A program made the translations under genes and the position numbers. A stretch of 64,000 bases of DNA from assembly GCF_037201815.1 (NCBI RefSeq), contig NZ_CP147407.1:1364001-1428000 (forward strand), given 5' to 3'. Position 1 is the first letter of the stretch. Each line of letters starts with the position of its first letter. Shown piece after piece: positions 1 to 64,000 of the stretch. The notes under the pieces are model-generated. The model saw only the letters and a list, made by a program, of their open reading frames with translations. It did no database searches and was not told where the DNA came from. Source of the stretch: Metabacillus sp. FJAT-52054 (lineage in GTDB: Bacteria; Bacillota; Bacilli; Bacillales; Bacillaceae).

Positions 1-157
1 GCTTTCGATATCGGGCAATGAAAATCCCGGTGGGAATCCCAACAATGGCTGCGAAAAATACCCCGTAGGCAGACATGAGGAAGTGACGGTAAAATTCATG
101 GAGCACATAGGCTCCATTCTGGGAATAATACGTCCAAAGCTGCTCCAGCACATTCAT
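1..157 (-). CDS. opuCD: Osmoprotectant ABC transporter permease, OpuCD-like (partial, N-terminus only)
   Basis: Only the first 52 codons are in the window; the gene continues past the left edge. The start at 157 follows a good ribosome binding site (GGAGGTG on the minus strand). The visible N-terminus has a short amphipathic lead followed by a hydrophobic segment typical of binding-protein-dependent permeases (ProW/OpuCB/OpuCD type). It lies 17 nt downstream of the binding-protein gene, so it is the last visible gene of a four-gene ABC operon and should form the membrane channel with the 1109-1762 product. OpuB versus OpuC cannot be decided from the fragment. Confidence 0.85.
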   Translation of the reverse strand, partial: MNVLEQLWTYYSQNGAYVLHEFYRHFLMSAYGVFFAAIVGIPTGIFIARYRK

Positions 158-174
158 GTAAAACACCTCCAATT

Positions 175-1762
<1,588 letters not shown>

Positions 1763-1780
1763 GCGGAAGCCTCCTTTCTA

Positions 1781-2923
1781 TTAAGATGAAACAACATGAA
1801 TTTCCTCGTCACCCCAAATGGAATCATACACAATATCCACCAGGCTCGCTCTGGTCACAATGCCGACCAGGCGCTTATTTTCATCGACAACAGGGACATA
1901 TTTCATCCCTCTTTTTAGGATTTTCCTCACCGTGTCCCGAACCAGTGTATCTTTTTGAACAGTAAATACTTCAGTGTTAAGGACATCGCCAACGAAGGTT
2001 GCTGTCTTTCGGTTCAAGTCAATGGATTCAACGTCTATGTATCCTTTTAAAACCCCGTTTTCTCCAACTACCAGCAGGGAATCTACGCGATGCTGCCTCA
2101 TAATTTGAATGGCGTCAGAGAGTGTTTTGTCCGTCGTAACCGTAATCGGATTTGGATTCATCAGCTGCTCGACACGCTCAAGGTTCGGGCGTGCTTGAAG
2201 CAAACGTTCTTTTCCTATAAATTCTTCAACAAATTCATTTGCTGGATTTCTTAAAATTTCATCAGGCGAACCAACCTGTACAATTTCTCCATCGCGAAGG
2301 ATCACAATCCTGTCAGCGAGCTTAATCGCTTCATCCATGTCATGGGTGACAAAAACAATGGTTTTATGCAAGGTCTTCTGAAGCTTCTTGAATTCTTCCT
2401 GAAGAGCATCACGTGTAATGGGATCAAGCGCTCCGAAAGGTTCATCCATAAGGATCAATGGAGGATCAGCTGCAAGGGCCCGCAGCACGCCGATCCGCTG
2501 CTGCTGCCCTCCGCTCAGTTGGTGAGGGTAGCGGTCTAAATATTCAGGTCCCATATCAACAAGCTTAAGAAGTTCTTCGGCCCTGGCTCGTTTTTTGTCT
2601 TCCGGCCATTTTAATAATTTTGGGACAAGGACGATATTCTGCTGAATGGTCATATGCGGGAATAATCCAATCTGCTGAATCACGTAACCGATTTCACGTC
2701 TGAGCTTAACAGGATCTTTATCCAGAATGTTTTTTCCTTCAATAAAAATGCTTCCTTTTGAAGGTTCGATCATTCGGTTAATCATTTTCATCGTTGTCGT
2801 TTTACCGCAGCCGCTTGGTCCGATAAAGCAGATGAATTCGCCTTTTTCAATTTCAAGGTTTATTTCTTTTACTGCATGTTTTCCGCCTTTGTAGATTTTT
2901 GATAGATTAGTTAGTTTTAGCAA
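1781..2923 (-). CDS. opuCA: Osmoprotectant ABC transporter ATPase with tandem CBS domains, OpuCA-like
   Basis: ATP-hydrolysing subunit that energises osmoprotectant import. The 380-aa protein has a Walker A motif GPSGCGKTT near residue 36, the ABC signature LSGGQQQR near 137, Walker B LILMDEP near 157, and two C-terminal CBS domains from about residue 250 on, as in OpuCA of Bacillus and Listeria. CBS domains of this family are implicated in ionic-strength or nucleotide (c-di-AMP) sensing; that is family knowledge, not visible here. It is the first gene of the operon, and its promoter must lie in 2924-3288, shared with the divergent GbsR-like regulator. Confidence 0.93.
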   Translation of the reverse strand: MLKLTNLSKIYKGGKHAVKEINLEIEKGEFICFIGPSGCGKTTTMKMINRMIEPSKGSIFIEGKNILDKDPVKLRREIGYVIQQIGLFPHMTIQQNIVLVPKLLKWPEDKKRARAEELLKLVDMGPEYLDRYPHQLSGGQQQRIGVLRALAADPPLILMDEPFGALDPITRDALQEEFKKLQKTLHKTIVFVTHDMDEAIKLADRIVILRDGEIVQVGSPDEILRNPANEFVEEFIGKERLLQARPNLERVEQLMNPNPITVTTDKTLSDAIQIMRQHRVDSLLVVGENGVLKGYIDVESIDLNRKTATFVGDVLNTEVFTVQKDTLVRDTVRKILKRGMKYVPVVDENKRLVGIVTRASLVDIVYDSIWGDEEIHVVSS

Positions 2924-3070
2924 ATGCCTGCACCTCCGTTTAGTAAATCTGTTGTCTTTTTGATCTGTTGAAAATGTTTTTGGATTTAACCCTGCACCGT
3001 TTATGTTTCTAGAGAGAAATAGCTTTAAAGAGAAAAAAGATTTTAAGTATAATGAAACCTATTATAGAGT

Positions 3071-3102
3071 AAACTTTGTAAAATATAAAGTTTATGAACT
3101 TT
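3071..3102. promoter_or_regulatory. Inverted repeat, candidate operator between opuC and the GbsR-like gene
   Basis: AAACTTT at 3071-3077 is exactly mirrored by AAAGTTT at 3087-3093, with a third half-site AACTTT at 3097. It lies in the 365-bp divergent intergenic region, where GbsR/OpcR-type MarR-like repressors of opu genes are known to bind. Function is inferred from symmetry and position. Confidence 0.4.
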
Positions 3103-3138
3103 ACGTACAATTTTTAATGTATATTATGGGCCGATATA

Positions 3139-3157
3139 GGGTATAAGGTTTATACCC
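3139..3157. promoter_or_regulatory. Perfect 7-bp inverted repeat, second candidate operator
   Basis: GGGTATA (3139-3145) and TATACCC (3151-3157) form a perfect dyad with a 5-nt centre, about 130 bp upstream of the GbsR-like start. It could be a regulator site or a small hairpin in the leader; the sequence alone does not decide. The rest of 2924-3288 is AT-rich and holds no gene that I can support. Confidence 0.3.
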
Positions 3158-3288
3158 ATACATAGGAAAAACTAATCATAGTTTCCCGTTTTTTCGGCAA
3201 AATTCTAAATTTTTCAGTAATGTTATATGTGAGGAAAATATGGTATTTTAAAAAATGAGTTCGTATTTGGATGAAGGGAAGAAGGATA

Positions 3289-3840
3289 ATGAACGAGAGG
3301 GCCCTGAATAAAATCAAACACACTGAGGATCAGTTCATTGAAAGAACTGCTGAAAATATGGCTGCTTTTGGAGTATCCGGAACAGTTGGAAGAGTCTTAG
3401 GCATTATTTATCTGAATAAGGAACCATTAACATTAGATGAGCTATCCCACGCTACCGGTATGAGCAAAACGCGAATGAGCCAGGTTGTGAGGGAAATGCT
3501 TGATTTGAATATTGCTGAAAAGGTTTTTGAAAAGGGTGCACGCCGGGATAAATATAATGTGGAGCAGGATCATTATCAGACATTTATCTCTTTGTTTTCC
3601 GCCAACTGGAGTAAAATTGTCAGCAGAAATAAAATAACAGAGAAAAAAATCCGCAGAGAATTGCTGGAGGCCTTAGAGGAAGAAGGTCTTACGGAAGAGA
3701 TTGAAGCCAGGCTGAACCTGCTTTTGACTGAGACAAAGCGCTGGCTTGAATATTATCATTGGATGGATTCTCTAATTGAATTTTTTGAAAGCGAAGAGAT
3801 CTTTAAACATGTCCCGAAGCCGCAAAGTGATAAAGACTGA
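3289..3840 (+). CDS. GbsR/OpcR-type MarR-like transcriptional regulator
   Basis: Cytoplasmic DNA-binding regulator of 183 aa, close to the roughly 180 aa of Bacillus GbsR and OpcR. An N-terminal helix is followed by a winged helix-turn-helix (TLDELSHATGMSKTRMSQVVREM, about residues 50-72) and a basic wing (GARRDKYNV), then a long helical dimerisation region. GbsR and OpcR repress choline/glycine betaine uptake genes, and this gene is divergent from an opuC-type operon, so it is the likely repressor. The start at 3289 follows GGGAAGAAGG; an upstream ATG at 3271 has no binding site of its own. Which of the two paralogues it corresponds to is open. Confidence 0.85.
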   Translation: MNERALNKIKHTEDQFIERTAENMAAFGVSGTVGRVLGIIYLNKEPLTLDELSHATGMSKTRMSQVVREMLDLNIAEKVFEKGARRDKYNVEQDHYQTFISLFSANWSKIVSRNKITEKKIRRELLEALEEEGLTEEIEARLNLLLTETKRWLEYYHWMDSLIEFFESEEIFKHVPKPQSDKD

Positions 3841-3886
3841 CTGATTTTTGCCGGAGCCAATGAACGGATAAAGATTCTGGCAGCAA

Positions 3887-3929
3887 AAAAGCCTGGCATC
3901 CCTCATACAAGGGATGCCAGGCTTTTTTT
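3887..3929. terminator. Bidirectional rho-independent terminator
   Basis: A long perfect stem (AGCCTGGCATCCCT / AGGGATGCCAGGCT) is flanked by A-run and T-run. It can end the GbsR-like gene on the plus strand and the tRNA-Arg on the minus strand. Confidence 0.9.
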
Positions 3930-3935
3930 GTTAGA

Positions 3936-4009
3936 CGTCCCAGGCGAGATTCGAACTCACGGCCTACAGCTTAGGAGGCTGTCGCTCTATCCTGCTGAGC
4001 TACTGGGAC
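3936..4009 (-). tRNA. tRNA-Arg (anticodon CCU)
   Basis: The minus strand folds into a cloverleaf. The acceptor stem GTCCCAG (4009-4003) pairs with CTGGGAC, the anticodon arm is ACAGC-CTCCTAA-GCTGT giving anticodon CCT, and the T-loop reads GTTCGAATC. The discriminator is G and no CCA is encoded (TCTAA follows). It decodes AGG codons. Confidence 0.95.
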
Positions 4010-4019
4010 ACAGAACAAT

Positions 4020-4048
4020 AGTATAATCCAAATTCTTTAGAAGGTCAA
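4020..4048 (-). promoter_or_regulatory. Sigma-A promoter of tRNA-Arg
   Basis: On the minus strand TTGACC (4048-4043) and TATACT (4025-4020) are separated by 17 nt, a near-consensus sigma-A promoter ending just upstream of the tRNA 5' end at 4009. Confidence 0.85.
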
Positions 4049-4127
4049 AGAAAAAGCTATAGATGCGAGCGTATGTTTGCTATAATGATTGAGGAACTAC
4101 ATAACAGCTAGAATAGGCGGAATGATG

Positions 4128-4754
4128 ATGAGGGGAAGTTCACATGCTTTTATAGGCGGCGCAGCTGGAATGGCTGTCGCGTATACGCAGCACGCAGATC
4201 CAATGACTGCTGCATCTTTAATAGGGATTGGGGTGCTATCCGGACTTGTACCTGATTTGGATGTAAACGGAAAGCTTTCAAACACCATTACCTCGAGGAA
4301 ATGGATTTACGGGCTGCTGGCTCTAATTGGAATTCTCCTGGCAAGTGATAGTGCGTTTACAGAAAGAGGAACAGAACAATGGATCGGAATGATGATTGGT
4401 GCAGGTTTAATTGCTCTCCCAAGAATTTTTATGAAAAAGAGAACCATTCTTTTAATGACGGGCATTGTTATAGCGGGTGCCGGTATTGTTATGAATGAAA
4501 TCTGGATCATCATGATGGGCCTCTATATTTCAGCTGCTTCCCGCCAGCCGCATCGGGGCATTACGCATTCGCTGGTCGGTCTCGTTTACTTCTGTGTTAT
4601 TGGTTATTACCTGGAGCAGGATTTGCAGGTTCCCGGTATTTTCTATGCATGTGCAGCAGGATATGCCAGTCATTTGATCGCTGACTTGAAAGTCCTGCCG
4701 GTGAACCGGAAAGGGGTCAAGTGGTTTCAGCCTTTATCCAAAAAAGAATTTTAA
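4128..4754 (+). CDS. YdjM/YvsG-type membrane-bound metal-dependent hydrolase family protein
   Basis: Predicted integral membrane protein of the DUF457/YdjM family. Visible family features are the N-terminal SSHAFIGG with a histidine, the acidic LVPDLD near residue 45, a central HRGITHS motif and a late SHLIADLKV, all plausible metal ligands on hydrophobic helices. B. subtilis YvsG and E. coli YdjM belong here; the substrate is unknown. Several consecutive ATGs (4122, 4125, 4128) follow AGGCGG; the last has the best spacing and gives 208 aa. The stop lies 14 nt before the next gene, so the two may be co-transcribed. Confidence 0.8.
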   Translation: MRGSSHAFIGGAAGMAVAYTQHADPMTAASLIGIGVLSGLVPDLDVNGKLSNTITSRKWIYGLLALIGILLASDSAFTERGTEQWIGMMIGAGLIALPRIFMKKRTILLMTGIVIAGAGIVMNEIWIIMMGLYISAASRQPHRGITHSLVGLVYFCVIGYYLEQDLQVPGIFYACAAGYASHLIADLKVLPVNRKGVKWFQPLSKKEF

Positions 4755-4768
4755 TGAGGTGACAGCCA

Positions 4769-5212
4769 GTGGGATGGGTAATAAAACGATTTAATGAACT
4801 GACGATCCAGGAACTTTATTCGGTTTTAAAAGAGAGAACGCAGGTATTTGTAGTAGAACAGAACTGTCCTTATCTTGAGGCGGACGGAAAAGATTTGCAT
4901 TCCTGCCATCTATATTATGAAATAAACGGAACGATTGCAGCTTACGCAAGACTGCTTCCACCTGGTATTTCTTTCAAAGAAGCATCCATTGGCCGGGTAT
5001 TAGTGAAAGCAGAATACAGAGGACAAGGTTTAGCTGCACAATTAATGAATCATGCATTGGAATTCATCGGAAAAGTTCATACAGGATCCTCCGTTAAGAT
5101 ACAGGCACAGGAGTACTTGAGAAACTTTTACGGATCCTTTGGATTTGAAGCTGTGACAGATACCTATTTGGAGGATGGAATTCCCCATCTTGATATGATT
5201 CTGAGAAAATGA
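4769..5212 (+). CDS. GNAT acetyltransferase, ElaA family
   Basis: Small (147 aa) cytoplasmic acetyl-CoA-dependent acyltransferase. The ElaA signature is clear: an N-terminal VLKERTQVFVVEQNCPYLEADGKD-type block, the acetyl-CoA loop IGRVLVKAEYRGQGLAAQLM (about 74-93) and a C-terminal FYGSFGFEAVTDTYLEDGIPH. The GTG start at 4769 follows GAGGTGA. The substrate is not known for the family. It lies 14 nt downstream of the YdjM-like gene and is probably in the same transcript. Confidence 0.88.
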   Translation: MGWVIKRFNELTIQELYSVLKERTQVFVVEQNCPYLEADGKDLHSCHLYYEINGTIAAYARLLPPGISFKEASIGRVLVKAEYRGQGLAAQLMNHALEFIGKVHTGSSVKIQAQEYLRNFYGSFGFEAVTDTYLEDGIPHLDMILRK

Positions 5213-5422
5213 GAAATAGTTTGATAAAACGGATAAGGATTTTCTTCATCCAAGAATTTATCTGGCCAGCTTTTTACTTTTGAATTTAATTGTTTCATAA
5301 ATGAAACCTTATGCTGCGATGTTTCGACAAATTCAATGAAAGTTCTTCAATGATTTTCCTCTATTTCATTATTTTATGGTAACATTATCAATGGAATTTT
5401 AACTTGGGAGGTATTATCCATC

Positions 5423-6067
5423 ATGTTCAAGCAGATCATTACATTAGCAGCAGCCATCATGCTTATTTTCGCTGCAGGCTGCCAATCACAGGGAGCAAGC
5501 GAGAAAAGAGCTGTACCAGCCGCAGAGAATGAACAAGAACCTGCGCAAAATGATGTAACAGAAGAACCGGCTAAAGAGGAAGCACCAGATCAGGGAACGA
5601 CGCCAGAAGAACCGGCTCCTGAACAAGAAGAGCCATCAGCACCGGCGGACGGGGATACAGCTGCTGAGACGGAAGAGCCCGCACAGGATGAACCTGCAGA
5701 AGAACCTGCTCAAGAAGAAGATACACATTACGTTTCTCCTTTCGAAATGAGAGATGAAATTTCTATTGGTTTAACAAAAGAAGAAGCCGAGGACGTTCTG
5801 CAAAACACACAGCCGGTTGAAGTGACAACTGAAGACGGCAAAGCGCTTCGCTACGATTACATGCCGCAGGATGGATATAAATCATCTGCTGCAGATCCGG
5901 ATGTAGAAGCTATTAAAGCAGGCAAACTTGAATCACAAGTCTTCATTTACTATACTCCCGAAAATACGGTGGAACGTTTCCGCATCTATCATAAAACTGA
6001 TGATGGGAAAGCGATTGAATACCGTGATGAGGGCAATGGAGAAGGAACAGAAACCATTCTGAATTAA
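5423..6067 (+). CDS. Lipoprotein with Glu/Pro-rich linker, unknown function
   Basis: A 214-aa secreted lipoprotein: signal peptide with lipobox FAAGC (Cys20), then an about 80-residue low-complexity acidic linker built from repeated EEPA/EEP units, then a globular C-terminal domain of about 100 residues. That domain starts ISIGLTKEEAEDVL, which resembles the first helix of BamE/SmpA- or BLIP-like small lipoprotein domains. The likely picture is a membrane-anchored domain held away from the surface by a spacer. The start at 5423 follows GGGAGGT. A strong terminator follows directly, so the gene is probably monocistronic. No specific function is assigned. Confidence 0.75.
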   Translation: MFKQIITLAAAIMLIFAAGCQSQGASEKRAVPAAENEQEPAQNDVTEEPAKEEAPDQGTTPEEPAPEQEEPSAPADGDTAAETEEPAQDEPAEEPAQEEDTHYVSPFEMRDEISIGLTKEEAEDVLQNTQPVEVTTEDGKALRYDYMPQDGYKSSAADPDVEAIKAGKLESQVFIYYTPENTVERFRIYHKTDDGKAIEYRDEGNGEGTETILN

Positions 6068-6069
6068 TA

Positions 6070-6105
6070 GAAGCCGCAAATCCATTTGGATTTGCGGCTT
6101 TTTTG
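6070..6105 (+). terminator. Rho-independent terminator
   Basis: AAGCCGCAAATCCA / TGGATTTGCGGCTT stem with a 2-nt core loop, followed by six T residues, directly after the lipoprotein stop. Confidence 0.92.
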
Positions 6106-6165
6106 GACATGTTTTAGTCTTCATCTGAATAGATTAATAAAAAAGACAGTGGGAGAGAACCTCTT

Positions 6166-6510
6166 ATGAGCCTGAAAAAGAGCTTTTGGCCGGCAGTGAT
6201 GGCGGTTTGCATCATCGGAGCTTCTGTTTATATGAGCTCCTGGGATGTCAGGAATGAAGAGACTCATAGTCCGGTTATGCTTAGCGGGGAAGAGACTATT
6301 TCCGTTCAAGGCAAGGCTGCCGGAGCAGCAGAAGATCCGTATGATTTGGAAAACAAGCTTGTAGGAACGAAGCAGGTCATGGATGATGGGATTGCCTATA
6401 AAGTGGAAACGTATCAGGAATTTGAAATCTTTAAAAGTGAAGATGGAAGCACAGTTAAAGAGATTCCAACCGCCAATTTTAATTATTTAAGATATCGTGT
6501 CGAGAAGTAG
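6166..6510 (+). CDS. Small membrane-anchored or exported hypothetical protein
   Basis: I do not recognise this 114-aa protein. It begins with a basic residue cluster and one hydrophobic helix (about residues 7-24) that can be a signal peptide or anchor, so the remaining polar domain would face outside. The domain is acidic with alternating strands (YKVETYQEFEIFK). The start at 6166 follows GGGAGAG with 9-nt spacing. It stands alone between two terminators. Confidence 0.65.
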   Translation: MSLKKSFWPAVMAVCIIGASVYMSSWDVRNEETHSPVMLSGEETISVQGKAAGAAEDPYDLENKLVGTKQVMDDGIAYKVETYQEFEIFKSEDGSTVKEIPTANFNYLRYRVEK

Positions 6511-6540
6511 GACTTTGCATAATCAGCAAAGTCTTTTTTG
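6511..6540 (+). terminator. Rho-independent terminator
   Basis: GACTTTGC / GCAAAGTC stem followed by a T-run right after the 6510 stop codon. Confidence 0.88.
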
Positions 6541-6711
6541 GGGAGATTTTCTTACAATTTATACAAAAAAATAAGAATTTTGTCAGTTAAGGCAGGAAAA
6601 TAGGCAATTTAATGGAATTATTATTACTCAAGTCAGAAAATTCGTATTTTTCAGGAGCAGCAGGCTTTAAATCTGAGCCGAGTACATACAAGCATAGGGG
6701 GGGGTGCAGGA

Positions 6712-7440
6712 TTGATTTCTTTTCGAAAGGTTAATAAGCATTTTGGAGATTTCCAAGTACTGACCAATATCAATCTTGAGGTCGCTGAAGGAGAGGTCGT
6801 CGTCGTCGTCGGGCCTTCCGGTTCTGGCAAAAGCACGATGCTCAGGTGCATCAACCGTCTGGAAACTATTACAGATGGCGAGCTGGTTGTGAACAAGGAA
6901 CCTGTTCATGACAAGAAGGTCAAAATCAATGAGCTTCGAAAAAACATCGGGATGGTGTTTCAGCACTTCAATCTTTACCCTCATCGGACTGTTTTGGAAA
7001 ACATTACGCTCGCTCCAAGAAAAGCACTCAAGGTTTCCGATGAAGAGGCGAAGAAAACAGCGATGTATTATTTGGAAAAGGTCGGGATTCCTGACAAGGC
7101 TGACTCTTACCCTGCTCAGTTGTCGGGGGGACAGCAGCAGCGGGTAGCGATTGCCAGAGGTCTTGCGATGAAGCCGAACATTATGCTATTTGATGAACCG
7201 ACTTCTGCGTTGGATCCGGAGATGATCGGCGAAGTGCTGGATGTCATGAAGACACTCGCCAAGGATGGCATGACGATGGTCGTGGTTACCCATGAAATGG
7301 GCTTTGCCCGAGAAGTAGCCAACCGGATTGTATTTATGGACCATGGACACATTTTGGTTGATAGCGAGCCGGATGAGTTTTTTACTAATCCGAAAGAAGA
7401 ACGGGCAAAAGTGTTTCTAAGCAGGATTTTAAATCATTAA
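6712..7440 (+). CDS. glnQ: Glutamine-type polar amino acid ABC transporter ATPase GlnQ
   Basis: ATPase of an amino acid importer, 242 aa, the normal length. Motifs: Walker [10 protein letters not shown] near residue 34, Q-loop [11 protein letters not shown], signature [15 protein letters not shown] near 136, Walker [15 protein letters not shown] and the switch His in VVTHEMGFA. The start is TTG at 6712 after a G-rich binding site. It leads a four-gene cluster ATPase, binding protein, permease, permease, the order of B. subtilis glnQHMP. In B. subtilis that operon is TnrA-activated; I found no clean TnrA box in the roughly 170 bp upstream here. Glutamine is the best guess from order and similarity. 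Confidence 0.9.
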
Positions 7441-7459
7441 TACACAGGGGGAATGCTGG

Positions 7460-8263
7460 ATGAAAAAACAGGCTAGATGGTTTCTTAGCGCACTGCTGAT
7501 TGTTGTACTTGCACTTGCTGCGGGGTGCGGGAGCAGCGGCTCATCAGGATCGGAAAAGAAAAATACACTTGAAGCAATTAAAGACCGTGGAAAACTCGTC
7601 GTCGGAGTGAAATACGATACGAACCTGTTCGGATATAAGGATCCAGCAAGCGGAAAGGTTGAAGGGTTCGATATTGATGTAGCAAAAGCTTTGGCGAAAA
7701 AAATTCTTGGAGATGAAAGCAAGATTGAGCTAAAAGAGGTTACATCGAAAACGCGCGTGCAAATGCTTCAAAATGGTGACATTGACGCGATCATTGCGAC
7801 GATGACCATTACGGAAGACCGTAAAAAAGAAGTGAACTTCTCAGATGTGTATTTTGAAGCAGGACAGTCTCTTCTTGTAAAAAAAGGCAGTGATATTAAG
7901 AGTGTAGAAGATTTGAAAGGCAAAAAGGTTTTAGCTGTTAAAGGATCTACTTCTGTAGCGAATGTTAAAGAGAAAGCTCCTGATGCAGAAGTTCTTGAAT
8001 TTGAGAACTATGCAGAAGCGTTCACCGCATTGAAATCGGGTCAGGGAGATACGCTGACTACAGATAACTCCATACTTTACGGAATGGCTGCACAGGATTC
8101 CAATTATGAATTGGCAGGCGAACCATTCACAGATGAGCCTTATGGAATCGCAATTGTTAAGGGTGACGATGAGTTCACGACGTATGTTAATGACTTCCTT
8201 AAGGAACTTAAGGACAGCGGAGAGTATGACAAAATCAAGCAAAAATGGATCAAAGAAGAATAG
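7460..8263 (+). CDS. glnH: Glutamine-type amino acid-binding lipoprotein GlnH
   Basis: Substrate-binding protein of the ABC importer, 267 aa. A signal peptide with lipobox LAAGC is followed by a Ser/Gly linker and an SBP_bac_3 domain: a KLVVGVKYDTNLFGYKD opening, GFDIDVAKALA, the hinge region DIDAIIATMTITEDRKKEVNFSDVY, and the late TTDNSILYG. These are the family's ligand-pocket segments (Arg and Asp contacting the alpha-amino acid). It follows glnQ by 19 nt with its own GGGGG site. Glutamine specificity is inferred from the operon order. Confidence 0.9.
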   Translation: MKKQARWFLSALLIVVLALAAGCGSSGSSGSEKKNTLEAIKDRGKLVVGVKYDTNLFGYKDPASGKVEGFDIDVAKALAKKILGDESKIELKEVTSKTRVQMLQNGDIDAIIATMTITEDRKKEVNFSDVYFEAGQSLLVKKGSDIKSVEDLKGKKVLAVKGSTSVANVKEKAPDAEVLEFENYAEAFTALKSGQGDTLTTDNSILYGMAAQDSNYELAGEPFTDEPYGIAIVKGDDEFTTYVNDFLKELKDSGEYDKIKQKWIKEE

Positions 8264-8323
8264 GAGTTAAGCGTGATGGGTGGGCTTCCTGCTCATCCAT
8301 CTTCTGCTTGAAAGGAGACCTTC

Positions 8324-8977
8324 ATGCTCGACTTCACCATACTAATCGATAATTTGGATGTATATTTGCAAGGCTTCGGAAATACGGTAAAGACAAGTGT
8401 GATCGCTCTTATCTGCAGTTTTATTCTCGGGGTCATTATTGCCGTTATGAGAATTTCTCCAATGAAGGTCTTGAGTGCTGCGGGAACGGTCTACGTCGAA
8501 TTTGTCCGGAACATTCCGCTGATTTTAATTGCTTTTTTCTTTTTCTACGGTTTGCCGGCCCTTGGATTTAAACTGAATGGCTACCAATCCGGGACGGTGG
8601 CGCTGACGATTTATACAGCTGCTTTTATAGCGGAAGCTGTCAGAGCTGGAATTCAGTCCGTTTCAAAGGGACAAATGGAAGCGGCAAGGTCATCAGGGCT
8701 TACTTATATTCAGGCGATGAGGTATGTCATTTTGCCGCAGGCGATCAAAATCGTGATTCCGCCCCTTGGAAATCAATTTATTAATCTCGTCAAAAATTCC
8801 TCCATACTTGGAGTGATAACAGGACTGGATTTAATGTACTTCGGAGATTCGGTTGCATCGAAAACGTACGTGATTTTTGATACGTATATTTTTGTCGCGA
8901 TGTTCTATCTCGTACTGACAATCCCGCTGAGTATTTTTGTCGGATACCTGGAACGCCGGCTTGCGGTTAGCGGATAA
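8324..8977 (+). CDS. glnM: Amino acid ABC transporter permease, GlnM-like
   Basis: Permease of the HisMQ/GlnP family, 217 aa, with about five transmembrane helices. The EAA coupling loop is clear (AEAVRAGIQSVSKGQMEAARSSG). It pairs with the following permease, 14 nt downstream. A GAAAGGAG binding site precedes the ATG at 8324. The 60-nt gap after glnH contains a GATGGGTGGGC / GCTCATCCATC type inverted repeat (about 8273-8302) that may moderate expression between binding protein and permeases. Confidence 0.9.
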   Translation: MLDFTILIDNLDVYLQGFGNTVKTSVIALICSFILGVIIAVMRISPMKVLSAAGTVYVEFVRNIPLILIAFFFFYGLPALGFKLNGYQSGTVALTIYTAAFIAEAVRAGIQSVSKGQMEAARSSGLTYIQAMRYVILPQAIKIVIPPLGNQFINLVKNSSILGVITGLDLMYFGDSVASKTYVIFDTYIFVAMFYLVLTIPLSIFVGYLERRLAVSG

Positions 8978-8991
8978 GGAGGGAGCAACTT

Positions 8992-9705
8992 ATGGATTTT
9001 ATCGGAGCCTATTCAATCGGAAACATAAACTATTTGCTCGCAGGCCTTCTCAACACACTGCTCATGGCCTTGATTGCAATCATATTCAGCTTTATAATCG
9101 GCAGCGTGCTCGGCATTCTGAGATATGCTAAAATTCCTGTTGTTTCACAGCTCGTTATTGTTTGGGTTGAAACGATCCGGAATCTGCCGCTGCTGCTCAT
9201 TATTTTCTTTACGTATTTTGCGCTGCCGGAAGTGGGAATTAAGCTTGATGTTATTGTTGCGGCGATCGTTGCTTTAATTGTTTTTGAATCGGCCATGCTG
9301 GCGGAAATTGTCAGAAGCGGATTGAATTCAATTGAAAAAGGGCAAATTGAAGCATCAAGGGCTTCGGGTTTAAGCTGGATGCAAACTATGTGGCATATCA
9401 TTCTTCCTCAAGCGCTGAGAAGAATGGTTCCCCCTATTGTGAGCCAGTTCATTTCTCTGTTAAAGGATACGTCTCTTGCGGTGGTCATAGCCATGCCAGA
9501 GCTTCTCCATAACGCTCAGATTATTAATGGGAAAAATGTGAACTACTTGATTCCAATTTTCCTTCTTACAGCCCTATTGTATTTTGCCGTTAATTACACC
9601 TTATCCATTGTGGCAAGGAGGCTGGAAAACAAAGAGCGGTCAAGTAAAAAGACAACGGGAAAAACAATCCTTCGTCAAGATAAAGCTGGCGGGGAAGCGA
9701 TCTAG
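8992..9705 (+). CDS. glnP: Amino acid ABC transporter permease, GlnP-like
   Basis: Second permease of the importer, 237 aa. It has the same architecture as its partner (EAA loop AEIVRSGLNSIEKGQIEASRASG around residues 100-122) plus a basic, cytoplasmic C-terminal tail of about 25 residues rich in Lys and Arg that the partner lacks. It starts 14 nt after glnM with GGAGGGAG. It is the last gene of the operon; a terminator lies about 190 nt further on. Confidence 0.9.
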   Translation: MDFIGAYSIGNINYLLAGLLNTLLMALIAIIFSFIIGSVLGILRYAKIPVVSQLVIVWVETIRNLPLLLIIFFTYFALPEVGIKLDVIVAAIVALIVFESAMLAEIVRSGLNSIEKGQIEASRASGLSWMQTMWHIILPQALRRMVPPIVSQFISLLKDTSLAVVIAMPELLHNAQIINGKNVNYLIPIFLLTALLYFAVNYTLSIVARRLENKERSSKKTTGKTILRQDKAGGEAI

Positions 9706-9785
9706 GCTCAAAAAGGGGCTGCGTGTTTTCATATTTTACAATGCTTATTTAAACTCGTCCAGCTTAAAGAAGGTGTTTGCAAATA

Positions 9786-9847
9786 GGTGCAGGCAGGTCA
9801 AGTGATCCAGGCTGCCATGCAGGGGACTCAACTGTCCCGCTGCTGGT
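9786..9847 (-). repeat. Decayed partial copy of the dispersed palindromic repeat
   Basis: The minus strand carries AGCAGCGGGACAGTTGAGTC followed by CCCTGCA. It aligns with the central part of the repeat at 14627-14703 (AGCAGCGGGACAGGTGAGAC), with the rest heavily diverged. The remainder of 9706-9975 holds only the terminator. Confidence 0.45.
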
Positions 9848-9895
9848 AGCTTTAATCTGCAATGGTGAAAGGTTTATGATCCTTATTTCATAATA

Positions 9896-9926
9896 AAAAC
9901 CCGGAAAAGCGTTTCCGGGTTTTTAT
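9896..9926. terminator. Rho-independent terminator, possibly bidirectional
   Basis: AAAACCCGGAAA / TTTCCGGGTTTT stem with a short loop, A-run before and T-run after. It lies between glnP and the convergent metallohydrolase gene. Confidence 0.88.
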
Positions 9927-9975
9927 ATATGATTTACTTGGCAAATCTTTTTAATTAGCCTTTTCCGTCATGATT

Positions 9976-10797
9976 TTATTGTTTTTCGGGTACTGCTTTT
10001 TCGTCAAAATTCAGAGCAAGATCCAGAAGTCCATCTGCAAGACCTGTTCCTCTCATTGGTCTTCCATGACCAGTTATGGCAACTGTTGGCTTTAAGTTTT
10101 CCAGATTGCGTACAGAGTCCTTTGCTTTTTCCCATTGAAAAGTAAAATACTGAGGGGGTCCGCTTACTTCCTGATCTTGGATTATGACGTGATAAAGAGA
10201 TTCCTGTTTGACCGTAACGAATGCATCGCCTGCAATCAAAACGCGGTCTTCCTCACGGAAAAGGGAAATGTGTCCGCGCGTATGACCAGGCGTGTGAATC
10301 CAGCGCCAGCCTCTTAAAAGAGGAATCGTTCCATCCGAAGGGAGTTCTTTTGCATAATTTTCAAGATTGATTGCTTTGTTGGGGTAAAATGGAGACAATT
10401 TGGCCATCAATCCTTTAGGAAGCGGATTTCCTTCAGGATAATCTTCTTTTCCGGTTAAATAAGGGATTTCAAAAGGGTGGGCATAAACGGGAATATTCCA
10501 ATGCTCTACCAACTCGATAATTGCTCCCACATGATCGAAATGTCCGTGTGTCAGGATGATCCCTTTAGGTTTCACGCCCTCCGGAAGATGATTTTCAGTA
10601 AATTCAATGATGGTTTCAGAGGATCCTGTCATACCAGCATCAACAAGGAACCATGTATCATTTACAAACTGGTCATTAATGAGGCAAACGTTCACAATTT
10701 GTATCGTCTTGCAAAAAACTCCGGGTGCGGCTCCTTCTTCATGGCCGCTCATGACGGAAACAGCGGGAATATGTTTATAGTCTTTACCGTATTGCAA
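9976..10797 (-). CDS. Metallo-beta-lactamase-fold hydrolase
   Basis: Soluble MBL-superfamily hydrolase of 273 aa. The metal-binding signature THGHFDHVG (about residues 103-111), the second-site HTPGHTRGH, the bridging Asp in IAGDAF and a late GHGRP histidine are all present, so an active dinuclear centre is expected. The substrate class cannot be read from sequence; members include glyoxalase II-like, lactonase-like and flavin-free hydrolases. TTG at 10797 follows AAGGAG by 10 nt. It is monocistronic. Confidence 0.82.
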   Translation of the reverse strand: MQYGKDYKHIPAVSVMSGHEEGAAPGVFCKTIQIVNVCLINDQFVNDTWFLVDAGMTGSSETIIEFTENHLPEGVKPKGIILTHGHFDHVGAIIELVEHWNIPVYAHPFEIPYLTGKEDYPEGNPLPKGLMAKLSPFYPNKAINLENYAKELPSDGTIPLLRGWRWIHTPGHTRGHISLFREEDRVLIAGDAFVTVKQESLYHVIIQDQEVSGPPQYFTFQWEKAKDSVRNLENLKPTVAITGHGRPMRGTGLADGLLDLALNFDEKAVPEKQ

Positions 10798-10851
10798 GTA
10801 AGATCAGCTCCTTTGCTTTTCTTATTATGCTTATTACCCGGTTCGTCCATG

Positions 10852-10882
10852 TAAAAAAAACCGGCACGAAATGCGGCCGGTA
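10852..10882 (-). terminator. Rho-independent terminator of the small DUF4083-like gene
   Basis: Reading the minus strand, ACCGGC and GCCGGT form a stem followed by eight T residues, immediately after the stop codon at 10883. Confidence 0.85.
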
Positions 10883-11056
10883 CTAAAATTTTTTCGTTTT
10901 TTCTTTATGAAGTTCGTCAAGTTTGGCCTCTATGCGGTCAAGCTGTTTTTTGGAGCGCGAATTGGATTGGAAAAACCGCACGAAAATCGCTCCTGCGAAA
11001 AATAATAGGCCGAAACTAAAAATCTGAAACAATAGATCCCCTAAATTAAAATGCAT
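10883..11056 (-). CDS. Small single-span membrane protein, DUF4083-like
   Basis: A 57-aa protein: one N-terminal transmembrane helix (about residues 8-28), a basic RFFQSNSRSKK stretch, then a short amphipathic coiled-coil-like helix ending in Lys/Phe. Start 11056 is preceded by an AAAGGGG-type binding site and the gene ends in its own terminator. It is clearly homologous to the 59-aa protein at 23429-23608 (shared GDLxFQxFSF and FF-R-x-N segments). I associate both with the small Bacillaceae family called DUF4083, moderately sure. Function unknown. Confidence 0.75.
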   Translation of the reverse strand: MHFNLGDLLFQIFSFGLLFFAGAIFVRFFQSNSRSKKQLDRIEAKLDELHKEKTKKF

Positions 11057-11251
11057 GTCTCCACCCCTTTTTCCTTAGTATATACACTGGATACTAAGAC
11101 AAAAAGAGAGCAGGGAACTTTTCATTGCTGCCCTCTGCAATTCCTGTTTTGCAATGGATAATAAAATAGTTATGAAAGATTATGGCTATTTGCGCATTCA
11201 TCACCCGTTATCCGGCAAACTAACCGTATTCTAACTGCGGCGGTGAATAAG

Positions 11252-13381
11252 ATGAAAGCAATTTTTTCTATTTACGGGAATGACCTTAAACGAATTGCAG
11301 CCAACTGGGCAGCCCTGATTATGACTGCCGGACTTATCCTTCTTCCAAGCTTTTATGCCTGGTTCAATATTAAAGCATCATGGGATCCCTATGGACATAC
11401 GGATCAAATCAAAGTAGCGGTAACAAATTTAGATGAAGGGTCAAATCTTCAAGGGAAGGGCGTGAACCTAGGAAAGGAGATTGTTTCAACTTTACGAAAA
11501 AACGACGCCTTTGATTGGCAGTTCGTAAACAGGAAAAAAGCGATAAATGGGGTTCAGCATGGTGATTATTATGCCAGGATGGAAATTCCTGATGATTTTT
11601 CACGAAAAATCGGCACTGTCGTTTCTGACCGCCCAGTTCAGCCTGAGATTATCTATTCTGTGAACGAAAAGATCAATCCAATCGCTCCTAAAATTACTGG
11701 GAAAGGAGCAGAAACGATCATTGAACAGGTAAGCTCTAACTTTGTAAAGGAAGCGACGAAAGCTATTTTTGAAGAATTCAATAAGCTGGGGATCAAGCTC
11801 GAAGAAGAACTTCCAACCATTCAAAAGCTGGAATCGCTTATTTTTAAATTGGAGGGTGAATTTCCGGAGATTAAAAAAATCCTGAATACAGCAGCAGAAG
11901 ACACGGATCAGTCACAGCGATTAGTGAATGAAGCGCAAAAACAGCTTCCTATCGCAGCAGGTCTGTCTTCAAAAGGAATGAAGGTTTCAGAATCTGTTCA
12001 AGACGTTTTGAATAAAAGCGAGAAAGTTTTTCAAAACCTGCCGCAAGTGATGAAAAGTGATTTAGGCTTGCTGCAGGATATATTTACATCATTAGAAGGA
12101 ACAGCAGATGAATGGGCAGATCCAAATCTCAATCCCGCAACACTGGAAGAGGCGGGAAAAAGACTTTCTGCAGCAGCGGCATTGTCAGGTGCACTCGCTG
12201 ACGTTCTAGACAGGCTAAACGCGCAGGCGGAAACATCTCTACTTGATGTACCAATTGAACGTTTAAAAGAGATTCAGTCAGAGAGCAGGCAGCAGGAGGA
12301 TCTTTTGAAAAAGCTTTCCGCTGTTACAAATCAGGCGAAGAGAGAAAAGCAGGCAAAAGAGCTCAAAAACCGGTTAGCCGGTACTCGTGCAAAAGCGGGT
12401 GAAATGCTTAATACATTCGATTCGTCCATTCAGCCGAAAATTCAAGAAGCGTTAAATGAGGCCCAGAAATCTGCGGATCAGGCTGACTCCATTTTGTCTG
12501 AGATCAACAGCAGCATACCGGACGTTCAGAAGATATTGAATGATGCAGAGAAGGGTCTGGCGCTGGGCGGGAACAAAGTAGGGGAATTTCAGAAAGAGCT
12601 GCCGCTTCTTGAAAAGAAAATCGGAAAACTCGCAAGTGATATTCGAGCGTTTAAAGAGACAAATAATATCAACAGCCTCATTGAATTGCTCCAGAATGAC
12701 GCAGAAAAGGAAAGCAGCTTTTTCTCTGAGCCCGTAAAACTAAAGCATGAGCGGATGTTTCCCATCCCGAATTACGGTTCAGCTCTGGCACCCTTTTATA
12801 CCGTTCTTTCCTTATGGGTCGGCTGCGTTCTACTCGTTTCCCTACTGTCAGTTGAAATACATGAAAATCGCCGTTACAGGAGCATGCACGTTTACTTTGG
12901 CCGTTTTCTAACATTCTGGACAATTGGATTATTCCAGGCATTAATTGCTTCAGCGGGAAATGTGTATATACTCGGGGTATATGCGGTCCATCCTGGATGG
13001 CTGATTCTTTTTTCTCTATTGATCAGTACCATATTCATGCTGATCGTTTACTCCCTTGTTTCAGTTTTTGGAAATATTGGAAAGGCGTTCGCCATCATCA
13101 TGCTTGTCCTGCAGCTTGCGGGTTCAGGAGGGACATTTCCCATTCAGGTTACCCCGCCTTTCTTCCAGGCAATCAATCCTTTCCTTCCGTTCACTTACGC
13201 AATCAGTTTGCTTCGGGAGGCAATCGGAGGAATCTTATGGGACATCGTTAGAATGGATGCAGCCAGAATTATTATATATGGCGCAGCAGCCATATTGTTC
13301 GGTGTATTCCTGAAAAAACCGATTAATAAGGCATCGGAGGGATTTAGAAGGAAATTGGCGGAGTCGAAATTGATTCATTAA
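11252..13381 (+). CDS. YhgE/Pip family membrane protein
   Basis: A 709-aa protein of the YhgE/Pip (phage infection protein) family. One N-terminal transmembrane helix (about 15-40) leads into a very large extracellular, mostly helical coiled-coil region (to about 500), followed by five or six C-terminal helices of the ABC-2-type fold. Family members include Lactococcus Pip, a phage receptor, and the type VII secretion protein EsaA; B. subtilis YhgE has a similar size. The start at 11252 (MKAIFSIYGNDLKRI) is preferred over GTG 11243 on spacing from GGCGG. No type VII secretion genes are adjacent. The role here is unknown. Confidence 0.85.
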   Translation: MKAIFSIYGNDLKRIAANWAALIMTAGLILLPSFYAWFNIKASWDPYGHTDQIKVAVTNLDEGSNLQGKGVNLGKEIVSTLRKNDAFDWQFVNRKKAINGVQHGDYYARMEIPDDFSRKIGTVVSDRPVQPEIIYSVNEKINPIAPKITGKGAETIIEQVSSNFVKEATKAIFEEFNKLGIKLEEELPTIQKLESLIFKLEGEFPEIKKILNTAAEDTDQSQRLVNEAQKQLPIAAGLSSKGMKVSESVQDVLNKSEKVFQNLPQVMKSDLGLLQDIFTSLEGTADEWADPNLNPATLEEAGKRLSAAAALSGALADVLDRLNAQAETSLLDVPIERLKEIQSESRQQEDLLKKLSAVTNQAKREKQAKELKNRLAGTRAKAGEMLNTFDSSIQPKIQEALNEAQKSADQADSILSEINSSIPDVQKILNDAEKGLALGGNKVGEFQKELPLLEKKIGKLASDIRAFKETNNINSLIELLQNDAEKESSFFSEPVKLKHERMFPIPNYGSALAPFYTVLSLWVGCVLLVSLLSVEIHENRRYRSMHVYFGRFLTFWTIGLFQALIASAGNVYILGVYAVHPGWLILFSLLISTIFMLIVYSLVSVFGNIGKAFAIIMLVLQLAGSGGTFPIQVTPPFFQAINPFLPFTYAISLLREAIGGILWDIVRMDAARIIIYGAAAILFGVFLKKPINKASEGFRRKLAESKLIH

Positions 13382-13425
13382 TCGGGCGGGGAAACGGCCA
13401 ATTCAGAATGCGAAGCAGCTGAAGG

Positions 13426-13887
13426 TTATAAATCCATTGCCAGCCGTACCATATCCACACATTGAATCCCGTTCTCATAAATTTTTTCTTCATAGTGGCG
13501 GATGAAATAGTCTCTGTCTATTCCAGTAATTCGGAATCCGCATTTCTGATAAAGAGCGATCTGGTCAATACTTGAATTTCCGGTGCCGATTTCAATCGCG
13601 TGAGATCCTTGCAGCCGAGCTTGCTCAATCGCATGGAGGACAAGCTTTTTTCCAATTCCTTTCCCCTGGTGTGGTGCCGAAACAGCTATGTTTACAAGCT
13701 CGGCAGTACCCGGTCTGGTGGGAAGCAAAACACATTCCCCAATAACTGAATCACTAAGCAGTGCTATAAAACAGCTGCCTCGCTCAAGGTATTTCCTTAT
13801 TTGACGTTCAGATGGATCAGCTTGTAATAGCAAATCGATTGGAGCATCTTCATGGTTTTGCAGCTTGCGAATTTCCAACAGGATCAC
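13426..13887 (-). CDS. GNAT family N-acetyltransferase
   Basis: Soluble 153-aa acetyltransferase. Strand-turn-helix with the acetyl-CoA loop VSAPHQGKGIGKKLVLHAIEQAR (about residues 70-92) and the C-terminal ALYQKCGFRITGIDRDYFIRHYEE block are typical of YvbK/RimI-like GNAT proteins. The start is uncertain: GTG 13887 or TTG 13878. The substrate is unknown. It lies 66 nt downstream of another acetyltransferase-like gene on the same strand, with a terminator between them. Confidence 0.85.
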   Translation of the reverse strand: MILLEIRKLQNHEDAPIDLLLQADPSERQIRKYLERGSCFIALLSDSVIGECVLLPTRPGTAELVNIAVSAPHQGKGIGKKLVLHAIEQARLQGSHAIEIGTGNSSIDQIALYQKCGFRITGIDRDYFIRHYEEKIYENGIQCVDMVRLAMDL

Positions 13888-13921
13888 CCATTCTCTTTTT
13901 TCTCAGAATACCACGAATGAC

Positions 13922-13953
13922 AAAAAAAGGCTGCCCCATATATAGAGGCAGTC
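13922..13953 (-). terminator. Rho-independent terminator
   Basis: On the minus strand AGACTGCC / GGCAGCCT forms a stem followed by a T-run, directly after the stop at 13954. Confidence 0.8.
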
Positions 13954-14475
13954 TCACCCATTGATCCAAAGTATTTCTCCGCACTTATTTTCACTGTCCA
14001 AATCCACATTAAACTGATGTTTTTTATAGAAATGAACGAGGCGGTCAACGTGATCCCAGTCCCGTTCTGCAATATCCCCGACAATGTATGGAATATTGTT
14101 TTGGCGTGCCTTTTGCTTCAGGTAATTCATACAAATAGAGCCATATCCTTTGTTGGAAGGACCTTTAATGTCCCCTATTTTAATGGTGTCGTCTGTTTTG
14201 TAGGTTGCCTGTATGCTGAAGTCCCACATTCCTTTATAGGCAGTCTCGCAATCATTTATCATGATTTTACACGCATTTCCATCATCTATTGCGTGGACAA
14301 TCACCCATTTATCCTCACTCGTCTGGTCAATGCCGAGCACTTCGCCTCTGCCGTTTTTAGCAATATCTTTGATGTTTGCCTGCATTCTGAAAAGCTGCAT
14401 CTCCAGCTCTTCTTTTTCCTCCAGTATCTCTTCTGCGTCCTTTTCCTCTTCAGGTCTGGTATCCGCGAGAAGCAT
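13954..14475 (-). CDS. GNAT-like hypothetical protein with N-terminal coiled coil
   Basis: A 173-aa protein. The first 35 residues are highly charged and helical (repeated EEKEE). The rest looks like a diverged acetyltransferase: a strand-rich middle, the turn SNKGYGSICMNYLKQKARQ in the position of the acetyl-CoA loop, and a terminal HVDRLVHFYKKHQFNVDL resembling the last GNAT strands. The start at 14475 follows AAAGGAGG. Assignment to GNAT is by pattern only; substrate unknown. Confidence 0.6.
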   Translation of the reverse strand: MLLADTRPEEEKDAEEILEEKEELEMQLFRMQANIKDIAKNGRGEVLGIDQTSEDKWVIVHAIDDGNACKIMINDCETAYKGMWDFSIQATYKTDDTIKIGDIKGPSNKGYGSICMNYLKQKARQNNIPYIVGDIAERDWDHVDRLVHFYKKHQFNVDLDSENKCGEILWING

Positions 14476-14626
14476 GATATGCGCCTCCTTTTTTAAGAAA
14501 TAATTCTAAATCTACAATCTATCTGCATGGAATCAGAGAAAAATCTTGAGCCCATATGCCGTTCGGTAACACACACAATTTTATAATTTTAAGCTGTGTT
14601 AAAGCGCTATGATGATTTTTTAACAC

Positions 14627-14703
14627 CTGTTGATTGGAGTGGAAGGCGTGAGACTCCTGTGGGAGCAGCGGGACAGGTGAGACCCCGCAGGCGCAAAGCG
14701 CTG
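14627..14703 (+). repeat. Left half of dispersed palindromic repeat, split by the IS110-family element
   Basis: It starts with CTGTTGATT and carries GGCGTGAGACTCCTG, AGCAGCGGGACAGGTGAGAC and CCCGCAGGCGC. Its right half is at 16337-16387, where AATCAACAG mirrors the left end. Joined, the two give a 128-bp imperfect palindrome. I recall such units as common in Bacillaceae genomes. The preceding 14476-14626 shows nothing else. Confidence 0.85.
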
Positions 14704-14822
14704 AGTTATCATGAACGAAACTAGCCCCTTACTCGTAAAATCGTAGGTTGATTTGGTTAGACTGTTTTTGTCAAACAAAACAAAACCAAATCAGAGCTAC
14801 ATTACGGAAGGAGCTAGCTATT

Positions 14823-15935
14823 ATGCAGGATACCATTAAATACGTAGGTTTAGACGTATCAAAAGAAAATATTGCCGTTGCGGTCGCAGAAGAAGGACGG
14901 GAAGCACCGAGATACTGGGGGGTCATTCCTCATACGCCTGAAGCCGTAAAAAAATTGATGAAGAAGCTGGGCAGCCCAAAGTCCCTTCGTGTCTGTTATG
15001 AAGCCGGTCCTACCGGATATCCGTTATACAGACTATTACTAACATTGAACATTCATTGTTCAGTGATTGCCCCAACTCTTATTCCGAAAAGGCCTGGAGA
15101 TCGAATTAAAACCGATCGCCGAGACTCTGTTCGTCTGGCTCAATTATATCGGGCTGGGGAGTTAACGTCCGTTTATGTTCCTACTCCAGAAGACGAAGCC
15201 CTTCGGGATCTGGTACGTTGCCGGGAAGATGTGAAAGAGGATGAGTTAAGGGTGAAACACCGGTTAAGCAAATTTTTACTACGCAACGATATTAAGCCAC
15301 CGGCAGGTGTAAATAAGTGGACCAACAAGTACTTCAGATGGCTGGATACCCTTCATTTTGAGAATTCTTCTTTGCGGGTTACGTTTCAGGAGTACTATTA
15401 TCAGCTTAAAGAAATCGGTCAAAGACTCTTAAGGCTGGAAGAAGAAATTCGGGTTCACTCAAATGAAGGGGTACATGCCCGGAAAATTCAGGCCCTCCAA
15501 TGTTTGAGAGGTGTTGCCCTTGTCACCGCCTCGAGTGTTGTGGCAGAAATAGGTTCGTTTAAACGATTCCCAACCCCTAATCACTTCATGGGGTATGTCG
15601 GGTTGATTCCAAGCGAATATTCGAGTGGAGAAAGCAGACGGCAAGGAAATATAACCAAGACAGGAAATCGGCATGTACGACGGTTATTGGTCGAAGCCGC
15701 TTGGAGTTACCGATATAAGCCTGCGGTTAAAGGAGAATTGGCACGAAGACAAAGTGGACAATCTCCGACCATTCAGGCCATATCCTGGAAAGCACAAAAT
15801 CGCCTTCATCAAAAGTATTACCGCTTACTATCCAGAGGAAAAGAGAGCAGTAAAGCCATAACAGCTGTAGCGAGAGAGTTAGCTGGGTTTATTTGGGCCG
15901 TGATGCAAGAAGTCGAAGATGTCCCAGAATCGTAA
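14823..15935 (+). CDS. IS110-family DEDD transposase/recombinase
   Basis: A 370-aa recombinase. The N-terminal RuvC-like DEDD domain is intact: YVGLDVSKE (Asp), VCYEAGPTG (Glu), and IKTDRRDSVRLA (Asp, Asp). The C-terminal transposase_20 domain has GVALVTASSVVAEIG, GYVGLIPSEYSSGES with the candidate catalytic serine, and RRQGNITKTGNRHVRRLL. It is full length with no frameshift, so the element may be active. The start at 14823 follows GGAAGGAG; an upstream in-frame reading from 14748 crosses non-coding sequence. Family members act with a non-coding bridge RNA that recognises donor and target DNA. Confidence 0.93.
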   Translation: MQDTIKYVGLDVSKENIAVAVAEEGREAPRYWGVIPHTPEAVKKLMKKLGSPKSLRVCYEAGPTGYPLYRLLLTLNIHCSVIAPTLIPKRPGDRIKTDRRDSVRLAQLYRAGELTSVYVPTPEDEALRDLVRCREDVKEDELRVKHRLSKFLLRNDIKPPAGVNKWTNKYFRWLDTLHFENSSLRVTFQEYYYQLKEIGQRLLRLEEEIRVHSNEGVHARKIQALQCLRGVALVTASSVVAEIGSFKRFPTPNHFMGYVGLIPSEYSSGESRRQGNITKTGNRHVRRLLVEAAWSYRYKPAVKGELARRQSGQSPTIQAISWKAQNRLHQKYYRLLSRGKESSKAITAVARELAGFIWAVMQEVEDVPES

Positions 15936-15975
15936 AAAGATGTCGTGATCCTGACGTGTTGTAGACCGATTCAAA

Positions 15976-16193
15976 ATAGAATAGGGAGAATAGGGCTCGA
16001 AGGCAAAGAGTAAAACCGGAAAGGAAAATCCACGCGCCTCCTCTGTGCTAGTCCCATGTGGATGAACGCACGTCCCGAGTTTGTGGAAAAGTCCTTTATA
16101 CGGAAAGATAAAATGTGAGAACCCACGAATATCAGAGTGCTAACCGCCGTTGAAATTTTTGCCTTCGTGCCGTGTCCTTCCTGTCTATTCTAT
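15976..16193 (+). ncRNA. Candidate bridge RNA (seekRNA) of the IS110-family element
   Basis: Two nested basal stems bracket the segment: ATAGAATAG (15976-15984) with CTATTCTAT (16185-16193), and CGAAGGCAAA (15998-16007) with TTTGCCTTCG (16158-16167). Inside lie two internal-loop hairpins. The first has outer stem TCCAC/GTGGA (16029-16033/16083-16087) and inner stem TGTGC/GCACG (16044-16048/16068-16072), leaving two 10-nt loop strands. Strand 16034-16043 matches the bottom strand of the target repeat across the junction at 9 of 10 positions. In the second, GATAA (16107-16111) and ATATCAG (16129-16135) flank a small GTG/CAC stem and match the element's joined ends. Target loop before donor loop is the known bridge RNA order. 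Exact 5' and 3' ends are unknown. Confidence 0.75.
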
Positions 16194-16247
16194 AAACAAG
16201 AAAGGAATTATATTCAGTCGCTGCCTGTCAAATAAAACACAAAAAAA

Positions 16248-16270
16248 GAAGCGAAATACGCTTCTCTTCT
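16248..16270 (+). terminator. Hairpin near the right end of the IS110-family element
   Basis: AGAAGCG / CGCTTCT stem with a 4-nt loop after an A-run and before CTTCTT. It may end transposase or bridge-RNA transcription. The T-tract is imperfect. Confidence 0.4.
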
Positions 16271-16336
16271 TAAAGCTGTTCAAAAACAAAGTAAAACATT
16301 AGGTTGCAGGGGGCTCTTGAAAGTTTCGTTCATATC

Positions 16337-16387
16337 AGGAGGCTCACCGCCCCACGGAAAACGAACGCCTGCAACGGAAATCAACAG
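16337..16387 (+). repeat. Right half of dispersed palindromic repeat
   Basis: AGGAGGCTCACCGCC opens this part and GGAAATCAACAG closes it. The last nine bases mirror the left end at 14627-14635. See the left half. The remaining 16388-16590 is AT-rich leader of the AraC-type gene with no feature I can support. Confidence 0.85.
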
Positions 16388-16590
16388 CTAAGTTTAACAA
16401 AAATATATTCTACAAAAAATGAGACAGAAATTCAAATTGCATGCGAAAAAGATTTTTTCTTTCAAAACCTATACGGTACAGGGGATTAGGGCAATATTTC
16501 TTGATCAAGAGAATAATAAATTGAAGGATTTGGAAGCGGGTTAATCGAAAATATAGAACAAAAGACAGATTGCAAAAGGGGGCAGCAGGG

Positions 16591-18822
16591 ATGTGGAAAA
16601 ATAAATTCTTCCGGACTCTTTTATATTCATTTTGCTTCATTATCTTAATTTATTCCGTGGGCACTCTTGCTGTCTATTATTCGAAAAATATGGAAATCAG
16701 CCGGGTCGAGCGAAGCAGCAGCCAAAAACTGCTTTTGCAGCAGGCCCAGGATATGATGGATCAGCGAATTCAAGTGGCTCTTAATGGAATGATTCAGCTG
16801 GAAACGAGTGAAGCCTTCAAAGATTATACGGATCTCGCCCGCTCTGACTTAAAGTATTATCACATGGGGAGGGTCCTTCAGGAGATTCAGCGAAATAAAA
16901 CCGCTTTTTCTAACTATGACTATGATATAGCTCTAATGCTGCAGGATGACAGTACCGTGATAACCTCCAGCTATACGATGTCTGCGGACAATTTTTTCAA
17001 AGAGCTTTCTATGACGAATGAAGCTAAGCGAAAGTTTGAAGCTTTTGCTAAGGATTCGAGCTGGTCAAGCTACTTTGAAACCATTACGCTAACAGGAACG
17101 GAACATTCCGATACTCTTACATTAGTAAAAAAATATCGGGTAAGCACCGCTAAAACCGTCCTGTTTTTTCTCTCTTTTAAGAAAATGAATTTGCTCCCCG
17201 AAGCATTTGAAAACCAGGATGATGCACTGATGATCGTTTCAGGGACAGAAGTGTTTTCGCTGGATCAAAAGAAGAAGGAAGGACTGATTTTAAAGGGGAA
17301 CGTTACAAAAGAAATTAATCGCAAAAATGAGCAGATTCCCGCTTATTACAAATTTGAGGAAGATGGCTATATTATACACTCCATTGGATCCAAAAGCCTC
17401 AAGGGTCTTAGCTATGTGTATATCACACCTAAGATTGCACCGCAAACTGATCAAAATAGCCAATGGCTCGCAGCTGCCCTTATTCCTGCACTTTTACTTC
17501 TTGCGGGAATCCTGATGGCTTGTGTTCTCATTTGGAATACGTATAAGCCGGTTCATAAAATGGTTGCAGCATTAAAAGAGGAGTATCCGATGAAGGCAGG
17601 AGAAGATGAATTTGTCTTTGTTCAGGCAACGGCTCTGCGTATGAAAGAGGTTAATCATGAACTCACGAATGTGATCAAACAAAGTGAAGTTCCTCTTAAA
17701 ATGAAATTTTTATGGGATGTGCTACATGGCATTGCTGCAGAAAAGGTCATTTTAAAAGGAATCAGCCAATTTCGAATGTCCCAATACGAGGAGAGGACGG
17801 TTGTATCGATTATCGAATTCGATTACAGCAGTGTCCGCTTGCTCAATGAAGGAAGAACAAAACTAGGCAGGCAGGCGGTTAAGCTGTTAGAGGATGTATT
17901 GGGGGAGGGGATTCCATTTGAAATGGTCGAGCTTGCCCCGGGGAAATCCGCATTAATTACAGCAAGCCTTTCTGTTTCAACATTGAAAGAGAAGCTTTCT
18001 GCGGCTCTGATGATTGTAGACCGGGAAATCAGTCAATACATTACCGTTTCCATCGGACAGGAAGTAAAGAGCTTATATGAGCTGGACCAATCATTTCAGC
18101 AGGCGTCCGAGGTATTGGAAAACAGGCTTTCTATGGAAAAAAAGCAGATTTTAAGCTGGGATGATTTGTCTCTTAAACAAAAACGATCCTTTTTTTATCC
18201 GTTAGAGGTCGAAAAAGAACTCATTCATTATTTTGTTCAGGGTAAAAAGGAGGAAGCGTTTCAAATTCTGAATCGGATTCTTGAAGAAAATCTTGAAGAA
18301 AAGAATCTTGATAAAGCAGCACTCTCTCAGTTTGTCTTTGCTATGGCAGGAACCGTTAACCGAATTGTTCAGTCATCGGCAAGGGTGCCGGGGGATGAGA
18401 TGCTGCATTTGGAGATGAGTGCCATTCGGGATCGGGAAACGCTGAAAGGTGAAATAGTGAAAACTTTCACAAGTGCTTCCGATCGAATCTCATCAGCCCT
18501 GCCAGGTCCATCGGCTGCGAGCCGGATTGTCCGGTATATCCAGGGGCACTACAGCAAAGACCTTTCCCTTCAGGATTTATCTGAACACTTTCAGCTAACT
18601 CCTAGTTATATCAGCACCATATTTAAAGAATATACCGGGGAAAATTATAAAGAGTATTTAAATCGTTTTCGAATTGAAAAGGCAAAGGAACTTCTTGCAG
18701 GAAAAAATATGAAAGTAAATGAGGCGGCAAGGCTGGTTGGCTATAACAATGTAAATACGTTTATCCGGATCTTTAAAAAATACGTAGGATTATCACCCGG
18801 GCAATATGAAAAAACAGACTAA
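16591..18822 (+). CDS. AraC-family regulator with membrane sensor domain, YtdP-like
   Basis: A 743-aa one-component regulator. An N-terminal transmembrane helix (about 8-30), a long extracytoplasmic sensor region and a second helix (about 290-315) anchor it in the membrane. The C-terminal 100 residues are a complete double helix-turn-helix AraC domain (SRIVRYIQGHYSKDLSLQDLS through RLVGYNNVNTFIRIFKKYVGLSPGQY). B. subtilis YtdP and YesS have this layout. The start at 16591 follows AAAGGGGG. The next four genes encode a carbohydrate ABC importer and a YesL protein, so it probably senses the imported sugar or a derivative and activates that cluster. A terminator separates it from the transporter genes. 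Confidence 0.88.
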   Translation: MWKNKFFRTLLYSFCFIILIYSVGTLAVYYSKNMEISRVERSSSQKLLLQQAQDMMDQRIQVALNGMIQLETSEAFKDYTDLARSDLKYYHMGRVLQEIQRNKTAFSNYDYDIALMLQDDSTVITSSYTMSADNFFKELSMTNEAKRKFEAFAKDSSWSSYFETITLTGTEHSDTLTLVKKYRVSTAKTVLFFLSFKKMNLLPEAFENQDDALMIVSGTEVFSLDQKKKEGLILKGNVTKEINRKNEQIPAYYKFEEDGYIIHSIGSKSLKGLSYVYITPKIAPQTDQNSQWLAAALIPALLLLAGILMACVLIWNTYKPVHKMVAALKEEYPMKAGEDEFVFVQATALRMKEVNHELTNVIKQSEVPLKMKFLWDVLHGIAAEKVILKGISQFRMSQYEERTVVSIIEFDYSSVRLLNEGRTKLGRQAVKLLEDVLGEGIPFEMVELAPGKSALITASLSVSTLKEKLSAALMIVDREISQYITVSIGQEVKSLYELDQSFQQASEVLENRLSMEKKQILSWDDLSLKQKRSFFYPLEVEKELIHYFVQGKKEEAFQILNRILEENLEEKNLDKAALSQFVFAMAGTVNRIVQSSARVPGDEMLHLEMSAIRDRETLKGEIVKTFTSASDRISSALPGPSAASRIVRYIQGHYSKDLSLQDLSEHFQLTPSYISTIFKEYTGENYKEYLNRFRIEKAKELLAGKNMKVNEAARLVGYNNVNTFIRIFKKYVGLSPGQYEKTD

Positions 18823-18852
18823 AACAGGGGGGCTGCTTCCTGTTTTGTTTTA
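18821..18852 (+). terminator. Rho-independent terminator after the AraC-type gene
   Basis: AAAACAGG / CCTGTTTT stem followed by GTTTTATTT. It overlaps the stop codon region. Confidence 0.75.
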
Positions 18853-18890
18853 TTTGATGGTTGAGGCTGCTGCATGCTGTCGATTTCAAG

Positions 18891-18926
18891 CATCAGGAAT
18901 GCCGCCTCATCGCGGCATTTCTGATG
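18891..18926 (+). terminator. Second strong hairpin between regulator and transporter genes
   Basis: A 15-bp stem CATCAGGAATGCCGC / GCGGCATTTCTGATG (one G-U pair) with a 6-nt loop. The trailing sequence is only moderately T-rich, so it may be a backup terminator or processing site. Confidence 0.5.
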
Positions 18927-19069
18927 GTCTTCCTTTAATGCAGAAAGTAGCTATTTTTTTCGATAAACCTCCATTTTTTCAACTAGTTCTCTATTTTAAT
19001 AAAAATGAGTATCTCTAAAGAAAAATTGAGATAGTAGCTGAATCCTCTTAGCGATTATGATGAAATTGT

Positions 19070-19083
19070 AGAAAGCGCTTACA
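19070..19083 (+). promoter_or_regulatory. Candidate catabolite-responsive element (CcpA site)
   Basis: AGAAAGCGCTTACA matches the cre consensus TGWAANCGNTNWCA at all but the first base. It lies 22 nt upstream of the transporter permease start, in a position suited to repression by CcpA when preferred sugars are present. Inferred from consensus only. Confidence 0.6.
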
Positions 19084-19104
19084 AAAAAGAGAGGGGATGT
19101 ATAA

Positions 19105-20076
19105 TTGGAAACACCCATTTTAGAAAGGAAATCACCTGAAGTAAAAACTGTACCAGCCAAAATACCCTTTCTCCTGTCAGTAAGGAACAGTCTGATTCGG
19201 GATCGGTATCTGTATCTGATGCTGATTCCGTTTATTCTCTGGTACATGATCTTTCAGTATAAGCCGATGGCAGGACTGCAGATTGCATTTAAAGATTACA
19301 GTTTATTTAAAGGAATCGCGGAAAGCCCCTGGGTCGGTTTTGATAACTTTATCCGTTTTTTTGAAAGTGAGTATTTTATCCGGACTCTTACCAATACAGC
19401 ACTGATCAGCATATATGGGCTTGTTTTCGGATTTCCGGCACCGATTTTACTTGCACTTCTCATCAATGAAGTAAAGAACAAAATGTTTAAAAATACGGTG
19501 CAGACACTCACCTATTTGCCGCACTTTATATCTATTGTGGTTATCACTGGGATCATCACCAACATGCTCGCCCCTACAAACGGGCTGGTTAACATTCTGA
19601 TTGACAAGCTTGGCGGGGAGAAAACCTATTTTTTGACTGAATCCGAGTATTTCCGAACCATTTTTACAAGCATGAACATTTGGAAGGATGTAGGGTTCAA
19701 CGCCATTATTTATCTGGCAGCGATGGCTGGGATTAATCCAGCCCTTTATGAAGCCTCCAAAATGGATGGAGCAAACCGCTGGCGGCAAATGTGGCATGTA
19801 ACCCTTCCTGGAATTCTACCGACGATTATCATTTTGTTTCTTATCCAAATCGGTGCTTTTTTGGAAGTGGGATACGAAGCAATTATCCTTCTTTATCAGC
19901 CAAGTACTTATGAAACAGCAGACGTTATTAACACCTATGTCTATAGAGCGGGACTACAGGGCGGGGAATATGAGATTGGAGCTGCTGCGGGGTTATTTAA
20001 CTCCATCGTTGGTCTCATCCTTGTAGTCACAGCCAACAAACTCAGCAAAAAATTCACAGAAAATAGTTTATGGTAG
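19105..20076 (+). CDS. Carbohydrate ABC transporter permease, YteP/LplB-like
   Basis: A 323-aa permease of the LplB family with a long polar N-terminus and six transmembrane helices. The EAA coupling loop is YEASKMDGANRWRQMWHVTLPGI (about residues 212-234). The TTG start at 19105 lies 8 nt after GAGAGGGGATG. It is the first gene of the transporter operon (permease, permease, binding protein, YesL). No ATPase gene is present, as in Bacillus lpl, yte and ytc clusters, which use the shared ATPase MsmX encoded elsewhere. Oligogalacturonide or another complex glycan is the typical substrate class. Confidence 0.88.
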   Translation: METPILERKSPEVKTVPAKIPFLLSVRNSLIRDRYLYLMLIPFILWYMIFQYKPMAGLQIAFKDYSLFKGIAESPWVGFDNFIRFFESEYFIRTLTNTALISIYGLVFGFPAPILLALLINEVKNKMFKNTVQTLTYLPHFISIVVITGIITNMLAPTNGLVNILIDKLGGEKTYFLTESEYFRTIFTSMNIWKDVGFNAIIYLAAMAGINPALYEASKMDGANRWRQMWHVTLPGILPTIIILFLIQIGAFLEVGYEAIILLYQPSTYETADVINTYVYRAGLQGGEYEIGAAAGLFNSIVGLILVVTANKLSKKFTENSLW

Positions 20077-20086
20077 GTGAGTCGTG

Positions 20087-20959
20087 ATGATAAAGAGCAA
20101 AAGTGAACGATTGTCTGATGTGTTGATCTATGGATTTCTTGTTCTATTAGCCATCGCGTGCATCTATCCATTCATCTATGTATTTTCAGCTTCCATTAGT
20201 TCAGCTCAGTCCGTTATATCCGGAGAAGTTATTTTGTTTCCAAAGGATATCACGTTCATTTCATACGCTAAGGTGCTTCAGGATCCTGACATCTGGACCG
20301 CTTACGGGAACACCATATTCTACACGGTTTTTGGAACAGCGGTAAACTTGCTGCTAACGATATGCGGAGCCTATCCTTTATCGAAAAAACGGCTTCGCGG
20401 AAAAGCATTTATTGCCTTTTTCATCGCTTTTACGATGTGGTTTCAGGCGGGGATTATTCCTACCTATTTGAATTTTAAAGAGCTGGGCCTGCTCGATACG
20501 AGAACCAGCATCATTATTGGATTTGCGGTTTCTACTTTCCTGGTCTTTATTTTAAGAAGCTTCTTCCAATCAATTCCTGATTCATTAGAGGAATCGGCTA
20601 AGGTAGACGGGGCAAATGACCTCCAGATTCTGATGAAAATCTACTTGCCATTATCTAAGCCCGCGCTCGTAACAGTTGGCCTGTTTTACGCAGTTGCCCG
20701 CTGGAACGGTTATTTTTGGGCGATGGTCCTCCTAAATGATGAAAGCAAAATTCCGCTCCAAGTCATGCTTAAGAAACTGATTGTGGAAATGACGGTCAGT
20801 GAGCAGGTTTTAGCAACAGCAGATGCGATGACTGAATTTTCAAGAGAGACGATTATCTATGCGACTATTTTTGTCTCCATCCTGCCAATCATCATCATCT
20901 ACCCATTCCTGCAAAAATATTTCGTAAAAGGAACCATGCTAGGCGGAGTCAAAGAATAA
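20087..20959 (+). CDS. Carbohydrate ABC transporter permease, YtcP/LplC-like
   Basis: A 290-aa partner permease, MalG/LplC type, with six helices. The EAA loop is LEESAKVDGANDLQILMKIYLPLS (about 165-188) and the C-terminus FVKGTMLGGVKE is characteristic of this subfamily. The start at 20087 follows TAGGTGAG; GTG at 20084 is the alternative. It begins 10 nt after the first permease and is surely co-transcribed. Confidence 0.9.
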   Translation: MIKSKSERLSDVLIYGFLVLLAIACIYPFIYVFSASISSAQSVISGEVILFPKDITFISYAKVLQDPDIWTAYGNTIFYTVFGTAVNLLLTICGAYPLSKKRLRGKAFIAFFIAFTMWFQAGIIPTYLNFKELGLLDTRTSIIIGFAVSTFLVFILRSFFQSIPDSLEESAKVDGANDLQILMKIYLPLSKPALVTVGLFYAVARWNGYFWAMVLLNDESKIPLQVMLKKLIVEMTVSEQVLATADAMTEFSRETIIYATIFVSILPIIIIYPFLQKYFVKGTMLGGVKE

Positions 20960-21017
20960 ACGGGTTTACTGATGGAATTCCATCATTTTTATAAAGAATA
21001 TTAAAGGGGGAGAAACA

Positions 21018-22592
21018 ATGGGAAAATGGAGAAAACTATCATTCGTCCTGGCATCGGGAATGCTTGTTCTATCAGCTGCCGCCTGCAGCAATACAACGAG
21101 TGCACCGAAAGAGAAAACAGAGCAAAAGGGTGAAAGCAAGGAAACGAGCGGTCCTAAAGTAAGCGAAAAGCCGATGGAAATGACGATTCACCTTCATTAT
21201 AATGACGGTCAGGTTATATTTGATGATAATTGGAGCACATTTAAAAAAGCGGCTGAAGTGACGAATGTCTCCCTCAAAGGGGTCGCCCCTAAATCCTCTA
21301 CAAAAAGCGAGGAAGCATTCAACCTTATGATTGCCTCCGGAAAAATACCGGACCTGGTTTTTGAGAAAAAAGAAAATCTCAATAAGTATGGAAAAGAGGG
21401 GGCTTTTGTTCCGCTTGAGGATCTGATTAAAGAACATGCTCCGCATATTCAGAGCTATCTTGATAAAATGCCTGAGATTATGAAGGTTTCAAAGGCAGCT
21501 GACGGCCACCTTTACTATTTGCCGTTTATTGCCGACGGGGAAGCGGCTGAAGGCTGGTTTATCCGTCAGGACTGGCTCGATAAGCTCGGCCTTAAAATGC
21601 CTCAAACGGTTGACGAATACTACACAGTGCTAAAAGCATTTAAAGAAAAGGATCCAAACGGAAACGGCAAAGCAGATGAAGTTCCGCTATTTTCCCGCAT
21701 TAATCAGCGCATATTTGACCTGGCAAGTCTTTGGGGAGGGTACGGTGATTTTTATCTCCAGGGAGATAAGGTTGTATATGGTCCAATGGAAAAAGACTTT
21801 GGAAATGCCATGGAAAATCTGGCCAAATGGTATAGTGAAGGGCTGATCGATCCTGAAATATTTACGCGCGGCGCTACATCACGCGATGTTCTTTTTGGAA
21901 ACAATACGGGAGGCTCTACCCATGACTGGTTTGCGAGCACGGTAACATACAATGATATTTCCAAAAAACACACACCGCAATTTAATCTTGTCCCGATGGC
22001 GCCTCCTGAAAATTCAAAGGGAGAGCGTGTGGAACCTACAATCCGCTCACCATTTAATAATTACACAGGAGTCGCAATCGGCCATTCTGTAAAAGACCAG
22101 GTCGCAGCGATTAAGTATTTAGACTACTTTTTTACAGATGAAGGAAGAAGGCTCATGAACTATGGAGTAGAGGGTGAGACGTACACACTCGAAAATGGAA
22201 AACCTACATTTACTAAAGAAGTACTTGGCAGTCCGGATGTCCCTGGAGCATTGCGTGCTGTTGGCGCCCAAATTATGTTCGCCTACCAGCAGGATTTTGA
22301 ATATGAAAAACAGTGGATGGCTCCGCTCGCGCTCGAGGGAGTAGAGGATTATGTTAAAAACGATTACTTCTTAAAAGAAGTCCCGGCTCTTAACTTTACG
22401 GAAGAAGAAGAAAAAATTAAAAACGACATCGGACTGCAAATCATGACTTATCGTGATGAGATGATTCAAAAATGGATGATGGGTGCTGAACCGGTAGACT
22501 TTGATAAATTCACGAAACGCCTGAAAGAAATGGGTGTCGATAAATTGATTAAGGTACATGAAGACGCGTACAAGCGATATACAAAAGGATAA
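21018..22592 (+). CDS. Sugar-binding lipoprotein, YtcQ/LplA-like
   Basis: A 524-aa extracellular solute-binding lipoprotein. The signal peptide ends in a lipobox-like SAAAC at about residue 23, followed by a Lys/Glu/Thr-rich spacer and a large family-1 binding domain. An EF-hand-like DPNGNGKADEVP segment (about 212-223) is seen in many LplA/YtcQ proteins and probably binds calcium. The start follows AAGGGGGAG. It supplies the two permeases upstream. Ligand unknown; complex plant polysaccharide fragments are typical for relatives. Confidence 0.9.
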   Translation: MGKWRKLSFVLASGMLVLSAAACSNTTSAPKEKTEQKGESKETSGPKVSEKPMEMTIHLHYNDGQVIFDDNWSTFKKAAEVTNVSLKGVAPKSSTKSEEAFNLMIASGKIPDLVFEKKENLNKYGKEGAFVPLEDLIKEHAPHIQSYLDKMPEIMKVSKAADGHLYYLPFIADGEAAEGWFIRQDWLDKLGLKMPQTVDEYYTVLKAFKEKDPNGNGKADEVPLFSRINQRIFDLASLWGGYGDFYLQGDKVVYGPMEKDFGNAMENLAKWYSEGLIDPEIFTRGATSRDVLFGNNTGGSTHDWFASTVTYNDISKKHTPQFNLVPMAPPENSKGERVEPTIRSPFNNYTGVAIGHSVKDQVAAIKYLDYFFTDEGRRLMNYGVEGETYTLENGKPTFTKEVLGSPDVPGALRAVGAQIMFAYQQDFEYEKQWMAPLALEGVEDYVKNDYFLKEVPALNFTEEEEKIKNDIGLQIMTYRDEMIQKWMMGAEPVDFDKFTKRLKEMGVDKLIKVHEDAYKRYTKG

Positions 22593-22647
22593 TTAGAATG
22601 GGTCTGGCTGGAAATGGCCAGACCTGTTCGTTTAAGGAGGTTTTATT

Positions 22648-23259
22648 ATGACAACAGCCCTTTACAGGGGAATGGAGTGGACGATGAGGTTTGCTTATGT
22701 ACAGCTGCTGTGGCTCGTATTTACGATAGCCGGATTGGGCATTTTTGGTGTCTTTCCCGCCACAGTGTGCATGTACACCGTGATGAGAAAATGGCTTCGG
22801 GGAGAATCTGAAGCTCCCATTTTGGAAACCTTTAAAAAGACTTGGAGAAGCGAATGGAAAAAGGCGAATCTGATCGGGTTATTCTTTTTACTGGCAGGCT
22901 TTGTCCTTTATTTTTATTTGAGATTTGCAATCAGTCTTGAAGGAATTGCAGGCATGGCTCTTTATTTGCTTCTTGCCATGGCACTTTTCATATATGGAAT
23001 TACTTTTTTATTTGTATTCCCCGCATATGTTCACTTTCAGTCAGGAGTCCGGAGAGCTGTGAAACTGGCGCTCATTTTTGCTCTATCTTATCCTTTTCAT
23101 TCTGTATCCATGCTTGCAGCTGTAGCTGGATTTTATTTTCTCGCAGTCGTACTGCCCGCAATGATGCCATTTATCAGTTTCAGTTTGCTCGGGTTTTCAA
23201 TCATGTTTACTGCTAATCTTGCCTTTCTTAGGGCCCTGGGGAAGACGAACCGAGTATAA
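22648..23259 (+). CDS. YesL family (DUF624) membrane protein
   Basis: A 203-aa integral membrane protein with five or six helices. The N-terminal MEWTMRFAYVQLLWLVFTIAGLGIFGVFPAT pattern is diagnostic of YesL/DUF624, which usually accompanies LplA-type sugar transporters and AraC or two-component regulators. Its role is unknown, though association with transport assembly or regulation is likely. It is 55 nt after the binding protein with its own AAGGAGG site. The stop at 23259 is only 16 bp before an IS1595 insertion, so any terminator of the operon has been displaced. Confidence 0.88.
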   Translation: MTTALYRGMEWTMRFAYVQLLWLVFTIAGLGIFGVFPATVCMYTVMRKWLRGESEAPILETFKKTWRSEWKKANLIGLFFLLAGFVLYFYLRFAISLEGIAGMALYLLLAMALFIYGITFLFVFPAYVHFQSGVRRAVKLALIFALSYPFHSVSMLAAVAGFYFLAVVLPAMMPFISFSLLGFSIMFTANLAFLRALGKTNRV

Positions 23260-23428
23260 AGATGTCTTTTCTTTTGGCTGTGTTCGTAAAGTTTGTTGCT
23301 TAAGAATAAAAACGTTTATTCAGTAATTCTTCCTTTAATATAATGCTTATTTAATTAAATGAAACTTATCCGCAAAGAAACTCGTATATATAGTATTAAC
23401 TATTAAAATTTTAAAAGAGGTGATTTCC

Positions 23429-23608
23429 TTGATTATTGGTGATTTGATTTTCCAATTTTTCAGCTTTGCATTTATTGCACTTATTGTTCTATTGCTTGTT
23501 TGGTTTTTCCGTACTAATAACAAAACAAAAGACCGTATTAAAAATCTTGAAGGCAAAATTGATACATTAAGCGAACAGATTAAAAAGGGTAATGATAACA
23601 GGCTTTAA
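23429..23608 (+). CDS. Small single-span membrane protein (DUF4083-like), passenger in IS1595 element
   Basis: A 59-aa protein with one transmembrane helix (about 9-27), the basic WFFRTNNKTKDRIK segment and a short coiled-coil tail. It is homologous to the chromosomal protein at 10883-11056. TTG 23429 lies 8 nt after AGAGG, and a TATAAT at 23338 could serve as -10. It lies wholly between the element's terminal repeats, so it moves with the transposon. Function unknown; possible roles include modulating transposition or a host membrane process. It ends before an internal terminator. Confidence 0.8.
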   Translation: MIIGDLIFQFFSFAFIALIVLLLVWFFRTNNKTKDRIKNLEGKIDTLSEQIKKGNDNRL

Positions 23609-23635
23609 AAGCGATGCAAGTTTAACAAATAATCC

Positions 23636-23668
23636 AAAAAGGACCCAATTGAAGTGGGTTCTTTTTTC
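23636..23668. terminator. Terminator inside the IS1595 element
   Basis: A GGACCCA / TGGGTTC stem flanked by A-run and T-run separates the convergent passenger and transposase genes and can stop transcription in both directions. Confidence 0.8.
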
Positions 23669-23680
23669 GTTGAATCGTTT

Positions 23681-24694
23681 CTACCCAATATCTCTAATAC
23701 TTTGAACAGTTGTAAATGTTGGTCTTTGACAAGAAACTAGAAGTAATTCTGTCGTTCTTTCTTTAGAGGGGAACTTTTTATTCATCTCCAGGAATCGGTG
23801 CCAAAACAAGTAGTTATCAAGGTATTTAGTCGCCACTCCTTGAAAACGGTCCATCCATTTTTTTAGTCGTTTATGGTAGCCGTTAACGTGTTGAATATGA
23901 TAAATACCTTTGCGTTTAAACTCTTTTTTGCTTACGTTTATGGCTTCGTGCTTCATCTTTTTCATCAAGGCGAATTTCTTGTAGTTGGTTGCTGTATCCG
24001 TGCATAACAAAGCGGAACTATCTAAATAGTTCCCTAAGACCGCATCTAATTCGATGGCTGTAACACGACCTTTTCCTGCGGTTTGAGAAAGAATCTGACC
24101 GTTTCTATCGTGAGCAACGACTACACAGATTTGTTCCTTTGATATTCCACGTTTTTTTGCAACGCCACCGCGTTTGCGTGGTTTGCGGTGGGAAATGGAC
24201 TTGTTGCCTTTATTACTCTCCAAGAAAAAGGTTTCATCGCTTTCGATAATCCCTGTCAGTGTTTTGTGTCCCACAGTTTTAAGTGCAAAAAGAATCTTAT
24301 GTCTCCAGTAAAACGCAGTAGAAAGATGGATTTTCATCTTTTTGGCAATCTTTCTCAAGGAATAGCCTTCAATCATCATCTCGAAGTATTGGACCCACTT
24401 ATGAGCATATCTGGTCCCTGATAAAGGGCTGCCAGACATATCATTAAATGACTTACCACAATCCTTACAAAGATAACGTTGGCGTGAACGATATGTACCA
24501 TTTCGTTTAACGGACACACTTCCACAATGAACACACGCTAATCCATCCGAAAACCGTTTTTCCCGAACATCACCAACCATTTTTGAAATATCTGTTGGCA
24601 CTTCAGGAAAAACGTTCTCCTTAATAGCGTTGAAAAACTTTTGTTTATCGTGTTCAGAAAGCTCCGAAAATTGTTGATACATATCTAACCACAT
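23681..24694 (-). CDS. IS1595-family transposase
   Basis: A 337-aa DDE transposase. The N-terminal zinc ribbon has Cys pairs CVHCGS and CKDCGKSF (about residues 54-83), followed by a helix-turn-helix (YSLRKIAKKMKIHLSTAFYWRHKIL). The catalytic domain carries ESDETFF, a central CTDTATNYKKFA and HVNGYHKRLKKWMDRFQGVATKYLDNYLFWHRF, typical of IS1595/ISXO2-like enzymes. The start at 24694 follows AGAGGTGC; a longer reading would begin in the terminal repeat. The gene is intact. Confidence 0.93.
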   Translation of the reverse strand: MWLDMYQQFSELSEHDKQKFFNAIKENVFPEVPTDISKMVGDVREKRFSDGLACVHCGSVSVKRNGTYRSRQRYLCKDCGKSFNDMSGSPLSGTRYAHKWVQYFEMMIEGYSLRKIAKKMKIHLSTAFYWRHKILFALKTVGHKTLTGIIESDETFFLESNKGNKSISHRKPRKRGGVAKKRGISKEQICVVVAHDRNGQILSQTAGKGRVTAIELDAVLGNYLDSSALLCTDTATNYKKFALMKKMKHEAINVSKKEFKRKGIYHIQHVNGYHKRLKKWMDRFQGVATKYLDNYLFWHRFLEMNKKFPSKERTTELLLVSCQRPTFTTVQSIRDIG

Positions 24695-24904
24695 TGATGA
24701 AAGCACCTCTGTCATAATAGTTTTCTTATTATACAGTATGTTCATCTCAGCAACAATTAATACGAACACAGCCTTTCTTTTTAATTAGCGTTCAAAATTT
24801 GACTCCATGACCAAAGTCTCGATAAAAAATCACATATTTCATAATATTTAGATAATTAGTTTATTTCGATATACTATACATATAGACTTAAGAGGAGTGG
24901 TGTC

Positions 24905-26533
24905 ATGGAGAGAAGATGGGGTAAATTAGGAGTCGCTGCTGCTACTGCTGCTGGAATCATAATTGCAGGGGCGATGCCATCAGCACATGCAGAAGCACCT
25001 TACTATGGGAAGGAATACAGTCAGCCAAAACAGGTGCTCGATCTTTACCCAGAGCCAAAGCCTGAGGTTCTTACTCCGGCATTTTCCAGAAGCGGGGAAG
25101 CTTTTACTTCCCAGGATGAACTGGAGGATTTTGTGGACGGTTTAAAAAAGGAAACAGATTTCTTATCCGTTAAGAAAATAGGAGAATCACGGGAAGGCCG
25201 TCCATTACTTGCCTTATATTTTTCAAAGGATCAAAAAATCTCTCCATCTGCTATTTCAAAAAAGCCGACTGTATGGCTTCAGGGGCAAATTCATGGAAAC
25301 GAACCTGCGGCCGGTGAGGCAGTACTTGCAATGGCTAAAAAGCTTTCAGGGAAATTTGGGAATGATGTGCTAAATCGAATCAATGTCATCATTGTGCCGC
25401 GGGTTAATCCGGATGGATCTTTCCTTTTTACGAGACAGCTTGAAAATGGTCTTGATGGAAATCGCGACCACGTTAAACTTGAGTCACAAGAGGTACAAGC
25501 TATCCATAAGGAATTCAACCGTTTTATGCCGGAAGTCGTCATTGATGCTCATGAATATAGTGTGGGGCAGGAATTCAGCAAATTGGGGCTGTTAAAGTAT
25601 CATGACTTGCTGCTGCTGTCAGGAAAGAATCTAAATATTCCTGAAAAAATCAGAAAGATCTCCGATGAGCTGTTTGTAGAAGATACAGAAGCTGCACTTG
25701 ATCAAAAGGGCTTTTCAAATGAACCATATTATACGTCTAAAGTGAACAGCAGCGGTGGCATTGAACTGGAAGAGGGCAGTACTGAAGCAAGAATAGGACG
25801 TAACGCATTTGGCCTGTCGCCTGCGATATCCTTCTTGGTGGAAACAAGAGGAATCGGGATTGGACGCGAGAATTTTTCAAGACGGGTTGCCGCCCAGATT
25901 GCCACCCATGAAAACATCATTGCGCTTACATCTGAAAATGCTGCGAAAGTAAAATACGGGGTTGCAAAAGAGAGGCTGAACCTGATTAAGAAAGGCTTGA
26001 TTCCCCATGACCGGGATCTGATTGTGATTGATAGCGAGAATCAGCCTGTTACAGGGAGAAAGCTGGAAATGGTTGATATTGAAGCAGGCAAGGTAAAAGA
26101 GGTGCCGGTTCTTTATAAGAGCGCTTCGAATGCAAAGGCTACCCTTACAAGAGAACGGCCGACTGCCTATATTCTGGAGCCCGGTCAGGAGAAAGCCGCC
26201 GCAAAGCTTGAGAATCAGGGATTAAGAGGGATTACACTTAAAAAGGATAAATTGCTTGAGGTTGAAACCATGACCGTAACGGATAAGACAGCTGCAGAAA
26301 AATATGAAGGGATCAGTCTTCATGAAATTAAATCCGAAGTAAAAAAACAAAAGGTTAACATACGGAAAGGCAGTATCGTCTTCCTGACAGCTCAGCCTCA
26401 GTCAAACCTTCTTTCCCTTACACTTGAGCCAGAATCGGTTGATAGCTATGCAAGCTTCGGCTATATCCCTTCAGAAAAGGGGGAACGGCTTCCTGTTTAC
26501 CGGTTTATGGAGGACATTAGAAATTTAAAATGA
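24905..26533 (+). CDS. Secreted M14-family zinc carboxypeptidase
   Basis: A 542-aa exported metallocarboxypeptidase. The signal peptide (about residues 1-29) ends in AHA, with no lipobox. The zinc site is IHGNEPAAGE (His130, Glu133) with His216 in IDAHEYS, and the general-base glutamate lies in SFLVETRGIG. NPDGSFLFTR and GNRDHVKLES are substrate-binding segments typical of M14. The C-terminal about 170 residues form a beta-rich extra domain. The start follows AGAGGAG. It should trim C-terminal residues of peptides, or possibly peptidoglycan peptides, outside the cell. No terminator is obvious before the next gene. Confidence 0.87.
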   Translation: MERRWGKLGVAAATAAGIIIAGAMPSAHAEAPYYGKEYSQPKQVLDLYPEPKPEVLTPAFSRSGEAFTSQDELEDFVDGLKKETDFLSVKKIGESREGRPLLALYFSKDQKISPSAISKKPTVWLQGQIHGNEPAAGEAVLAMAKKLSGKFGNDVLNRINVIIVPRVNPDGSFLFTRQLENGLDGNRDHVKLESQEVQAIHKEFNRFMPEVVIDAHEYSVGQEFSKLGLLKYHDLLLLSGKNLNIPEKIRKISDELFVEDTEAALDQKGFSNEPYYTSKVNSSGGIELEEGSTEARIGRNAFGLSPAISFLVETRGIGIGRENFSRRVAAQIATHENIIALTSENAAKVKYGVAKERLNLIKKGLIPHDRDLIVIDSENQPVTGRKLEMVDIEAGKVKEVPVLYKSASNAKATLTRERPTAYILEPGQEKAAAKLENQGLRGITLKKDKLLEVETMTVTDKTAAEKYEGISLHEIKSEVKKQKVNIRKGSIVFLTAQPQSNLLSLTLEPESVDSYASFGYIPSEKGERLPVYRFMEDIRNLK

Positions 26534-26636
26534 TTAAAACTGGTAATCAATTCCTCTTTATGGTAAAATAAGAACAAGCGTTCGACAACTTGACCCTTTG
26601 CTTCTGGACTTACCCATTTTAAAGGAGGACAAGAGC

Positions 26637-27605
26637 ATGAGCAAAGTTCGTTTAATACCATTCAAATTAGAAGAGGTTTATGATTCAGCAAAAGAAGACA
26701 TTCCTTATGGCGTAAGAATGATTAATGCACCTGAAATTTGGGATCAGGGAATAAAAGGAGACACAGCTGTAATCGCCATTCTGGATACAGGCTGTGACGC
26801 CACTCATCCAGACTTGAAAGACCGGATTATTGGAGGTAAAAGCTTTGTCGATGGGGATGAGAGTGACTATAGTGATTCTCATTACCATGGAACGCACGTT
26901 GCCGGGACAATAGCTGCAAGTTTAAATGACCAGGGCGTAACCGGAGCTGCACCTGAAGTAAAGCTGCTGATTCTTAAAGTACTTGGAGATGACGGCAGCG
27001 GTTCTTATGAGGGCATTATAAATGCTGTTCGATATGCTTCAGAGTGGAAGGGCGAAAACGGTGAAACCGTAAGAGTCATCTCAATGTCTCTTGGCGGACC
27101 GGAAGATGTACCGGAGCTGCACGAAGCAATAAAAGAAGCAGTGGCAAATAATATTCTTGTTGTGTGCGCAGCGGGCAATGAAGGAGATTCAAGGGAAAAT
27201 ACCGTTGAAAAAGCTTATCCGGGCTATTATAAAGAGGTCGTGCAGGTAGGGGCCATTGATGAGAAAAAACAGCTGGCGGAGTTTTCAAATACAAATGACG
27301 AAATTGATCTTGTCGCCCCAGGAGTAAATATTCTTTCCACCTACCCAGGGAACAAATATGCGAAACTGTCCGGTACTTCCATGGCCACCCCTCATGCTTC
27401 AGCGGCGGCTGCTCTTCTTATTCAAAAAGAAGAAAAGGAATTTGGCAGAACATTAACGGAGCCTGAAGTATACGCACAGCTGTGCAAAAATACAGTCTCG
27501 ATTGGTCTTTCCAAAAAGGCAGAAGGAAACGGCCTAATCTACCTCCGTGCTCAGGAAAAGGAAGAAACTAAACTGAATGATGCGGCAGTAAAAGCTGTAA
27601 ATTAA
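26637..27605 (+). CDS. ispA: Intracellular subtilisin-like serine protease
   Basis: A 322-aa subtilase without a signal peptide. The catalytic triad is Asp50 (LDTGCD), His84 (YHGTHVAGT) and Ser248 (GTSMATPHA), with the oxyanion Asn in AAGNEG. The N-terminus carries RLIPF, the short inhibitory LIPY/F-type propeptide of Bacillus intracellular serine proteases that must be cleaved for activation. ISPs are cytoplasmic and act mainly in stationary phase and sporulation. ATG 26637 follows AAAGGAGGA; an in-frame TTG further upstream is not needed. Terminator follows. Confidence 0.92.
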   Translation: MSKVRLIPFKLEEVYDSAKEDIPYGVRMINAPEIWDQGIKGDTAVIAILDTGCDATHPDLKDRIIGGKSFVDGDESDYSDSHYHGTHVAGTIAASLNDQGVTGAAPEVKLLILKVLGDDGSGSYEGIINAVRYASEWKGENGETVRVISMSLGGPEDVPELHEAIKEAVANNILVVCAAGNEGDSRENTVEKAYPGYYKEVVQVGAIDEKKQLAEFSNTNDEIDLVAPGVNILSTYPGNKYAKLSGTSMATPHASAAAALLIQKEEKEFGRTLTEPEVYAQLCKNTVSIGLSKKAEGNGLIYLRAQEKEETKLNDAAVKAVN

Positions 27606-27608
27606 TTT

Positions 27609-27648
27609 CAGACCCTCCTGAATCCAATCAGGAGGGTCTTTTTTTTCT
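27609..27648 (+). terminator. Rho-independent terminator after ispA
   Basis: AGACCCTCCTGA / TCAGGAGGGTCT stem with a short loop and a long T-run. Confidence 0.93.
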
Positions 27649-27721
27649 TTTTGTTAAGAAGTGAATGGAAAGTACCGATATAACCAGTGTATGTTTTATT
27701 TGACAAATGGGAGTGGCGGCA

Positions 27722-29203
27722 ATGGATTTAAGCAGAGATAGAACGCGGGTGCACCAAAGGAATATCCTCATGGTATATATTATTTGGGGATCCTTGTTAC
27801 TTGGTTTGGCAGCTTATTGGATTACAGGAGCAAGTACAATGTTTCTAATAACATTGGGAGGATATGGCGGAGTCATCGGGACCGTCTTTACATTTCTAGT
27901 CATGAAAAAATGGCTTACTTATCAATTAAGTTATCTGGCCATCGTATGTATCTCTATTTTAGGTTCTATCATGATGGAAATGGAGCCATCCATTGTTTCG
28001 TATTTAATGGTGTATTACATGATTGCTGTAAGTACCCTTTACCATAATTATAAACAGGTTTTACTTGCAGGTTTACTTGGGCTGCTGATGACAAATTATT
28101 TTTATTTTACGCATGGCGAGACTATGTTTCCCGGTATTGAAGGAATGGCAATAGTAAATTTGAATACGTTTATGGTGCTGATTGTCGGAGCGCTGATTTT
28201 TCAAAGTACACAGGGTGAAAAAATGAGGGCAGAGGCTGAAAGGAGCCTGGACCGTGCGGAAGAATCGAAAAAAAACAGCGAGGCTTTATTGGAGCAAATC
28301 CAGCACGCCTTCGAATCTCTTTCAAAAAATACCCGCATGTTAAAAACAGATTCAGATACAGTCGGACAGATCTCCGATGATTTAACATCCGCTTTTAAAG
28401 AACTGGCAGCAGGGGCAGAAGCACAGGCAGGAAGCACTGCAAAGATTGACCAGTCCTTAAAGTTAATTGGAAATTACACCGAAAGTGTTCAGAACTCCTC
28501 AGAGAATATGAAGGATTCATTTAATAAAACGGAAACTTCTGTTGCGGATGTAAACCATCAAATGACGCTTCTATCCGAGGAAATGGAAAAGGTTTCCGCC
28601 ATTATTCAGAAGGTAGTCGATTCTATTATTGATTTGCAGAAGGAAACAAAGGATGTTGAATCCATTGTAAAAACGATCACCCGCATTTCAGACCAGACCA
28701 ATTTGCTGGCGCTTAATGCCAGTATTGAAGCGGCAAGAGCGGGAGAGCATGGGAAAGGTTTTTCTGTCGTAGCAAATGAAATCAGGGTATTGGCAGAAAA
28801 CTCGAAGCAATCTGCAGGAGGTATTCATGAAATCCTCGATCGCATTATTGAAAAGACGAATAAAACGTCAGAGGATATGCAGCTTGGCAACGAGGCTTTC
28901 CTATCAAGTCTCAATTCGTCCGATGAAGTTACACAGAGGATGAATCATATTTTGCTGACGGTCGAGGATGTTTCCGGAAGAGCAGTTCAGCTTCAGCAAA
29001 GACTGGATGCCCTAAGTGAGAATACGAGGCTTGTCATGGATGAGGCTTCATCAGTATCAGCTGTGACCGACCAGACAAGTGCTGTAATACAAGAAGTACT
29101 TTCAAGTACTGAGGAACAGAATACTAGAATCAGCAGTATGGTCAAAAGTATTCGTGATCTTGAGGAGGCAGCGTCAGCGCTCGAATTGAAAGCAGGGGAA
29201 TAA
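27722..29203 (+). CDS. Methyl-accepting chemotaxis protein with multi-span N-terminal domain
   Basis: A 493-aa chemoreceptor. The N-terminal about 165 residues contain six hydrophobic segments with almost no extracytoplasmic domain and no HAMP domain. The rest is a long helical signalling domain with the CheA/CheW-binding hairpin [38 protein letters not shown]. The likely input is membrane-embedded (energy or ion state) rather than a bound ligand. ATG 27722 follows GGAGTGGCGG; an ATG 15 nt upstream would overlap that site. It is monocistronic. Confidence 0.87.
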
Positions 29204-29257
29204 CAGCAAGAGGCTGTCCAGAAAGGATCATAGATCTGCCACTGGCTATTTACCTTA

Positions 29258-29367
29258 GATGTGTTCGCTGCGGGACTCCCTCATCCAATGGCGGTGAGCG
29301 TCCTTCTCGCTTCGCGACTGCGGGGTCTAACATGTCCTGCTGCTCCCGCCGTAGTGTCGCCCATCTG
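29258..29367 (-). repeat. Diverged copy of the dispersed palindromic repeat
   Basis: On the minus strand, GGCGGGAGCAGCAGGACATG, TTAGACCCCGCAG, GCGAAGCGAG and GGACGCTCACCGCC follow the order of the repeat split by the IS110-family element at 14627-16387. It has many substitutions. It fills most of 29204-29469. Confidence 0.7.
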
Positions 29368-29469
29368 CTTCATTTGGCCTGACTCAAATTTCAAACCAAA
29401 ACAGGGAAACGCTTAGAATGCGTCTCCCTGTCTAAGGTCATGTTACTTTTCGCCCTTTTCTTTCTTTGG

Positions 29470-29826
29470 CTACACACTCCGGCTATAGGATAAATACCTT
29501 GTACCCTGATATGTAAGTTTACCCTGATCCCCTTCAGCCTGCTGTCCATATTCTTCTCCTTTTACTTGCAGCTCCAATCTCTCCCCGCTTTCTAATTCAA
29601 AAGTCGGGTAATAGTGATTATAAGCTCTCGTATTACCGCCGCCATGTGTACTCGTTCTTTTCGCAACAATAGTTGCCAGGACTTCTGTTACTGGCTGCTG
29701 ATTGTTTTTGTTCCAAGCAGCAATATTTTTAAATATCGTGAAAATAATGATTCCTAAAACCGCTGCAAATCCGCAAATGACAAGTACAGGAATAATTTGA
29801 AACATTCCATCCGGATTTTCTGGCAT
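29470..29826 (-). CDS. DUF2500 family membrane protein
   Basis: A 118-aa protein. One N-terminal transmembrane helix (about residues 11-33) is followed by a linker and a small beta domain with the family pattern ATIVAKRTSTHGGG, YYPTFELESGERLELQVKGEEYG and GDQGKLTYQGTRYLSYSR. This is the DUF2500 layout; function unknown. The upstream 29827-30073 contains no gene that I can support, only a 17-codon ORF with a good binding site at about 29954 on the plus strand. Confidence 0.85.
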   Translation of the reverse strand: MPENPDGMFQIIPVLVICGFAAVLGIIIFTIFKNIAAWNKNNQQPVTEVLATIVAKRTSTHGGGNTRAYNHYYPTFELESGERLELQVKGEEYGQQAEGDQGKLTYQGTRYLSYSRSV

Positions 29827-30073
29827 CTCCGCTGCTCACCTCGGAATTCAAATTGAATAGATTTTTAGAAGATGTGTTTGGCAAATACATGAAACCTTCC
29901 GTATAATGGTATTCAAGAGCTTCATGCTCAATCCCTTTAAGGAGTGATGAAATATGAGAAAATTTCCAATTGTAATCATCAGCGTCATGGAGGGATTGGA
30001 TCGGTAACTTGATCATCTCTCTATGACGTTCATTCATTAATTTTGAACGAACAGAATAGGGAGGATATTAGCA

Positions 30074-31132
30074 TTGAATTTATCTGAGTTGGGGATGACC
30101 CCATTTTTTGAAGAGGCATTTAATCCGTTTAAGACTGAAGGATTTGAAATTGGCCGAGTGGCACTTGAACATAAAAGGGTATACAGAATTCTGACTGGGC
30201 AAGGAGAATTGCTAGGTGAGGTAGCTGGAAAGATGAGGTTTGAAGCCGGGGGAAGAGAAGATTTCCCTGCCGTGGGAGACTGGGTAGTTATTCAGCCGCG
30301 CTATGAAGAAGGGAAGGCAACGATACATGCGATTCTTCCCAGGCAGAGTAAATTTTCACGAAAAGCGGCGGGTGTGGCTACAGAGGAACAAATAGTGGCT
30401 GCAAATGTTGATACGCTTTTTATCGTGATGGCCCTTAACCAGGATTACAATATCCGCAGACTGGAACGGTATTTAATCATGGCCTGGGAAAGCGGAGCCA
30501 ATCCGGTGGTGGTTTTGAATAAAGCAGACTTATGCGAGGATTTGAACGAGAAGCTCGCTGAAGTTGAAGCAGCAGCTATTGGTGTGCCTATACATGTAAT
30601 AAGTGCTCTGGATGCTGAATCTGCTGAAATTCTCCGCAGCTATTGCACTGGGGGACGTACGGCAGCACTTGTCGGTTCATCAGGTGTAGGCAAGTCAACC
30701 ATAACGAATCAGCTGATCGGCAGTGATTATTTAAAGACTCAGGAAGCAAGAGAAGATGATGACCGGGGAAGACATACGACAACGTACCGTGAACTCATTG
30801 CTCTTAATACAGGCGGCTGTCTGATCGACACACCCGGAATGAGAGAATTGCAGCTTTGGAGTGCCGAAGATGGGTTTCAGGGAACGTTTGAGGATGTGGA
30901 AACGTTAGCTCGCAGCTGCCGCTTCACCGACTGCAGGCATCAAAATGAGCCTGGCTGTGCCATCAATGCTGCATTAGAGGAAGGATCACTGCGGGCAGAT
31001 CGTTATGAAAGCTATCAAAAGCTTCAAAAGGAGCTCGCGTTTTTAGCCCGTAAAGAGGATAAAAAAGCACAATCAGATGAAAAAGCAAAATGGAAGCAAA
31101 TCACAAAAAGTATGAGAAAATTTAAGAAATAA
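30074..31132 (+). CDS. rsgA: Ribosome small-subunit-dependent GTPase A (RsgA)
   Basis: A 352-aa circularly permuted GTPase that assists 30S subunit maturation. Order of parts: N-terminal OB fold (about 20-95), G4 NKAD (149-152) before G1 GSSGVGKST (201-209) and G3 DTPG (252-255), then a zinc knuckle with CRFTDCRHQNEPGC (about 283-296) and a helical basic C-terminus. The TTG start at 30074 follows GGGAGGA. It is longer than the about 298-aa B. subtilis RsgA(YloQ), so it may be a second, distinct paralogue. It is monocistronic with a terminator. Confidence 0.9.
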   Translation: MNLSELGMTPFFEEAFNPFKTEGFEIGRVALEHKRVYRILTGQGELLGEVAGKMRFEAGGREDFPAVGDWVVIQPRYEEGKATIHAILPRQSKFSRKAAGVATEEQIVAANVDTLFIVMALNQDYNIRRLERYLIMAWESGANPVVVLNKADLCEDLNEKLAEVEAAAIGVPIHVISALDAESAEILRSYCTGGRTAALVGSSGVGKSTITNQLIGSDYLKTQEAREDDDRGRHTTTYRELIALNTGGCLIDTPGMRELQLWSAEDGFQGTFEDVETLARSCRFTDCRHQNEPGCAINAALEEGSLRADRYESYQKLQKELAFLARKEDKKAQSDEKAKWKQITKSMRKFKK

Positions 31133-31170
31133 AAAAAAGGTAATGGATATCGCTCCATTACCTTTTTTTT
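31131..31170 (+). terminator. Rho-independent terminator after rsgA
   Basis: AGGTAATGGA / TCCATTACCT stem flanked by A-run and eight T residues. Confidence 0.93.
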
Positions 31171-31172
31171 CA

Positions 31173-31850
31173 GTGCTGCGGCAGGACGTCGCGCTCTTAG
31201 CAGAACTTTCTTACTGGAGCGCCCTCTGCTTTTCGTGGTGTCCAGCTCCGGGCGCTAGCCGTTCGGCCGCTTCGCTTTCTCGGGCCTGCAGGATGCGGGT
31301 CAGTTCTGCGTTGCGACAGGACGTCGCGCTCTTAGCAGAACTTCCTTATTTGAGCGCCTCTCGGTCAAGAGCTCCACCGTCTCTCACGGAGGCCCGCACG
31401 AAGCGGGTCAGTTCTGCGTTGCGGCAGGACGCCGCGCTCTTAGCAGAACTTCCTTACTAGGAGCGCCCTCCGCTTTTCGTGGTGTCCAGCTTCGGCCGCT
31501 AGCCGTTCGGCCGCTTCGCTCTCTCGGGCCCGCAGGAGGCGGGTCAGTTCTGCGTTGCGACAGGACGTCGCGCTCTTAGCAGAACTTCCTTATTTGAGCG
31601 CCTCTCGGTCGAGAGCTCCACCGTCTCTCACGGAGGCCCGCACGAAGCGGGTCAGTTCTGCGTTGCGGCAGGACGCCGCGCTCTTAGCAGAACTTCCTTA
31701 CTAGGAGCGCCCTCCGCTTTTCACATTGTCTAGCTACGGCGGCTAGCCCCTCGAGGTCATAAGCCACTCATCCTGAGGAAGGAAAGTTCACCTTCCCCAG
31801 GCTGATTGTCTTATGCTTGTCGGGGCTGGGCAAGCCGCCTCCGCTTTTCG
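31173..31850. repeat. GC-rich modular repeat array
   Basis: The core AGGACGYCGCGCTCTTAGCA recurs at 31183, 31318, 31426, 31562 and 31670, with spacings 135, 108, 136 and 108. That is two tandem copies of a 243/244-bp unit plus a partial third. Each core is flanked by AGTTCTGC and GCAGAACT, with GCGGC/GCCGC inside, so each can form a hairpin. The array ends in an about 120-bp palindromic module (31722-31850: GCGGCTAGCCCC to GGGGCTGGGCAAGCCGC). GC content is far above the surroundings. The same modules occur at 50264-50532. Any reading frames in it are by-products. No gene lies in this 0.7 kb. Confidence 0.9.
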
Positions 31851-32024
31851 TTAGTACCCTATATGATCATCAAAGAAGAAGGCGATTACGATTACGAATA
31901 CGAGAAGGATCGATGAAATATTCATATAGTGGGCGAACTTTGAGAAATAAAGTATTTTTGCTAGAAAGTATAGCAAGACCGATAGGATTGAACAAATCAT
32001 GCAAAGCCTTGAGGTTAGCCTCAT
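31851..32024 (-). CDS. Small two-helix membrane protein, unknown
   Basis: A 57-aa protein with two hydrophobic segments (about residues 8-26 and 35-51) joined by a short YFSKFAHYMN loop, ending FFDDHIGY. It begins at ATG 32024, 5 nt after AAAGGAGAA, a strong site on the minus strand, which favours this frame over overlapping readings. Its stop codon directly abuts the repeat array at 31850. I do not recognise a family. The next 379 nt (32025-32403) show no other supported feature. Confidence 0.6.
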   Translation of the reverse strand: MRLTSRLCMICSILSVLLYFLAKILYFSKFAHYMNISSILLVFVIVIAFFFDDHIGY

Positions 32025-32403
32025 AAAGTTCTCCTTTACCCCTTTTTTCCATTGTTCCCCTTTTTATATATATACCCATATTCTATTCGAAAATGGTTGC
32101 GCTTTTATGAACTAATTGTAAAAGGGGAAGAAGGTTGTGGACTTTATGATTCAATAGGGATTAAGGGGCCTCTATCGAACCAGTATGTTTTTTTCTGATG
32201 CCTTATTTAAGAGAAAGGTCTTGGGTTAATCCCCTTAGAGTGAAAGATTCTGAAGGATATAGAAATATATGGATTAGAATGGAAAAATTTAAATAGGCCA
32301 GTATTTCTAAAAGTTAAATCTTTGTGCCTATGTGAAGGAATGTATAAGATACAGCTTGCATACCTATTGTTTGAAGAGAATTTCAAATGAGGGGTGACAG
32401 CGG

Positions 32404-32688
32404 GTGAAAGAGTTTCTTAGTTTTAATAAAATGATTACACCAGCCATAATAACCATTATTTTTTATATTGGGAGCGGAATCAGTGTACTGACCGGTTTGG
32501 TGATGATGTTCAATTCGGGTGAATCAATGACCCCCGGCCTGCAGATCCTGATGGGTTTGTTTACAATGCTTCTGGGCCCGTTTGCCATTCGGATTTATTG
32601 CGAATTGCTGATTGTGATGTTCAAAATGAACGAATCTCTTGGAAAAATAGCTTCAGACAGGAACGAGGAAGAAGAGAAGATTGGGTGA
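32404..32688 (+). CDS. DUF4282 family membrane protein
   Basis: A 94-aa protein with two transmembrane helices (about 15-37 and 45-72). The opening LSFNKMITPAIITIIFYIG and the later IRIYCELLIVMFKMNESL are the conserved blocks of DUF4282, a small membrane family of unknown function. The GTG start at 32404 follows GAGGGGTGA. It lies just upstream of the thiamine riboswitch and is not part of that operon. Confidence 0.8.
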   Translation: MKEFLSFNKMITPAIITIIFYIGSGISVLTGLVMMFNSGESMTPGLQILMGLFTMLLGPFAIRIYCELLIVMFKMNESLGKIASDRNEEEEKIG

Positions 32689-32737
32689 CGCTTGATTTTT
32701 CGTGTGGTAAGGGATAAACTTACTTTAAAAAATACGG

Positions 32738-32826
32738 ATCGGGAGCTTGTGGAAGCAGGCTGAGAGTACGGCTAATCTGCCGTAGACCGGGTGAACCTGT
32801 TGGATAATGCCAGCGCAGGGAGAATG
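32738..32826 (+). promoter_or_regulatory. TPP riboswitch (THI element)
   Basis: Conserved THI-box segments are present in order: GGGAGC, GCAGGCTGAGAGTACGGC, GTAGACCGGGTGAACCTG, GGATAATGCCAGCGCAGGGA. Thiamine pyrophosphate binding should favour the terminator hairpin just downstream and switch off thiMDE. Confidence 0.93.
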
Positions 32827-32850
32827 TAATGACTGATCATATTTTATGAT

Positions 32851-32887
32851 TAAAGGCATTTCGCTTCTATGCGGGATGCCTTTTTGC
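32851..32887 (+). terminator. Riboswitch-controlled terminator upstream of thiM
   Basis: AAAGGCAT and ATGCCTTT ends form a stem with T-run following. It lies between the TPP element and the thiM start. Confidence 0.85.
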
Positions 32888-32937
32888 ATGGGCGCCCACC
32901 GGTTATCTGCAGCTCTTTCCGGAGAGGATGAATTGGA

Positions 32938-33750
32938 ATGAATGCACAAAAAGCAGGAGCATTGCTGAGTAAAGTAAGAGAGGTAAATCCCCTGGTACAT
33001 AATATAACGAATATTGTAGTTGCTAATTTTACAGCCAATGGGCTATTGGCCCTTGGTGCTTCACCGGTTATGGCAGATGCCAAGCAAGAAGCAGCAGAAA
33101 TGGCTGCTATGGCAGGAGTGCTCGTTTTAAACATTGGCACACTGACAGAGCGGACTGTGGAATCTATGATTCTTGCAGGCAAATCCGCTAATAAGCACGG
33201 TGTTCCTGTTGTACTGGATCCTGTTGCAGCGGGTGCAACGGAGCTCCGTACACGTTCTGCTAAGCAGATTCTTGAAGAGGTAAAGGTTGCTGTTGTTCGT
33301 GGGAATGCGGCGGAAATCGCTAATGCAGCCGGTCAGAAATGGGCAATCAAAGGAGTCGATTCCGGAGAAGCTGAAGGAGACTTAGAAGAGCTGGCAATTC
33401 ATGCTGCAAAGAAACTGAACACGGTGGTGGCTGTGACGGGAGAGACAGACTATATCTCCGATGGAAAACAGGTATTGAAGGTGTCGAATGGCCACTCTAT
33501 CCTGACGAAAGTTACAGGTACTGGATGTCTGGTCACATCAGTAGTTGGAGCCTTTCTGGCAGTTGAGAAAAATCCGGTATCAGCTGCAGCGGCTGCGCTT
33601 GCTGTTTATGGAACCGCGGCAGAACTGGCTGCTGAAAAAACTGCGGATCAAGGACCCGGGAGCTTTCAAGTCGAATTCTTGAACCAGCTATTTCTGGTGA
33701 CTGAAGAACAAGTCACTCTTCGTGCAAGAATTGAAAAGGTGGGGTTATAG
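32938..33750 (+). CDS. thiM: Hydroxyethylthiazole kinase ThiM
   Basis: Phosphorylates 4-methyl-5-(2-hydroxyethyl)thiazole for thiamine salvage. The 270-aa protein has the family opening [32 protein letters not shown], the [12 protein letters not shown] block and the anion-hole motif [18 protein letters not shown] near residue 190. It is the first gene of a TPP-riboswitch operon with thiD and thiE. ATG 32938 follows GGAGAGGATG. Confidence 0.95.
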
Positions 33751-33751
33751 A

Positions 33752-34558
33752 ATGATCAAAAAGGCATTAACTATTGCCGGTTCAGACAGCGGCGGCGGAG
33801 CGGGTATTCAGGCTGACCTCAAAACATTTCAGGAGCTTGGCGTGTTCGGGATGAGTGCTGTTACAGCTGTAACAGCCCAGAATACCCTTGGTGTGCATGG
33901 AGTGTTTCCTTTAACTGCCAATGCTGTATCCGCGCAGGCTTCTGCAATAGGGGAGGACCTCCCTCCGGATGCCGTTAAAACAGGCATGCTCTTTAATGCA
34001 GAAATCATCTTGGCGGCAGCGGATTCAATAAAAAATTTTGGATGGAAAAATGTTGTGATTGACCCGGTTATGATTGCCAAAGGCGGAAGCACGCTTCTTC
34101 AAAGTGAGGCGGTTAAGGCCATGATTGATTACCTCATTCCGCTCGCTGCCGTTATTACTCCTAATATTCCAGAGGCGGAAGCAATTACCGGAATAACAAT
34201 TAATAATGAGGAAAATAAACGAGAAGCTTGCAGGATTATTCATAATATGGGAGCTTCCTCGTGCCTGATTAAAGGCGGGCATGAAGAGAATACGGAGGAG
34301 TCAGCCGATCTTTTATACGATGGGAAAGAGTTTACAGCACTGATAAGCAAGCGAATTGAAACAAGGCATACTCACGGGACAGGCTGTACATTTTCAGCCG
34401 CCTTGACAGCTGAACTTGCTAAGGGCAGCACGATTGCTAAAGCTGCGGAAACAGCGAAGCAATTTATTCAGGCAGCCATTGAAGAAACGCTTGTAATTGG
34501 AGAAGGCCATGGTCCTACTAATCATTGGGCTTTCCAAAAGAGGATGAGACAGATATGA
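33752..34558 (+). CDS. thiD: Hydroxymethylpyrimidine/phosphomethylpyrimidine kinase ThiD
   Basis: Converts HMP to HMP-P and then HMP-PP for thiamine synthesis, 268 aa. Signatures: ALTIAGSDSGGGAGIQADLKTF at the start, DPVMIAKGGSTLL near residue 107, TPNIPEAEAITG, and HGTGCTFSAALTAELAKG with the catalytic Cys/Asp-loop region near 210. ATG 33752 follows AGGTGGGG right after the thiM stop. Together with ThiM and ThiE it supplies the pyrimidine half and joins it to the thiazole. Confidence 0.95.
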   Translation: MIKKALTIAGSDSGGGAGIQADLKTFQELGVFGMSAVTAVTAQNTLGVHGVFPLTANAVSAQASAIGEDLPPDAVKTGMLFNAEIILAAADSIKNFGWKNVVIDPVMIAKGGSTLLQSEAVKAMIDYLIPLAAVITPNIPEAEAITGITINNEENKREACRIIHNMGASSCLIKGGHEENTEESADLLYDGKEFTALISKRIETRHTHGTGCTFSAALTAELAKGSTIAKAAETAKQFIQAAIEETLVIGEGHGPTNHWAFQKRMRQI

Positions 34559-35202
34559 ACAGGAACCGGATAAAACAGCACTTGGCCCTTTATTTTATAG
34601 CAGGAACACAGGACTGTCCGAATGATATTGAAGAGGTAGTAACCGGGTCAATTGAAGGAGGAATTACGCTCTTCCAATTTCGCGAAAAAGGCAAGGGTTC
34701 CCTTCATCCAGCCGATGAAATTGAACAGCTTGCGGTCCGGCTGATGCAAATATGCAGAAACTCAAATATTCCCTTCATTGTAAATGATGATGTGGAGCTG
34801 GCATTAAAAATAGGGGCGGACGGAATTCATGTAGGACAGGATGACGCCAAAGCCAGTGAGATCATTACACGCTTAAATGGTATGATTCTCGGGGTATCCG
34901 TGCATAGCGCAGAAGAGGCAAAGCGTGCTTTAGCCGATGGGGCAGATTACATTGGGGTGGGTCCTGTCTTTCCGACTTCATCCAAAGAGGATGCGAAGGA
35001 AGCGAAAGGCACCGCTGTAATCGAGGAGATCAAGCAAGCAGGCATTGATATTCCAATGGTAGGGATTGGCGGAATAACGGCTGAGAATGCGAAGAACGTT
35101 GTAAAGGCGGGAGCAGATGGAGTATCGGCCATTTCAAGCATCAGCAGATCGGAAAATCCCGCCGCAGCTGCCAGAGCTCTGAAGAAAGAGATAACCCGGT
35201 AG
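34555..35202 (+). CDS. thiE: Thiamine-phosphate synthase ThiE
   Basis: Couples HMP-PP with thiazole phosphate to make thiamine phosphate, 215 aa, a TIM barrel. Diagnostic segments: FQFREKGKG (about residues 40-48), the phosphate-binding NDDVELALKIGADGIHVGQDD, GVSVHSAEEA, YIGVGPVFPTSSKEDAKEAKGT and VGIGGITAENAKNV. ATG 34555 overlaps the thiD stop (ATGA), indicating translational coupling. It is the last gene of the operon. Confidence 0.96.
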   Translation: MNRNRIKQHLALYFIAGTQDCPNDIEEVVTGSIEGGITLFQFREKGKGSLHPADEIEQLAVRLMQICRNSNIPFIVNDDVELALKIGADGIHVGQDDAKASEIITRLNGMILGVSVHSAEEAKRALADGADYIGVGPVFPTSSKEDAKEAKGTAVIEEIKQAGIDIPMVGIGGITAENAKNVVKAGADGVSAISSISRSENPAAAARALKKEITR

Positions 35203-35210
35203 AGAAAGAA

Positions 35211-35250
35211 AACAAAACGCCTAGCTTTTCTTAGCGAGGCGTTTTGTTTC
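35211..35250. terminator. Bidirectional terminator between thiE and the kinase-like gene
   Basis: AACAAAACGCCT / AGGCGTTTTGTT stem-loop with A-run before and T-rich tail after. It overlaps the final codons of the convergent kinase-like gene. Confidence 0.88.
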
Positions 35251-35895
35251 TTTGCTCTTTTTCTTTCTTTTGTAATATCCGTTAATCTTCAGGTATTTCT
35301 GATAGCCTTTGCGAATCCGTTCGAGCATCCAGCGCGGAATCTTCCATTTTCTGAATCTTGAAAGGGGAAGGTATATCCGGTAGTAGGCCTTTTTGAAATC
35401 CTTCCACCTTGGACAATCAAACACTTCTAAAAAATCAGAGACGTCCACAATATAGCCGCGGCCATCCTTCATCATGACATTTTTTCCGTGTATATCCGTG
35501 GGGTTTAATCCCTTTTCCCTGGCATATGCAATGGCGTCGTCTACATCTTTTATGACTTTTTCAGGGATGTAAACACCTTTTCTAAGAGCATCGTAAAGAG
35601 TGATGCCCTCCAGTTTTTTTAATATGAGATAACGGTCACTATAGCTGAACATGACCGAGTATGCTGGGTGATCGCCAAGTATTTGGTATACTTGTCTTTC
35701 TTTATCGGCGCCTTCGCGGTTTTCTGCATAAAGCTTAACAATTTTTCCTGGGAGTCCTTCGTTTACGAAAACGGCCGCATAGTTTCCGCGGCCAAGCAAT
35801 TTCCAGCCTTGCGGTATATTTTTTACATGAACCGGTTCAAGAGGGTCTACACTTTTTACGGAAACTTTCGCAGTTAATTCAGCATCAATATTCAT
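35221..35895 (-). CDS. Small protein kinase-like protein (YrzF/YbdM type)
   Basis: A 224-aa protein with a reduced Ser/Thr kinase fold. Gly-rich loop LGRGNYAAVF (about residues 30-39), probable ATP-binding Lys in GKIVKLYAE, catalytic-loop equivalent TDIHGKNVMM with Asn, and DVSDF in place of DFG. The C-terminal 40 residues are strongly basic. Similar short kinase-like proteins exist in B. subtilis (YrzF, PrkD/YbdM). The canonical HRD is replaced by DIH, so activity is uncertain. The start at 35895 follows GAGGTGA at long spacing. Confidence 0.7.
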   Translation of the reverse strand: MNIDAELTAKVSVKSVDPLEPVHVKNIPQGWKLLGRGNYAAVFVNEGLPGKIVKLYAENREGADKERQVYQILGDHPAYSVMFSYSDRYLILKKLEGITLYDALRKGVYIPEKVIKDVDDAIAYAREKGLNPTDIHGKNVMMKDGRGYIVDVSDFLEVFDCPRWKDFKKAYYRIYLPLSRFRKWKIPRWMLERIRKGYQKYLKINGYYKRKKKSKETKRLAKKS

Positions 35896-36094
35896 CCTAT
35901 TTATCACCTCAGGGAACAAACAAATCCCGACTTAGCTTTCATTAATATAAAGTATGGTTAAACCTATCATACTCTTTTCTGCAGGTCTAGTCATCCACTT
36001 GAAAATAGGAAGTTTTAGGAGAAGGCTAAGCTTGTAAGATTCGTTCACTTGATTTAATATTTGCTATGAATAAAGCACAGAAAGTATGTGGACT

Positions 36095-36418
36095 ATGATC
36101 AAATCTATCATTTTATTTGTATTAGCGGGTTTAGCGGAAATTGGTGGAGGCTATTTAATTTGGCTATGGATAAAGAACGGTCTTCCAATATGGTACGGAA
36201 TCATTGGCGGGGCAGTGCTGGTTGTGTATGGCATATTGCCGGCCCTGCAGGATTTTCCTGATTTCGGCAGAGTGTATGCAGCGTACGGAGGATTATTTAT
36301 CGTTCTCGCTTTACTATGGGGTTGGGGAGTAGATGGAAAAGCACCTGATTTCTATGACACATTAGGAGCCGTTATCTGTCTGATCGGTGCAGGAATTATC
36401 CTATGGGCACCCCGCTGA
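36095..36418 (+). CDS. YnfA family (UPF0060) small membrane protein
   Basis: A 107-aa protein with four transmembrane helices. AGLAEIGGGYLIWLWI (about 11-26), FGRVYAAYGGLFIVLALLWGWGVDG and the ending GAGIILWAPR are the conserved UPF0060 blocks. It is related to the small multidrug resistance fold; some relatives export cationic dyes. ATG 36095 is preferred over an ATG 9 nt upstream to match family length; the binding site is weak. Confidence 0.88.
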   Translation: MIKSIILFVLAGLAEIGGGYLIWLWIKNGLPIWYGIIGGAVLVVYGILPALQDFPDFGRVYAAYGGLFIVLALLWGWGVDGKAPDFYDTLGAVICLIGAGIILWAPR

Positions 36419-36504
36419 ATCATAGAATAATAGAAGCAGCAGGGATATTCGTCGCCTCCAACTGATAGAGTCTGAATACTCTATTAGGGAAAGGAGGGGA
36501 TATT

Positions 36505-36783
36505 ATGAGTTCTCGAAATAGATGCAATTCTGGCAGTAAGCCAAGACTCTATTTGGATGAATTGGCGGGTTCATCCTGTCATCGCAGCAGAAAAGGAACG
36601 TCCGATCACGGCCGCAAGTCGTGCGGAAACGGACAGACAGAAGGAATGTCAGACCGCCGCAGGAACTGCGGATGCAGCCAGGTAAGCTCTGGAAGCTGCT
36701 CCCGTTATTGCGCGAATGTATGCCGGACACTCTTCCCTCTCAACTATACTCAATGCTTTAATGACTGTACTTCCTGCCAGTAA
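36505..36783 (+). CDS. Cysteine-rich small protein, unknown
   Basis: A 92-aa protein with about a dozen Cys residues, many Ser, Arg and Gly, no transmembrane segment and no signal peptide. Cys spacing includes NCGC, CSRYCANVC and CFNDCTSC. It has a near-perfect ribosome binding site (AAAGGAGGGG, 5 nt before ATG 36505) and is followed by a terminator, so translation is credible. High Cys/Arg content without secretion is reminiscent of spore coat or crust proteins or metal-binding proteins. I cannot name a family. Confidence 0.6.
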   Translation: MSSRNRCNSGSKPRLYLDELAGSSCHRSRKGTSDHGRKSCGNGQTEGMSDRRRNCGCSQVSSGSCSRYCANVCRTLFPLNYTQCFNDCTSCQ

Positions 36784-36823
36784 GAGTTTTTCAGAACATG
36801 CTAAAAGTTAACCAAAATGATGG

Positions 36824-36852
36824 CGCAGAATGGTCTTCTGCGTTTTTTTTTG
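36824..36852 (+). terminator. Rho-independent terminator
   Basis: CGCAGAA / TTCTGCG stem with a 5-nt loop and a run of nine or more T residues. Confidence 0.9.
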
Positions 36853-36938
36853 GTGGAAAACTGACTTAACAATGTACATATTGTTCATTTGGCACCTATA
36901 ATCTTATATAACTGCAAAGTAAAGGAGTCTTCATAGAG

Positions 36939-37748
36939 TTGAAAAAACAGATGATAGCGATTATTTTACTTACTCATTTAAGCTTGGCAGGATGTTCGGC
37001 GATGACGCAGCCATCCGATCAACCCGTTCAAACCCATTCTTCATCCAATAAAGAAACGAAACAGGAAAAACAAGGAGATGAAAAAAGCGCTGTATTAGAG
37101 GAAGAAAAGGGAAATACGGTTCCAGCAACCGTACTTTCTGTTACAGATGGAGATACACTGAAAGCAGAACTTAAAAATGGGGCAACGGAAAAAGTCCGTC
37201 TTATATTAATTGATACGCCCGAAAGCAGAGGGAAATACGAAGGAAACCCTCAGCCATTTGCCAAAGAGGCCTCAGCCTATACAAAGGAGCAATTGGAAGG
37301 GAAGGAAATTGAACTTGAATTAGGAGTAGAGGAAAGAGACCGTTTTGGCCGTTTGCTCGCATACATATGGATGGACGGACAAATGTACAACAAACGCCTC
37401 TTAAAAGAAGGGCTTGCAAGGGTAGCTGTATACCCGCCTAATACAAAATATCTGGATCAATTTAAGGAAGCAGAGGCAAAGGCAAAAAAAGAAGAACGGA
37501 AAATATGGTCACTTGAAAATTATGCCACTGATCGCGGATTTGAAGATGAAGTGAATGATCAGGTGCCAGAGGAGCCATCTAAAGGAGAAAATTCTCAAGC
37601 AAATCAGCAATTCGACCCAAAAGGGCCGGATAAGGATTGTGGTGATTTTTCCGGCCATGAGGAAGCCCAGGCCTTTTTTGAAGCAGCAGGCCCCGGAGAT
37701 CCGCATAGACTGGACCGGGATGGAGACGGATTGGCATGTGACAAATAA
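36939..37748 (+). CDS. Thermonuclease-like lipoprotein with C-terminal excalibur domain
   Basis: A 269-aa surface nuclease. Signal peptide with lipobox LAGC (Cys19), a charged spacer, and a staphylococcal-nuclease domain (about 60-190) with TVLSVTDGDTLKAEL, the catalytic-region RLILIDTPE, EERDRFGRLLAYIW and the C-terminal RKIWS. After an acidic linker comes a DKDCGDF ... DRDGDGLACD excalibur calcium-binding motif with two Cys. The TTG start at 36939 follows AAAGGAG. It probably degrades extracellular DNA or RNA, calcium-dependently. Confidence 0.9.
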   Translation: MKKQMIAIILLTHLSLAGCSAMTQPSDQPVQTHSSSNKETKQEKQGDEKSAVLEEEKGNTVPATVLSVTDGDTLKAELKNGATEKVRLILIDTPESRGKYEGNPQPFAKEASAYTKEQLEGKEIELELGVEERDRFGRLLAYIWMDGQMYNKRLLKEGLARVAVYPPNTKYLDQFKEAEAKAKKEERKIWSLENYATDRGFEDEVNDQVPEEPSKGENSQANQQFDPKGPDKDCGDFSGHEEAQAFFEAAGPGDPHRLDRDGDGLACDK

Positions 37749-37751
37749 CGA

Positions 37752-37786
37752 AGAGGAGAAGGCTGTGGCCGGTCTCCTCTTTTTTG
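37752..37786 (+). terminator. Rho-independent terminator
   Basis: GAGGAGA / TCTCCTC stem with a GC-rich loop followed by T-run. Confidence 0.85.
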
Positions 37787-37938
37787 CACATTAGCAGGTA
37801 AACAGCTGAATTTCTGCCGGGAAGTATACCGGAATAATCCGGCAGCGGGTTAAAGGCTTTGCTATTCTTAGTAAACTGGATGCACGATTGAATAAATCCC
37901 CATAGATTAGCGGATGATGATTCAGAGGTGATGACATT

Positions 37939-38607
37939 TTGGACAAGGCTTTTCATATTTTTTCTGAAGCACACATTTTGGCGCTATTCGTAACTTTTAC
38001 TGCCATGGCACTTGTATTTATTCTCCGTTATCATTTTAACGCAGCCCGGTATTCTTTTGGATTTGTCCTATTGTCGTCTGAAGTGCTTGAACAGCTATGG
38101 AAGCTATCAGCTGGAAGATGGTCTCTGGCTTCGGATCTCCCGCTTCATTTAAGTGATCTTGCTGTTATCCTGGCAATAATCATGACTTTTACAAAAAATA
38201 AAGCCCTTTTTCAATTTCTCTGGTATGCAGGAATTGCAAGTTCATTTCAAGCAATCGTTAGCCCGGATCTTGGTCCCTATACATTTCCACATCCTGTTTT
38301 CTTCACGTTTTTTGTATCTCATGCAGGAGTGATCATGGCATGCCTTCTTTTTGCTGCAAAGGGCTTCAGGCCATCACTGCGATCTCTCTGGATCACAGCT
38401 ATGCTGGTCAATCTGTATGCAGCCGCAGTTTTTTGGATCAATCATCTTCTAAACTCAAACTACTTATACATTATGAAAAAACCAGCAGGGGGATCCCTTC
38501 TGGAAGTACTTGGCCCATGGCCGTGGTATTTGCTTTCTATGGAAGGAGTGATGCTGGTCAGTTTTTTTCTTTTATATCTGCCTTTTCGAAGTGGCAGAAC
38601 CCTTTAA
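37939..38607 (+). CDS. TIGR02206/YwaF family membrane protein
   Basis: A 222-aa integral membrane protein with about seven helices. The order of conserved blocks (LPLHLSDLAVILAII near 74, FLWYAGIASSFQAIVSPDLG, FPHPVFFTFFVSHAGVIMACL, NHLLNSNYLYIMKKPAGGSLLEVLGPWPWYLL) identifies the YwaF/TIGR02206 family, related to TMEM164-like proteins. Function unproven in bacteria. The TTG start at 37939 follows AGAGGTGATG. It is convergent with the oxidoreductase pseudogene. Confidence 0.88.
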   Translation: MDKAFHIFSEAHILALFVTFTAMALVFILRYHFNAARYSFGFVLLSSEVLEQLWKLSAGRWSLASDLPLHLSDLAVILAIIMTFTKNKALFQFLWYAGIASSFQAIVSPDLGPYTFPHPVFFTFFVSHAGVIMACLLFAAKGFRPSLRSLWITAMLVNLYAAAVFWINHLLNSNYLYIMKKPAGGSLLEVLGPWPWYLLSMEGVMLVSFFLLYLPFRSGRTL

Positions 38608-40136
38608 TCATGCTTGGTGAGCGGTTTCACATCAGGGCCTTCGAGAATTTCTCCATCTGTACTGAATCTGGATCCATGACAAGGGCAGTCCCATGACCGG
38701 TCACCATTGTTCCACTCCAGATCGCATCCCATATGTGTGCATACAGGTTTCACCAGCGAAATGTTTCCGGCTGGATCCTTATAAGCACCTGCTTTATGTC
38801 CATTGACTTTTATTTTCGCCCCTTCATCAAATCCCAAGTCCTCTACTTTTTCTTGCGATCTTTTCAGCTTTCCTTTTACAAATTCCTTTGCTGTATCCGT
38901 ATTCTGTTTAATAAATTGGACAGCAGCGGTTTTATTTCCCGACCTTTGAGGAGAATATAGCTCTGCATAAGGGTTCTTTTTCCCCATAATTGAATCAGCA
39001 ACTATCTGGGCAGCAGCCGTGCCGTTCGTCATTCCCCATAGACCATATCCAGTTGTTATCAAAATATTGGGATGCTCTTTCGTGATAGGACCTGCATAAG
39101 GAACGCCATCTAATGTTTTTAAATCCTGTGCCGACCAGCGGTAGCGGATCTCAGTCATATCTAGTTGCTCCTCTCCGAATTCCGCCAGCGCTTCGTAGCA
39201 TTGCTCTGTGTTCAGAATTTGTCCCGTTTTATGATCCTCGCCGCCTATCAGCACAAGCTGCTCCCCGTCTTCTTCTGCCGACCGGAGTGATCGGACTGGA
39301 CCATCGGCGCTGATATACATTCCTTTAGGGAACGGGTGGGAGGTTTTTGCCGCCAGGATATATGAACGTTCCGGTTCCAGTTTTGTAAATTGCAGCCCTG
39401 TAATATCCGGAAACGGCTAGTGAGAGGAAATGAGAACGTGCCGGCTGGTTAATTTATACCCTTCTGCAGTTGTGATAACAGGATTTTCTGACTTCTCGAG
39501 TTCCACTGCACGGGTATGCTCGAAAACATATCCTCCAGAGCTGACAAATTCCTTCAGCAGACCAGAAAGATATTCTACTGGGTGGAATTGTGCCTGATTT
39601 TTGACCCGAATGGCGGATTTAACAGGGAATGGAAGTGGTGTGTTTTCAATGAATTCAGCGGGAATGCCAAGTTTCTTATAGGCTTCATATTCAGCCCTGA
39701 CTTTTTTGTCTCCGCTTAAGGAAGCGGCATACAAATAAGCATCCTGCGTTTGCAGCTGACAGGAGATTTCTAATTCCTGTACTATGTTTTTAATAAACGA
39801 TAAGGCTTTTTCATTCGCTTGAAAGTATTCTCTTGCTTTTTCTTCGCCAATTCCTTGAATAAGAGAGTCATAAATTTCACCATGCTGGCAGGTGATTTTA
39901 GCTGTCGTATGTCCCGTTGTTCCGCCAAGAGCTTTCCTGGCATCGATTAGAGCAGTATGAATTCCCGCATTTTGCAGCAAGTAGGCAGCCGTTATTCCTG
40001 TAATGCCAGCTCCGACAATGACGGTATCAACGGTAAGAGATTCTTCAAGAGGCGGAAAAGAGGGTTCATTTTCAACAGGTCTCCATAAGGAAGAAGGATA
40101 GAGGGGAAGCTTCGTATTCAAACGTGAATTTGTCAT
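38604..40136 (-). pseudogene. FAD-dependent oxidoreductase with Rieske domain, interrupted by an in-frame amber codon
   Basis: Read through one TAG codon at 39417-39419, the frame is open for 510 residues from ATG 40136 to 38604. The N-terminal part has the FAD-binding VDTVIVGAGITGITAAYLL (about 37-55). The part after the stop has the DAO-fold remainder with ITTGYGLWGMTNGTAAA and a Rieske domain with CTHMGC and CPCHGSRF ligands. Both parts and the junction are otherwise intact; the TAG stands in ISSH-x-PFPD where a Tyr codon is expected. It may be a recent nonsense mutation, a base-call error or readthrough. Relatives include B. subtilis YhfW. Confidence 0.85.
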
Positions 40137-40294
40137 GCCATACCTCCAGGTAAGTGTTTTACTGTTCTTTACCCTTCGTTACGTATTTGAATCTGCTCAA
40201 TGAAGAATGAATGTTTTTGAGAAGGGGAAAAGATAGGAGACATGTTCTTACTGAGAGAAGGATATGTATGAAGTAAAGGAAAGGGAGGATGAGA

Positions 40295-41047
40295 ATGAGA
40301 ACCTTTAGAGCTGTTGCAGTTATTAATGTGCTGGCTTATATCGTTATGGTGGGAGTGAATTTCTTAGCCAATGCTCTTCCCATAAACGGCCAGACTACGG
40401 GGGAGGTTTCAGCAGGAGTGCCTGTCCTGTTTGAACCGGCAAATTATGCGTTTTCCATTTGGGGACTCATTTATCTCCTTTTAGCTGTTTGGGTAGTTCG
40501 GGCATTTTTTGTATCTGCTGAAGAGAAAGCTGTTTATGCATCAATAGGATATCTTTTTGCGGTGAATGCACTGCTTAATGCATTATGGATCGTTCTTTTT
40601 CATTATGAACTGTTCAACCTGACCGTTCTTGTCATATTCGGGATATTATACACCCTGATTAAAATTTATTCGCTCATTGAAAAATCCGGTCAGACTTCTT
40701 TGCTGCTTAAACTGCCGATTTCTGTTTACATGGGCTGGATATCAGTTGCGGCAATCGTAAATGTATTCATCGTTTTTAAATCCAATGAAATCAGTTCATT
40801 TCTGGGTTTGGGAGAATTGGCGTGGACGATTCTTTTGCTTATTGTTACGGCTTTGCTTGGAGCCTATATGATTCTTGTGAAAAATGATCTGGCGTATGGA
40901 CTGGTGCTGATTTGGGCGGTCATTGCTATTGCTGTTAATCAGATGACAGCTGCGCCGGCAGTCGCAAAAACTGCGATGGTAGTTTGGATTTTCCTGGCCA
41001 TATTGACAGTATTAAAAGGGAGCATGCTTTTACTAAGAAAAAAATAA
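40295..41047 (+). CDS. TspO/MBR-related tryptophan-rich membrane protein
   Basis: A 250-aa membrane protein with about eight helices. The block PANYAFSIWGLIYLLLAVWVV (about residues 47-67), NALLNALWIVLFHYELF, and GWISVAAIVNVFIVF resemble an extended TspO-type protein common in Bacillus. Its ligand is unknown; TspO proteins bind porphyrins. ATG 40295 is 6 nt after GGGAGG, better spaced than ATG 40289. It stands alone. The following 41048-41250 shows no gene. Confidence 0.75.
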   Translation: MRTFRAVAVINVLAYIVMVGVNFLANALPINGQTTGEVSAGVPVLFEPANYAFSIWGLIYLLLAVWVVRAFFVSAEEKAVYASIGYLFAVNALLNALWIVLFHYELFNLTVLVIFGILYTLIKIYSLIEKSGQTSLLLKLPISVYMGWISVAAIVNVFIVFKSNEISSFLGLGELAWTILLLIVTALLGAYMILVKNDLAYGLVLIWAVIAIAVNQMTAAPAVAKTAMVVWIFLAILTVLKGSMLLLRKK

Positions 41048-41254
41048 TGGTTCCGCCTAATCAGAGCAAAGAGCCTGAGGGTTTTTGCGGCCCAAAATAG
41101 CTTATCAGGTTTTAGTTATAGAAACTCTTATAAAAAATTACGGGACAGTAGCACCTTCAAAGTTACTTCCTCGGTTTAATTTAGTTTAGTTTGGGCTGAT
41201 TTCCGCTAAAATCAGCCTAACCATGATTGTTCAAAATACACATAAAAAAAGAAA

Positions 41255-41281
41255 ACCCCCGGAATGCGTTCCGGGGGCTTT
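41255..41281 (-). terminator. Rho-independent terminator of the aldehyde dehydrogenase gene
   Basis: CCCCCGGAA / TTCCGGGGG stem; on the minus strand it is followed by TTTTCTTTTTTT. Confidence 0.88.
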
Positions 41282-41290
41282 GTCCTATTC

Positions 41291-42742
41291 TTATTTCAAA
41301 TCTGTTTTATATTGCATATATACAACCTGCGTAACAAGATAGTCTTCTAAACCATGTTTACCGTCAGCACCGCCGAGTCCCGACTGGCGCATACCAGCAT
41401 GGTAGCCCTGAATGGCTTCGAAGTTTTCGCGGTTGACGAATGTCTCGCCAAAACGAAGCTGATTGGATACATACATAGCTTCATTGTAATCATTCGTATA
41501 AACAGAGGAAGAAAGACCGTATATGGAATCGTTCGCCATCCGGATTGCATCATCCAAATCTGAGAATGTGGCAACCGGTAATACAGGGCCAAACGTTTCT
41601 TCCTTCATAATGTCCATATCATGCGTCACATTTGTCAGAACAGTCGGACGTAAGAAGAATCCGCCTTTTAAGCCTTCGGGACGATTTCCGCCTGCAGCCA
41701 CTTTGGCACCGGCTTGAATGGCTTTTTCCAGAGCTTCTTCGACTGTTTTCAAGCGATCTTCACTGACGAGGGGTCCCATCTGGGCATCTCGGTCTTTTAC
41801 TGCGTCGCCGACCTTTACGTTGTTGAATGCTGCTGCTAATTTTTGAGTGAACTCCTCAGCTACGGATTCGTGTACATACACTCTTTCAGCATTTGTACAA
41901 GCCTGGCCGGCATTGGTAATGCGGGAGGTTGTAATGTTTTCAACTGCAAGATCAAGATCGGCATGCTTTGTAACAATGGCGGGTGCTTTCCCGCCGAGTT
42001 CAAGGTTAACCTTCGTAATATTTTGGGCAGCAGCCTCCATTACTTTCGTTCCGGCGCCTGTGCTGCCTGTCATTGTAATCATGCCAACTTTCGGACTGCT
42101 GGCCAATGCATTTCCTATCGTGGATCCTGTTCCCGTAATCATGTTATATACACCTTTAGGGAGGTCCAGATTGGCAATGATTTTTGTAAGTTCTGCAGCT
42201 GTATTAGGTGTTTGCTGACTAGGTTTTAGAACAATCGAACAGCCTGCAATTAAGGCAGTCGCAACTTTTCGGGCAAAAATAAAAACTGGGAAATTCCAAG
42301 GCACAATCCCCCCAACCACGCCTATTGGACGTTTGTGAAGGAAAATATTTTCATTTGGCCGGTCACTCTGAATAACCTCTCCTTCAATTCTTCTGGCCCA
42401 TTCAGACATGTAGCGGAAGTAGTCAACGGCCAGGTCTACTTCGGCTGAAGACTGCTCGTAAGGTTTTCCTTGTTCCTCGGATAATAATGCAATCATTTTC
42501 TCCCGGTTTTTTTCAAGCTCATCTCCAATTTGACGGACGATCTTACCGCGCTTATAGGATGGAACCTGCTCCCATTCCTTTTGAGCTTCATAAGCCGCTT
42601 CAATTGCTTTTTCAGCATCTTCCTTCGTTCCGTCAGGAATCCTCGAGATGACATCTCCATTTGATGGATTTACAATATCAATCCATTCCCCTGAAGTTGA
42701 ATCTGTGTACTCTCCATTTATATATAACTTGTGCTCTTGCAT
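41291..42742 (-). CDS. aldA: Aldehyde dehydrogenase, AldA (lactaldehyde/glycolaldehyde) type
   Basis: A 483-aa NAD(P)-dependent aldehyde dehydrogenase. The catalytic Glu is in LELGGKAP and the catalytic Cys in NAGQACTNAERV. The Rossmann segment VPWNFPVFIFARKVATALIAGC and the C-terminal VNRENFEAIQGYHAGMRQSGLGGADGKHGLEDYL match E. coli AldA closely, suggesting short hydroxyaldehydes such as lactaldehyde or glycolaldehyde. The start is preceded by a GAGGAGG-type site. It is monocistronic; no fucose or rhamnose genes are nearby, so the substrate is a guess. Confidence 0.9.
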   Translation of the reverse strand: MQEHKLYINGEYTDSTSGEWIDIVNPSNGDVISRIPDGTKEDAEKAIEAAYEAQKEWEQVPSYKRGKIVRQIGDELEKNREKMIALLSEEQGKPYEQSSAEVDLAVDYFRYMSEWARRIEGEVIQSDRPNENIFLHKRPIGVVGGIVPWNFPVFIFARKVATALIAGCSIVLKPSQQTPNTAAELTKIIANLDLPKGVYNMITGTGSTIGNALASSPKVGMITMTGSTGAGTKVMEAAAQNITKVNLELGGKAPAIVTKHADLDLAVENITTSRITNAGQACTNAERVYVHESVAEEFTQKLAAAFNNVKVGDAVKDRDAQMGPLVSEDRLKTVEEALEKAIQAGAKVAAGGNRPEGLKGGFFLRPTVLTNVTHDMDIMKEETFGPVLPVATFSDLDDAIRMANDSIYGLSSSVYTNDYNEAMYVSNQLRFGETFVNRENFEAIQGYHAGMRQSGLGGADGKHGLEDYLVTQVVYMQYKTDLK

Positions 42743-43000
42743 GAATAACTGCCTCCTCTATCTTTTTAGCGAATAGTTAATACGTTCCACAATGCCACGC
42801 TAATAAAACATTTGAAGTTTATGGAAAAAACAAGAGGGAGGAAGGATGGATTATATTTGAAATAAGCCGAATAGAACAAAAGGATACAGACTAATTCCTT
42901 ATTTTTATAAAAAATTGAAATAAATGGTTTTTAATAGGTTGATAGAAGGGTATAGGTACTATGACTTTAACTTACATATTGGGTATGGAGGAATGGGAAG

Positions 43001-43924
43001 ATGAAGAAGATAGCAGGTTTTGGATTGGGTTTTATGCTGGCATTTGGAGTTCTGCCAGCGCATGAGGTTCAGGCTTCTACTAGCAGCACGGCGGTACAGC
43101 AGGGGGAAAAGCTTGCCTATCAGCTGCGCGGTTTTAACAGATTAATTGATTCTGCAGACACATATGATGTAAACCAAGCCTATGACAGCTTTTCCAGGCA
43201 GATTCAAACTGCCGAAAAAGCAATAGGAAAAGTTTCAGGTTCTTCCAAAAGAAGAGCGCTCTCCAAAAAGTATGTAGCTCCAGCCAAAGTGGCAAGGGAG
43301 AGAGTGATTTATGAGGTTTCCCAATACCGATTAATGAAGGTTATCGGCAAAGATGCCCTTGCCAACCGGGTTACTTATGTAGATAGCAATTTGAAGAAGC
43401 TCGATCGCTTGAAAAAGCGTGCTGTCGAAATCAAAAAGGCAGGCAAGTACAAAGCACTCCCTGCAAAAATGACGGGCTACCTTGCTGAAACAGAGAAGCT
43501 TCAGAGAACAAACCGCTTTGCTGTGCCTGATCTCCAGCTCAACCATACGCTGTCCAGTGACGAGTTTGATTCCTTTTTATTACTCAACCAGGATCGATAT
43601 GTAAATGGTAAATCTCTCATGACCCTAAGCGAAAGATTAAGCTATATTTCGGAAATGAAATCAAAGGATATGCATTCTACCGGGTCATTCAGCATCTATT
43701 CAACTAAGTATGGCAGTGCGCAGGAAATGATTGTGAAATTAGGATTCCAGCAGCACTCAGAATCAGGAATTCTGATTTACAAATATGCGAATTCTCCTAA
43801 AGCGCAACGTGATTTATGGAGAAAAAACAGCAGTCAGAAAGAAGTCCTGCTTTATAATACAATCGATTATGCAGGTGTAGGACGCTACAATGATTACACC
43901 ACTCACCTTTTTGTGAATATGTAA
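43001..43924 (+). CDS. Secreted protein with helical region and CAP-like C-terminal domain
   Basis: A 307-aa exported protein with signal peptide (about 1-26, ending VQA). Residues about 30-165 are helical and rich in Lys, Ala and Ser. The last about 130 residues look like a diverged CAP/SCP domain: LNQDRYVNGKSLMTLSERLSYISEMKSKDM, YGSAQEMIVKLG, SPKAQRDLW and IDYAGVGRYNDYTTHLFVNM, which parallels the usual helix, active-site and C-terminal strand order. Histidine ligands of classical CAP proteins appear mostly absent. Function unknown. The start follows GGAGGAATGGG. Confidence 0.65.
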   Translation: MKKIAGFGLGFMLAFGVLPAHEVQASTSSTAVQQGEKLAYQLRGFNRLIDSADTYDVNQAYDSFSRQIQTAEKAIGKVSGSSKRRALSKKYVAPAKVARERVIYEVSQYRLMKVIGKDALANRVTYVDSNLKKLDRLKKRAVEIKKAGKYKALPAKMTGYLAETEKLQRTNRFAVPDLQLNHTLSSDEFDSFLLLNQDRYVNGKSLMTLSERLSYISEMKSKDMHSTGSFSIYSTKYGSAQEMIVKLGFQQHSESGILIYKYANSPKAQRDLWRKNSSQKEVLLYNTIDYAGVGRYNDYTTHLFVNM

Positions 43925-43929
43925 TGGAA

Positions 43930-43964
43930 AAAAGCAGCCCGCCAATCCGGAGGCTGCTTTAAAA
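43930..43964. terminator. Bidirectional terminator between convergent genes
   Basis: AAAGCAGCC / GGCTGCTTT stem with a 12-nt loop, A-run before and AAAACTTG after. Confidence 0.75.
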
Positions 43965-44288
43965 CTTGTTTTTTAACTCAAAAAGAGTCTGAGACAGCCA
44001 TACTTGTTTCAAATCATTCGGAAAGACAAATTCCTTTGAAAGGAGGAGCTGAAGATCTAAATGGATTCTTCTCAGCTCCATTTTTGTCTTTAACAGATGC
44101 AAATCTTCAAGTTTTAGCCGGCAAAATGAATGGAGCAGAGACTGGAGCATTTGTAGCTGATTTAAAAGTTTTATCAGATAATCTTTATAAAATGCCGTCA
44201 GCTTTTTTCTTTGAATGGCTAGAACAACTGCTTCAGCTGCAGAGAACAGGCCATCGATGATCATGCCAAGAGAGTTTTTTTCTTTCAT
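43959..44288 (-). CDS. Leu/Lys-rich hypothetical protein
   Basis: A 109-aa helical protein, Leu- and Lys-rich, with an N-terminal amphipathic stretch (GMIIDGLFSAAEAVVLAIQ). A strong site AAGGAG precedes ATG 44288 with 9-nt spacing, which supports real translation. I see no recognisable domain. The C-terminal half has unusually Leu-rich composition, so a past frameshift cannot be excluded. Confidence 0.5.
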   Translation of the reverse strand: MKEKNSLGMIIDGLFSAAEAVVLAIQRKKLTAFYKDYLIKLLNQLQMLQSLLHSFCRLKLEDLHLLKTKMELRRIHLDLQLLLSKEFVFPNDLKQVWLSQTLFELKNKF

Positions 44289-44517
44289 ATTTTCACACTC
44301 CTTAAGCTTGTTTATCTAAAATTATATGGTGAACGAATGAAAAAAGAAGAATAATCACCTGAAAAATTTGGATTGGTTCATTTTTTTAAAGGGTAAGCAG
44401 TATGTAAGGCATTAAGCTAGGACTAATATGATGATTAAGTGATACATATTATATGTGGACTGAAACTTTAATCATTTAAAAACGTATGTATTAAGACTAA
44501 TAAAGGAGTGATCCAAT

Positions 44518-45246
44518 ATGAGAACAGCGAATCCGACATTAAAATCATTTGAAAAAGGAATGGGATATGCTGGCGGGCGCCGAATGACTCTAATGGGCGC
44601 TGTCCATAAGTCATTTTTGCTCCTGTTTATTCTTGTAGTTTCTGCCGGAACAACATGGTATTTCGCAGCGCAGGGGGATAACGTAACGCCAATGATGCTG
44701 ATCGGTGCAATAGGCGGACTGATTTTTGCGCTTATCACAAGCTTTTCACCAAAAGCATCGCCGATAACGGCGCCGATCTATGCCGTGCTGGAGGGAATGT
44801 TTGTCGGTGGTATTTCAGCGTATTATTCAAGCTTGTATGAAGGGATTGTTATGCAGGCTGTATTGATTACCATGGGGATTTTTCTTGGCTTGCTACTCGT
44901 CTACCGAAGCGGATTGATAAAAGTAACCAACAATTTCCGTCTTGGAGTAGCGGCAGCGACAATGGGCGTATTTATGGTCTATTTAATTTCATTTGTGCTG
45001 GGCCTTTTTGGAGTCAGTGTTCCATTTCTTCACGAATCCAGCACCATCGGGATTGTGATTTCGCTCGTCATTATAGTGATTGCCGCCCTTAACCTTGTTC
45101 TTGATTTTGACTTCATCGAGCATGGGGCAGCGAGGGGATTGCCTAAGCATATGGAATGGTACGCAGGCTTTGCTCTCCTTGTTACGCTAGTCTGGCTTTA
45201 TCTTGAAATCCTCCGTCTGCTTTCTAAAATCAGCTCCAGAAATTAA
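44518..45246 (+). CDS. Bax inhibitor-1/YccA-like membrane protein
   Basis: A 242-aa protein with seven transmembrane helices and a charged N-terminus (RTANPTLKSFEKG) typical of the Bax1-I_2/YccA-like branch. Conserved late segments include ALNLVLDFDFIEHGAARGLPKHMEWYAGFALLVTLVWLYLEILRLL, where paired acidic residues resemble the calcium/pH-sensing diaspartate of YetJ. Ion-leak activity is inferred from the superfamily. AAAGGAG precedes the ATG by 9 nt. Confidence 0.85.
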   Translation: MRTANPTLKSFEKGMGYAGGRRMTLMGAVHKSFLLLFILVVSAGTTWYFAAQGDNVTPMMLIGAIGGLIFALITSFSPKASPITAPIYAVLEGMFVGGISAYYSSLYEGIVMQAVLITMGIFLGLLLVYRSGLIKVTNNFRLGVAAATMGVFMVYLISFVLGLFGVSVPFLHESSTIGIVISLVIIVIAALNLVLDFDFIEHGAARGLPKHMEWYAGFALLVTLVWLYLEILRLLSKISSRN

Positions 45247-45256
45247 CGATTGGAAA

Positions 45257-45283
45257 CCTCTCTTATATAAGAGGTGTTTTTTT
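45257..45283 (+). terminator. Rho-independent terminator
   Basis: CCTCTCTTA / TAAGAGG stem followed by GTTTTTTT. Confidence 0.8.
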
Positions 45284-45329
45284 GAAGAGGAATGGAATAC
45301 TAAGGGAAATGGAAAGGGGGGAAGAGTAT

Positions 45330-45488
45330 ATGGAACATAAAGAGGATGAGAAACAATATTTGAACATTGATCACGCCCAATTTGTACAGCATCCCAAAAA
45401 CAAAGATGGTGTTGCCTTGTTTTTAAAGGAATCCTATCATCTGCTGTCTTCGGAGGATTTGGAACAGGTATCAAATGAAGAAGAGTAA
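45330..45488 (+). CDS. Small acidic hypothetical protein
   Basis: A 52-aa soluble protein rich in Glu, Asp, His and Gln with no hydrophobic helix. ATG 45330 lies 7 nt after GGGGGGAAG; a longer TTG-initiated frame upstream would run through that site. A terminator overlaps the end. No family recognised. Confidence 0.55.
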   Translation: MEHKEDEKQYLNIDHAQFVQHPKNKDGVALFLKESYHLLSSEDLEQVSNEEE

Positions 45489-45522
45489 AACAGCAGCTCA
45501 TTTGGGCTGCTGTTTTACTCTT
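45486..45522. terminator. Bidirectional terminator
   Basis: AAAACAGCAGC / GCTGCTGTTTT stem with an 8-nt loop between the small acidic gene and the convergent MOSC gene. Confidence 0.85.
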
Positions 45523-46159
45523 AAGTCCGCTCTAATAATTTTTCGAATTTCTTTTTCCAGTCTTCAGCCAGAGTTTGGATTTGTAAAATTTTCCGGATTG
45601 CATCCGTATCTTTACGGTTGTGGAAGAAAGTGTGGTGGATATCCGCAACCGTCACAGAGGCTGTCCGATTTACAATCGAGATTGAATCCTGCTTTCGAAT
45701 CGTTCCAGGTTTAAGAATTCGTAAGAAATACCCTGTATATCCCGTTTCAATGATCCTCGCCAATAGCTGATCAATTCCTGTATGCCGATTAATCGTCACG
45801 CAAGGATAACGGCCTTGAGAAACCTCAGCAAGAACGGATCCAATCTGTAGTTGATCCCCTATACAGATTTCGTTTTCCCTCAATCCTGCAACGGTTAAAT
45901 TTTCTCCGAAAGCCGGCTGTATCAGAGTTTTTCCAAATTCTGTTTTCCAGTTTTGATAATGCTCGAATGGATATACACAAAGAACACGGTCACGTCCTCC
46001 ATGAAAATCATGATTCGCTACATCATCTCCTGTTATCATTCCTGTTGAAACCTCAAGCTCATTCGTCATCTGTTTATTTATTCCTGATTCAAAAAGCTTA
46101 CCCTTATGGTCAATCAGCTGTTTTGGCTTACCTTTGCTCAAATATTCAATTTTCATCAT
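45521..46159 (-). CDS. MOSC domain protein (YflK/YiiM-like)
   Basis: A 212-aa protein. The MOSC core runs from about 30 to 165 with the conserved HDFHGGRDRVLCVYPFEHY, FGENLTVAGL, IGDQLQIGSVLAEVSQGRYPCVTINR (the conserved Cys) and YFLRILKPG. A C-terminal 3-alpha domain (about 175-212) follows. YiiM-type proteins reduce N-hydroxylated compounds with molybdenum cofactor. The frame is open further upstream, but ATG 46159 or 46156 follows GGGAG and matches family length. Confidence 0.87.
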   Translation of the reverse strand: MMKIEYLSKGKPKQLIDHKGKLFESGINKQMTNELEVSTGMITGDDVANHDFHGGRDRVLCVYPFEHYQNWKTEFGKTLIQPAFGENLTVAGLRENEICIGDQLQIGSVLAEVSQGRYPCVTINRHTGIDQLLARIIETGYTGYFLRILKPGTIRKQDSISIVNRTASVTVADIHHTFFHNRKDTDAIRKILQIQTLAEDWKKKFEKLLERT

Positions 46160-46310
46160 CTTGCTCCCTTTCTTTAATGAAAAAATAGGCGATACCAAGT
46201 CTGCCGCTAACCGATTACAGAGCATATACTGGCAAGGATTCGGTTGTTTTCGAATTTGATTGACAGGTTTCAGGAATTTCTGTAATCTCAATGTGTGAAC
46301 TGAATAGGTT

Positions 46311-46460
46311 CTTCGTTAGGTGAGGCTCCTGTGTGGAGATACGCTGCTGCCCAAAAATGTCCAAAGACGCCAATGGGTCAACAGGAATCATCGACTTAAG
46401 GTGATTTTTAACGCAGCTGGACATCGTCCTATGCTGCACAGTGCTAAAGCTCTACGATGG
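46311..46460 (+). promoter_or_regulatory. M-box (ykoK) magnesium riboswitch upstream of mgtE
   Basis: All conserved M-box segments are present: CGTTAGGTGAGGCTCCTGTG, GGAGATACGCTGCTGCCC, AAATGTCCAAAGACGCC, TGGGTCAACAGGAATCATCG, GGTGATTTTTAACGCAGCTG and AGTGCTAAAGCTCTACGA. High Mg2+ should favour the terminator downstream. Confidence 0.96.
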
Positions 46461-46478
46461 GAGAATGGAATGCTTGTT

Positions 46479-46513
46479 TTCACACGCCTTCATTCTTGGT
46501 GTGTTTTTTTATT
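46479..46513 (+). terminator. M-box-controlled terminator
   Basis: CACACGCC / GGTGTG stem followed by seven T residues, directly after the M-box aptamer. Confidence 0.88.
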
Positions 46514-46555
46514 ACCTATATTAGCATGATGAAAGAAAAATAGGGAGGTGCTGGC

Positions 46556-46672
46556 ATGGAGATTCCCCGATCGGGAGGGACACAGGTGAAAGATTCAGAA
46601 AGTCATAGTATACACTCCGCGGAGGGGAACCAGCCGGCGCTTTCAGAAGCATGGATGGCCACCGCGGATTAA
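46556..46672 (+). CDS. Candidate leader ORF between the M-box terminator and mgtE
   Basis: A 38-codon frame starting ATG 46556, 7 nt after AGGGAGG, and ending TAA 15 nt before the mgtE start. The peptide is hydrophilic and has no recognisable domain. Its last codons include the left arm of a 9-bp hairpin whose right arm holds the mgtE start codon, so its translation could open the mgtE initiation region. Coding is inferred from the binding site and position only. Confidence 0.5.
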   Translation: MEIPRSGGTQVKDSESHSIHSAEGNQPALSEAWMATAD

Positions 46673-46690
46673 CGAGGAGGACCATCCATG
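46650..46690 (+). promoter_or_regulatory. Hairpin over the mgtE translation start
   Basis: CATGGATGG (46650-46658) pairs perfectly with CCATCCATG (46682-46690). The stem contains the mgtE ATG and the 23-nt loop contains the GAGGAGG binding site and the leader ORF stop. It could repress mgtE initiation unless opened by ribosomes on the leader ORF. Confidence 0.55.
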
Positions 46691-48046
46691 GTGAAAAATA
46701 TGACGTACAACGAAATTCTTCTTCGGATTATTCTCCTGCTTAGGGACGGGAAACGGAAAGATTTTCGTGAATTAATAGAAGAACTGCAGCCATATGATAT
46801 GGCGAGTATATTTAAAGAAATGCCTGAAAAACATTATGCGCGCTTTCTGTCTTTTATGAGCGTGGACGATATTACCATACTTATGCAGGAGCTTGAACGG
46901 CCTTACCAGCTTGCTTTATTTAACAAGGTGGGAAAACTGAAGGGCGTCCAGGTGATGAACAAAATGGATAACGATGACTTGGCACAGCTTTTGGAGGAAC
47001 TTGATTCGGACCTGAAGGATCAGCTTCTGTCTAGTATGGAGCAGAAAGAGTCGGAAGCCGTCCAGACTTTAATGAATTATCCTGCAGAGACTGCAGGGCG
47101 GATTATGACGAACCGTTTTGTATGGATACCGCAGCACTTTACTGTTTGGGACGCTGTGGTCAAACTCAAGGCGTTTGCAGAAATTGCGGAAACGATTAAC
47201 TATTTGTATGTCATAAATGAAGAGAAGCAGCTGGTCGGAGTTATCTCCTACAGGGATTTGATTCTGGGCGAACGTGAAGAGCTCATTGAAGACATTATGT
47301 ACACAAGGGTTATTTCCATTAAAGCAGACGCTGATCAGGAAGATGTGGCACGGTTAATTGAGCGCTACGACTTCCTTGCCTTGCCAGTGGTTGAGGAGAA
47401 TAACGTGTTAGTCGGAATTGTTACAGTCGATGACGTAATTGATATTGTGATTCAGGAAGCAAATGAAGACTATGAGAAATTTGCTGCGTCCGGTAAATCC
47501 ATCGATTTTGAAACAAAGGCGCATATAGCTGCTTACCGAAGACTTCCGTGGCTGATTTTGCTTTTATTTATCGGACTTGTATCAGGAAGCATCATTAGTT
47601 TCTTTGAAGGAACGCTTAACGAAGTAGTAGCGCTGGCATTTTTTATGCCAATGATTGCCGGCATGACCGGGAACACTGGAACCCAGTCACTGGCTGTAGT
47701 TGTCCGCGGCCTTGCTCAGAATGACCTGGATTCCAAAATGATTGTCAGTCTTATATTCAGAGAATTAAAGGTGGGGTTAATGATAGGGGTTGTCTGCGGG
47801 ATCCTTATTACCGGCATTGCCGTAGTATGGCAAGGGAATCCCCTTCTCGGCCTGGTTGTAGGCTCATCTTTGTTTTTTACACTTATAATAGGAACAATGG
47901 CTGGTACGATGATTCCGATTTTGCTTCATAAAATGAAAATTGATCCTGCCATAGCCTCCGGGCCGCTTATTACAACTTTGAATGACATTTTATCCCTGCT
48001 TATTTATTTTGGGATTGCAACCTCCTTTATACAGCACCTGCAGTAA
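46688..48046 (+). CDS. mgtE: Magnesium transporter MgtE
   Basis: A 452-aa Mg2+ channel/transporter. N-terminal helical Mg-sensing domain (about 1-130, including NKMDNDDLAQLLEELD), two CBS domains (about 135-255), a plug helix and a five-helix C-terminal pore domain with PMIAGMTGNTGTQSLAVVVRGL and the closing ASGPLITTLNDILSLLIYFGIA. It closely matches B. subtilis MgtE (YkoK), also M-box controlled. Transcription is set by the riboswitch, possibly with an added translational layer from the leader ORF hairpin. Confidence 0.97.
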   Translation: MVKNMTYNEILLRIILLLRDGKRKDFRELIEELQPYDMASIFKEMPEKHYARFLSFMSVDDITILMQELERPYQLALFNKVGKLKGVQVMNKMDNDDLAQLLEELDSDLKDQLLSSMEQKESEAVQTLMNYPAETAGRIMTNRFVWIPQHFTVWDAVVKLKAFAEIAETINYLYVINEEKQLVGVISYRDLILGEREELIEDIMYTRVISIKADADQEDVARLIERYDFLALPVVEENNVLVGIVTVDDVIDIVIQEANEDYEKFAASGKSIDFETKAHIAAYRRLPWLILLLFIGLVSGSIISFFEGTLNEVVALAFFMPMIAGMTGNTGTQSLAVVVRGLAQNDLDSKMIVSLIFRELKVGLMIGVVCGILITGIAVVWQGNPLLGLVVGSSLFFTLIIGTMAGTMIPILLHKMKIDPAIASGPLITTLNDILSLLIYFGIATSFIQHLQ

Positions 48047-48049
48047 AAG

Positions 48050-48090
48050 AAAGAGCTGATTCAGTTGAGTGCTGAATCAGCTCTTTTTAT
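48050..48090. terminator. Bidirectional terminator between mgtE and the Spo0E-like gene
   Basis: AAGAGCTGATTCAG / CTGAATCAGCTCTT stem with T-run after. It overlaps the end of the convergent Spo0E-like gene. Confidence 0.92.
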
Positions 48091-48277
48091 TAGTAGAATA
48101 TTTTATGTCATCATGAGCCCGGCTCATGCCCTGTCTTACCGGATGTGTGCTCATATTGAGCAGCTTGTCCAAGTGCTGGCTTACCTTCACCGTTTCTTCT
48201 GCAGTATATCCATGCTTACCGGCTACTTCTACCATTCTCTGACGATATTTTTCCACAACCGTTTCATATATATTCAA
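48077..48277 (-). CDS. Spo0E-family aspartyl-phosphate phosphatase
   Basis: A 66-aa protein with the Spo0E fold: a helix YRQRMVEVAGKHGYTAEETVKVSQHLDKLLN with the signature SQxLD (about residues 38-42), needed for dephosphorylating Spo0A~P in family members. This would delay sporulation. TTG 48277 follows GGGGTGAG; a longer upstream frame has no initiation site. It is convergent with mgtE. Confidence 0.85.
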   Translation of the reverse strand: MNIYETVVEKYRQRMVEVAGKHGYTAEETVKVSQHLDKLLNMSTHPVRQGMSRAHDDIKYSTNKKS

Positions 48278-48479
48278 GGCACTCACCCCACTTAAATAGT
48301 TTAGAGTTCTTCTATTCATTATATCGAAAGAGTAATAGATGTACGGGAAAATAATTAGACAAAATAGTACAAATTTTGACAAACATATCTAAAATTTGCA
48401 GAAAATACACAAAAATTATTTCTTTTTGAACTTTCTAATAGTAATATAGGAGGAGGCATATTGTTGCAGGGGGGCAATT

Positions 48480-50180
48480 ATGAAAAAGACACAGAAGAAG
48501 ATAAAAAGTGTTCGCTATATCTTGGTGACAGGCTTTGGAATTCTTATTGGTTTAAGTGTATTGCTGGCAGTATTGAATTTTGCCAGCATTTATAAAACGA
48601 AAATGGACACGGAGAGGATTGTAAATAAAGAAACAGCCGCTCTCATTCTTGATGAAAAGCTTTCATACAATCTCGCGCAGCAGGCCTCAACCATCCGCGC
48701 CTATTTTCTGTATGACAGTCCTTCCTACAAAGATGAATATGAAAAACTTAAAAAAGACGGGGCTTCCCTTCAAAAGGATCTTCTTGCTATAAACGATACT
48801 CCAGAGATCAGAAAGCTAATTAAGAAAACAGAAAGTTGGCAGAAACTGATTGATGAAGAAGTTATCACTCCTTATGAAGGCGGATTTAAAATTCAGGCCG
48901 TACAGAATTTATCAAAAGAACCTCAGACGGTATCCAACCAGCTTATGAAAGACTATCAGGCAATCGCAGAGGAACGGGAAAAGGAAATTATGGATTCCGG
49001 GATACAAATAATCCGTGGCGGGGAAATAACGGCAGCACTCATCCTTGTTTTTTCTTTGTTTATAGCAGCAGCCGGGTATTTTATTGCCTTTAGAACGTCT
49101 CGTATGATTGCAATCCCTATCTCCCAGCTTACGAAAAAGATGAATGAGATCGCTTCGGGAATATTGAAAAAGGAAAACCTCTCTTCTAATAGCAAAAATG
49201 AGCTCGGAGTTCTAATAGATTCCGCGAACTCTATGAATATGACCCTGCTGACTCTTGTTGGAGGAATAAAATCAGCGGCAGGAGAAATTGCGGATCAAAG
49301 TGAAAAGCTTCAATTTTCGTCGATCCAGGTGAAGGAAGGAAACGAGCAAATTGCATCAACTATGCAGGAGTTAACGCTTGGAGCGGAGAGTCAGGCAAGT
49401 ACGGCAGCTGATATGGCGGAAAATATGGGTCACTTCCTGGAAAAAATTAATGAAGCGGCTACTGCTGGCGAACTTGCTTCCCATTCTGCAGAAGAAGTAA
49501 TGGGTGAAACAAATGAAGGCAGCAAGTTAATGGGAAAATCCATCGATGAGATGAACCGCATACACGATATTATGAAGGGTTCTGTAACGAAAGTAGCGGG
49601 GCTTGATGAGCAATCAAAAAAAATCTCTAAACTTATGGAAGTCATCCAGTCTGTTGCAGATCAGACGAATTTACTTGCGTTGAATGCGGCTATTGAAGCT
49701 GCTCGTGCAGGTGAACATGGCAGAGGATTTGCAGTTGTTGCAGACGAGGTAAGAAAGCTCGCTGAACAAGTATCACTTTCAGTGGGGGATATCGATGTGA
49801 TCGTAAGCAGTGTCAGGGCTGAGACAGGGGCTGTGGCAGGAGACTTAAAAGCTGGTTACGAACAAGCCCTTATCGGCAAGGCTGCAATCGAAAAGACTGG
49901 ACTTACCTTTGAAGCCATCCGATCCAAGGTTGAGGAAGTATCGTCCGGAATCACTCTCATCTCGGACCGTCTTGATGACTTACTTGAAAGAGGAAAAAAC
50001 ATGGATGAAGCCATCTCTAATATCGCAAGTGTATCTCAAGAAGCCGCAGCAGGAGTAGAACAAACTGCCGCTGCAGCAGAGCAGGCAAATGGAACAATGG
50101 AAATGGTCAGAGAAAATTCCATTCATTTAACAGGACTATCAGAAAAACTGGCTCTGTCAGTAAATCAATTTAAGAGCTGA
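48480..50180 (+). CDS. Methyl-accepting chemotaxis protein with four-helix-bundle sensor
   Basis: A 566-aa chemoreceptor. One transmembrane helix (about 14-36), a 4HB_MCP-type extracytoplasmic helical bundle (about 40-185), a second helix (about 187-207), HAMP, and a signalling domain with the conserved tip [37 protein letters not shown]. The ligand cannot be predicted. ATG 48480 follows a GGGGGGC stretch. Terminator follows. Confidence 0.93.
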
Positions 50181-50182
50181 GA

Positions 50183-50216
50183 CAAAGAGCTGTTCCATCC
50201 AGGAACAGCTCTTTAA
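50183..50216 (+). terminator. Rho-independent terminator
   Basis: AAAGAGCTGTTCC / GGAACAGCTCTTT stem with a 5-nt loop, moderate T tail. Confidence 0.85.
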
Positions 50217-50263
50217 CTTTCTTCTTTACCTTTGCAAAGCCTGGGATTATTGCATTTTTGCTG

Positions 50264-50532
50264 CGTTCAGAACACCCTTACTAGAAGCGCCCCTCGGTCA
50301 GAAGCTCCACCAGCTTTCAGAGGCCCGCACGACGCGGGTCAGTTCTGCGTTGCGGCAGGACGCCGCGCCTTTAGCAGAACATCCTTAAAAAAGCCGCTTC
50401 CGCTTTTCTAGGTGTCCAGCTCCAGCGGCTAGTCCTTCGGCTGCTTCACTGGCCCTGTCAAAGTCAAAGAGCGACTTTGTCAGTTCCAGCTCCACCAGCT
50501 CTCCGGCCTGAGCAAGCCGCTTCCGCTTTTCG
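50264..50532. repeat. Second cluster of the GC-rich modular repeat
   Basis: It contains the same hairpin core as the 31.2-kb array (AGTTCTGCGTTGCGGCAGGA at 50341) preceded by GGCCCGCACGACGCGGGTC, and a palindromic module from GGTGTCCAGCTCCAGCGGCT to AAGCCGCTTCCGCTTTTC. It ends 2 nt before the tnrA stop codon. No gene is supported in 50217-50534. Confidence 0.85.
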
Positions 50533-50534
50533 GG

Positions 50535-50867
50535 TTACCCATTGTGTTTGTATTGAAAATGGGCGTTTAGTTGGCCTTGGAGCATTTTTTTGCGGAGCTG
50601 GGCGGGGTTTTTGGATTTTTCTTCTTTTTTCCGTATATCCTTTAATATTTCTGTCGTTTGGACGCCTTCTTCACGCAGGTCGGCTATGTTCATAAGCCTT
50701 TCTACGTCGGAAAAGGAGTATTTTCTGGTTCCTTTTGAGCTTCGCTCAGGAGAAATCAGCTGGCGTTCTTCATAATACCGTATCTGTCTTACAGATAGGC
50801 CTGTAAGCTCGCTTACTGTCCCGATTGAGATGACTTTTTTATCCTTGTAAGACCGCTCTTCTTGCAA
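50535..50867 (-). CDS. tnrA: Nitrogen regulator TnrA (MerR family)
   Basis: A 110-aa MerR-type regulator, the exact length of B. subtilis TnrA. The DNA-binding part [28 protein letters not shown] (about 12-39) and [33 protein letters not shown] are near-identical to TnrA as I recall it. The C-terminal [14 protein letters not shown] is the glutamine-synthetase-binding tail that distinguishes TnrA from GlnR. TTG 50867 follows AAGGAG. It activates nitrogen-scavenging genes and itself when nitrogen is limiting; a perfect TnrA box lies upstream. Confidence 0.95.
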
Positions 50868-50902
50868 TGGACTCACTCCTTGAGGAAACAACTCTTTCCT
50901 AT

Positions 50903-50954
50903 ACTATACTCGACAATGGAAAGAATTTCTCATAATATGTGAGATTTTATAACA
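50903..50954 (-). promoter_or_regulatory. TnrA box and promoter of tnrA
   Basis: TGTGAGATTTTATAACA (50938-50954) matches the TnrA consensus TGTNANAWWWTNTNACA at every fixed position. On the minus strand TATAGT (50908-50903) can be the -10, placing the box centre near -50, the normal site for TnrA activation. The symmetric box could also serve the divergent gene at 51064. Confidence 0.9.
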
Positions 50955-51063
50955 TACACTGCAACTGAAGAGGATTACGTGTCAGATTTCATATCAAAAA
51001 GGAGGAAAGGTACTCAAACGCACGTTAATATAAGTGTACCAGCAATTTAAAGGAGGCAGAATA

Positions 51064-51231
51064 ATGGAACCTGGCAAAGCGCTTAAGCTTGCCCATAAAC
51101 TGATTGAACTTGATTTGAAAAGGGATCAGCTGCTTGAGGAATTATTGAAAACAGCAGGAAAGGACACGTATGAATTATTGCGCTTCGTCCAGAATGGTCA
51201 AATCAAAAAGATTAGAAGACAAACACCTTAA
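51064..51231 (+). CDS. Small helical hypothetical protein divergent from tnrA
   Basis: A 55-aa soluble, amphipathic helical protein (KLAHKLIELDLKRDQLLEELL core, then YELLRFVQNGQIKKIRR). AAAGGAGG precedes ATG 51064 by 8 nt. Its position divergent from tnrA across a TnrA box recalls the TnrA-activated ykzB-ykoL genes of B. subtilis, but I cannot confirm sequence identity. Its 3' end overlaps the convergent next gene by 57 nt. Confidence 0.6.
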   Translation: MEPGKALKLAHKLIELDLKRDQLLEELLKTAGKDTYELLRFVQNGQIKKIRRQTP

Positions 51232-51447
51232 CCGGACAATTTCTTGGAACTCCGCCATCCATCCTTTCAGAAGGGACGGGTTAAATAAGATGGTTACTTC
51301 CTGAAATTTCGTCTCATGATGAACATATAATGAAAGCCCTGCGGATTCTTCAGCAGATAGCATCATAAGCTGTGTATCATCAGGTTCATTTTCGATAATA
51401 AAATAGTAATTTTTCAGCTCATCGAAAGCAATTAGCTGTGTCTGCAT
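51175..51447 (-). CDS. Hypothetical 90-aa protein
   Basis: An acidic soluble protein with predicted strand-rich middle (FYFII-like, MMLSAEESAGLSLYV). ATG 51447 follows AAAGGAAGG by 8 nt. The last 57 nt overlap the end of the convergent gene 51064-51231. No family recognised; both overlapping ends being coding is plausible but not certain. Confidence 0.5.
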   Translation of the reverse strand: MQTQLIAFDELKNYYFIIENEPDDTQLMMLSAEESAGLSLYVHHETKFQEVTILFNPSLLKGWMAEFQEIVRLRCLSSNLFDLTILDEAQ

Positions 51448-51625
51448 AGTCGATCCTTCCTTTTGAATAGGATAGGACCATTGTTGACGGCTTTCATAAA
51501 TCCCATACTTTTAAACAATCTTAATATCAGGTGATGCAATTTTTACAATGGATTAACCGTCTGCTTACAATCATTGGGTATTGTAGGAGTAAGATTAAAG
51601 AAAACGATGGAGAGGGGAAAGTGTG

Positions 51626-51808
51626 ATGAGCAACCTATTAAAATTCGCTCTTGAGGAACAAAGAAATTATTACTCCCAAAAGCTGCTTGCGATAGGCGTC
51701 TACAACAGCGATGTACTTCAGAAAATGACGATTTCAGAGCTGAAAAATGAGTACGTATACTTTTATCATAGTATTCCGGCAATCAAACGGAAGCCCGCTA
51801 CACCATAA
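51626..51808 (+). CDS. FbpA-like small basic protein (Fur-regulated basic protein family)
   Basis: A 60-aa protein. The core EEQRNYYSQKLLAIGVYNSDVLQKMTISELKNEY follows the FbpA-family pattern (Lxx-L-x-x-GVY then LTLSELEKEY). In B. subtilis FbpA is a Fur-controlled helper of the small RNA FsrA in iron sparing. No Fur box is evident upstream here, so regulation may differ. ATG 51626 follows GAGAGGGG. Confidence 0.65.
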   Translation: MSNLLKFALEEQRNYYSQKLLAIGVYNSDVLQKMTISELKNEYVYFYHSIPAIKRKPATP

Positions 51809-52035
51809 GGAATTTGCCCTGAACAGGCAGGTTCCTTTTCTTATGCAAGGATTTCTCCTTCTATTGCATTTAGCCAGTGAATATTCCTTCAATCCCCTGC
51901 AAATGCCCTATTCTAAACGAGTATAAAGTCTTAAAGAATTCTTTTGAAAAATCGTTCTTTAAATATTGCCCTCTTCATAGTAAAATAAAGATAAAATTTG
52001 AGAATTTTGAGAATATTTAAGAGGGCGATGATTCT

Positions 52036-52497
52036 ATGAGATTTTCTTACACTCAGGAAGAGACTGACCGTGCATTGGCCCTTTTCAGGGTTTTTGCTAA
52101 AGCGTTTAAAAGTATTTCGGAGCATTCGATTAGAGATAGCAAGGAGCATGGGTTTAATCCAACAGAATTTGCGGTTCTTGAATTGCTGTATACGAAAGGC
52201 CCGCAGAAGCTTCAGCAGATTGGATCGAGGCTGCTTCTTGTAAGCGGGAATGTTACGTATGTAATCGATAAACTTGAGAAAAATGAGTACATTGTCAGAC
52301 AGCAGGACCCGCGGGATAAACGTTCCATTTATGCCAAACTGACTGAAAAAGGGGAGGCATACCTCGATGAAATCTACCCGATTCATGCTTTGAGAATTAC
52401 GCGGGCTTTTTCTGGATTATCAAGTGAGGAACAGGATCAGCTGAATCAGCTGCTGAAAAAAGCGGGACTGCATAGCCAGCACCTGCTTTTCAGGTAA
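52036..52497 (+). CDS. MarR-family transcriptional regulator (YkoM/MhqR-like)
   Basis: A 153-aa winged-helix regulator. The DNA-binding part PTEFAVLELLYTKGPQKLQQIGSRLLLVSGNVTYVIDKLEKNEYIVRQQDPRDKRSIYAKLTEKG (about residues 45-110) is a textbook MarR core with the DxR wing. The N-terminal AKAFKSISEHSIRD resembles MhqR/YkoM. Position near tnrA and mgtE favours a YkoM orthologue. The target is unknown, and no adjacent quinone-resistance gene is seen. The start follows AAGAGGGCG. Confidence 0.88.
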   Translation: MRFSYTQEETDRALALFRVFAKAFKSISEHSIRDSKEHGFNPTEFAVLELLYTKGPQKLQQIGSRLLLVSGNVTYVIDKLEKNEYIVRQQDPRDKRSIYAKLTEKGEAYLDEIYPIHALRITRAFSGLSSEEQDQLNQLLKKAGLHSQHLLFR

Positions 52498-52552
52498 CCA
52501 GCCCATATAGAGAGTGGTTTATAAATACCTTCCATATGAAAAAGTGAACTGT

Positions 52553-52590
52553 AAACCCCTGGGTCGCTATGTCCCGGGGGTTTTGTATTT
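52553..52590 (+). terminator. Rho-independent terminator
   Basis: AAACCCCTGGG / CCCGGGGGTTTT stem-loop about 55 nt after the MarR stop. Confidence 0.8.
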
Positions 52591-52633
52591 CCAAACAAAT
52601 ATTTAGAAAAATTATGGACTAGGCTGAATAGTG

Positions 52634-52725
52634 CACAAGGCGTGAGACTTCAAATGGACCAGCCTGACAGATTTGACCCCTCAGGCATTGGGGGAGATGA
52701 GGTTTACCGCCAGCACCTTTGAAGC
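52634..52725 (+). repeat. Decayed copy of the dispersed palindromic repeat
   Basis: AAGGCGTGAGACTTC, CCAGCCTGACAGATTTGACC and GATGAGGTTTACCGCCAGCA follow the order of the repeat split at 14627-16387 with many changes. It occupies much of the 319-bp interval 52498-52816. Confidence 0.6.
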
Positions 52726-52816
52726 AAGAGCATACTGGGAGGAAGCTAGCAAAGACCTATCAGATTTCAAAGCATTGATAGCGGGTTTAATATCTGCTTG
52801 CTGGACAGGGCAATTG

Positions 52817-53635
52817 TTAAGTTCGGAAAAGCAGTCTTTTCAACAAGAGGCTGCAGCCTATGAAAAACAAATGGGTTGCTGCCAGGGATACGGCATCTGT
52901 GGAGTTATGGATTGTTAAAATGTGCAGCCTTAAGAGTAAGCAGTCTGCCAGTAATATACTGAGGAAGTACAGAATTTTCCAAGATAAACGGCGGGAATAA
53001 GGAATTGCTGTATATAATATTGATATGAAAATGCTGTAAATTCCATTTGCAAAGGTATGATCTCTGCTGTTTTCTGCGAATAGTCCAGTCATAAAAATAA
53101 CAGTTGGCTGCAGAGCGTAAAGAAGCCAAGTTATAGTGATGGAAATAGTGATCATACAGACATATTGGGTGAGGATGATGACGAGCCGAAGCTCCTTTTT
53201 TAACAGACTGTACCATGCTTTGGATATATAAAATAAGACTGGAATTAGAAAGAACGTGTAGTACGTCCTCCACCAATGATGCTCATAAATATCAAGGGTG
53301 AGAAACAGAATCTCAATTAATGAAAAAAAAAGAGCAAATCCTGCCGTATATCGGGCCTTAATATTGTATATGGAACCAAAAGTGGCTGCTATTGGTACGG
53401 AAAGCCCCTGGCTGAAGATTGATCCAAATGTACTGTCGATAAATGAATCCCTGAAAACATTAGGTTTGTAAATGTAACAGTTAAATAAAACGTAGACGAT
53501 GAGTTCGAATAAATAGCAAAGACCAGAATTAAAGAGCCATAAAATGAGAGAACCTCTCTTGTCTTTAATCAGGCAAACAGCAAATAATCCAACTGAAAAG
53601 ACCAAAATGAGTAGATACCCGAAAATATTAGGCAT
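52817..53635 (-). CDS. Multi-span membrane protein, unknown
   Basis: A 272-aa hydrophobic protein with about eight transmembrane helices and aromatic-rich loops (YEHHWWRTYYTFFLIP). Similar undefined membrane proteins (for example the CBO0543 type) are common in Bacillaceae; I am not certain of the family. ATG 53635 has a weak GGGAG site; an upstream in-frame ATG (53698) would add a polar lead with no binding site. Confidence 0.6.
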   Translation of the reverse strand: MPNIFGYLLILVFSVGLFAVCLIKDKRGSLILWLFNSGLCYLFELIVYVLFNCYIYKPNVFRDSFIDSTFGSIFSQGLSVPIAATFGSIYNIKARYTAGFALFFSLIEILFLTLDIYEHHWWRTYYTFFLIPVLFYISKAWYSLLKKELRLVIILTQYVCMITISITITWLLYALQPTVIFMTGLFAENSRDHTFANGIYSIFISILYTAIPYSRRLSWKILYFLSILLADCLLLRLHILTIHNSTDAVSLAATHLFFIGCSLLLKRLLFRT

Positions 53636-53800
53636 ATAGCAAGTCTCCCGAATATAGACATTACAGATAGTGTGAGCAATAGACGCCATTTTAAACAAAA
53701 TACTCTTTAAAAGGAAGAATGAGACTATTTACCCTTCATATATGCAGGATTTTGACGATAGAAAGAATATAATCTGTTTTAAGAAAGGAGGGAGAGCCTT

Positions 53801-55483
53801 GTGAATCCAATGTCTCCTGAGTTCAAAGCAGAAGTCAACAAACCAGTCCAGGAAAGGGATAACTCCTTTGAATATCTGTATAAATATCATCCGGATGCGA
53901 TTTTGCGAATCGACTGCAGCGGCATGATTTTGTATGCCAATGATTCTGCGTCGGAATTGTTCAATCGGCCGCAAGATGGATTTTCGGGCAGTCACTACTC
54001 CTCCATTCTGACGAAAAGCGAATGGCAGAAGGAAATTTCTCACACGAATGAAGCCTATTTTCCTCATACAAGAGAAATTATTCTACAAGGAGAAAGAATC
54101 TGTAAAGTAACATCCGTCCCTATCCTCCTTGAAGGGACCATTCAAGGGTTCTTCCTCAATTTTCGTGATGTGACCGAGATGAAACGGGCGGAAGAAAAGA
54201 TTGCCCATTCTTCCTATTATGATGAATTGACGATGCTTCCAAACGACCGCATGGTAATGGAAAAGCTTGAATATATCACATCTCAGGAAATCGAGCGGAC
54301 TGCTATAATAAAAGTTAATATTGATCGTTTTAAATATATCAATGAAATGTTTGGCAAAAGAACAGGCGATGCCATTATTCGTGAAATTGGCGGGGAATTG
54401 CGGAAGCTCGTGCCGAAGCAATTTTTTGTTGGCAGGTTTTTCAACGATGAATTTGTTGTAATTGCACATCGCCTCCAAGATACTGACTTTTTCTATACAA
54501 TCGCCGGTGAGATGGCAAAGGCTTTTAAGAAACGGTATATCATAGATGACCAGGAATATCATGTTCAGGTCAGTTTTGGCGTGGCGATTTATCCAGATCA
54601 TGGAACACACCCGGATATGCTTTTGAAAAAAAGTGACCTTGCCTTAAAGATCAGCAAGGAATCAGCACTTGGCAGATACAATGAAGAGAAAAGCCAGGAA
54701 ATAGAAAGACGTTATTTTTTACAAAAAGAACTCATGCACGCCTTAAGACGGAATGAATTTCTTCTCTATTATCAGCCTCAGTTTGATACAAGGACGAATC
54801 AAATTACAGGAATGGAGGTTCTCCTTAGATGGAATCATCCGGCACTGGGTATTATTTCGCCTGCTGAGTTCATCCCGATTGCGGAAGAGACGGGTCTGAT
54901 TATTGATATTGGGAAATGGAGCATGCAGGAGGCCTGCCGCCAGCTGCGGCATTGGCAGAAAACCAAGTCTCCGGACTTGCGGCTGAGTATGAATTTATCC
55001 GTCAAACAATTTTATCAGCCTGATTTGGTGCCGATGGTAACTAATGTTCTCCGGGATAACAGTATTATTCCGGAACATTTCGAGCTCGAGTTTACAGAAA
55101 GCCTGTCAATGCATAATAGTGAGACCTTTATCAGAACTATACGTGAGCTGAAAAATATCAAAATTCATTTGAGTATTGATGATTTTGGAACAGGTTATAG
55201 TTCTCTGAGTTATTTAACTCAGCTTCCACTGGATAAAATTAAAATCGACCGGAGCTTTGTCCATAACATGCTGAGCAGCAAGCAGGATGAAATCGTAATT
55301 AAAGCGATTATCGGTTTGGCTGAAAATTTGGGGCTTCAAATGATTGCAGAAGGGGTCGAATCAGAAGTGCAGGCTGCATTTTTAGAAGCCCATGGCTGTC
55401 ATCATATGCAGGGGTTCTTATTCAGCAGGCCCCTCCCCCACGACCAAATTACTGAAATGCTGAGCAAACAATATATTTCCTAA
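53801..55483 (+). CDS. PAS-GGDEF-EAL protein with degenerate GGDEF (YkoW-like)
   Basis: A 560-aa soluble signalling protein. PAS domain (about 20-120), GGDEF domain (about 135-295) whose signature is RFFNDEF rather than GGDEF, so cyclase activity is unlikely, and EAL domain (about 305-555). The EAL domain has EVL in place of EAL, plus NLSVKQF, ELEFTES, IDDFGTGYSSLSYL, KIDRSF and AEGVES, which retains the metal-binding residues. It is probably a c-di-GMP phosphodiesterase with a PAS sensor. The GTG start follows AAAGGAGGGAG. Stops of this gene and ligD overlap by 4 nt. Confidence 0.88.
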   Translation: MNPMSPEFKAEVNKPVQERDNSFEYLYKYHPDAILRIDCSGMILYANDSASELFNRPQDGFSGSHYSSILTKSEWQKEISHTNEAYFPHTREIILQGERICKVTSVPILLEGTIQGFFLNFRDVTEMKRAEEKIAHSSYYDELTMLPNDRMVMEKLEYITSQEIERTAIIKVNIDRFKYINEMFGKRTGDAIIREIGGELRKLVPKQFFVGRFFNDEFVVIAHRLQDTDFFYTIAGEMAKAFKKRYIIDDQEYHVQVSFGVAIYPDHGTHPDMLLKKSDLALKISKESALGRYNEEKSQEIERRYFLQKELMHALRRNEFLLYYQPQFDTRTNQITGMEVLLRWNHPALGIISPAEFIPIAEETGLIIDIGKWSMQEACRQLRHWQKTKSPDLRLSMNLSVKQFYQPDLVPMVTNVLRDNSIIPEHFELEFTESLSMHNSETFIRTIRELKNIKIHLSIDDFGTGYSSLSYLTQLPLDKIKIDRSFVHNMLSSKQDEIVIKAIIGLAENLGLQMIAEGVESEVQAAFLEAHGCHHMQGFLFSRPLPHDQITEMLSKQYIS

Positions 55484-57312
55484 CCGTTTCCCCTAATAAA
55501 TGAAATGATTTTAGAGACTGTTTCGTCTTGAGGGCTATGAAAATAGTGCTTGAGCGGGCAGCCTCTTTTTTTTAGATGGTCAAAAATGGTTGCAATCGTA
55601 TAATTCATAGGTGTAAGACCTTCAGTTACTTCCTCCCATAAAAGGGGAGCGGCGATACAGGCTCCTTCAGCACCTCTGGGAGAATATGGGGCAATGATGG
55701 TCTTACCTTCTGCGTGCTGAAGAAAATCTACGTAAAGCTTGTCTCCGCGGTTCTTTTTCAAGCGCTCAGTTGTGAATTTTTCAGGGAACTGTTTTGTTAA
55801 AAAGTCAGCGAAAAATGCTGTAAACAATCTTGTATCGCTAAAGCTCAAATCTTTACCGGAAAGCGGGATGTGGATTTGAATGCCTTTTCCGCCTGAGAGT
55901 TTAGGGAAGGAATCAAGATTAAATTCCCTGAATAGCTTTTCAAGCTGCTTTGCGGCAAAAATTGCGAGCTCAAATTCGTCCCTTGAAGGCGGATCAAGAT
56001 CAAAAACAATTTCCATAGGATGGGAATCTGAAATTCTCTGGAAGGGCAAATGGAATTCCAGAGCAAGCTGATTGCCAAGCCAAATTAAGTCCGATAGAAA
56101 CTCACAGCGCATATAATCAATGCCATCAGCACGGGCCGATTGAATAAAATCGGGGGCGTAATCGGGCTTGTTCTTCTGGTAAAATCGTTCTCCGGCAGAA
56201 CCATGAGGATAACGGATTAGCGTCAGTGTCCGATTTCTTAAAAGAGGCAGCATATATGGAGCAATATTTAATAAGTAAAGGATATATTGAAGCTTATTAA
56301 TTGCTGGTTCATTCCAAATAGGCTTATCCGTGTGGGTGAGCTGAACCTCATGATGAATGGGTGCTGCATCCAGCTGAAATTGTTCCCAAGTGCATTGCGC
56401 AGGATCTGCTTTGAAGTTGAATGAAGCAAAGGATGGTTCCCTAAGCTGTTCTTTGTAAAAAGAAAGGAAATTAACATAAACGCAAATAGCAGGTGCAACC
56501 TGATAAACCTGGCCGCTAGAGGAAGAAGCGTTCTTTTTAATTGTTTGAATAAGAGCCTCTCGTTCCTGTCCGGTTATTCCATGCGAAAATGAGCCAAGCG
56601 AGAATACCTGGCCATTTTTGAACAGCCCTGTATTAAAATATCCGTTTTTTTCATCGTATCCTGTAATAAAAAGGGTGGACCTTCTATAGTTCTTTACCTT
56701 TTTCCATGTTTCCGTTCTTGCCCCAGCTGTCCATTTCCCATTTTTGTGCTTTGCCACGATTCCTTCTGCTCCGTGAAGTTCAATGAGTCCCCATAGATGA
56801 CTTGCCTTCTTATAGGAGGGGACCATTTGGAGAAGTTCAGCAGAGTCCGCAGATGTATGAATGGGAAGCTTCAGCTCTTTGAAAAATACCTCGAGCTGTC
56901 CTTTCCTTAGAGAATAAGGTTCGTTCATAAGCGATCTTCCCTTGTAGTGAAGCAAATCGAATACAAGCAGCTTGCACGGATCATTAGCAGAAGCTTGCTG
57001 AATTCGATTCGCTGATTTCAAACGTCCTCTTACTTGAATATCCATAAAATCAGCGGAAAGAGATGAACGGAGTGAAGCGAGTTCACCATCTAGAGTAACC
57101 GGGAGGAACGGCTGGATAGAAGGCATGAGCTTATGGACAAACTCTAAAATTTCCGGAAAAAGAATACTTAAATCCTTTCCATTCCGGCTGATGAGAGTGA
57201 TGAAGTCCCTTTCTATGTATAAAATGGCGCGAAAGCCATCATACTTCACTTCGTAAGCCCATTCGGGTCCTGCCGGAAGCTCAGAGGCGAGGACAGGGAG
57301 CATCGGTTTCAA
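55480..57312 (-). CDS. ligD: ATP-dependent DNA ligase LigD (ligase plus polymerase domains)
   Basis: A 610-aa NHEJ ligase. The N-terminal ligase domain has the adenylation Lys in EVKYDGFRAIL (about residue 24) and the nucleotidyltransferase motifs TLDGEL and GAEGIVAKH. The C-terminal primase-polymerase domain (about 320-600) has FDLDPPSRDEF with the catalytic acidic pair and SGGKGIQIHIPL. The phosphoesterase domain of mycobacterial LigD is absent, as in B. subtilis YkoU. The TTG start at 57312 follows GAGGTGA. With Ku (57885-58745) it repairs double-strand breaks in spores or stationary cells. Confidence 0.94.
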   Translation of the reverse strand: MKPMLPVLASELPAGPEWAYEVKYDGFRAILYIERDFITLISRNGKDLSILFPEILEFVHKLMPSIQPFLPVTLDGELASLRSSLSADFMDIQVRGRLKSANRIQQASANDPCKLLVFDLLHYKGRSLMNEPYSLRKGQLEVFFKELKLPIHTSADSAELLQMVPSYKKASHLWGLIELHGAEGIVAKHKNGKWTAGARTETWKKVKNYRRSTLFITGYDEKNGYFNTGLFKNGQVFSLGSFSHGITGQEREALIQTIKKNASSSSGQVYQVAPAICVYVNFLSFYKEQLREPSFASFNFKADPAQCTWEQFQLDAAPIHHEVQLTHTDKPIWNEPAINKLQYILYLLNIAPYMLPLLRNRTLTLIRYPHGSAGERFYQKNKPDYAPDFIQSARADGIDYMRCEFLSDLIWLGNQLALEFHLPFQRISDSHPMEIVFDLDPPSRDEFELAIFAAKQLEKLFREFNLDSFPKLSGGKGIQIHIPLSGKDLSFSDTRLFTAFFADFLTKQFPEKFTTERLKKNRGDKLYVDFLQHAEGKTIIAPYSPRGAEGACIAAPLLWEEVTEGLTPMNYTIATIFDHLKKRGCPLKHYFHSPQDETVSKIISFIRGNG

Positions 57313-57366
57313 TTAAATCACCTCGGATAATATGTGAGAAGCGGGAATAAGAAAGGAGCCAAATCA

Positions 57367-57888
57367 ATGAAAAAAGCTGTATTTCTTGATCGGGACGGGG
57401 TCATAAATGAAGTGCTGACCGACAGAGTTAAATTTGTAAACCGTCCAGATCAGTTTTATCTTTTGGACTGTGCAGGTGAGGCCGTAAAACTGTTGAATGA
57501 TCACGGCTACCTCGTATTCGTTGTAACCAATCAGGGCGGCGTTGGACTTGGGTTTATGACAGAGTACCAGCTGAATCAAGTGCACAATGAGATGATCCGC
57601 CAGATTGCTGAAAAAGGAGGAGTCATCCAGGAAACGGCGAGCTGCACACACGTTCCAAACAGCGGCTGTCTTTGCCGAAAACCGGAGCCGGGAATGATTC
57701 TTTCGCTTGCTGAGCGCTTTAAAATCGACCTTTCCCGCTCCTACATGATCGGCGATCGGGAGCCGGATATGTCTGCCGGGAAAAGCGCAGGTACTCATGT
57801 TTTATTTATCGGCAATCAGCCCGGCTTGGGGGAAGCCCAATTTCCGACGCTTTGGGAGGCAGCGCAATGGATTGTTTTGAAAAATTAA
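57367..57888 (+). CDS. HAD-superfamily phosphatase, GmhB/histidinol-phosphatase-like
   Basis: A 173-aa HAD-IIIA hydrolase. Motif I FLDRDGVINE with the two catalytic Asp (residues 7 and 9), motif II VVTNQGGV, a zinc-loop-like block CTHVPNSGCLCRKPEPGM (three Cys and one His) and motif III MIGDREPDMSAGKSAG. Family members remove the C7 phosphate of heptose bisphosphate or act on histidinol phosphate; substrate open. It lies between ligD and ku on the opposite strand and its stop overlaps that of ku by 4 nt. AAAGGAG precedes ATG 57367. Confidence 0.88.
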   Translation: MKKAVFLDRDGVINEVLTDRVKFVNRPDQFYLLDCAGEAVKLLNDHGYLVFVVTNQGGVGLGFMTEYQLNQVHNEMIRQIAEKGGVIQETASCTHVPNSGCLCRKPEPGMILSLAERFKIDLSRSYMIGDREPDMSAGKSAGTHVLFIGNQPGLGEAQFPTLWEAAQWIVLKN

Positions 57889-58745
57889 GCCTTTTTCCTT
57901 GCTGTCCGCTTCTTTTTCCCTGCTGAGGCGGGTTCTTTATTGGATTCTGCTGCAGGTTCCTTTGCTTTTTTCGGTTTAGATTTTTCAATGCTTGCCTGAA
58001 GCTGGCTCATCAGATCGACCACATTTTCTCTTGGGGCATCTTCAGGAACGGCAGTCCCTTCATTTTGATTGATTTTGCTTTGGATCAAGCGGAGCATAGC
58101 CTCTCTGTAATCATCTTTGTACTGCTGCGGATCAAACTCTGCTGTGAGCTGATCAATCAGCATCATAGCCGTATCGAGCTCTTTTTTCTGTATATCAGTT
58201 TGTGCTGGAACAGATGGGACTTCTTCTGCAGAACGGACTTCATCCGGATAATGGATTGTTTCCATAACGAGGCAATTTTTATAAACCCTGACAACCGCCA
58301 TTTGCTGCTTGGACCGAATGGTCATTTCGGCAATCCCTATTTTTCCTGATTGCTTTAGGGCCTCCCTTAATAAAGCATAAGCCTTTGAACCGTTATCTCC
58401 AGGACCTAAGAAATAACTCCTGTTGAAGTAGATGGGATCAATATCTTCCAGTTTTACAAAATCAATAATATCAACGGCCTTATCTGCATGCTCCTCCTTC
58501 ATATCCTTTAAGTCTTCTTCTGATAAAATGACAAATTTTCCTTTCACATATTCATATCCTTTGACGATGTCATCTGCTTCAAGTTCACGGTCGCAATTCG
58601 GGCATTTTTTTTCATATTTGATTGGTGTATGGCATTCTTTATGAAGACTTCTTAATTTTATGTCCTTATCCTCCGTTGCTGCATAGAGCTTCACTGGAAT
58701 GTTAACTAAGCCAAACCGAATGGAACCCTTCCACATCGTATGCAT
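57885..58745 (-). CDS. ku: Ku DNA end-binding protein
   Basis: A 286-aa bacterial Ku homologue that rings DNA ends and recruits LigD. The N-terminal MWKGSIRFGLVNIPVKLYAATEDKDIKLRSLHKECHTPIKYEKKCPNC and the central beta-barrel (FNRSYFLGP, KSYALLREAL-like) are typical. The C-terminal about 45 residues are Lys/Ala-rich, as in Ku with DNA-tethering tails. The start at 58745 follows GAGGAGG; a slightly upstream ATG would overlap that site. In B. subtilis ykoV/ykoU are adjacent on one strand; here a HAD gene intervenes. Confidence 0.95.
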   Translation of the reverse strand: MHTMWKGSIRFGLVNIPVKLYAATEDKDIKLRSLHKECHTPIKYEKKCPNCDRELEADDIVKGYEYVKGKFVILSEEDLKDMKEEHADKAVDIIDFVKLEDIDPIYFNRSYFLGPGDNGSKAYALLREALKQSGKIGIAEMTIRSKQQMAVVRVYKNCLVMETIHYPDEVRSAEEVPSVPAQTDIQKKELDTAMMLIDQLTAEFDPQQYKDDYREAMLRLIQSKINQNEGTAVPEDAPRENVVDLMSQLQASIEKSKPKKAKEPAAESNKEPASAGKKKRTARKKA

Positions 58746-58894
58746 ACATTTTTCCTCCTCGATCATTTATTCCTGAATGCATCATCTAAGTGAATCCTCC
58801 TGATTGAGGTTTCATTTTATAGTTCTAGTTTGTATACGTTCACATGGTATGATGAATGAAAAAATATGCAAAATCAGGAAGAGGAGGGAACAAC

Positions 58895-59959
58895 ATGAAA
58901 AAATGTTTCATTACAGGTTTCCCGGGCTTCATATCCAGGGAATTAATTAAAGAAGCCGTTCAGCAAAATCTTTTCGATTATTATTATGTGCTGGTGCTGC
59001 CGGAATTTGCGGAGCGTGCAGACAAAGAACTAAATCTCCTTGCAGGAGGTAAGGCAGAGGTTGTAACCGGAGATATAACAAAAGAGGGATTGAATATAAA
59101 CCCAGGCATTTTAAAGGGTCTTGAGCAGGAAGTAACTCATGTATTTCATCTGGCAGCTATATATGACCTGGGTGTAGATGAGGAATTTGCAAAAAAGGTA
59201 AATGTAACAGGGACAGAGAATGTTATAGAATGGGCGCTTACACTCAACTTGAAATGCTTTACATACTTCAGTACCGCTTATGTGTCCGGCAAGAGGACAG
59301 GAGAAGTTTTTGAAGAGGATTTAGAGGAGCATAGCTTCAAAAACCATTATGAATCAACGAAGTATATGGCCGAAAAACTCGTCAGGACACGGATGAATAA
59401 AATGCCGGTTGTTATTATCAGACCGGGTATTGTCACCGGGAATTCGAAAACAGGTGAAACGAGTAAGTTTGATGGCCCCTATTATATGCTCAATATGTTC
59501 AGTAAGCTTAAGTTCCTTCCTGCTACACCAAGAATAGGGAAGGGGAATGTATTGTTTAATACGGTGCCTGTCGACTTTCTGGTGAGCGCTGTCCTCTATT
59601 TATCTTTAAGGAAAGAGGCTGCGGGCCATACGTTCCATGTGACAGATCCGAACCCCGGAACAATTGGCGAACTGTATGATCTCTTTTTAAAAGAGCTGCT
59701 GAACAGGAAAGCCAAGGGGAGCATTCCTCCCGGTGCTGCAAAATTAGGCCTGTCTTCGAAGGCTGTTTGCAATTGGCTCGGCACTCGCAAAGAAGCCCTC
59801 GATTACTTTCAGTATGATGTGCGCTATGACTGCTCCAATTTACTGCACCATTTGGAAGGGTCAGGGATTGATTGTCCAAATATAAGGGAATACGGACATA
59901 AACTCGTTCATTACTATAAAGAAACCCAATTTGCCAAGGAGGAGAAAATTCATGCTTAA
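58895..59959 (+). CDS. NAD(P)-binding extended SDR/acyl-reductase-like protein
   Basis: A 354-aa Rossmann-fold protein. The N-terminal FITGFPGFISRELIKEA corresponds to the nucleotide-binding TGxxGxxG (modified to TGFPGFI). VFHLAAIYDL, the catalytic-type YFSTAYVSG and YESTKYMAEKL (YxxxK) and IIRPGIVTG are typical of extended SDRs and of the reductase domains that release thioester-bound acyl chains (thioester reductase, fatty acyl-CoA reductase). ATG 58895 follows GAGGAGGG. It overlaps the next gene by 8 nt, a tightly coupled pair with an aldehyde dehydrogenase. Substrate unknown; a long-chain aldehyde is plausible. Confidence 0.82.
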   Translation: MKKCFITGFPGFISRELIKEAVQQNLFDYYYVLVLPEFAERADKELNLLAGGKAEVVTGDITKEGLNINPGILKGLEQEVTHVFHLAAIYDLGVDEEFAKKVNVTGTENVIEWALTLNLKCFTYFSTAYVSGKRTGEVFEEDLEEHSFKNHYESTKYMAEKLVRTRMNKMPVVIIRPGIVTGNSKTGETSKFDGPYYMLNMFSKLKFLPATPRIGKGNVLFNTVPVDFLVSAVLYLSLRKEAAGHTFHVTDPNPGTIGELYDLFLKELLNRKAKGSIPPGAAKLGLSSKAVCNWLGTRKEALDYFQYDVRYDCSNLLHHLEGSGIDCPNIREYGHKLVHYYKETQFAKEEKIHA

Positions 59960-61478
59960 AGCCATTAACCCTGCAACAGGTTCTGAGATTAAAGAAATCG
60001 AGGAGGTTCAGCTGAGTCAAGCTGGACGGATTTTCCAACAGGCAGAGCACGCACAAAAAGAGTGGCAGGAGAAATCCTTAAAAGAGAGGCTTGCTTACTA
60101 TAAAACGCTTCGCCTGCTTATGGCTTCAAAACTGGACCAAATCACGACAATCATTCATGCGGATACGGGGAAACCGAAAGCGGAGGCGCTGGCTACTGAT
60201 ATTATGCCGGTTATTGACTCAATCCAGCACCTGGAGAAAACAGCCGAAACCGTATTGGGGAGGCAAAACCAGACAACCCCCGTCCTTTTTTGGGGCAAGA
60301 AAAGCTATATTGAATATATGGCTAGAGGAACGGTTCTGATCATTTCACCATGGAATTACCCGCTTCAGCTGGCGATGGTCCCGGTATTGAGTGCGCTCGC
60401 AGGGGGAAACTCGGTCATTTTAAAGCCTTCCGAAATAACCCCGCTAACTGGTAAACTGATTGAGCTGTTATTTAAAGAAGCGGGATTCCCGGAAGGTATT
60501 GTTCAGGTCGCGCAGGGCGGCAAGGAACTGGGAGAAGCGCTTGTGAAGGAAAAACCGGATTATATCTTTTTTACCGGCTCTGTTAAAACCGGGAAAATAA
60601 TTCAGGAGCAGGCTGCAAAGGATCTTATTCCAACTACACTGGAACTGGGGGGGAAAGATCCGCTGATTGTATTTGATGATGCGAACCTCGACAGGGCAGC
60701 AAAAGCGGCAGTGTGGGGAGCATTTACAAATAGCGGCCAGGTATGCATGAGTACGGAGAGGGTTTACGTGCAGCGTGCAGTTTATCAGACATTTGTGAGG
60801 AAAGTACAGGAGCTGACCATGAATTTGAAGCAGGGATCCTCTTTAAATGATGATATTGGATCCATGACTTTCCCGCATCAGGTTGACGTTGTCAAGAAGC
60901 AGGTCGCTGATGCAGTGAACAATGGAGCTAAACTTGCAGCGGGCTGCATCCCGGCGGAATGGGAAGAGGACAGCATGTTTATAAAACCTATGGTTCTGAT
61001 TGACGTCAATCAGGATATGGAGATCATGCAGGAGGAAACATTCGGCCCGGTCATGCCGATTATGCCTTTTGATACGGAAGAAGAAGCCGTTGAGCTTGCA
61101 AATGGGACAATTTATGGCTTGAATGCGAGCGTCTGGTCGTCAGATATTGAGAGGGCTGAACGAGTAGTATCGAAGCTTGTTACGGGAAATGCAGTTGTAA
61201 ATGATGTTATGCTGACCGTTATGAATCCAAATCTCCCATTCGGAGGGGCGAAGCAAAGCGGAATTGGCCGGTACCATGGAGAAGGCGGCCTGAGAATCTT
61301 CTGCCACGAGAAGTCCGTTATGACGGACACGGGGAAACGCAGCTCCGAAATTCAATGGTATCCGTATCGCGGGAAATACAAACCATATAAAGTTCTCTTC
61401 CAAACTGTGTTCGGTTCCGATAAAAACTGGAAAGCCGCAGCGAAAGCATATCGGGAAATTATGAAACAATCTAAATAA
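59952..61478 (+). CDS. Aldehyde dehydrogenase with extended C-terminus
   Basis: A 508-aa ALDH. Catalytic Glu in LELGGKDP (about residue 232) and Cys in NSGQVCMSTERV (about 266), Rossmann block ISPWNYPLQLAMVPVLSALAGG, and GGAKQSGIGRYHGEGGLRIFCHEKSVM. The C-terminal about 55 residues are basic and aromatic (YPYRGKYKPYKVLF), seen in membrane-associated fatty or carotenoid aldehyde dehydrogenases. ATG 59952 follows AAGGAGGA and overlaps the stop of the upstream reductase, so the two should act in one pathway. Confidence 0.88.
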   Translation: MLKAINPATGSEIKEIEEVQLSQAGRIFQQAEHAQKEWQEKSLKERLAYYKTLRLLMASKLDQITTIIHADTGKPKAEALATDIMPVIDSIQHLEKTAETVLGRQNQTTPVLFWGKKSYIEYMARGTVLIISPWNYPLQLAMVPVLSALAGGNSVILKPSEITPLTGKLIELLFKEAGFPEGIVQVAQGGKELGEALVKEKPDYIFFTGSVKTGKIIQEQAAKDLIPTTLELGGKDPLIVFDDANLDRAAKAAVWGAFTNSGQVCMSTERVYVQRAVYQTFVRKVQELTMNLKQGSSLNDDIGSMTFPHQVDVVKKQVADAVNNGAKLAAGCIPAEWEEDSMFIKPMVLIDVNQDMEIMQEETFGPVMPIMPFDTEEEAVELANGTIYGLNASVWSSDIERAERVVSKLVTGNAVVNDVMLTVMNPNLPFGGAKQSGIGRYHGEGGLRIFCHEKSVMTDTGKRSSEIQWYPYRGKYKPYKVLFQTVFGSDKNWKAAAKAYREIMKQSK

Positions 61479-61522
61479 CAAGAATGGGCAGTAAGGCAAG
61501 CCCTGCAGAATAAAAATGTAAG

Positions 61523-61563
61523 AAATGAAACTCAAGCTCGCTACGTGAACTTGGGTTTCATTT
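61523..61563 (+). terminator. Rho-independent terminator
   Basis: ATGAAACTCAAG / CTTGGGTTTCAT stem (with mismatch) followed by TTTT, after the aldehyde dehydrogenase gene. Confidence 0.75.
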
Positions 61564-61665
61564 TCCCCCTCAGGATTGTTTTTTTGGAACAGAAGGGGGG
61601 AGACTGCATTTCCCAAGTATACAGCTGGAAACTTAATACATTGCACTGAATCATTTTAAGCAGCT

Positions 61666-62445
61666 CTAAAAGATTTTTAACCCCTGAAGAAGCAAAATCC
61701 CCGCTCCCAATCCAAAAACATATAGCGCAAACCACTTCAAGGAATGTTTTTTGACAAAACTAATCATGAAAGCGACAGCCAAATACCCAAAAATAGCTGA
61801 AGTTGTAGTAGCAATCAGCATGGAAGGGAAACCGATGGAAGGCCCTGTATATTCTGCCAAATCTTTAAGCTGGAATAGCAAAGCGCCAAAAACAGCTGGA
61901 ATAGAAAGCAGAAAGGAAAAATAGGCAGCCGTCTTTTTATCAATTCCCCTCATAAGAGCGCCGGCAATGGTCAGGCCAGAGCGGGAAACTGCAGGGAAAA
62001 TAGCCAGTGCCTGAAATGAACCGATCCATATAGCATCTGAAAGAGTGAGATCGTCCAGTTTGCGATCCCCTTTTTTTATCTGATCAGCATATAGAAGAAA
62101 CACGGCTGTGAAAATAAACTCCCAGCCAATTGTCATTCCGGTTTTGGAGATTCCATCAAAAAAATCTTTGAATAAAAGACCTGCAGCAACAGCAGGGATG
62201 GTACCTGCGGCTAAAAGAAATACAATCCTGCTGAATGGCCGTTTTGCCATTTTCCACAAAATATCTTTATAAAAGACAACCAGAGCAATGAATGTTCCAA
62301 TATGGAGCATGGTATCCAAAAATAGACCGGCATCCTGAAGTCCAAATAGTTTACGGCCGAGATATAAGTGCCCAGTACTGCTGACAGGCAAAAATTCAGT
62401 CAATCCCTGGATCAAACCAAGTATGGCAGCTTCGAGCCAATTCAT
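61666..62445 (-). CDS. uppP: Undecaprenyl-diphosphatase UppP (BacA)
   Basis: A 259-aa, eight-helix membrane phosphatase that recycles undecaprenyl diphosphate for cell wall synthesis and confers bacitracin tolerance. The family motifs LIQGLTEFLPVSSTGHL (about residues 12-28) with catalytic Glu17/Glu21-type pattern and FPAVSRSGLTIAGALMRG (about 150-167) are intact. The start ATG 62445 is followed by a typical MNWLEAAILGLIQG opening. It is monocistronic between the ALDH terminator and the riboswitch region. Confidence 0.95.
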   Translation of the reverse strand: MNWLEAAILGLIQGLTEFLPVSSTGHLYLGRKLFGLQDAGLFLDTMLHIGTFIALVVFYKDILWKMAKRPFSRIVFLLAAGTIPAVAAGLLFKDFFDGISKTGMTIGWEFIFTAVFLLYADQIKKGDRKLDDLTLSDAIWIGSFQALAIFPAVSRSGLTIAGALMRGIDKKTAAYFSFLLSIPAVFGALLFQLKDLAEYTGPSIGFPSMLIATTTSAIFGYLAVAFMISFVKKHSLKWFALYVFGLGAGILLLQGLKIF

Positions 62446-62590
62446 CGCCTATGCACCCTTCCTATCCCCTTTTGAGTCATTAAAAAGTGTATGTACGAGT
62501 CTTCTTTGTTTAGAACGGACAATGTTATGGATTGACAAGTTTACCAGGATAGGATAATATGAACTTAACAAAATAGTATTCTCTCTCAGT

Positions 62591-62696
62591 CAAAGGGGAG
62601 TAGCCGGTCAGGTGCATGCACCTGTAAACAAAGTCGTCAATTCATGGATATGTATCCATCGGCTTTGTTGACATGATTTATCAACCATGTTCAGCA
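62591..62696 (+). promoter_or_regulatory. yybP-ykoY (manganese) riboswitch
   Basis: The conserved CAAAGGGGAGTAGCCGG at the 5' side and AAAGTCGTCAATTC followed by a second hairpin, then TCAGCAAGACC, match the yybP-ykoY motif. It precedes a TerC-family gene, a classic target (B. subtilis ykoY). Mn2+ binding is expected to prevent formation of the terminator immediately downstream. Confidence 0.9.
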
Positions 62697-62731
62697 AGAC
62701 CTTTGCCCATTAGCGGCAAAGGTCTATTTTT
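62697..62731 (+). terminator. Riboswitch-controlled terminator upstream of the terC gene
   Basis: AGACCTTTGCC / GGCAAAGGTCT perfect 11-bp stem with 7-nt loop followed by ATTTTTAT. Confidence 0.93.
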
Positions 62732-62770
62732 ATGTCCGCTAATGGGTCGCCGAGAGGGGAAAACCCATTA
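62706..62770 (+). promoter_or_regulatory. Three-segment alternative pairing between terminator loop and terC binding site
   Basis: CCCATTAGCGG (62706-62716, terminator loop) is perfectly complementary over 11 nt to CCGCTAATGGG (62736-62746). The latter is also complementary to ACCCATTA (62763-62770), which directly precedes the GGAGG of terC. Only one pairing can exist at a time. A link between transcriptional and translational control is inferred. Confidence 0.5.
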
Positions 62771-62785
62771 GGAGGAAGAAAAAAT

Positions 62786-63583
62786 ATGGATGCATCATTG
62801 TTTCTCGAGTATGGCTGGGTCCTGCTCATTCTAATCGTTCTTGAAGGGATCCTGGCAGCAGACAATGCTCTGGTAATGGCTGTAATGGTCAAGCATTTAC
62901 CAGAAGAACAACGTAAAAAAGCATTGTTTTATGGATTAGCCGGAGCTGTTGTTTTAAGATTTGGAGCGTTGTTTGCTATTTCATTCCTTGTCAACGTTTG
63001 GCAGGTACAAGCTATTGGAGCTCTATACTTACTGTACATTTCGATTAATCATTTAGTGAAAAAACATGTATTAAAGAAAGATGATGATGAAATAAGCAAC
63101 CCAAAAAAGCAATCTGGTTTTTGGGGAACTGTCTTAAAAGTTGAATTGGCAGACCTGGCATTTGCTGTAGATTCAATTTTGGCAGCAGTTGCTTTGGCTG
63201 TCACGCTATCTCCTACGAACCTTCCTGAGATTGGCGGGTTAGACGGGGGACAGTTCTTAATTATTCTAGCCGGTGGATTAATCGGTGTTGTGATTATGAG
63301 ATTTGCCGCGAATGCGTTTGTTAAATTGCTTAAAAAGAAGGCCAACCTGGAATCTGCAGCCTTCTTAATTGTCGGCTGGGTAGGGGTTAAGCTTGCATTA
63401 TATACATTGGCTCATCCTGAAATAAATGTCATTTCTAAACATTTTATTGAATCTCCGCTTTGGAAGGGTATTTTCTGGACAGTATTAGCGGGAATTGCCG
63501 TCGGAGGATGGTTCCTATCCAAAGACGTTGAAGTTCAAGATGAAGAAGATTCAGAACCATTAAAAAGAGCAGAAAATGAATAA
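62786..63583 (+). CDS. ykoY: TerC-family membrane protein, YkoY-like (probable Mn2+ exporter partner)
   Basis: A 265-aa TerC protein with about seven helices. Conserved EGILAADNALVMAVMV (about residues 19-34, acidic metal-site residues) and VELADLAFAVDSILAAVALA (about 117-136) are intact, with an acidic C-terminal tail. TerC proteins such as YkoY and YceF support Mn2+ efflux or metalation of exported enzymes. ATG 62786 follows AGGAGGAAG; an in-frame ATG at 62732 lies in the riboswitch region and is not used. It is regulated by the upstream riboswitch. Confidence 0.93.
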   Translation: MDASLFLEYGWVLLILIVLEGILAADNALVMAVMVKHLPEEQRKKALFYGLAGAVVLRFGALFAISFLVNVWQVQAIGALYLLYISINHLVKKHVLKKDDDEISNPKKQSGFWGTVLKVELADLAFAVDSILAAVALAVTLSPTNLPEIGGLDGGQFLIILAGGLIGVVIMRFAANAFVKLLKKKANLESAAFLIVGWVGVKLALYTLAHPEINVISKHFIESPLWKGIFWTVLAGIAVGGWFLSKDVEVQDEEDSEPLKRAENE

Positions 63584-63624
63584 AGATAGGTTTTGTTTTT
63601 TTAAAAAACAAATTGAGAAAAACG

Positions 63625-63668
63625 GCCCCAAGAACGCTCGCGGTATGAGTGATCTTGGGGTTTTATTT
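63625..63668 (+). terminator. Rho-independent terminator after the terC gene
   Basis: CCCCAAGA / TCTTGGGG stem with long loop, followed by TTTTATTTT. Confidence 0.85.
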
Positions 63669-63938
63669 TGCCTCATTGGTGCTTTGGCAATGGACAGTCT
63701 GTCTGAAAGGAGGCGTCTTACTGGTTCTTTAAGCAGCGGGAAGGGTGAGACACAACAGGGCAGAAAGATTGCCTGTCCAATAGCACGTTCCCGATAACAG
63801 CTCCATTTCTTGAGGACTGGTTTTTGTTACAAATCTATTACGGTATACGAAAACTCAACGTACGAAAGAGTTTTGAAAGTTTTTTAAAACAGACTTCATC
63901 GGGTATTTAGACTCAAAAGAAAAGTTTTTTTCAGGTCT

Positions 63939-63966
63939 CCCCCTTAAACAGTCTATAAAGGGCGAA
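63939..63966 (+). promoter_or_regulatory. Candidate SigI-type promoter at the right edge
   Basis: CCCCC at 63939-63943 and CGAA at 63963-63966, 19 nt apart, resemble the -35/-10 of Bacillus sigma-I promoters. A strong AGGAGG follows at 63982. The gene it would drive starts at or past the window edge. The interval 63669-63938 holds nothing else that I can support. Confidence 0.35.
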
Positions 63967-64000
63967 ACGTATTAGTAGGAGGTGAAAACGTCATTTAGAG

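Follow-up and report, generated by a model that had tools for sequence, protein, structure and literature searches.

Insertion sequence and transposase

A complete IS1111-type insertion sequence was located at 14704-16336 of the window, the 64,000-nt stretch analysed here (G000:C1:1364001-1428000 of a 4.13-Mb genome). Coordinates below are those of the window.

14627..14705, + strand: left half of the interrupted dispersed repeat, CTGTTGATT... up to the AG core; repeat multicopy in the genome
14704..16336, + strand: IS1111-type insertion sequence; bounds include 7 nt beyond the left subterminal inverted repeat (sTIR) and 3 nt beyond the right one
14706..14710, + strand: left donor end TTATC, adjoining the AG core at 14704-14705
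14711..14722, + strand: left sTIR ATGAACGAAACT, perfect 12-bp inverted repeat with 16322-16333
14823..15935, + strand: DEDD transposase/recombinase gene, 370 aa from MQDTIK, with Pfam and IS621/ISCro4 matches
16322..16333, + strand: right sTIR AGTTTCGTTCAT, perfect 12-bp inverted repeat with 14711-14722
16334..16338, + strand: right donor end ATC (16334-16336) and AG core (16337-16338)
16337..16387, + strand: right half of the interrupted dispersed repeat, AGGAGGCTCACC...AATCAACAG; repeat multicopy in the genome

Extensions of 7 and 3 nt outside the sTIRs are a trait of the IS1111 family, and they were included when the element bounds were set, which we take to be the published convention. The transposase was matched to the Pfam families DEDD_Tnp_IS110 (1.4e-17) and Transposase_20 (2.2e-22), the two being PF01548 and PF02371, and to the solved recombinases IS621 (8wt6; 7.8e-11) and ISCro4 (9t56). 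Residues D11, E60, D98, D101, G260, L261, P263, S268, and G269 were invariant across 12 relatives, and the stretch GLIPSEYSSG fits the GL-P----SG motif. We take D11, E60, D98, and D101 to be the DEDD set; these acidic residues and the SG of GLIPSEYSSG are presumably the catalytic residues, following work on IS621. Between the stop codon and the end of the right sTIR lies a non-coding stretch of 398 nt.

A DEDD recombinase, sTIRs, a long 3' non-coding region, and precise insertion without target duplication, the features by which IS1111 membership was judged, were all found, and the element is an autonomous IS1111-type insertion sequence. Two 2024 papers define the bridge RNA/seekRNA kind (PMC11187229 and PMC11208160). 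The sTIRs of 12 bp fall within the 7-17 bp given for the IS1111 group (PMC11208160), and insertion without duplication is described for ISEc21 of the IS110 family (PMC11187229). The distribution of the transposase was patchy, with close relatives in 8 of 80 genomes of the family (E 1e-60), in 22 of 397 genomes of the order (1e-90) and, with alignment, in 18 of 398 genomes of the class (1e-100).

Genomic copies and insertion site

The genome carries four copies of the element. Between the sTIRs, two of the others have exactly the sequence of the one in the window, and the third shows 2 differences in 1623 nt, one of them within the donor guide. All four interrupt one dispersed repeat of ~130 bp, each at the same point. 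A 20-mer of this repeat was matched 42 times in the genome (≤ 2 mismatches), and 17 uninterrupted repeat copies fit a stricter pattern spanning the insertion point. The empty target had been reconstructed in the original prediction, and it proved to be a real allele: G076:C24:109109-109608, from a genome of the same species, is 100% identical to the joined flanks over 500/500 nt. Given this uninterrupted site, insertion of the window copy was recent as well as exact. The element is seen spreading through a dispersed host repeat, which is perhaps a harmless landing site.

The repeat itself has inverted ends (CTGTTGATT...AATCAACAG) and resembles a REP- or MITE-like element. At least 40-44 matches were found in each of six genomes of the genus. 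Rfam returned no match in the locus that holds an intact repeat (L010) or in that of the window element (L005), and four letter strings of the repeat did not occur in a literature search.

Predicted RNA fold

The original prediction placed a bridge RNA (seekRNA) in the non-coding stretch downstream of the gene, with two nested basal stems enclosing two internal-loop hairpins.

15976..16193, + strand: predicted bridge RNA/seekRNA region, 3' of the transposase gene (fold z -5.59; covariation in 59 relatives; outer stem)
15976..15984, + strand: outer basal stem, 5' strand ATAGAATAG; partner CTATTCTAT at 16185-16193, 9 bp, perfect
15998..16007, + strand: inner basal stem, 5' strand CGAAGGCAAA; partner TTTGCCTTCG at 16158-16167, 10 bp, perfect
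16029..16033, + strand: stem closing the target loop, 5' strand; partner 16083-16087 (helix 3)
16044..16048, + strand: apical stem of the target domain, 5' strand TGTGC; partner 16068-16072 (helix 4)
16114..16117, + strand: apical stem of the donor domain, 5' strand TGTG; partner 16124-16127 (helix 7)

Relatives were collected from 119 loci. The transposase frame was missing in six of these, 14 were left out because the two ends were not both present and 10 because they lacked the basal stem motif; identical RNAs were then merged to give 59 distinct relatives.

Read against the sequence, both basal stems (9 and 10 bp) are perfect as predicted. The minimum free energy of the region was -73.6 kcal/mol (z -5.59), and none of 200 shuffles folded as well. 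Across the 59 relatives, 22 of the 39 pairs of the proposed structure showed changes on both sides, and 89.9% of cells were paired as compared to 34.5-50.9% in slid structures, a control in which the proposed structure is favoured because it was drawn partly from the first sequence. On none of five measures of covariation did any of 500 shuffles score as high, though these shuffles ignore relatedness. A chance fold was ruled out by the z score and by this covariation.

Individual helices were supported to different degrees. The inner basal stem (helix 1) was paired in 96.9% of cells, with changes on both sides in 7 of 13 pairs. Helix 3 was paired in 83.1% of cells, its fourth pair being A-U, U-A, or G-C, while helix 4 was paired in 99.0% with three of its five pairs changed on both sides. 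Helix 7 was paired in every cell (100%), and a U-A to C-G exchange was seen in 6 of 59. The outermost stem is poorly alignable and was therefore tested by duplex energy, which averaged -14.3 kcal/mol in the 59 elements as opposed to -8.7 kcal/mol when partners were swapped. The donor domain is closed by a short stem, with 65.0% of cells paired as ACGG/CCGT or 82.5% as the alternative CGG/CCG; an alignment-free search for this stem gave mixed partners. Part of the fold was recovered by RNAalifold run with no structure given, and Rfam returned no match up to E 1 within positions 14000-17000.

Covariance in homologues, proposed with the original prediction as its check, was thus run on 59 relatives, and the stems do covary. 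Conserved, covarying stems, which characterise bridge RNAs and seekRNAs, are accordingly present here. The first (target) internal-loop hairpin stands; the second (donor) is supported in part, since its closing stem is short and incompletely paired.

An RNA model was matched to all 10 elements that had been dropped by the basal stem motif rule and to 20 of 23 further loci, on the gene strand. Two of the 20 were dropped because their ends were missing, and 10 of the remaining 18 were kept as distinct and outside the first set. The model also matched four stretches (L204-L206 in G051 and L207 in G067) at which there was no transposase match at the protein search cut-off. Alignments at L204-L206 are broken or gapped and these look like decayed remnants; of the open reading frames listed at L204, none is an IS110 transposase as judged by sequence. 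L207 keeps the basal stem and lacks the 5' strand of the target loop. No trans-acting orphan bridge RNA is claimed for any of the four.

Target guides

16036..16043, + strand: target guide, 5' strand; columns 16036-16041 track RT+6..RT+1
16074..16079, + strand: target guide, 3' strand; columns 16074-16077 track LT-4..LT-1

As predicted, 9 of the 10 nucleotides in the 5' strand of the target loop (16034-16043, GCGCCTCCTC) are those of the empty target's bottom strand, eight of them contiguous (GCCTCCTC). The right-flank guide (T) matched at 5/5 non-core positions in each of the four genomic copies, and the left-flank guide (B) at 2/4 non-core positions in each. The 3' strand had been described as matching the other side of the target plus the core; its position does track the left flank in relatives, but in this element the match extends to those two of four non-core positions.

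Ends and flanks were extracted by rule, and guides were taken by alignment anchor. Five of the 59 relatives were dropped from the flank test (short or ambiguous flanks), and the other 54 collapsed to 39 distinct guide pairs with 31 distinct T guides. T matched its own flank at an average of 4.62 of 5 non-core positions as compared to 1.93 with the flanks of others, and B at 3.28 of 4 as compared to 1.23 with swapped flanks; none of 20,000 permutations, which ignore relatedness, was as good in either test. Ten guides outside the first set gave 4.30 versus 2.09 for T (0/20,000) and 3.00 versus 1.81 for B (1/20,000). Two of these ten (L164 and L168) have ends resembling those of L137 and L150, elements dropped by the motif rule, and are not wholly new.

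Without preselection of positions, a blind map of 11,760 cells (RNA column by flank position) was also computed. Its six highest cells were 16076/LT-2, 16077/LT-1, 16075/LT-3, 16041/RT+1, 16110/LD2, and 16040/RT+2, that is, five in the target guides and one in a donor guide. Exceptions were few. T scored ≤ 3/5 in three of the 39 guide pairs (L066, L067, L102), B scored ≤ 2/4 in five (the window element L005 itself, L053, L127, L140, L151), and L177, outside the first set, scored 1/5 for T.

Chance guide matches were ruled out by the swapped-flank permutations, the blind map, and the ten further guides. The original prediction had held that its four guide matches were hard to explain by chance and had named insertions with flanks unrelated to their loop strands as the contrary outcome; for the target guides chance is rejected, and the comparison with other copies and relatives returned matching flanks, apart from the exceptions listed. 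The two strands complementary to both target strands, following the target in relatives, that mark a bridge RNA or seekRNA were therefore found. Within a single transposase family, guides differ between elements and address targets that are unrelated. Natural target guides that differ from one another number in the dozens (31 in the main set) and can be read from sequence alone. This natural set shows which guide positions may change, and it offers orthologues with other cores. Variation in the main set and in the ten further guides is also in line with the idea that reprogrammed guides would redirect insertion.

Possible convergence was seen in L157, a relative with a TCATA-type left end whose guide addresses the AGGAGGCT octamer that the window element also targets.

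Putative donor guides

16107..16111, + strand: putative donor guide, 5' strand GATAA; complement of left element end TTATC; 16110 tracks LD2, 16107 tracks LD5
16129..16135, + strand: putative donor guide, 3' strand ATATCAG; same letters as the right end of the element with its core

In this copy ATATCAG is, as claimed, the right element end plus core. The claim that GATAA matches the bottom strand of the left end stood in that it is complementary to TTATC, but the AA that follows is not complementary to the AG core.

Over the 39 guide pairs, the left donor strand matched at 4.05 of 5 positions versus 3.45 with swapped ends (0/20,000 permutations) and the right donor strand (R) at 2.92 of 3 versus 2.87 (568/20,000 as good). 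R equalled the right end at 3/3 positions in 36 of 39 guide pairs, the misses being L066, L102, and L151. It did so again in 17 of 18 further elements, nine of which have the differing end AGC. Right ends other than ATC are rare in the main set and come with their own guide (AAC in L112 and L114, AGC in L123), ATAACAG and ATAGCAG accompanying AAC and AGC, respectively. The match at L117 is too short to show the right donor strand; other separately read elements agree. Column 16110 was the complement of LD2 in 95% as opposed to 54% expected. Columns outside the guides (16081, 16118, 16105, 16106) also track LD2 and the permutations ignore relatedness, a sign that donor type follows clade. The donor strands are complementary to their own ends here, the right strand follows rare ends and the left does so partly, and the covariation of both is confounded with clade. 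The donor half is backed more weakly than the target half.

One genomic copy (L006, G000:C1 ~3049860-3050077) has a C to T change at 16133 inside the donor guide (ATATTAG), while its right end still reads ATCAG. This copy may be impaired.

Interpretation and alternative explanations

The locus very probably represents an autonomous IS1111-type element whose 3' region is a predicted bridge RNA/seekRNA guiding insertion, with a second domain that would read the circle junction. With regard to 15976-16193, the original prediction was largely right: the fold covaries and the target guides follow the flanks, and the donor half is the weaker one.

Another role for the structured RNA or DNA, such as transposase regulation, end recognition, or termination, with guide matches arising from shared ancestry or composition, is very improbable. 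The RNA is strongly self-complementary, so that even the reverse strand scores, and the minus strand has one terminator-like site close by where 0.5 were expected. Such a role leaves unexplained that guide columns vary with the flanks while the neighbouring stems stay paired, that chance matches are rejected by the swapped-flank controls and by the further elements, and that different guides for unrelated targets occur within one transposase family. A division of labour, in which the target half is RNA-guided and the donor ends are recognised mainly by protein via the sTIRs, the donor loop not being a guide, is also unlikely, though less so. It would fit the lack of core complementarity in the 5' donor strand, the weaker covariation of that strand, which is shared with columns outside the guide, and the weak donor closing stem; PMC11187229 also states that IS1111 and IS110 elements may work by different mechanisms, particularly as regards recognition of the ends. 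Against it, ATAACAG and ATAGCAG go with right ends AAC and AGC in several elements, 16110 complements LD2 well above expectation, and the donor topology mirrors the target loop.

Under the bridge RNA reading, the 3' non-coding region would most likely be transcribed into a bridge RNA (seekRNA) that binds the DEDD recombinase. The second domain would recognise the RE-LE junction of the excised circle, 16107-16111 with TTATC and 16129-16135 with ATATC plus AG. The RNA would bring the repeat and the circle junction together within the recombinase, and recombination at the AG core would insert the element into the dispersed host repeat without duplication or loss. Transcription, RNA-protein binding, circle formation, and guided recombination are all steps that we infer.

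Joining the right and left ends gave a promoter-like match of at least 10/12 in 88 of 89 loci, as compared to 9 of 89 in the inserted state; the 89 loci were not made unique, and all of the 64 distinct junctions (64/64) scored 9 or more. No sigma-70-like promoter was found within 15800-16400 of the inserted copy. Because this match appears on joining of the ends, it suggests that the transposase, and perhaps the RNA too, may be transcribed from the excised circle. Circles with a promoter formed at the joined ends are reported in PMC11187229.

Comparison with known systems

The IS1111 seekRNA elements ISEc11, ISPa11, ISKpn4, and ISPst6 (PMC11187229) share with this element a non-coding region 3' of the gene, sTIRs, and the GL-P----SG motif, as well as two target-matching strands, top then bottom, and a promoter formed at the joined ends. 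The position of the RNA 3' of the gene, which had been expected of an IS1111-type element, is thus the same as in these elements. They differ in that the present element belongs to another host clade, its target is a dispersed repeat of this Bacillus genus, and its RNA is predicted from sequence. Natural retargeting is described for an IS110-family relative in the same source.

As in the bridge RNA of IS621 (IS110 group; PMC11208160; 8wt6), the target-binding loop comes first and the donor-binding part second, which bears out the loop order anticipated at the outset; the core is also included in guide pairing, and the recombinases are related (7.8e-11). In IS621, however, the RNA lies 5' of the gene rather than 3', and the element described here has long sTIRs and donor strands in a weakly closed domain. 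PMC11208160 gives a multi-loop as the location of the donor-binding nucleotides in many IS1111 orthologues.

Since the membership features examined are present, donor strands apart, the element is a further, well-supported case of the bridge RNA/seekRNA systems already published and not a new kind. It adds a Gram-positive lineage of bridge recombinases. Among the literature matches listed, no title or abstract start named this element; it may already be catalogued in ISfinder.

Possible mismatch of target and donor cores

Among 93 distinct insertions, 73 had AG at both junctions and three were irregular (L067, L102, L151). In the other 17, the left junction read AG and the right one AA or AT (L125, L126, L131, L132, L133, L134, L140, L143, L144, L146, L162, L164, L167, L175, L176, L178, L181). 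For 16 of them, the 5' target guide contains the complement of the core on the right, in L133 with the register displaced by one base; L134, which has the same RNA as L131 and L132, does not fit. All 17 have a 3' target guide that ends in AG. The flanks of L143, L144, L167, and L176 contain the CTAACGGA motif in uninterrupted form, which suggests that AA may be the target's own core at these four loci.

We therefore raise, tentatively and at somewhat less than even confidence, that target and donor cores differ by a single base in part of the family. If so, one shared core base would suffice, the junctions would resolve one way (left from the donor, right from the target), and the matched-core rule for bridge recombination would be relaxed. 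AG may also be counted as part of the left end, in which case the core mismatch may be a mere matter of naming. Cores changed together in target, donor, and RNA still worked in PMC11208160.

Apart from these core differences, a difference in register was seen in the target loop. In L005, L056, and L058 the core complement lies one base further 5' than in L057 or L090, at similar loop length, and as a result one more base is available for pairing with the left half of the target.
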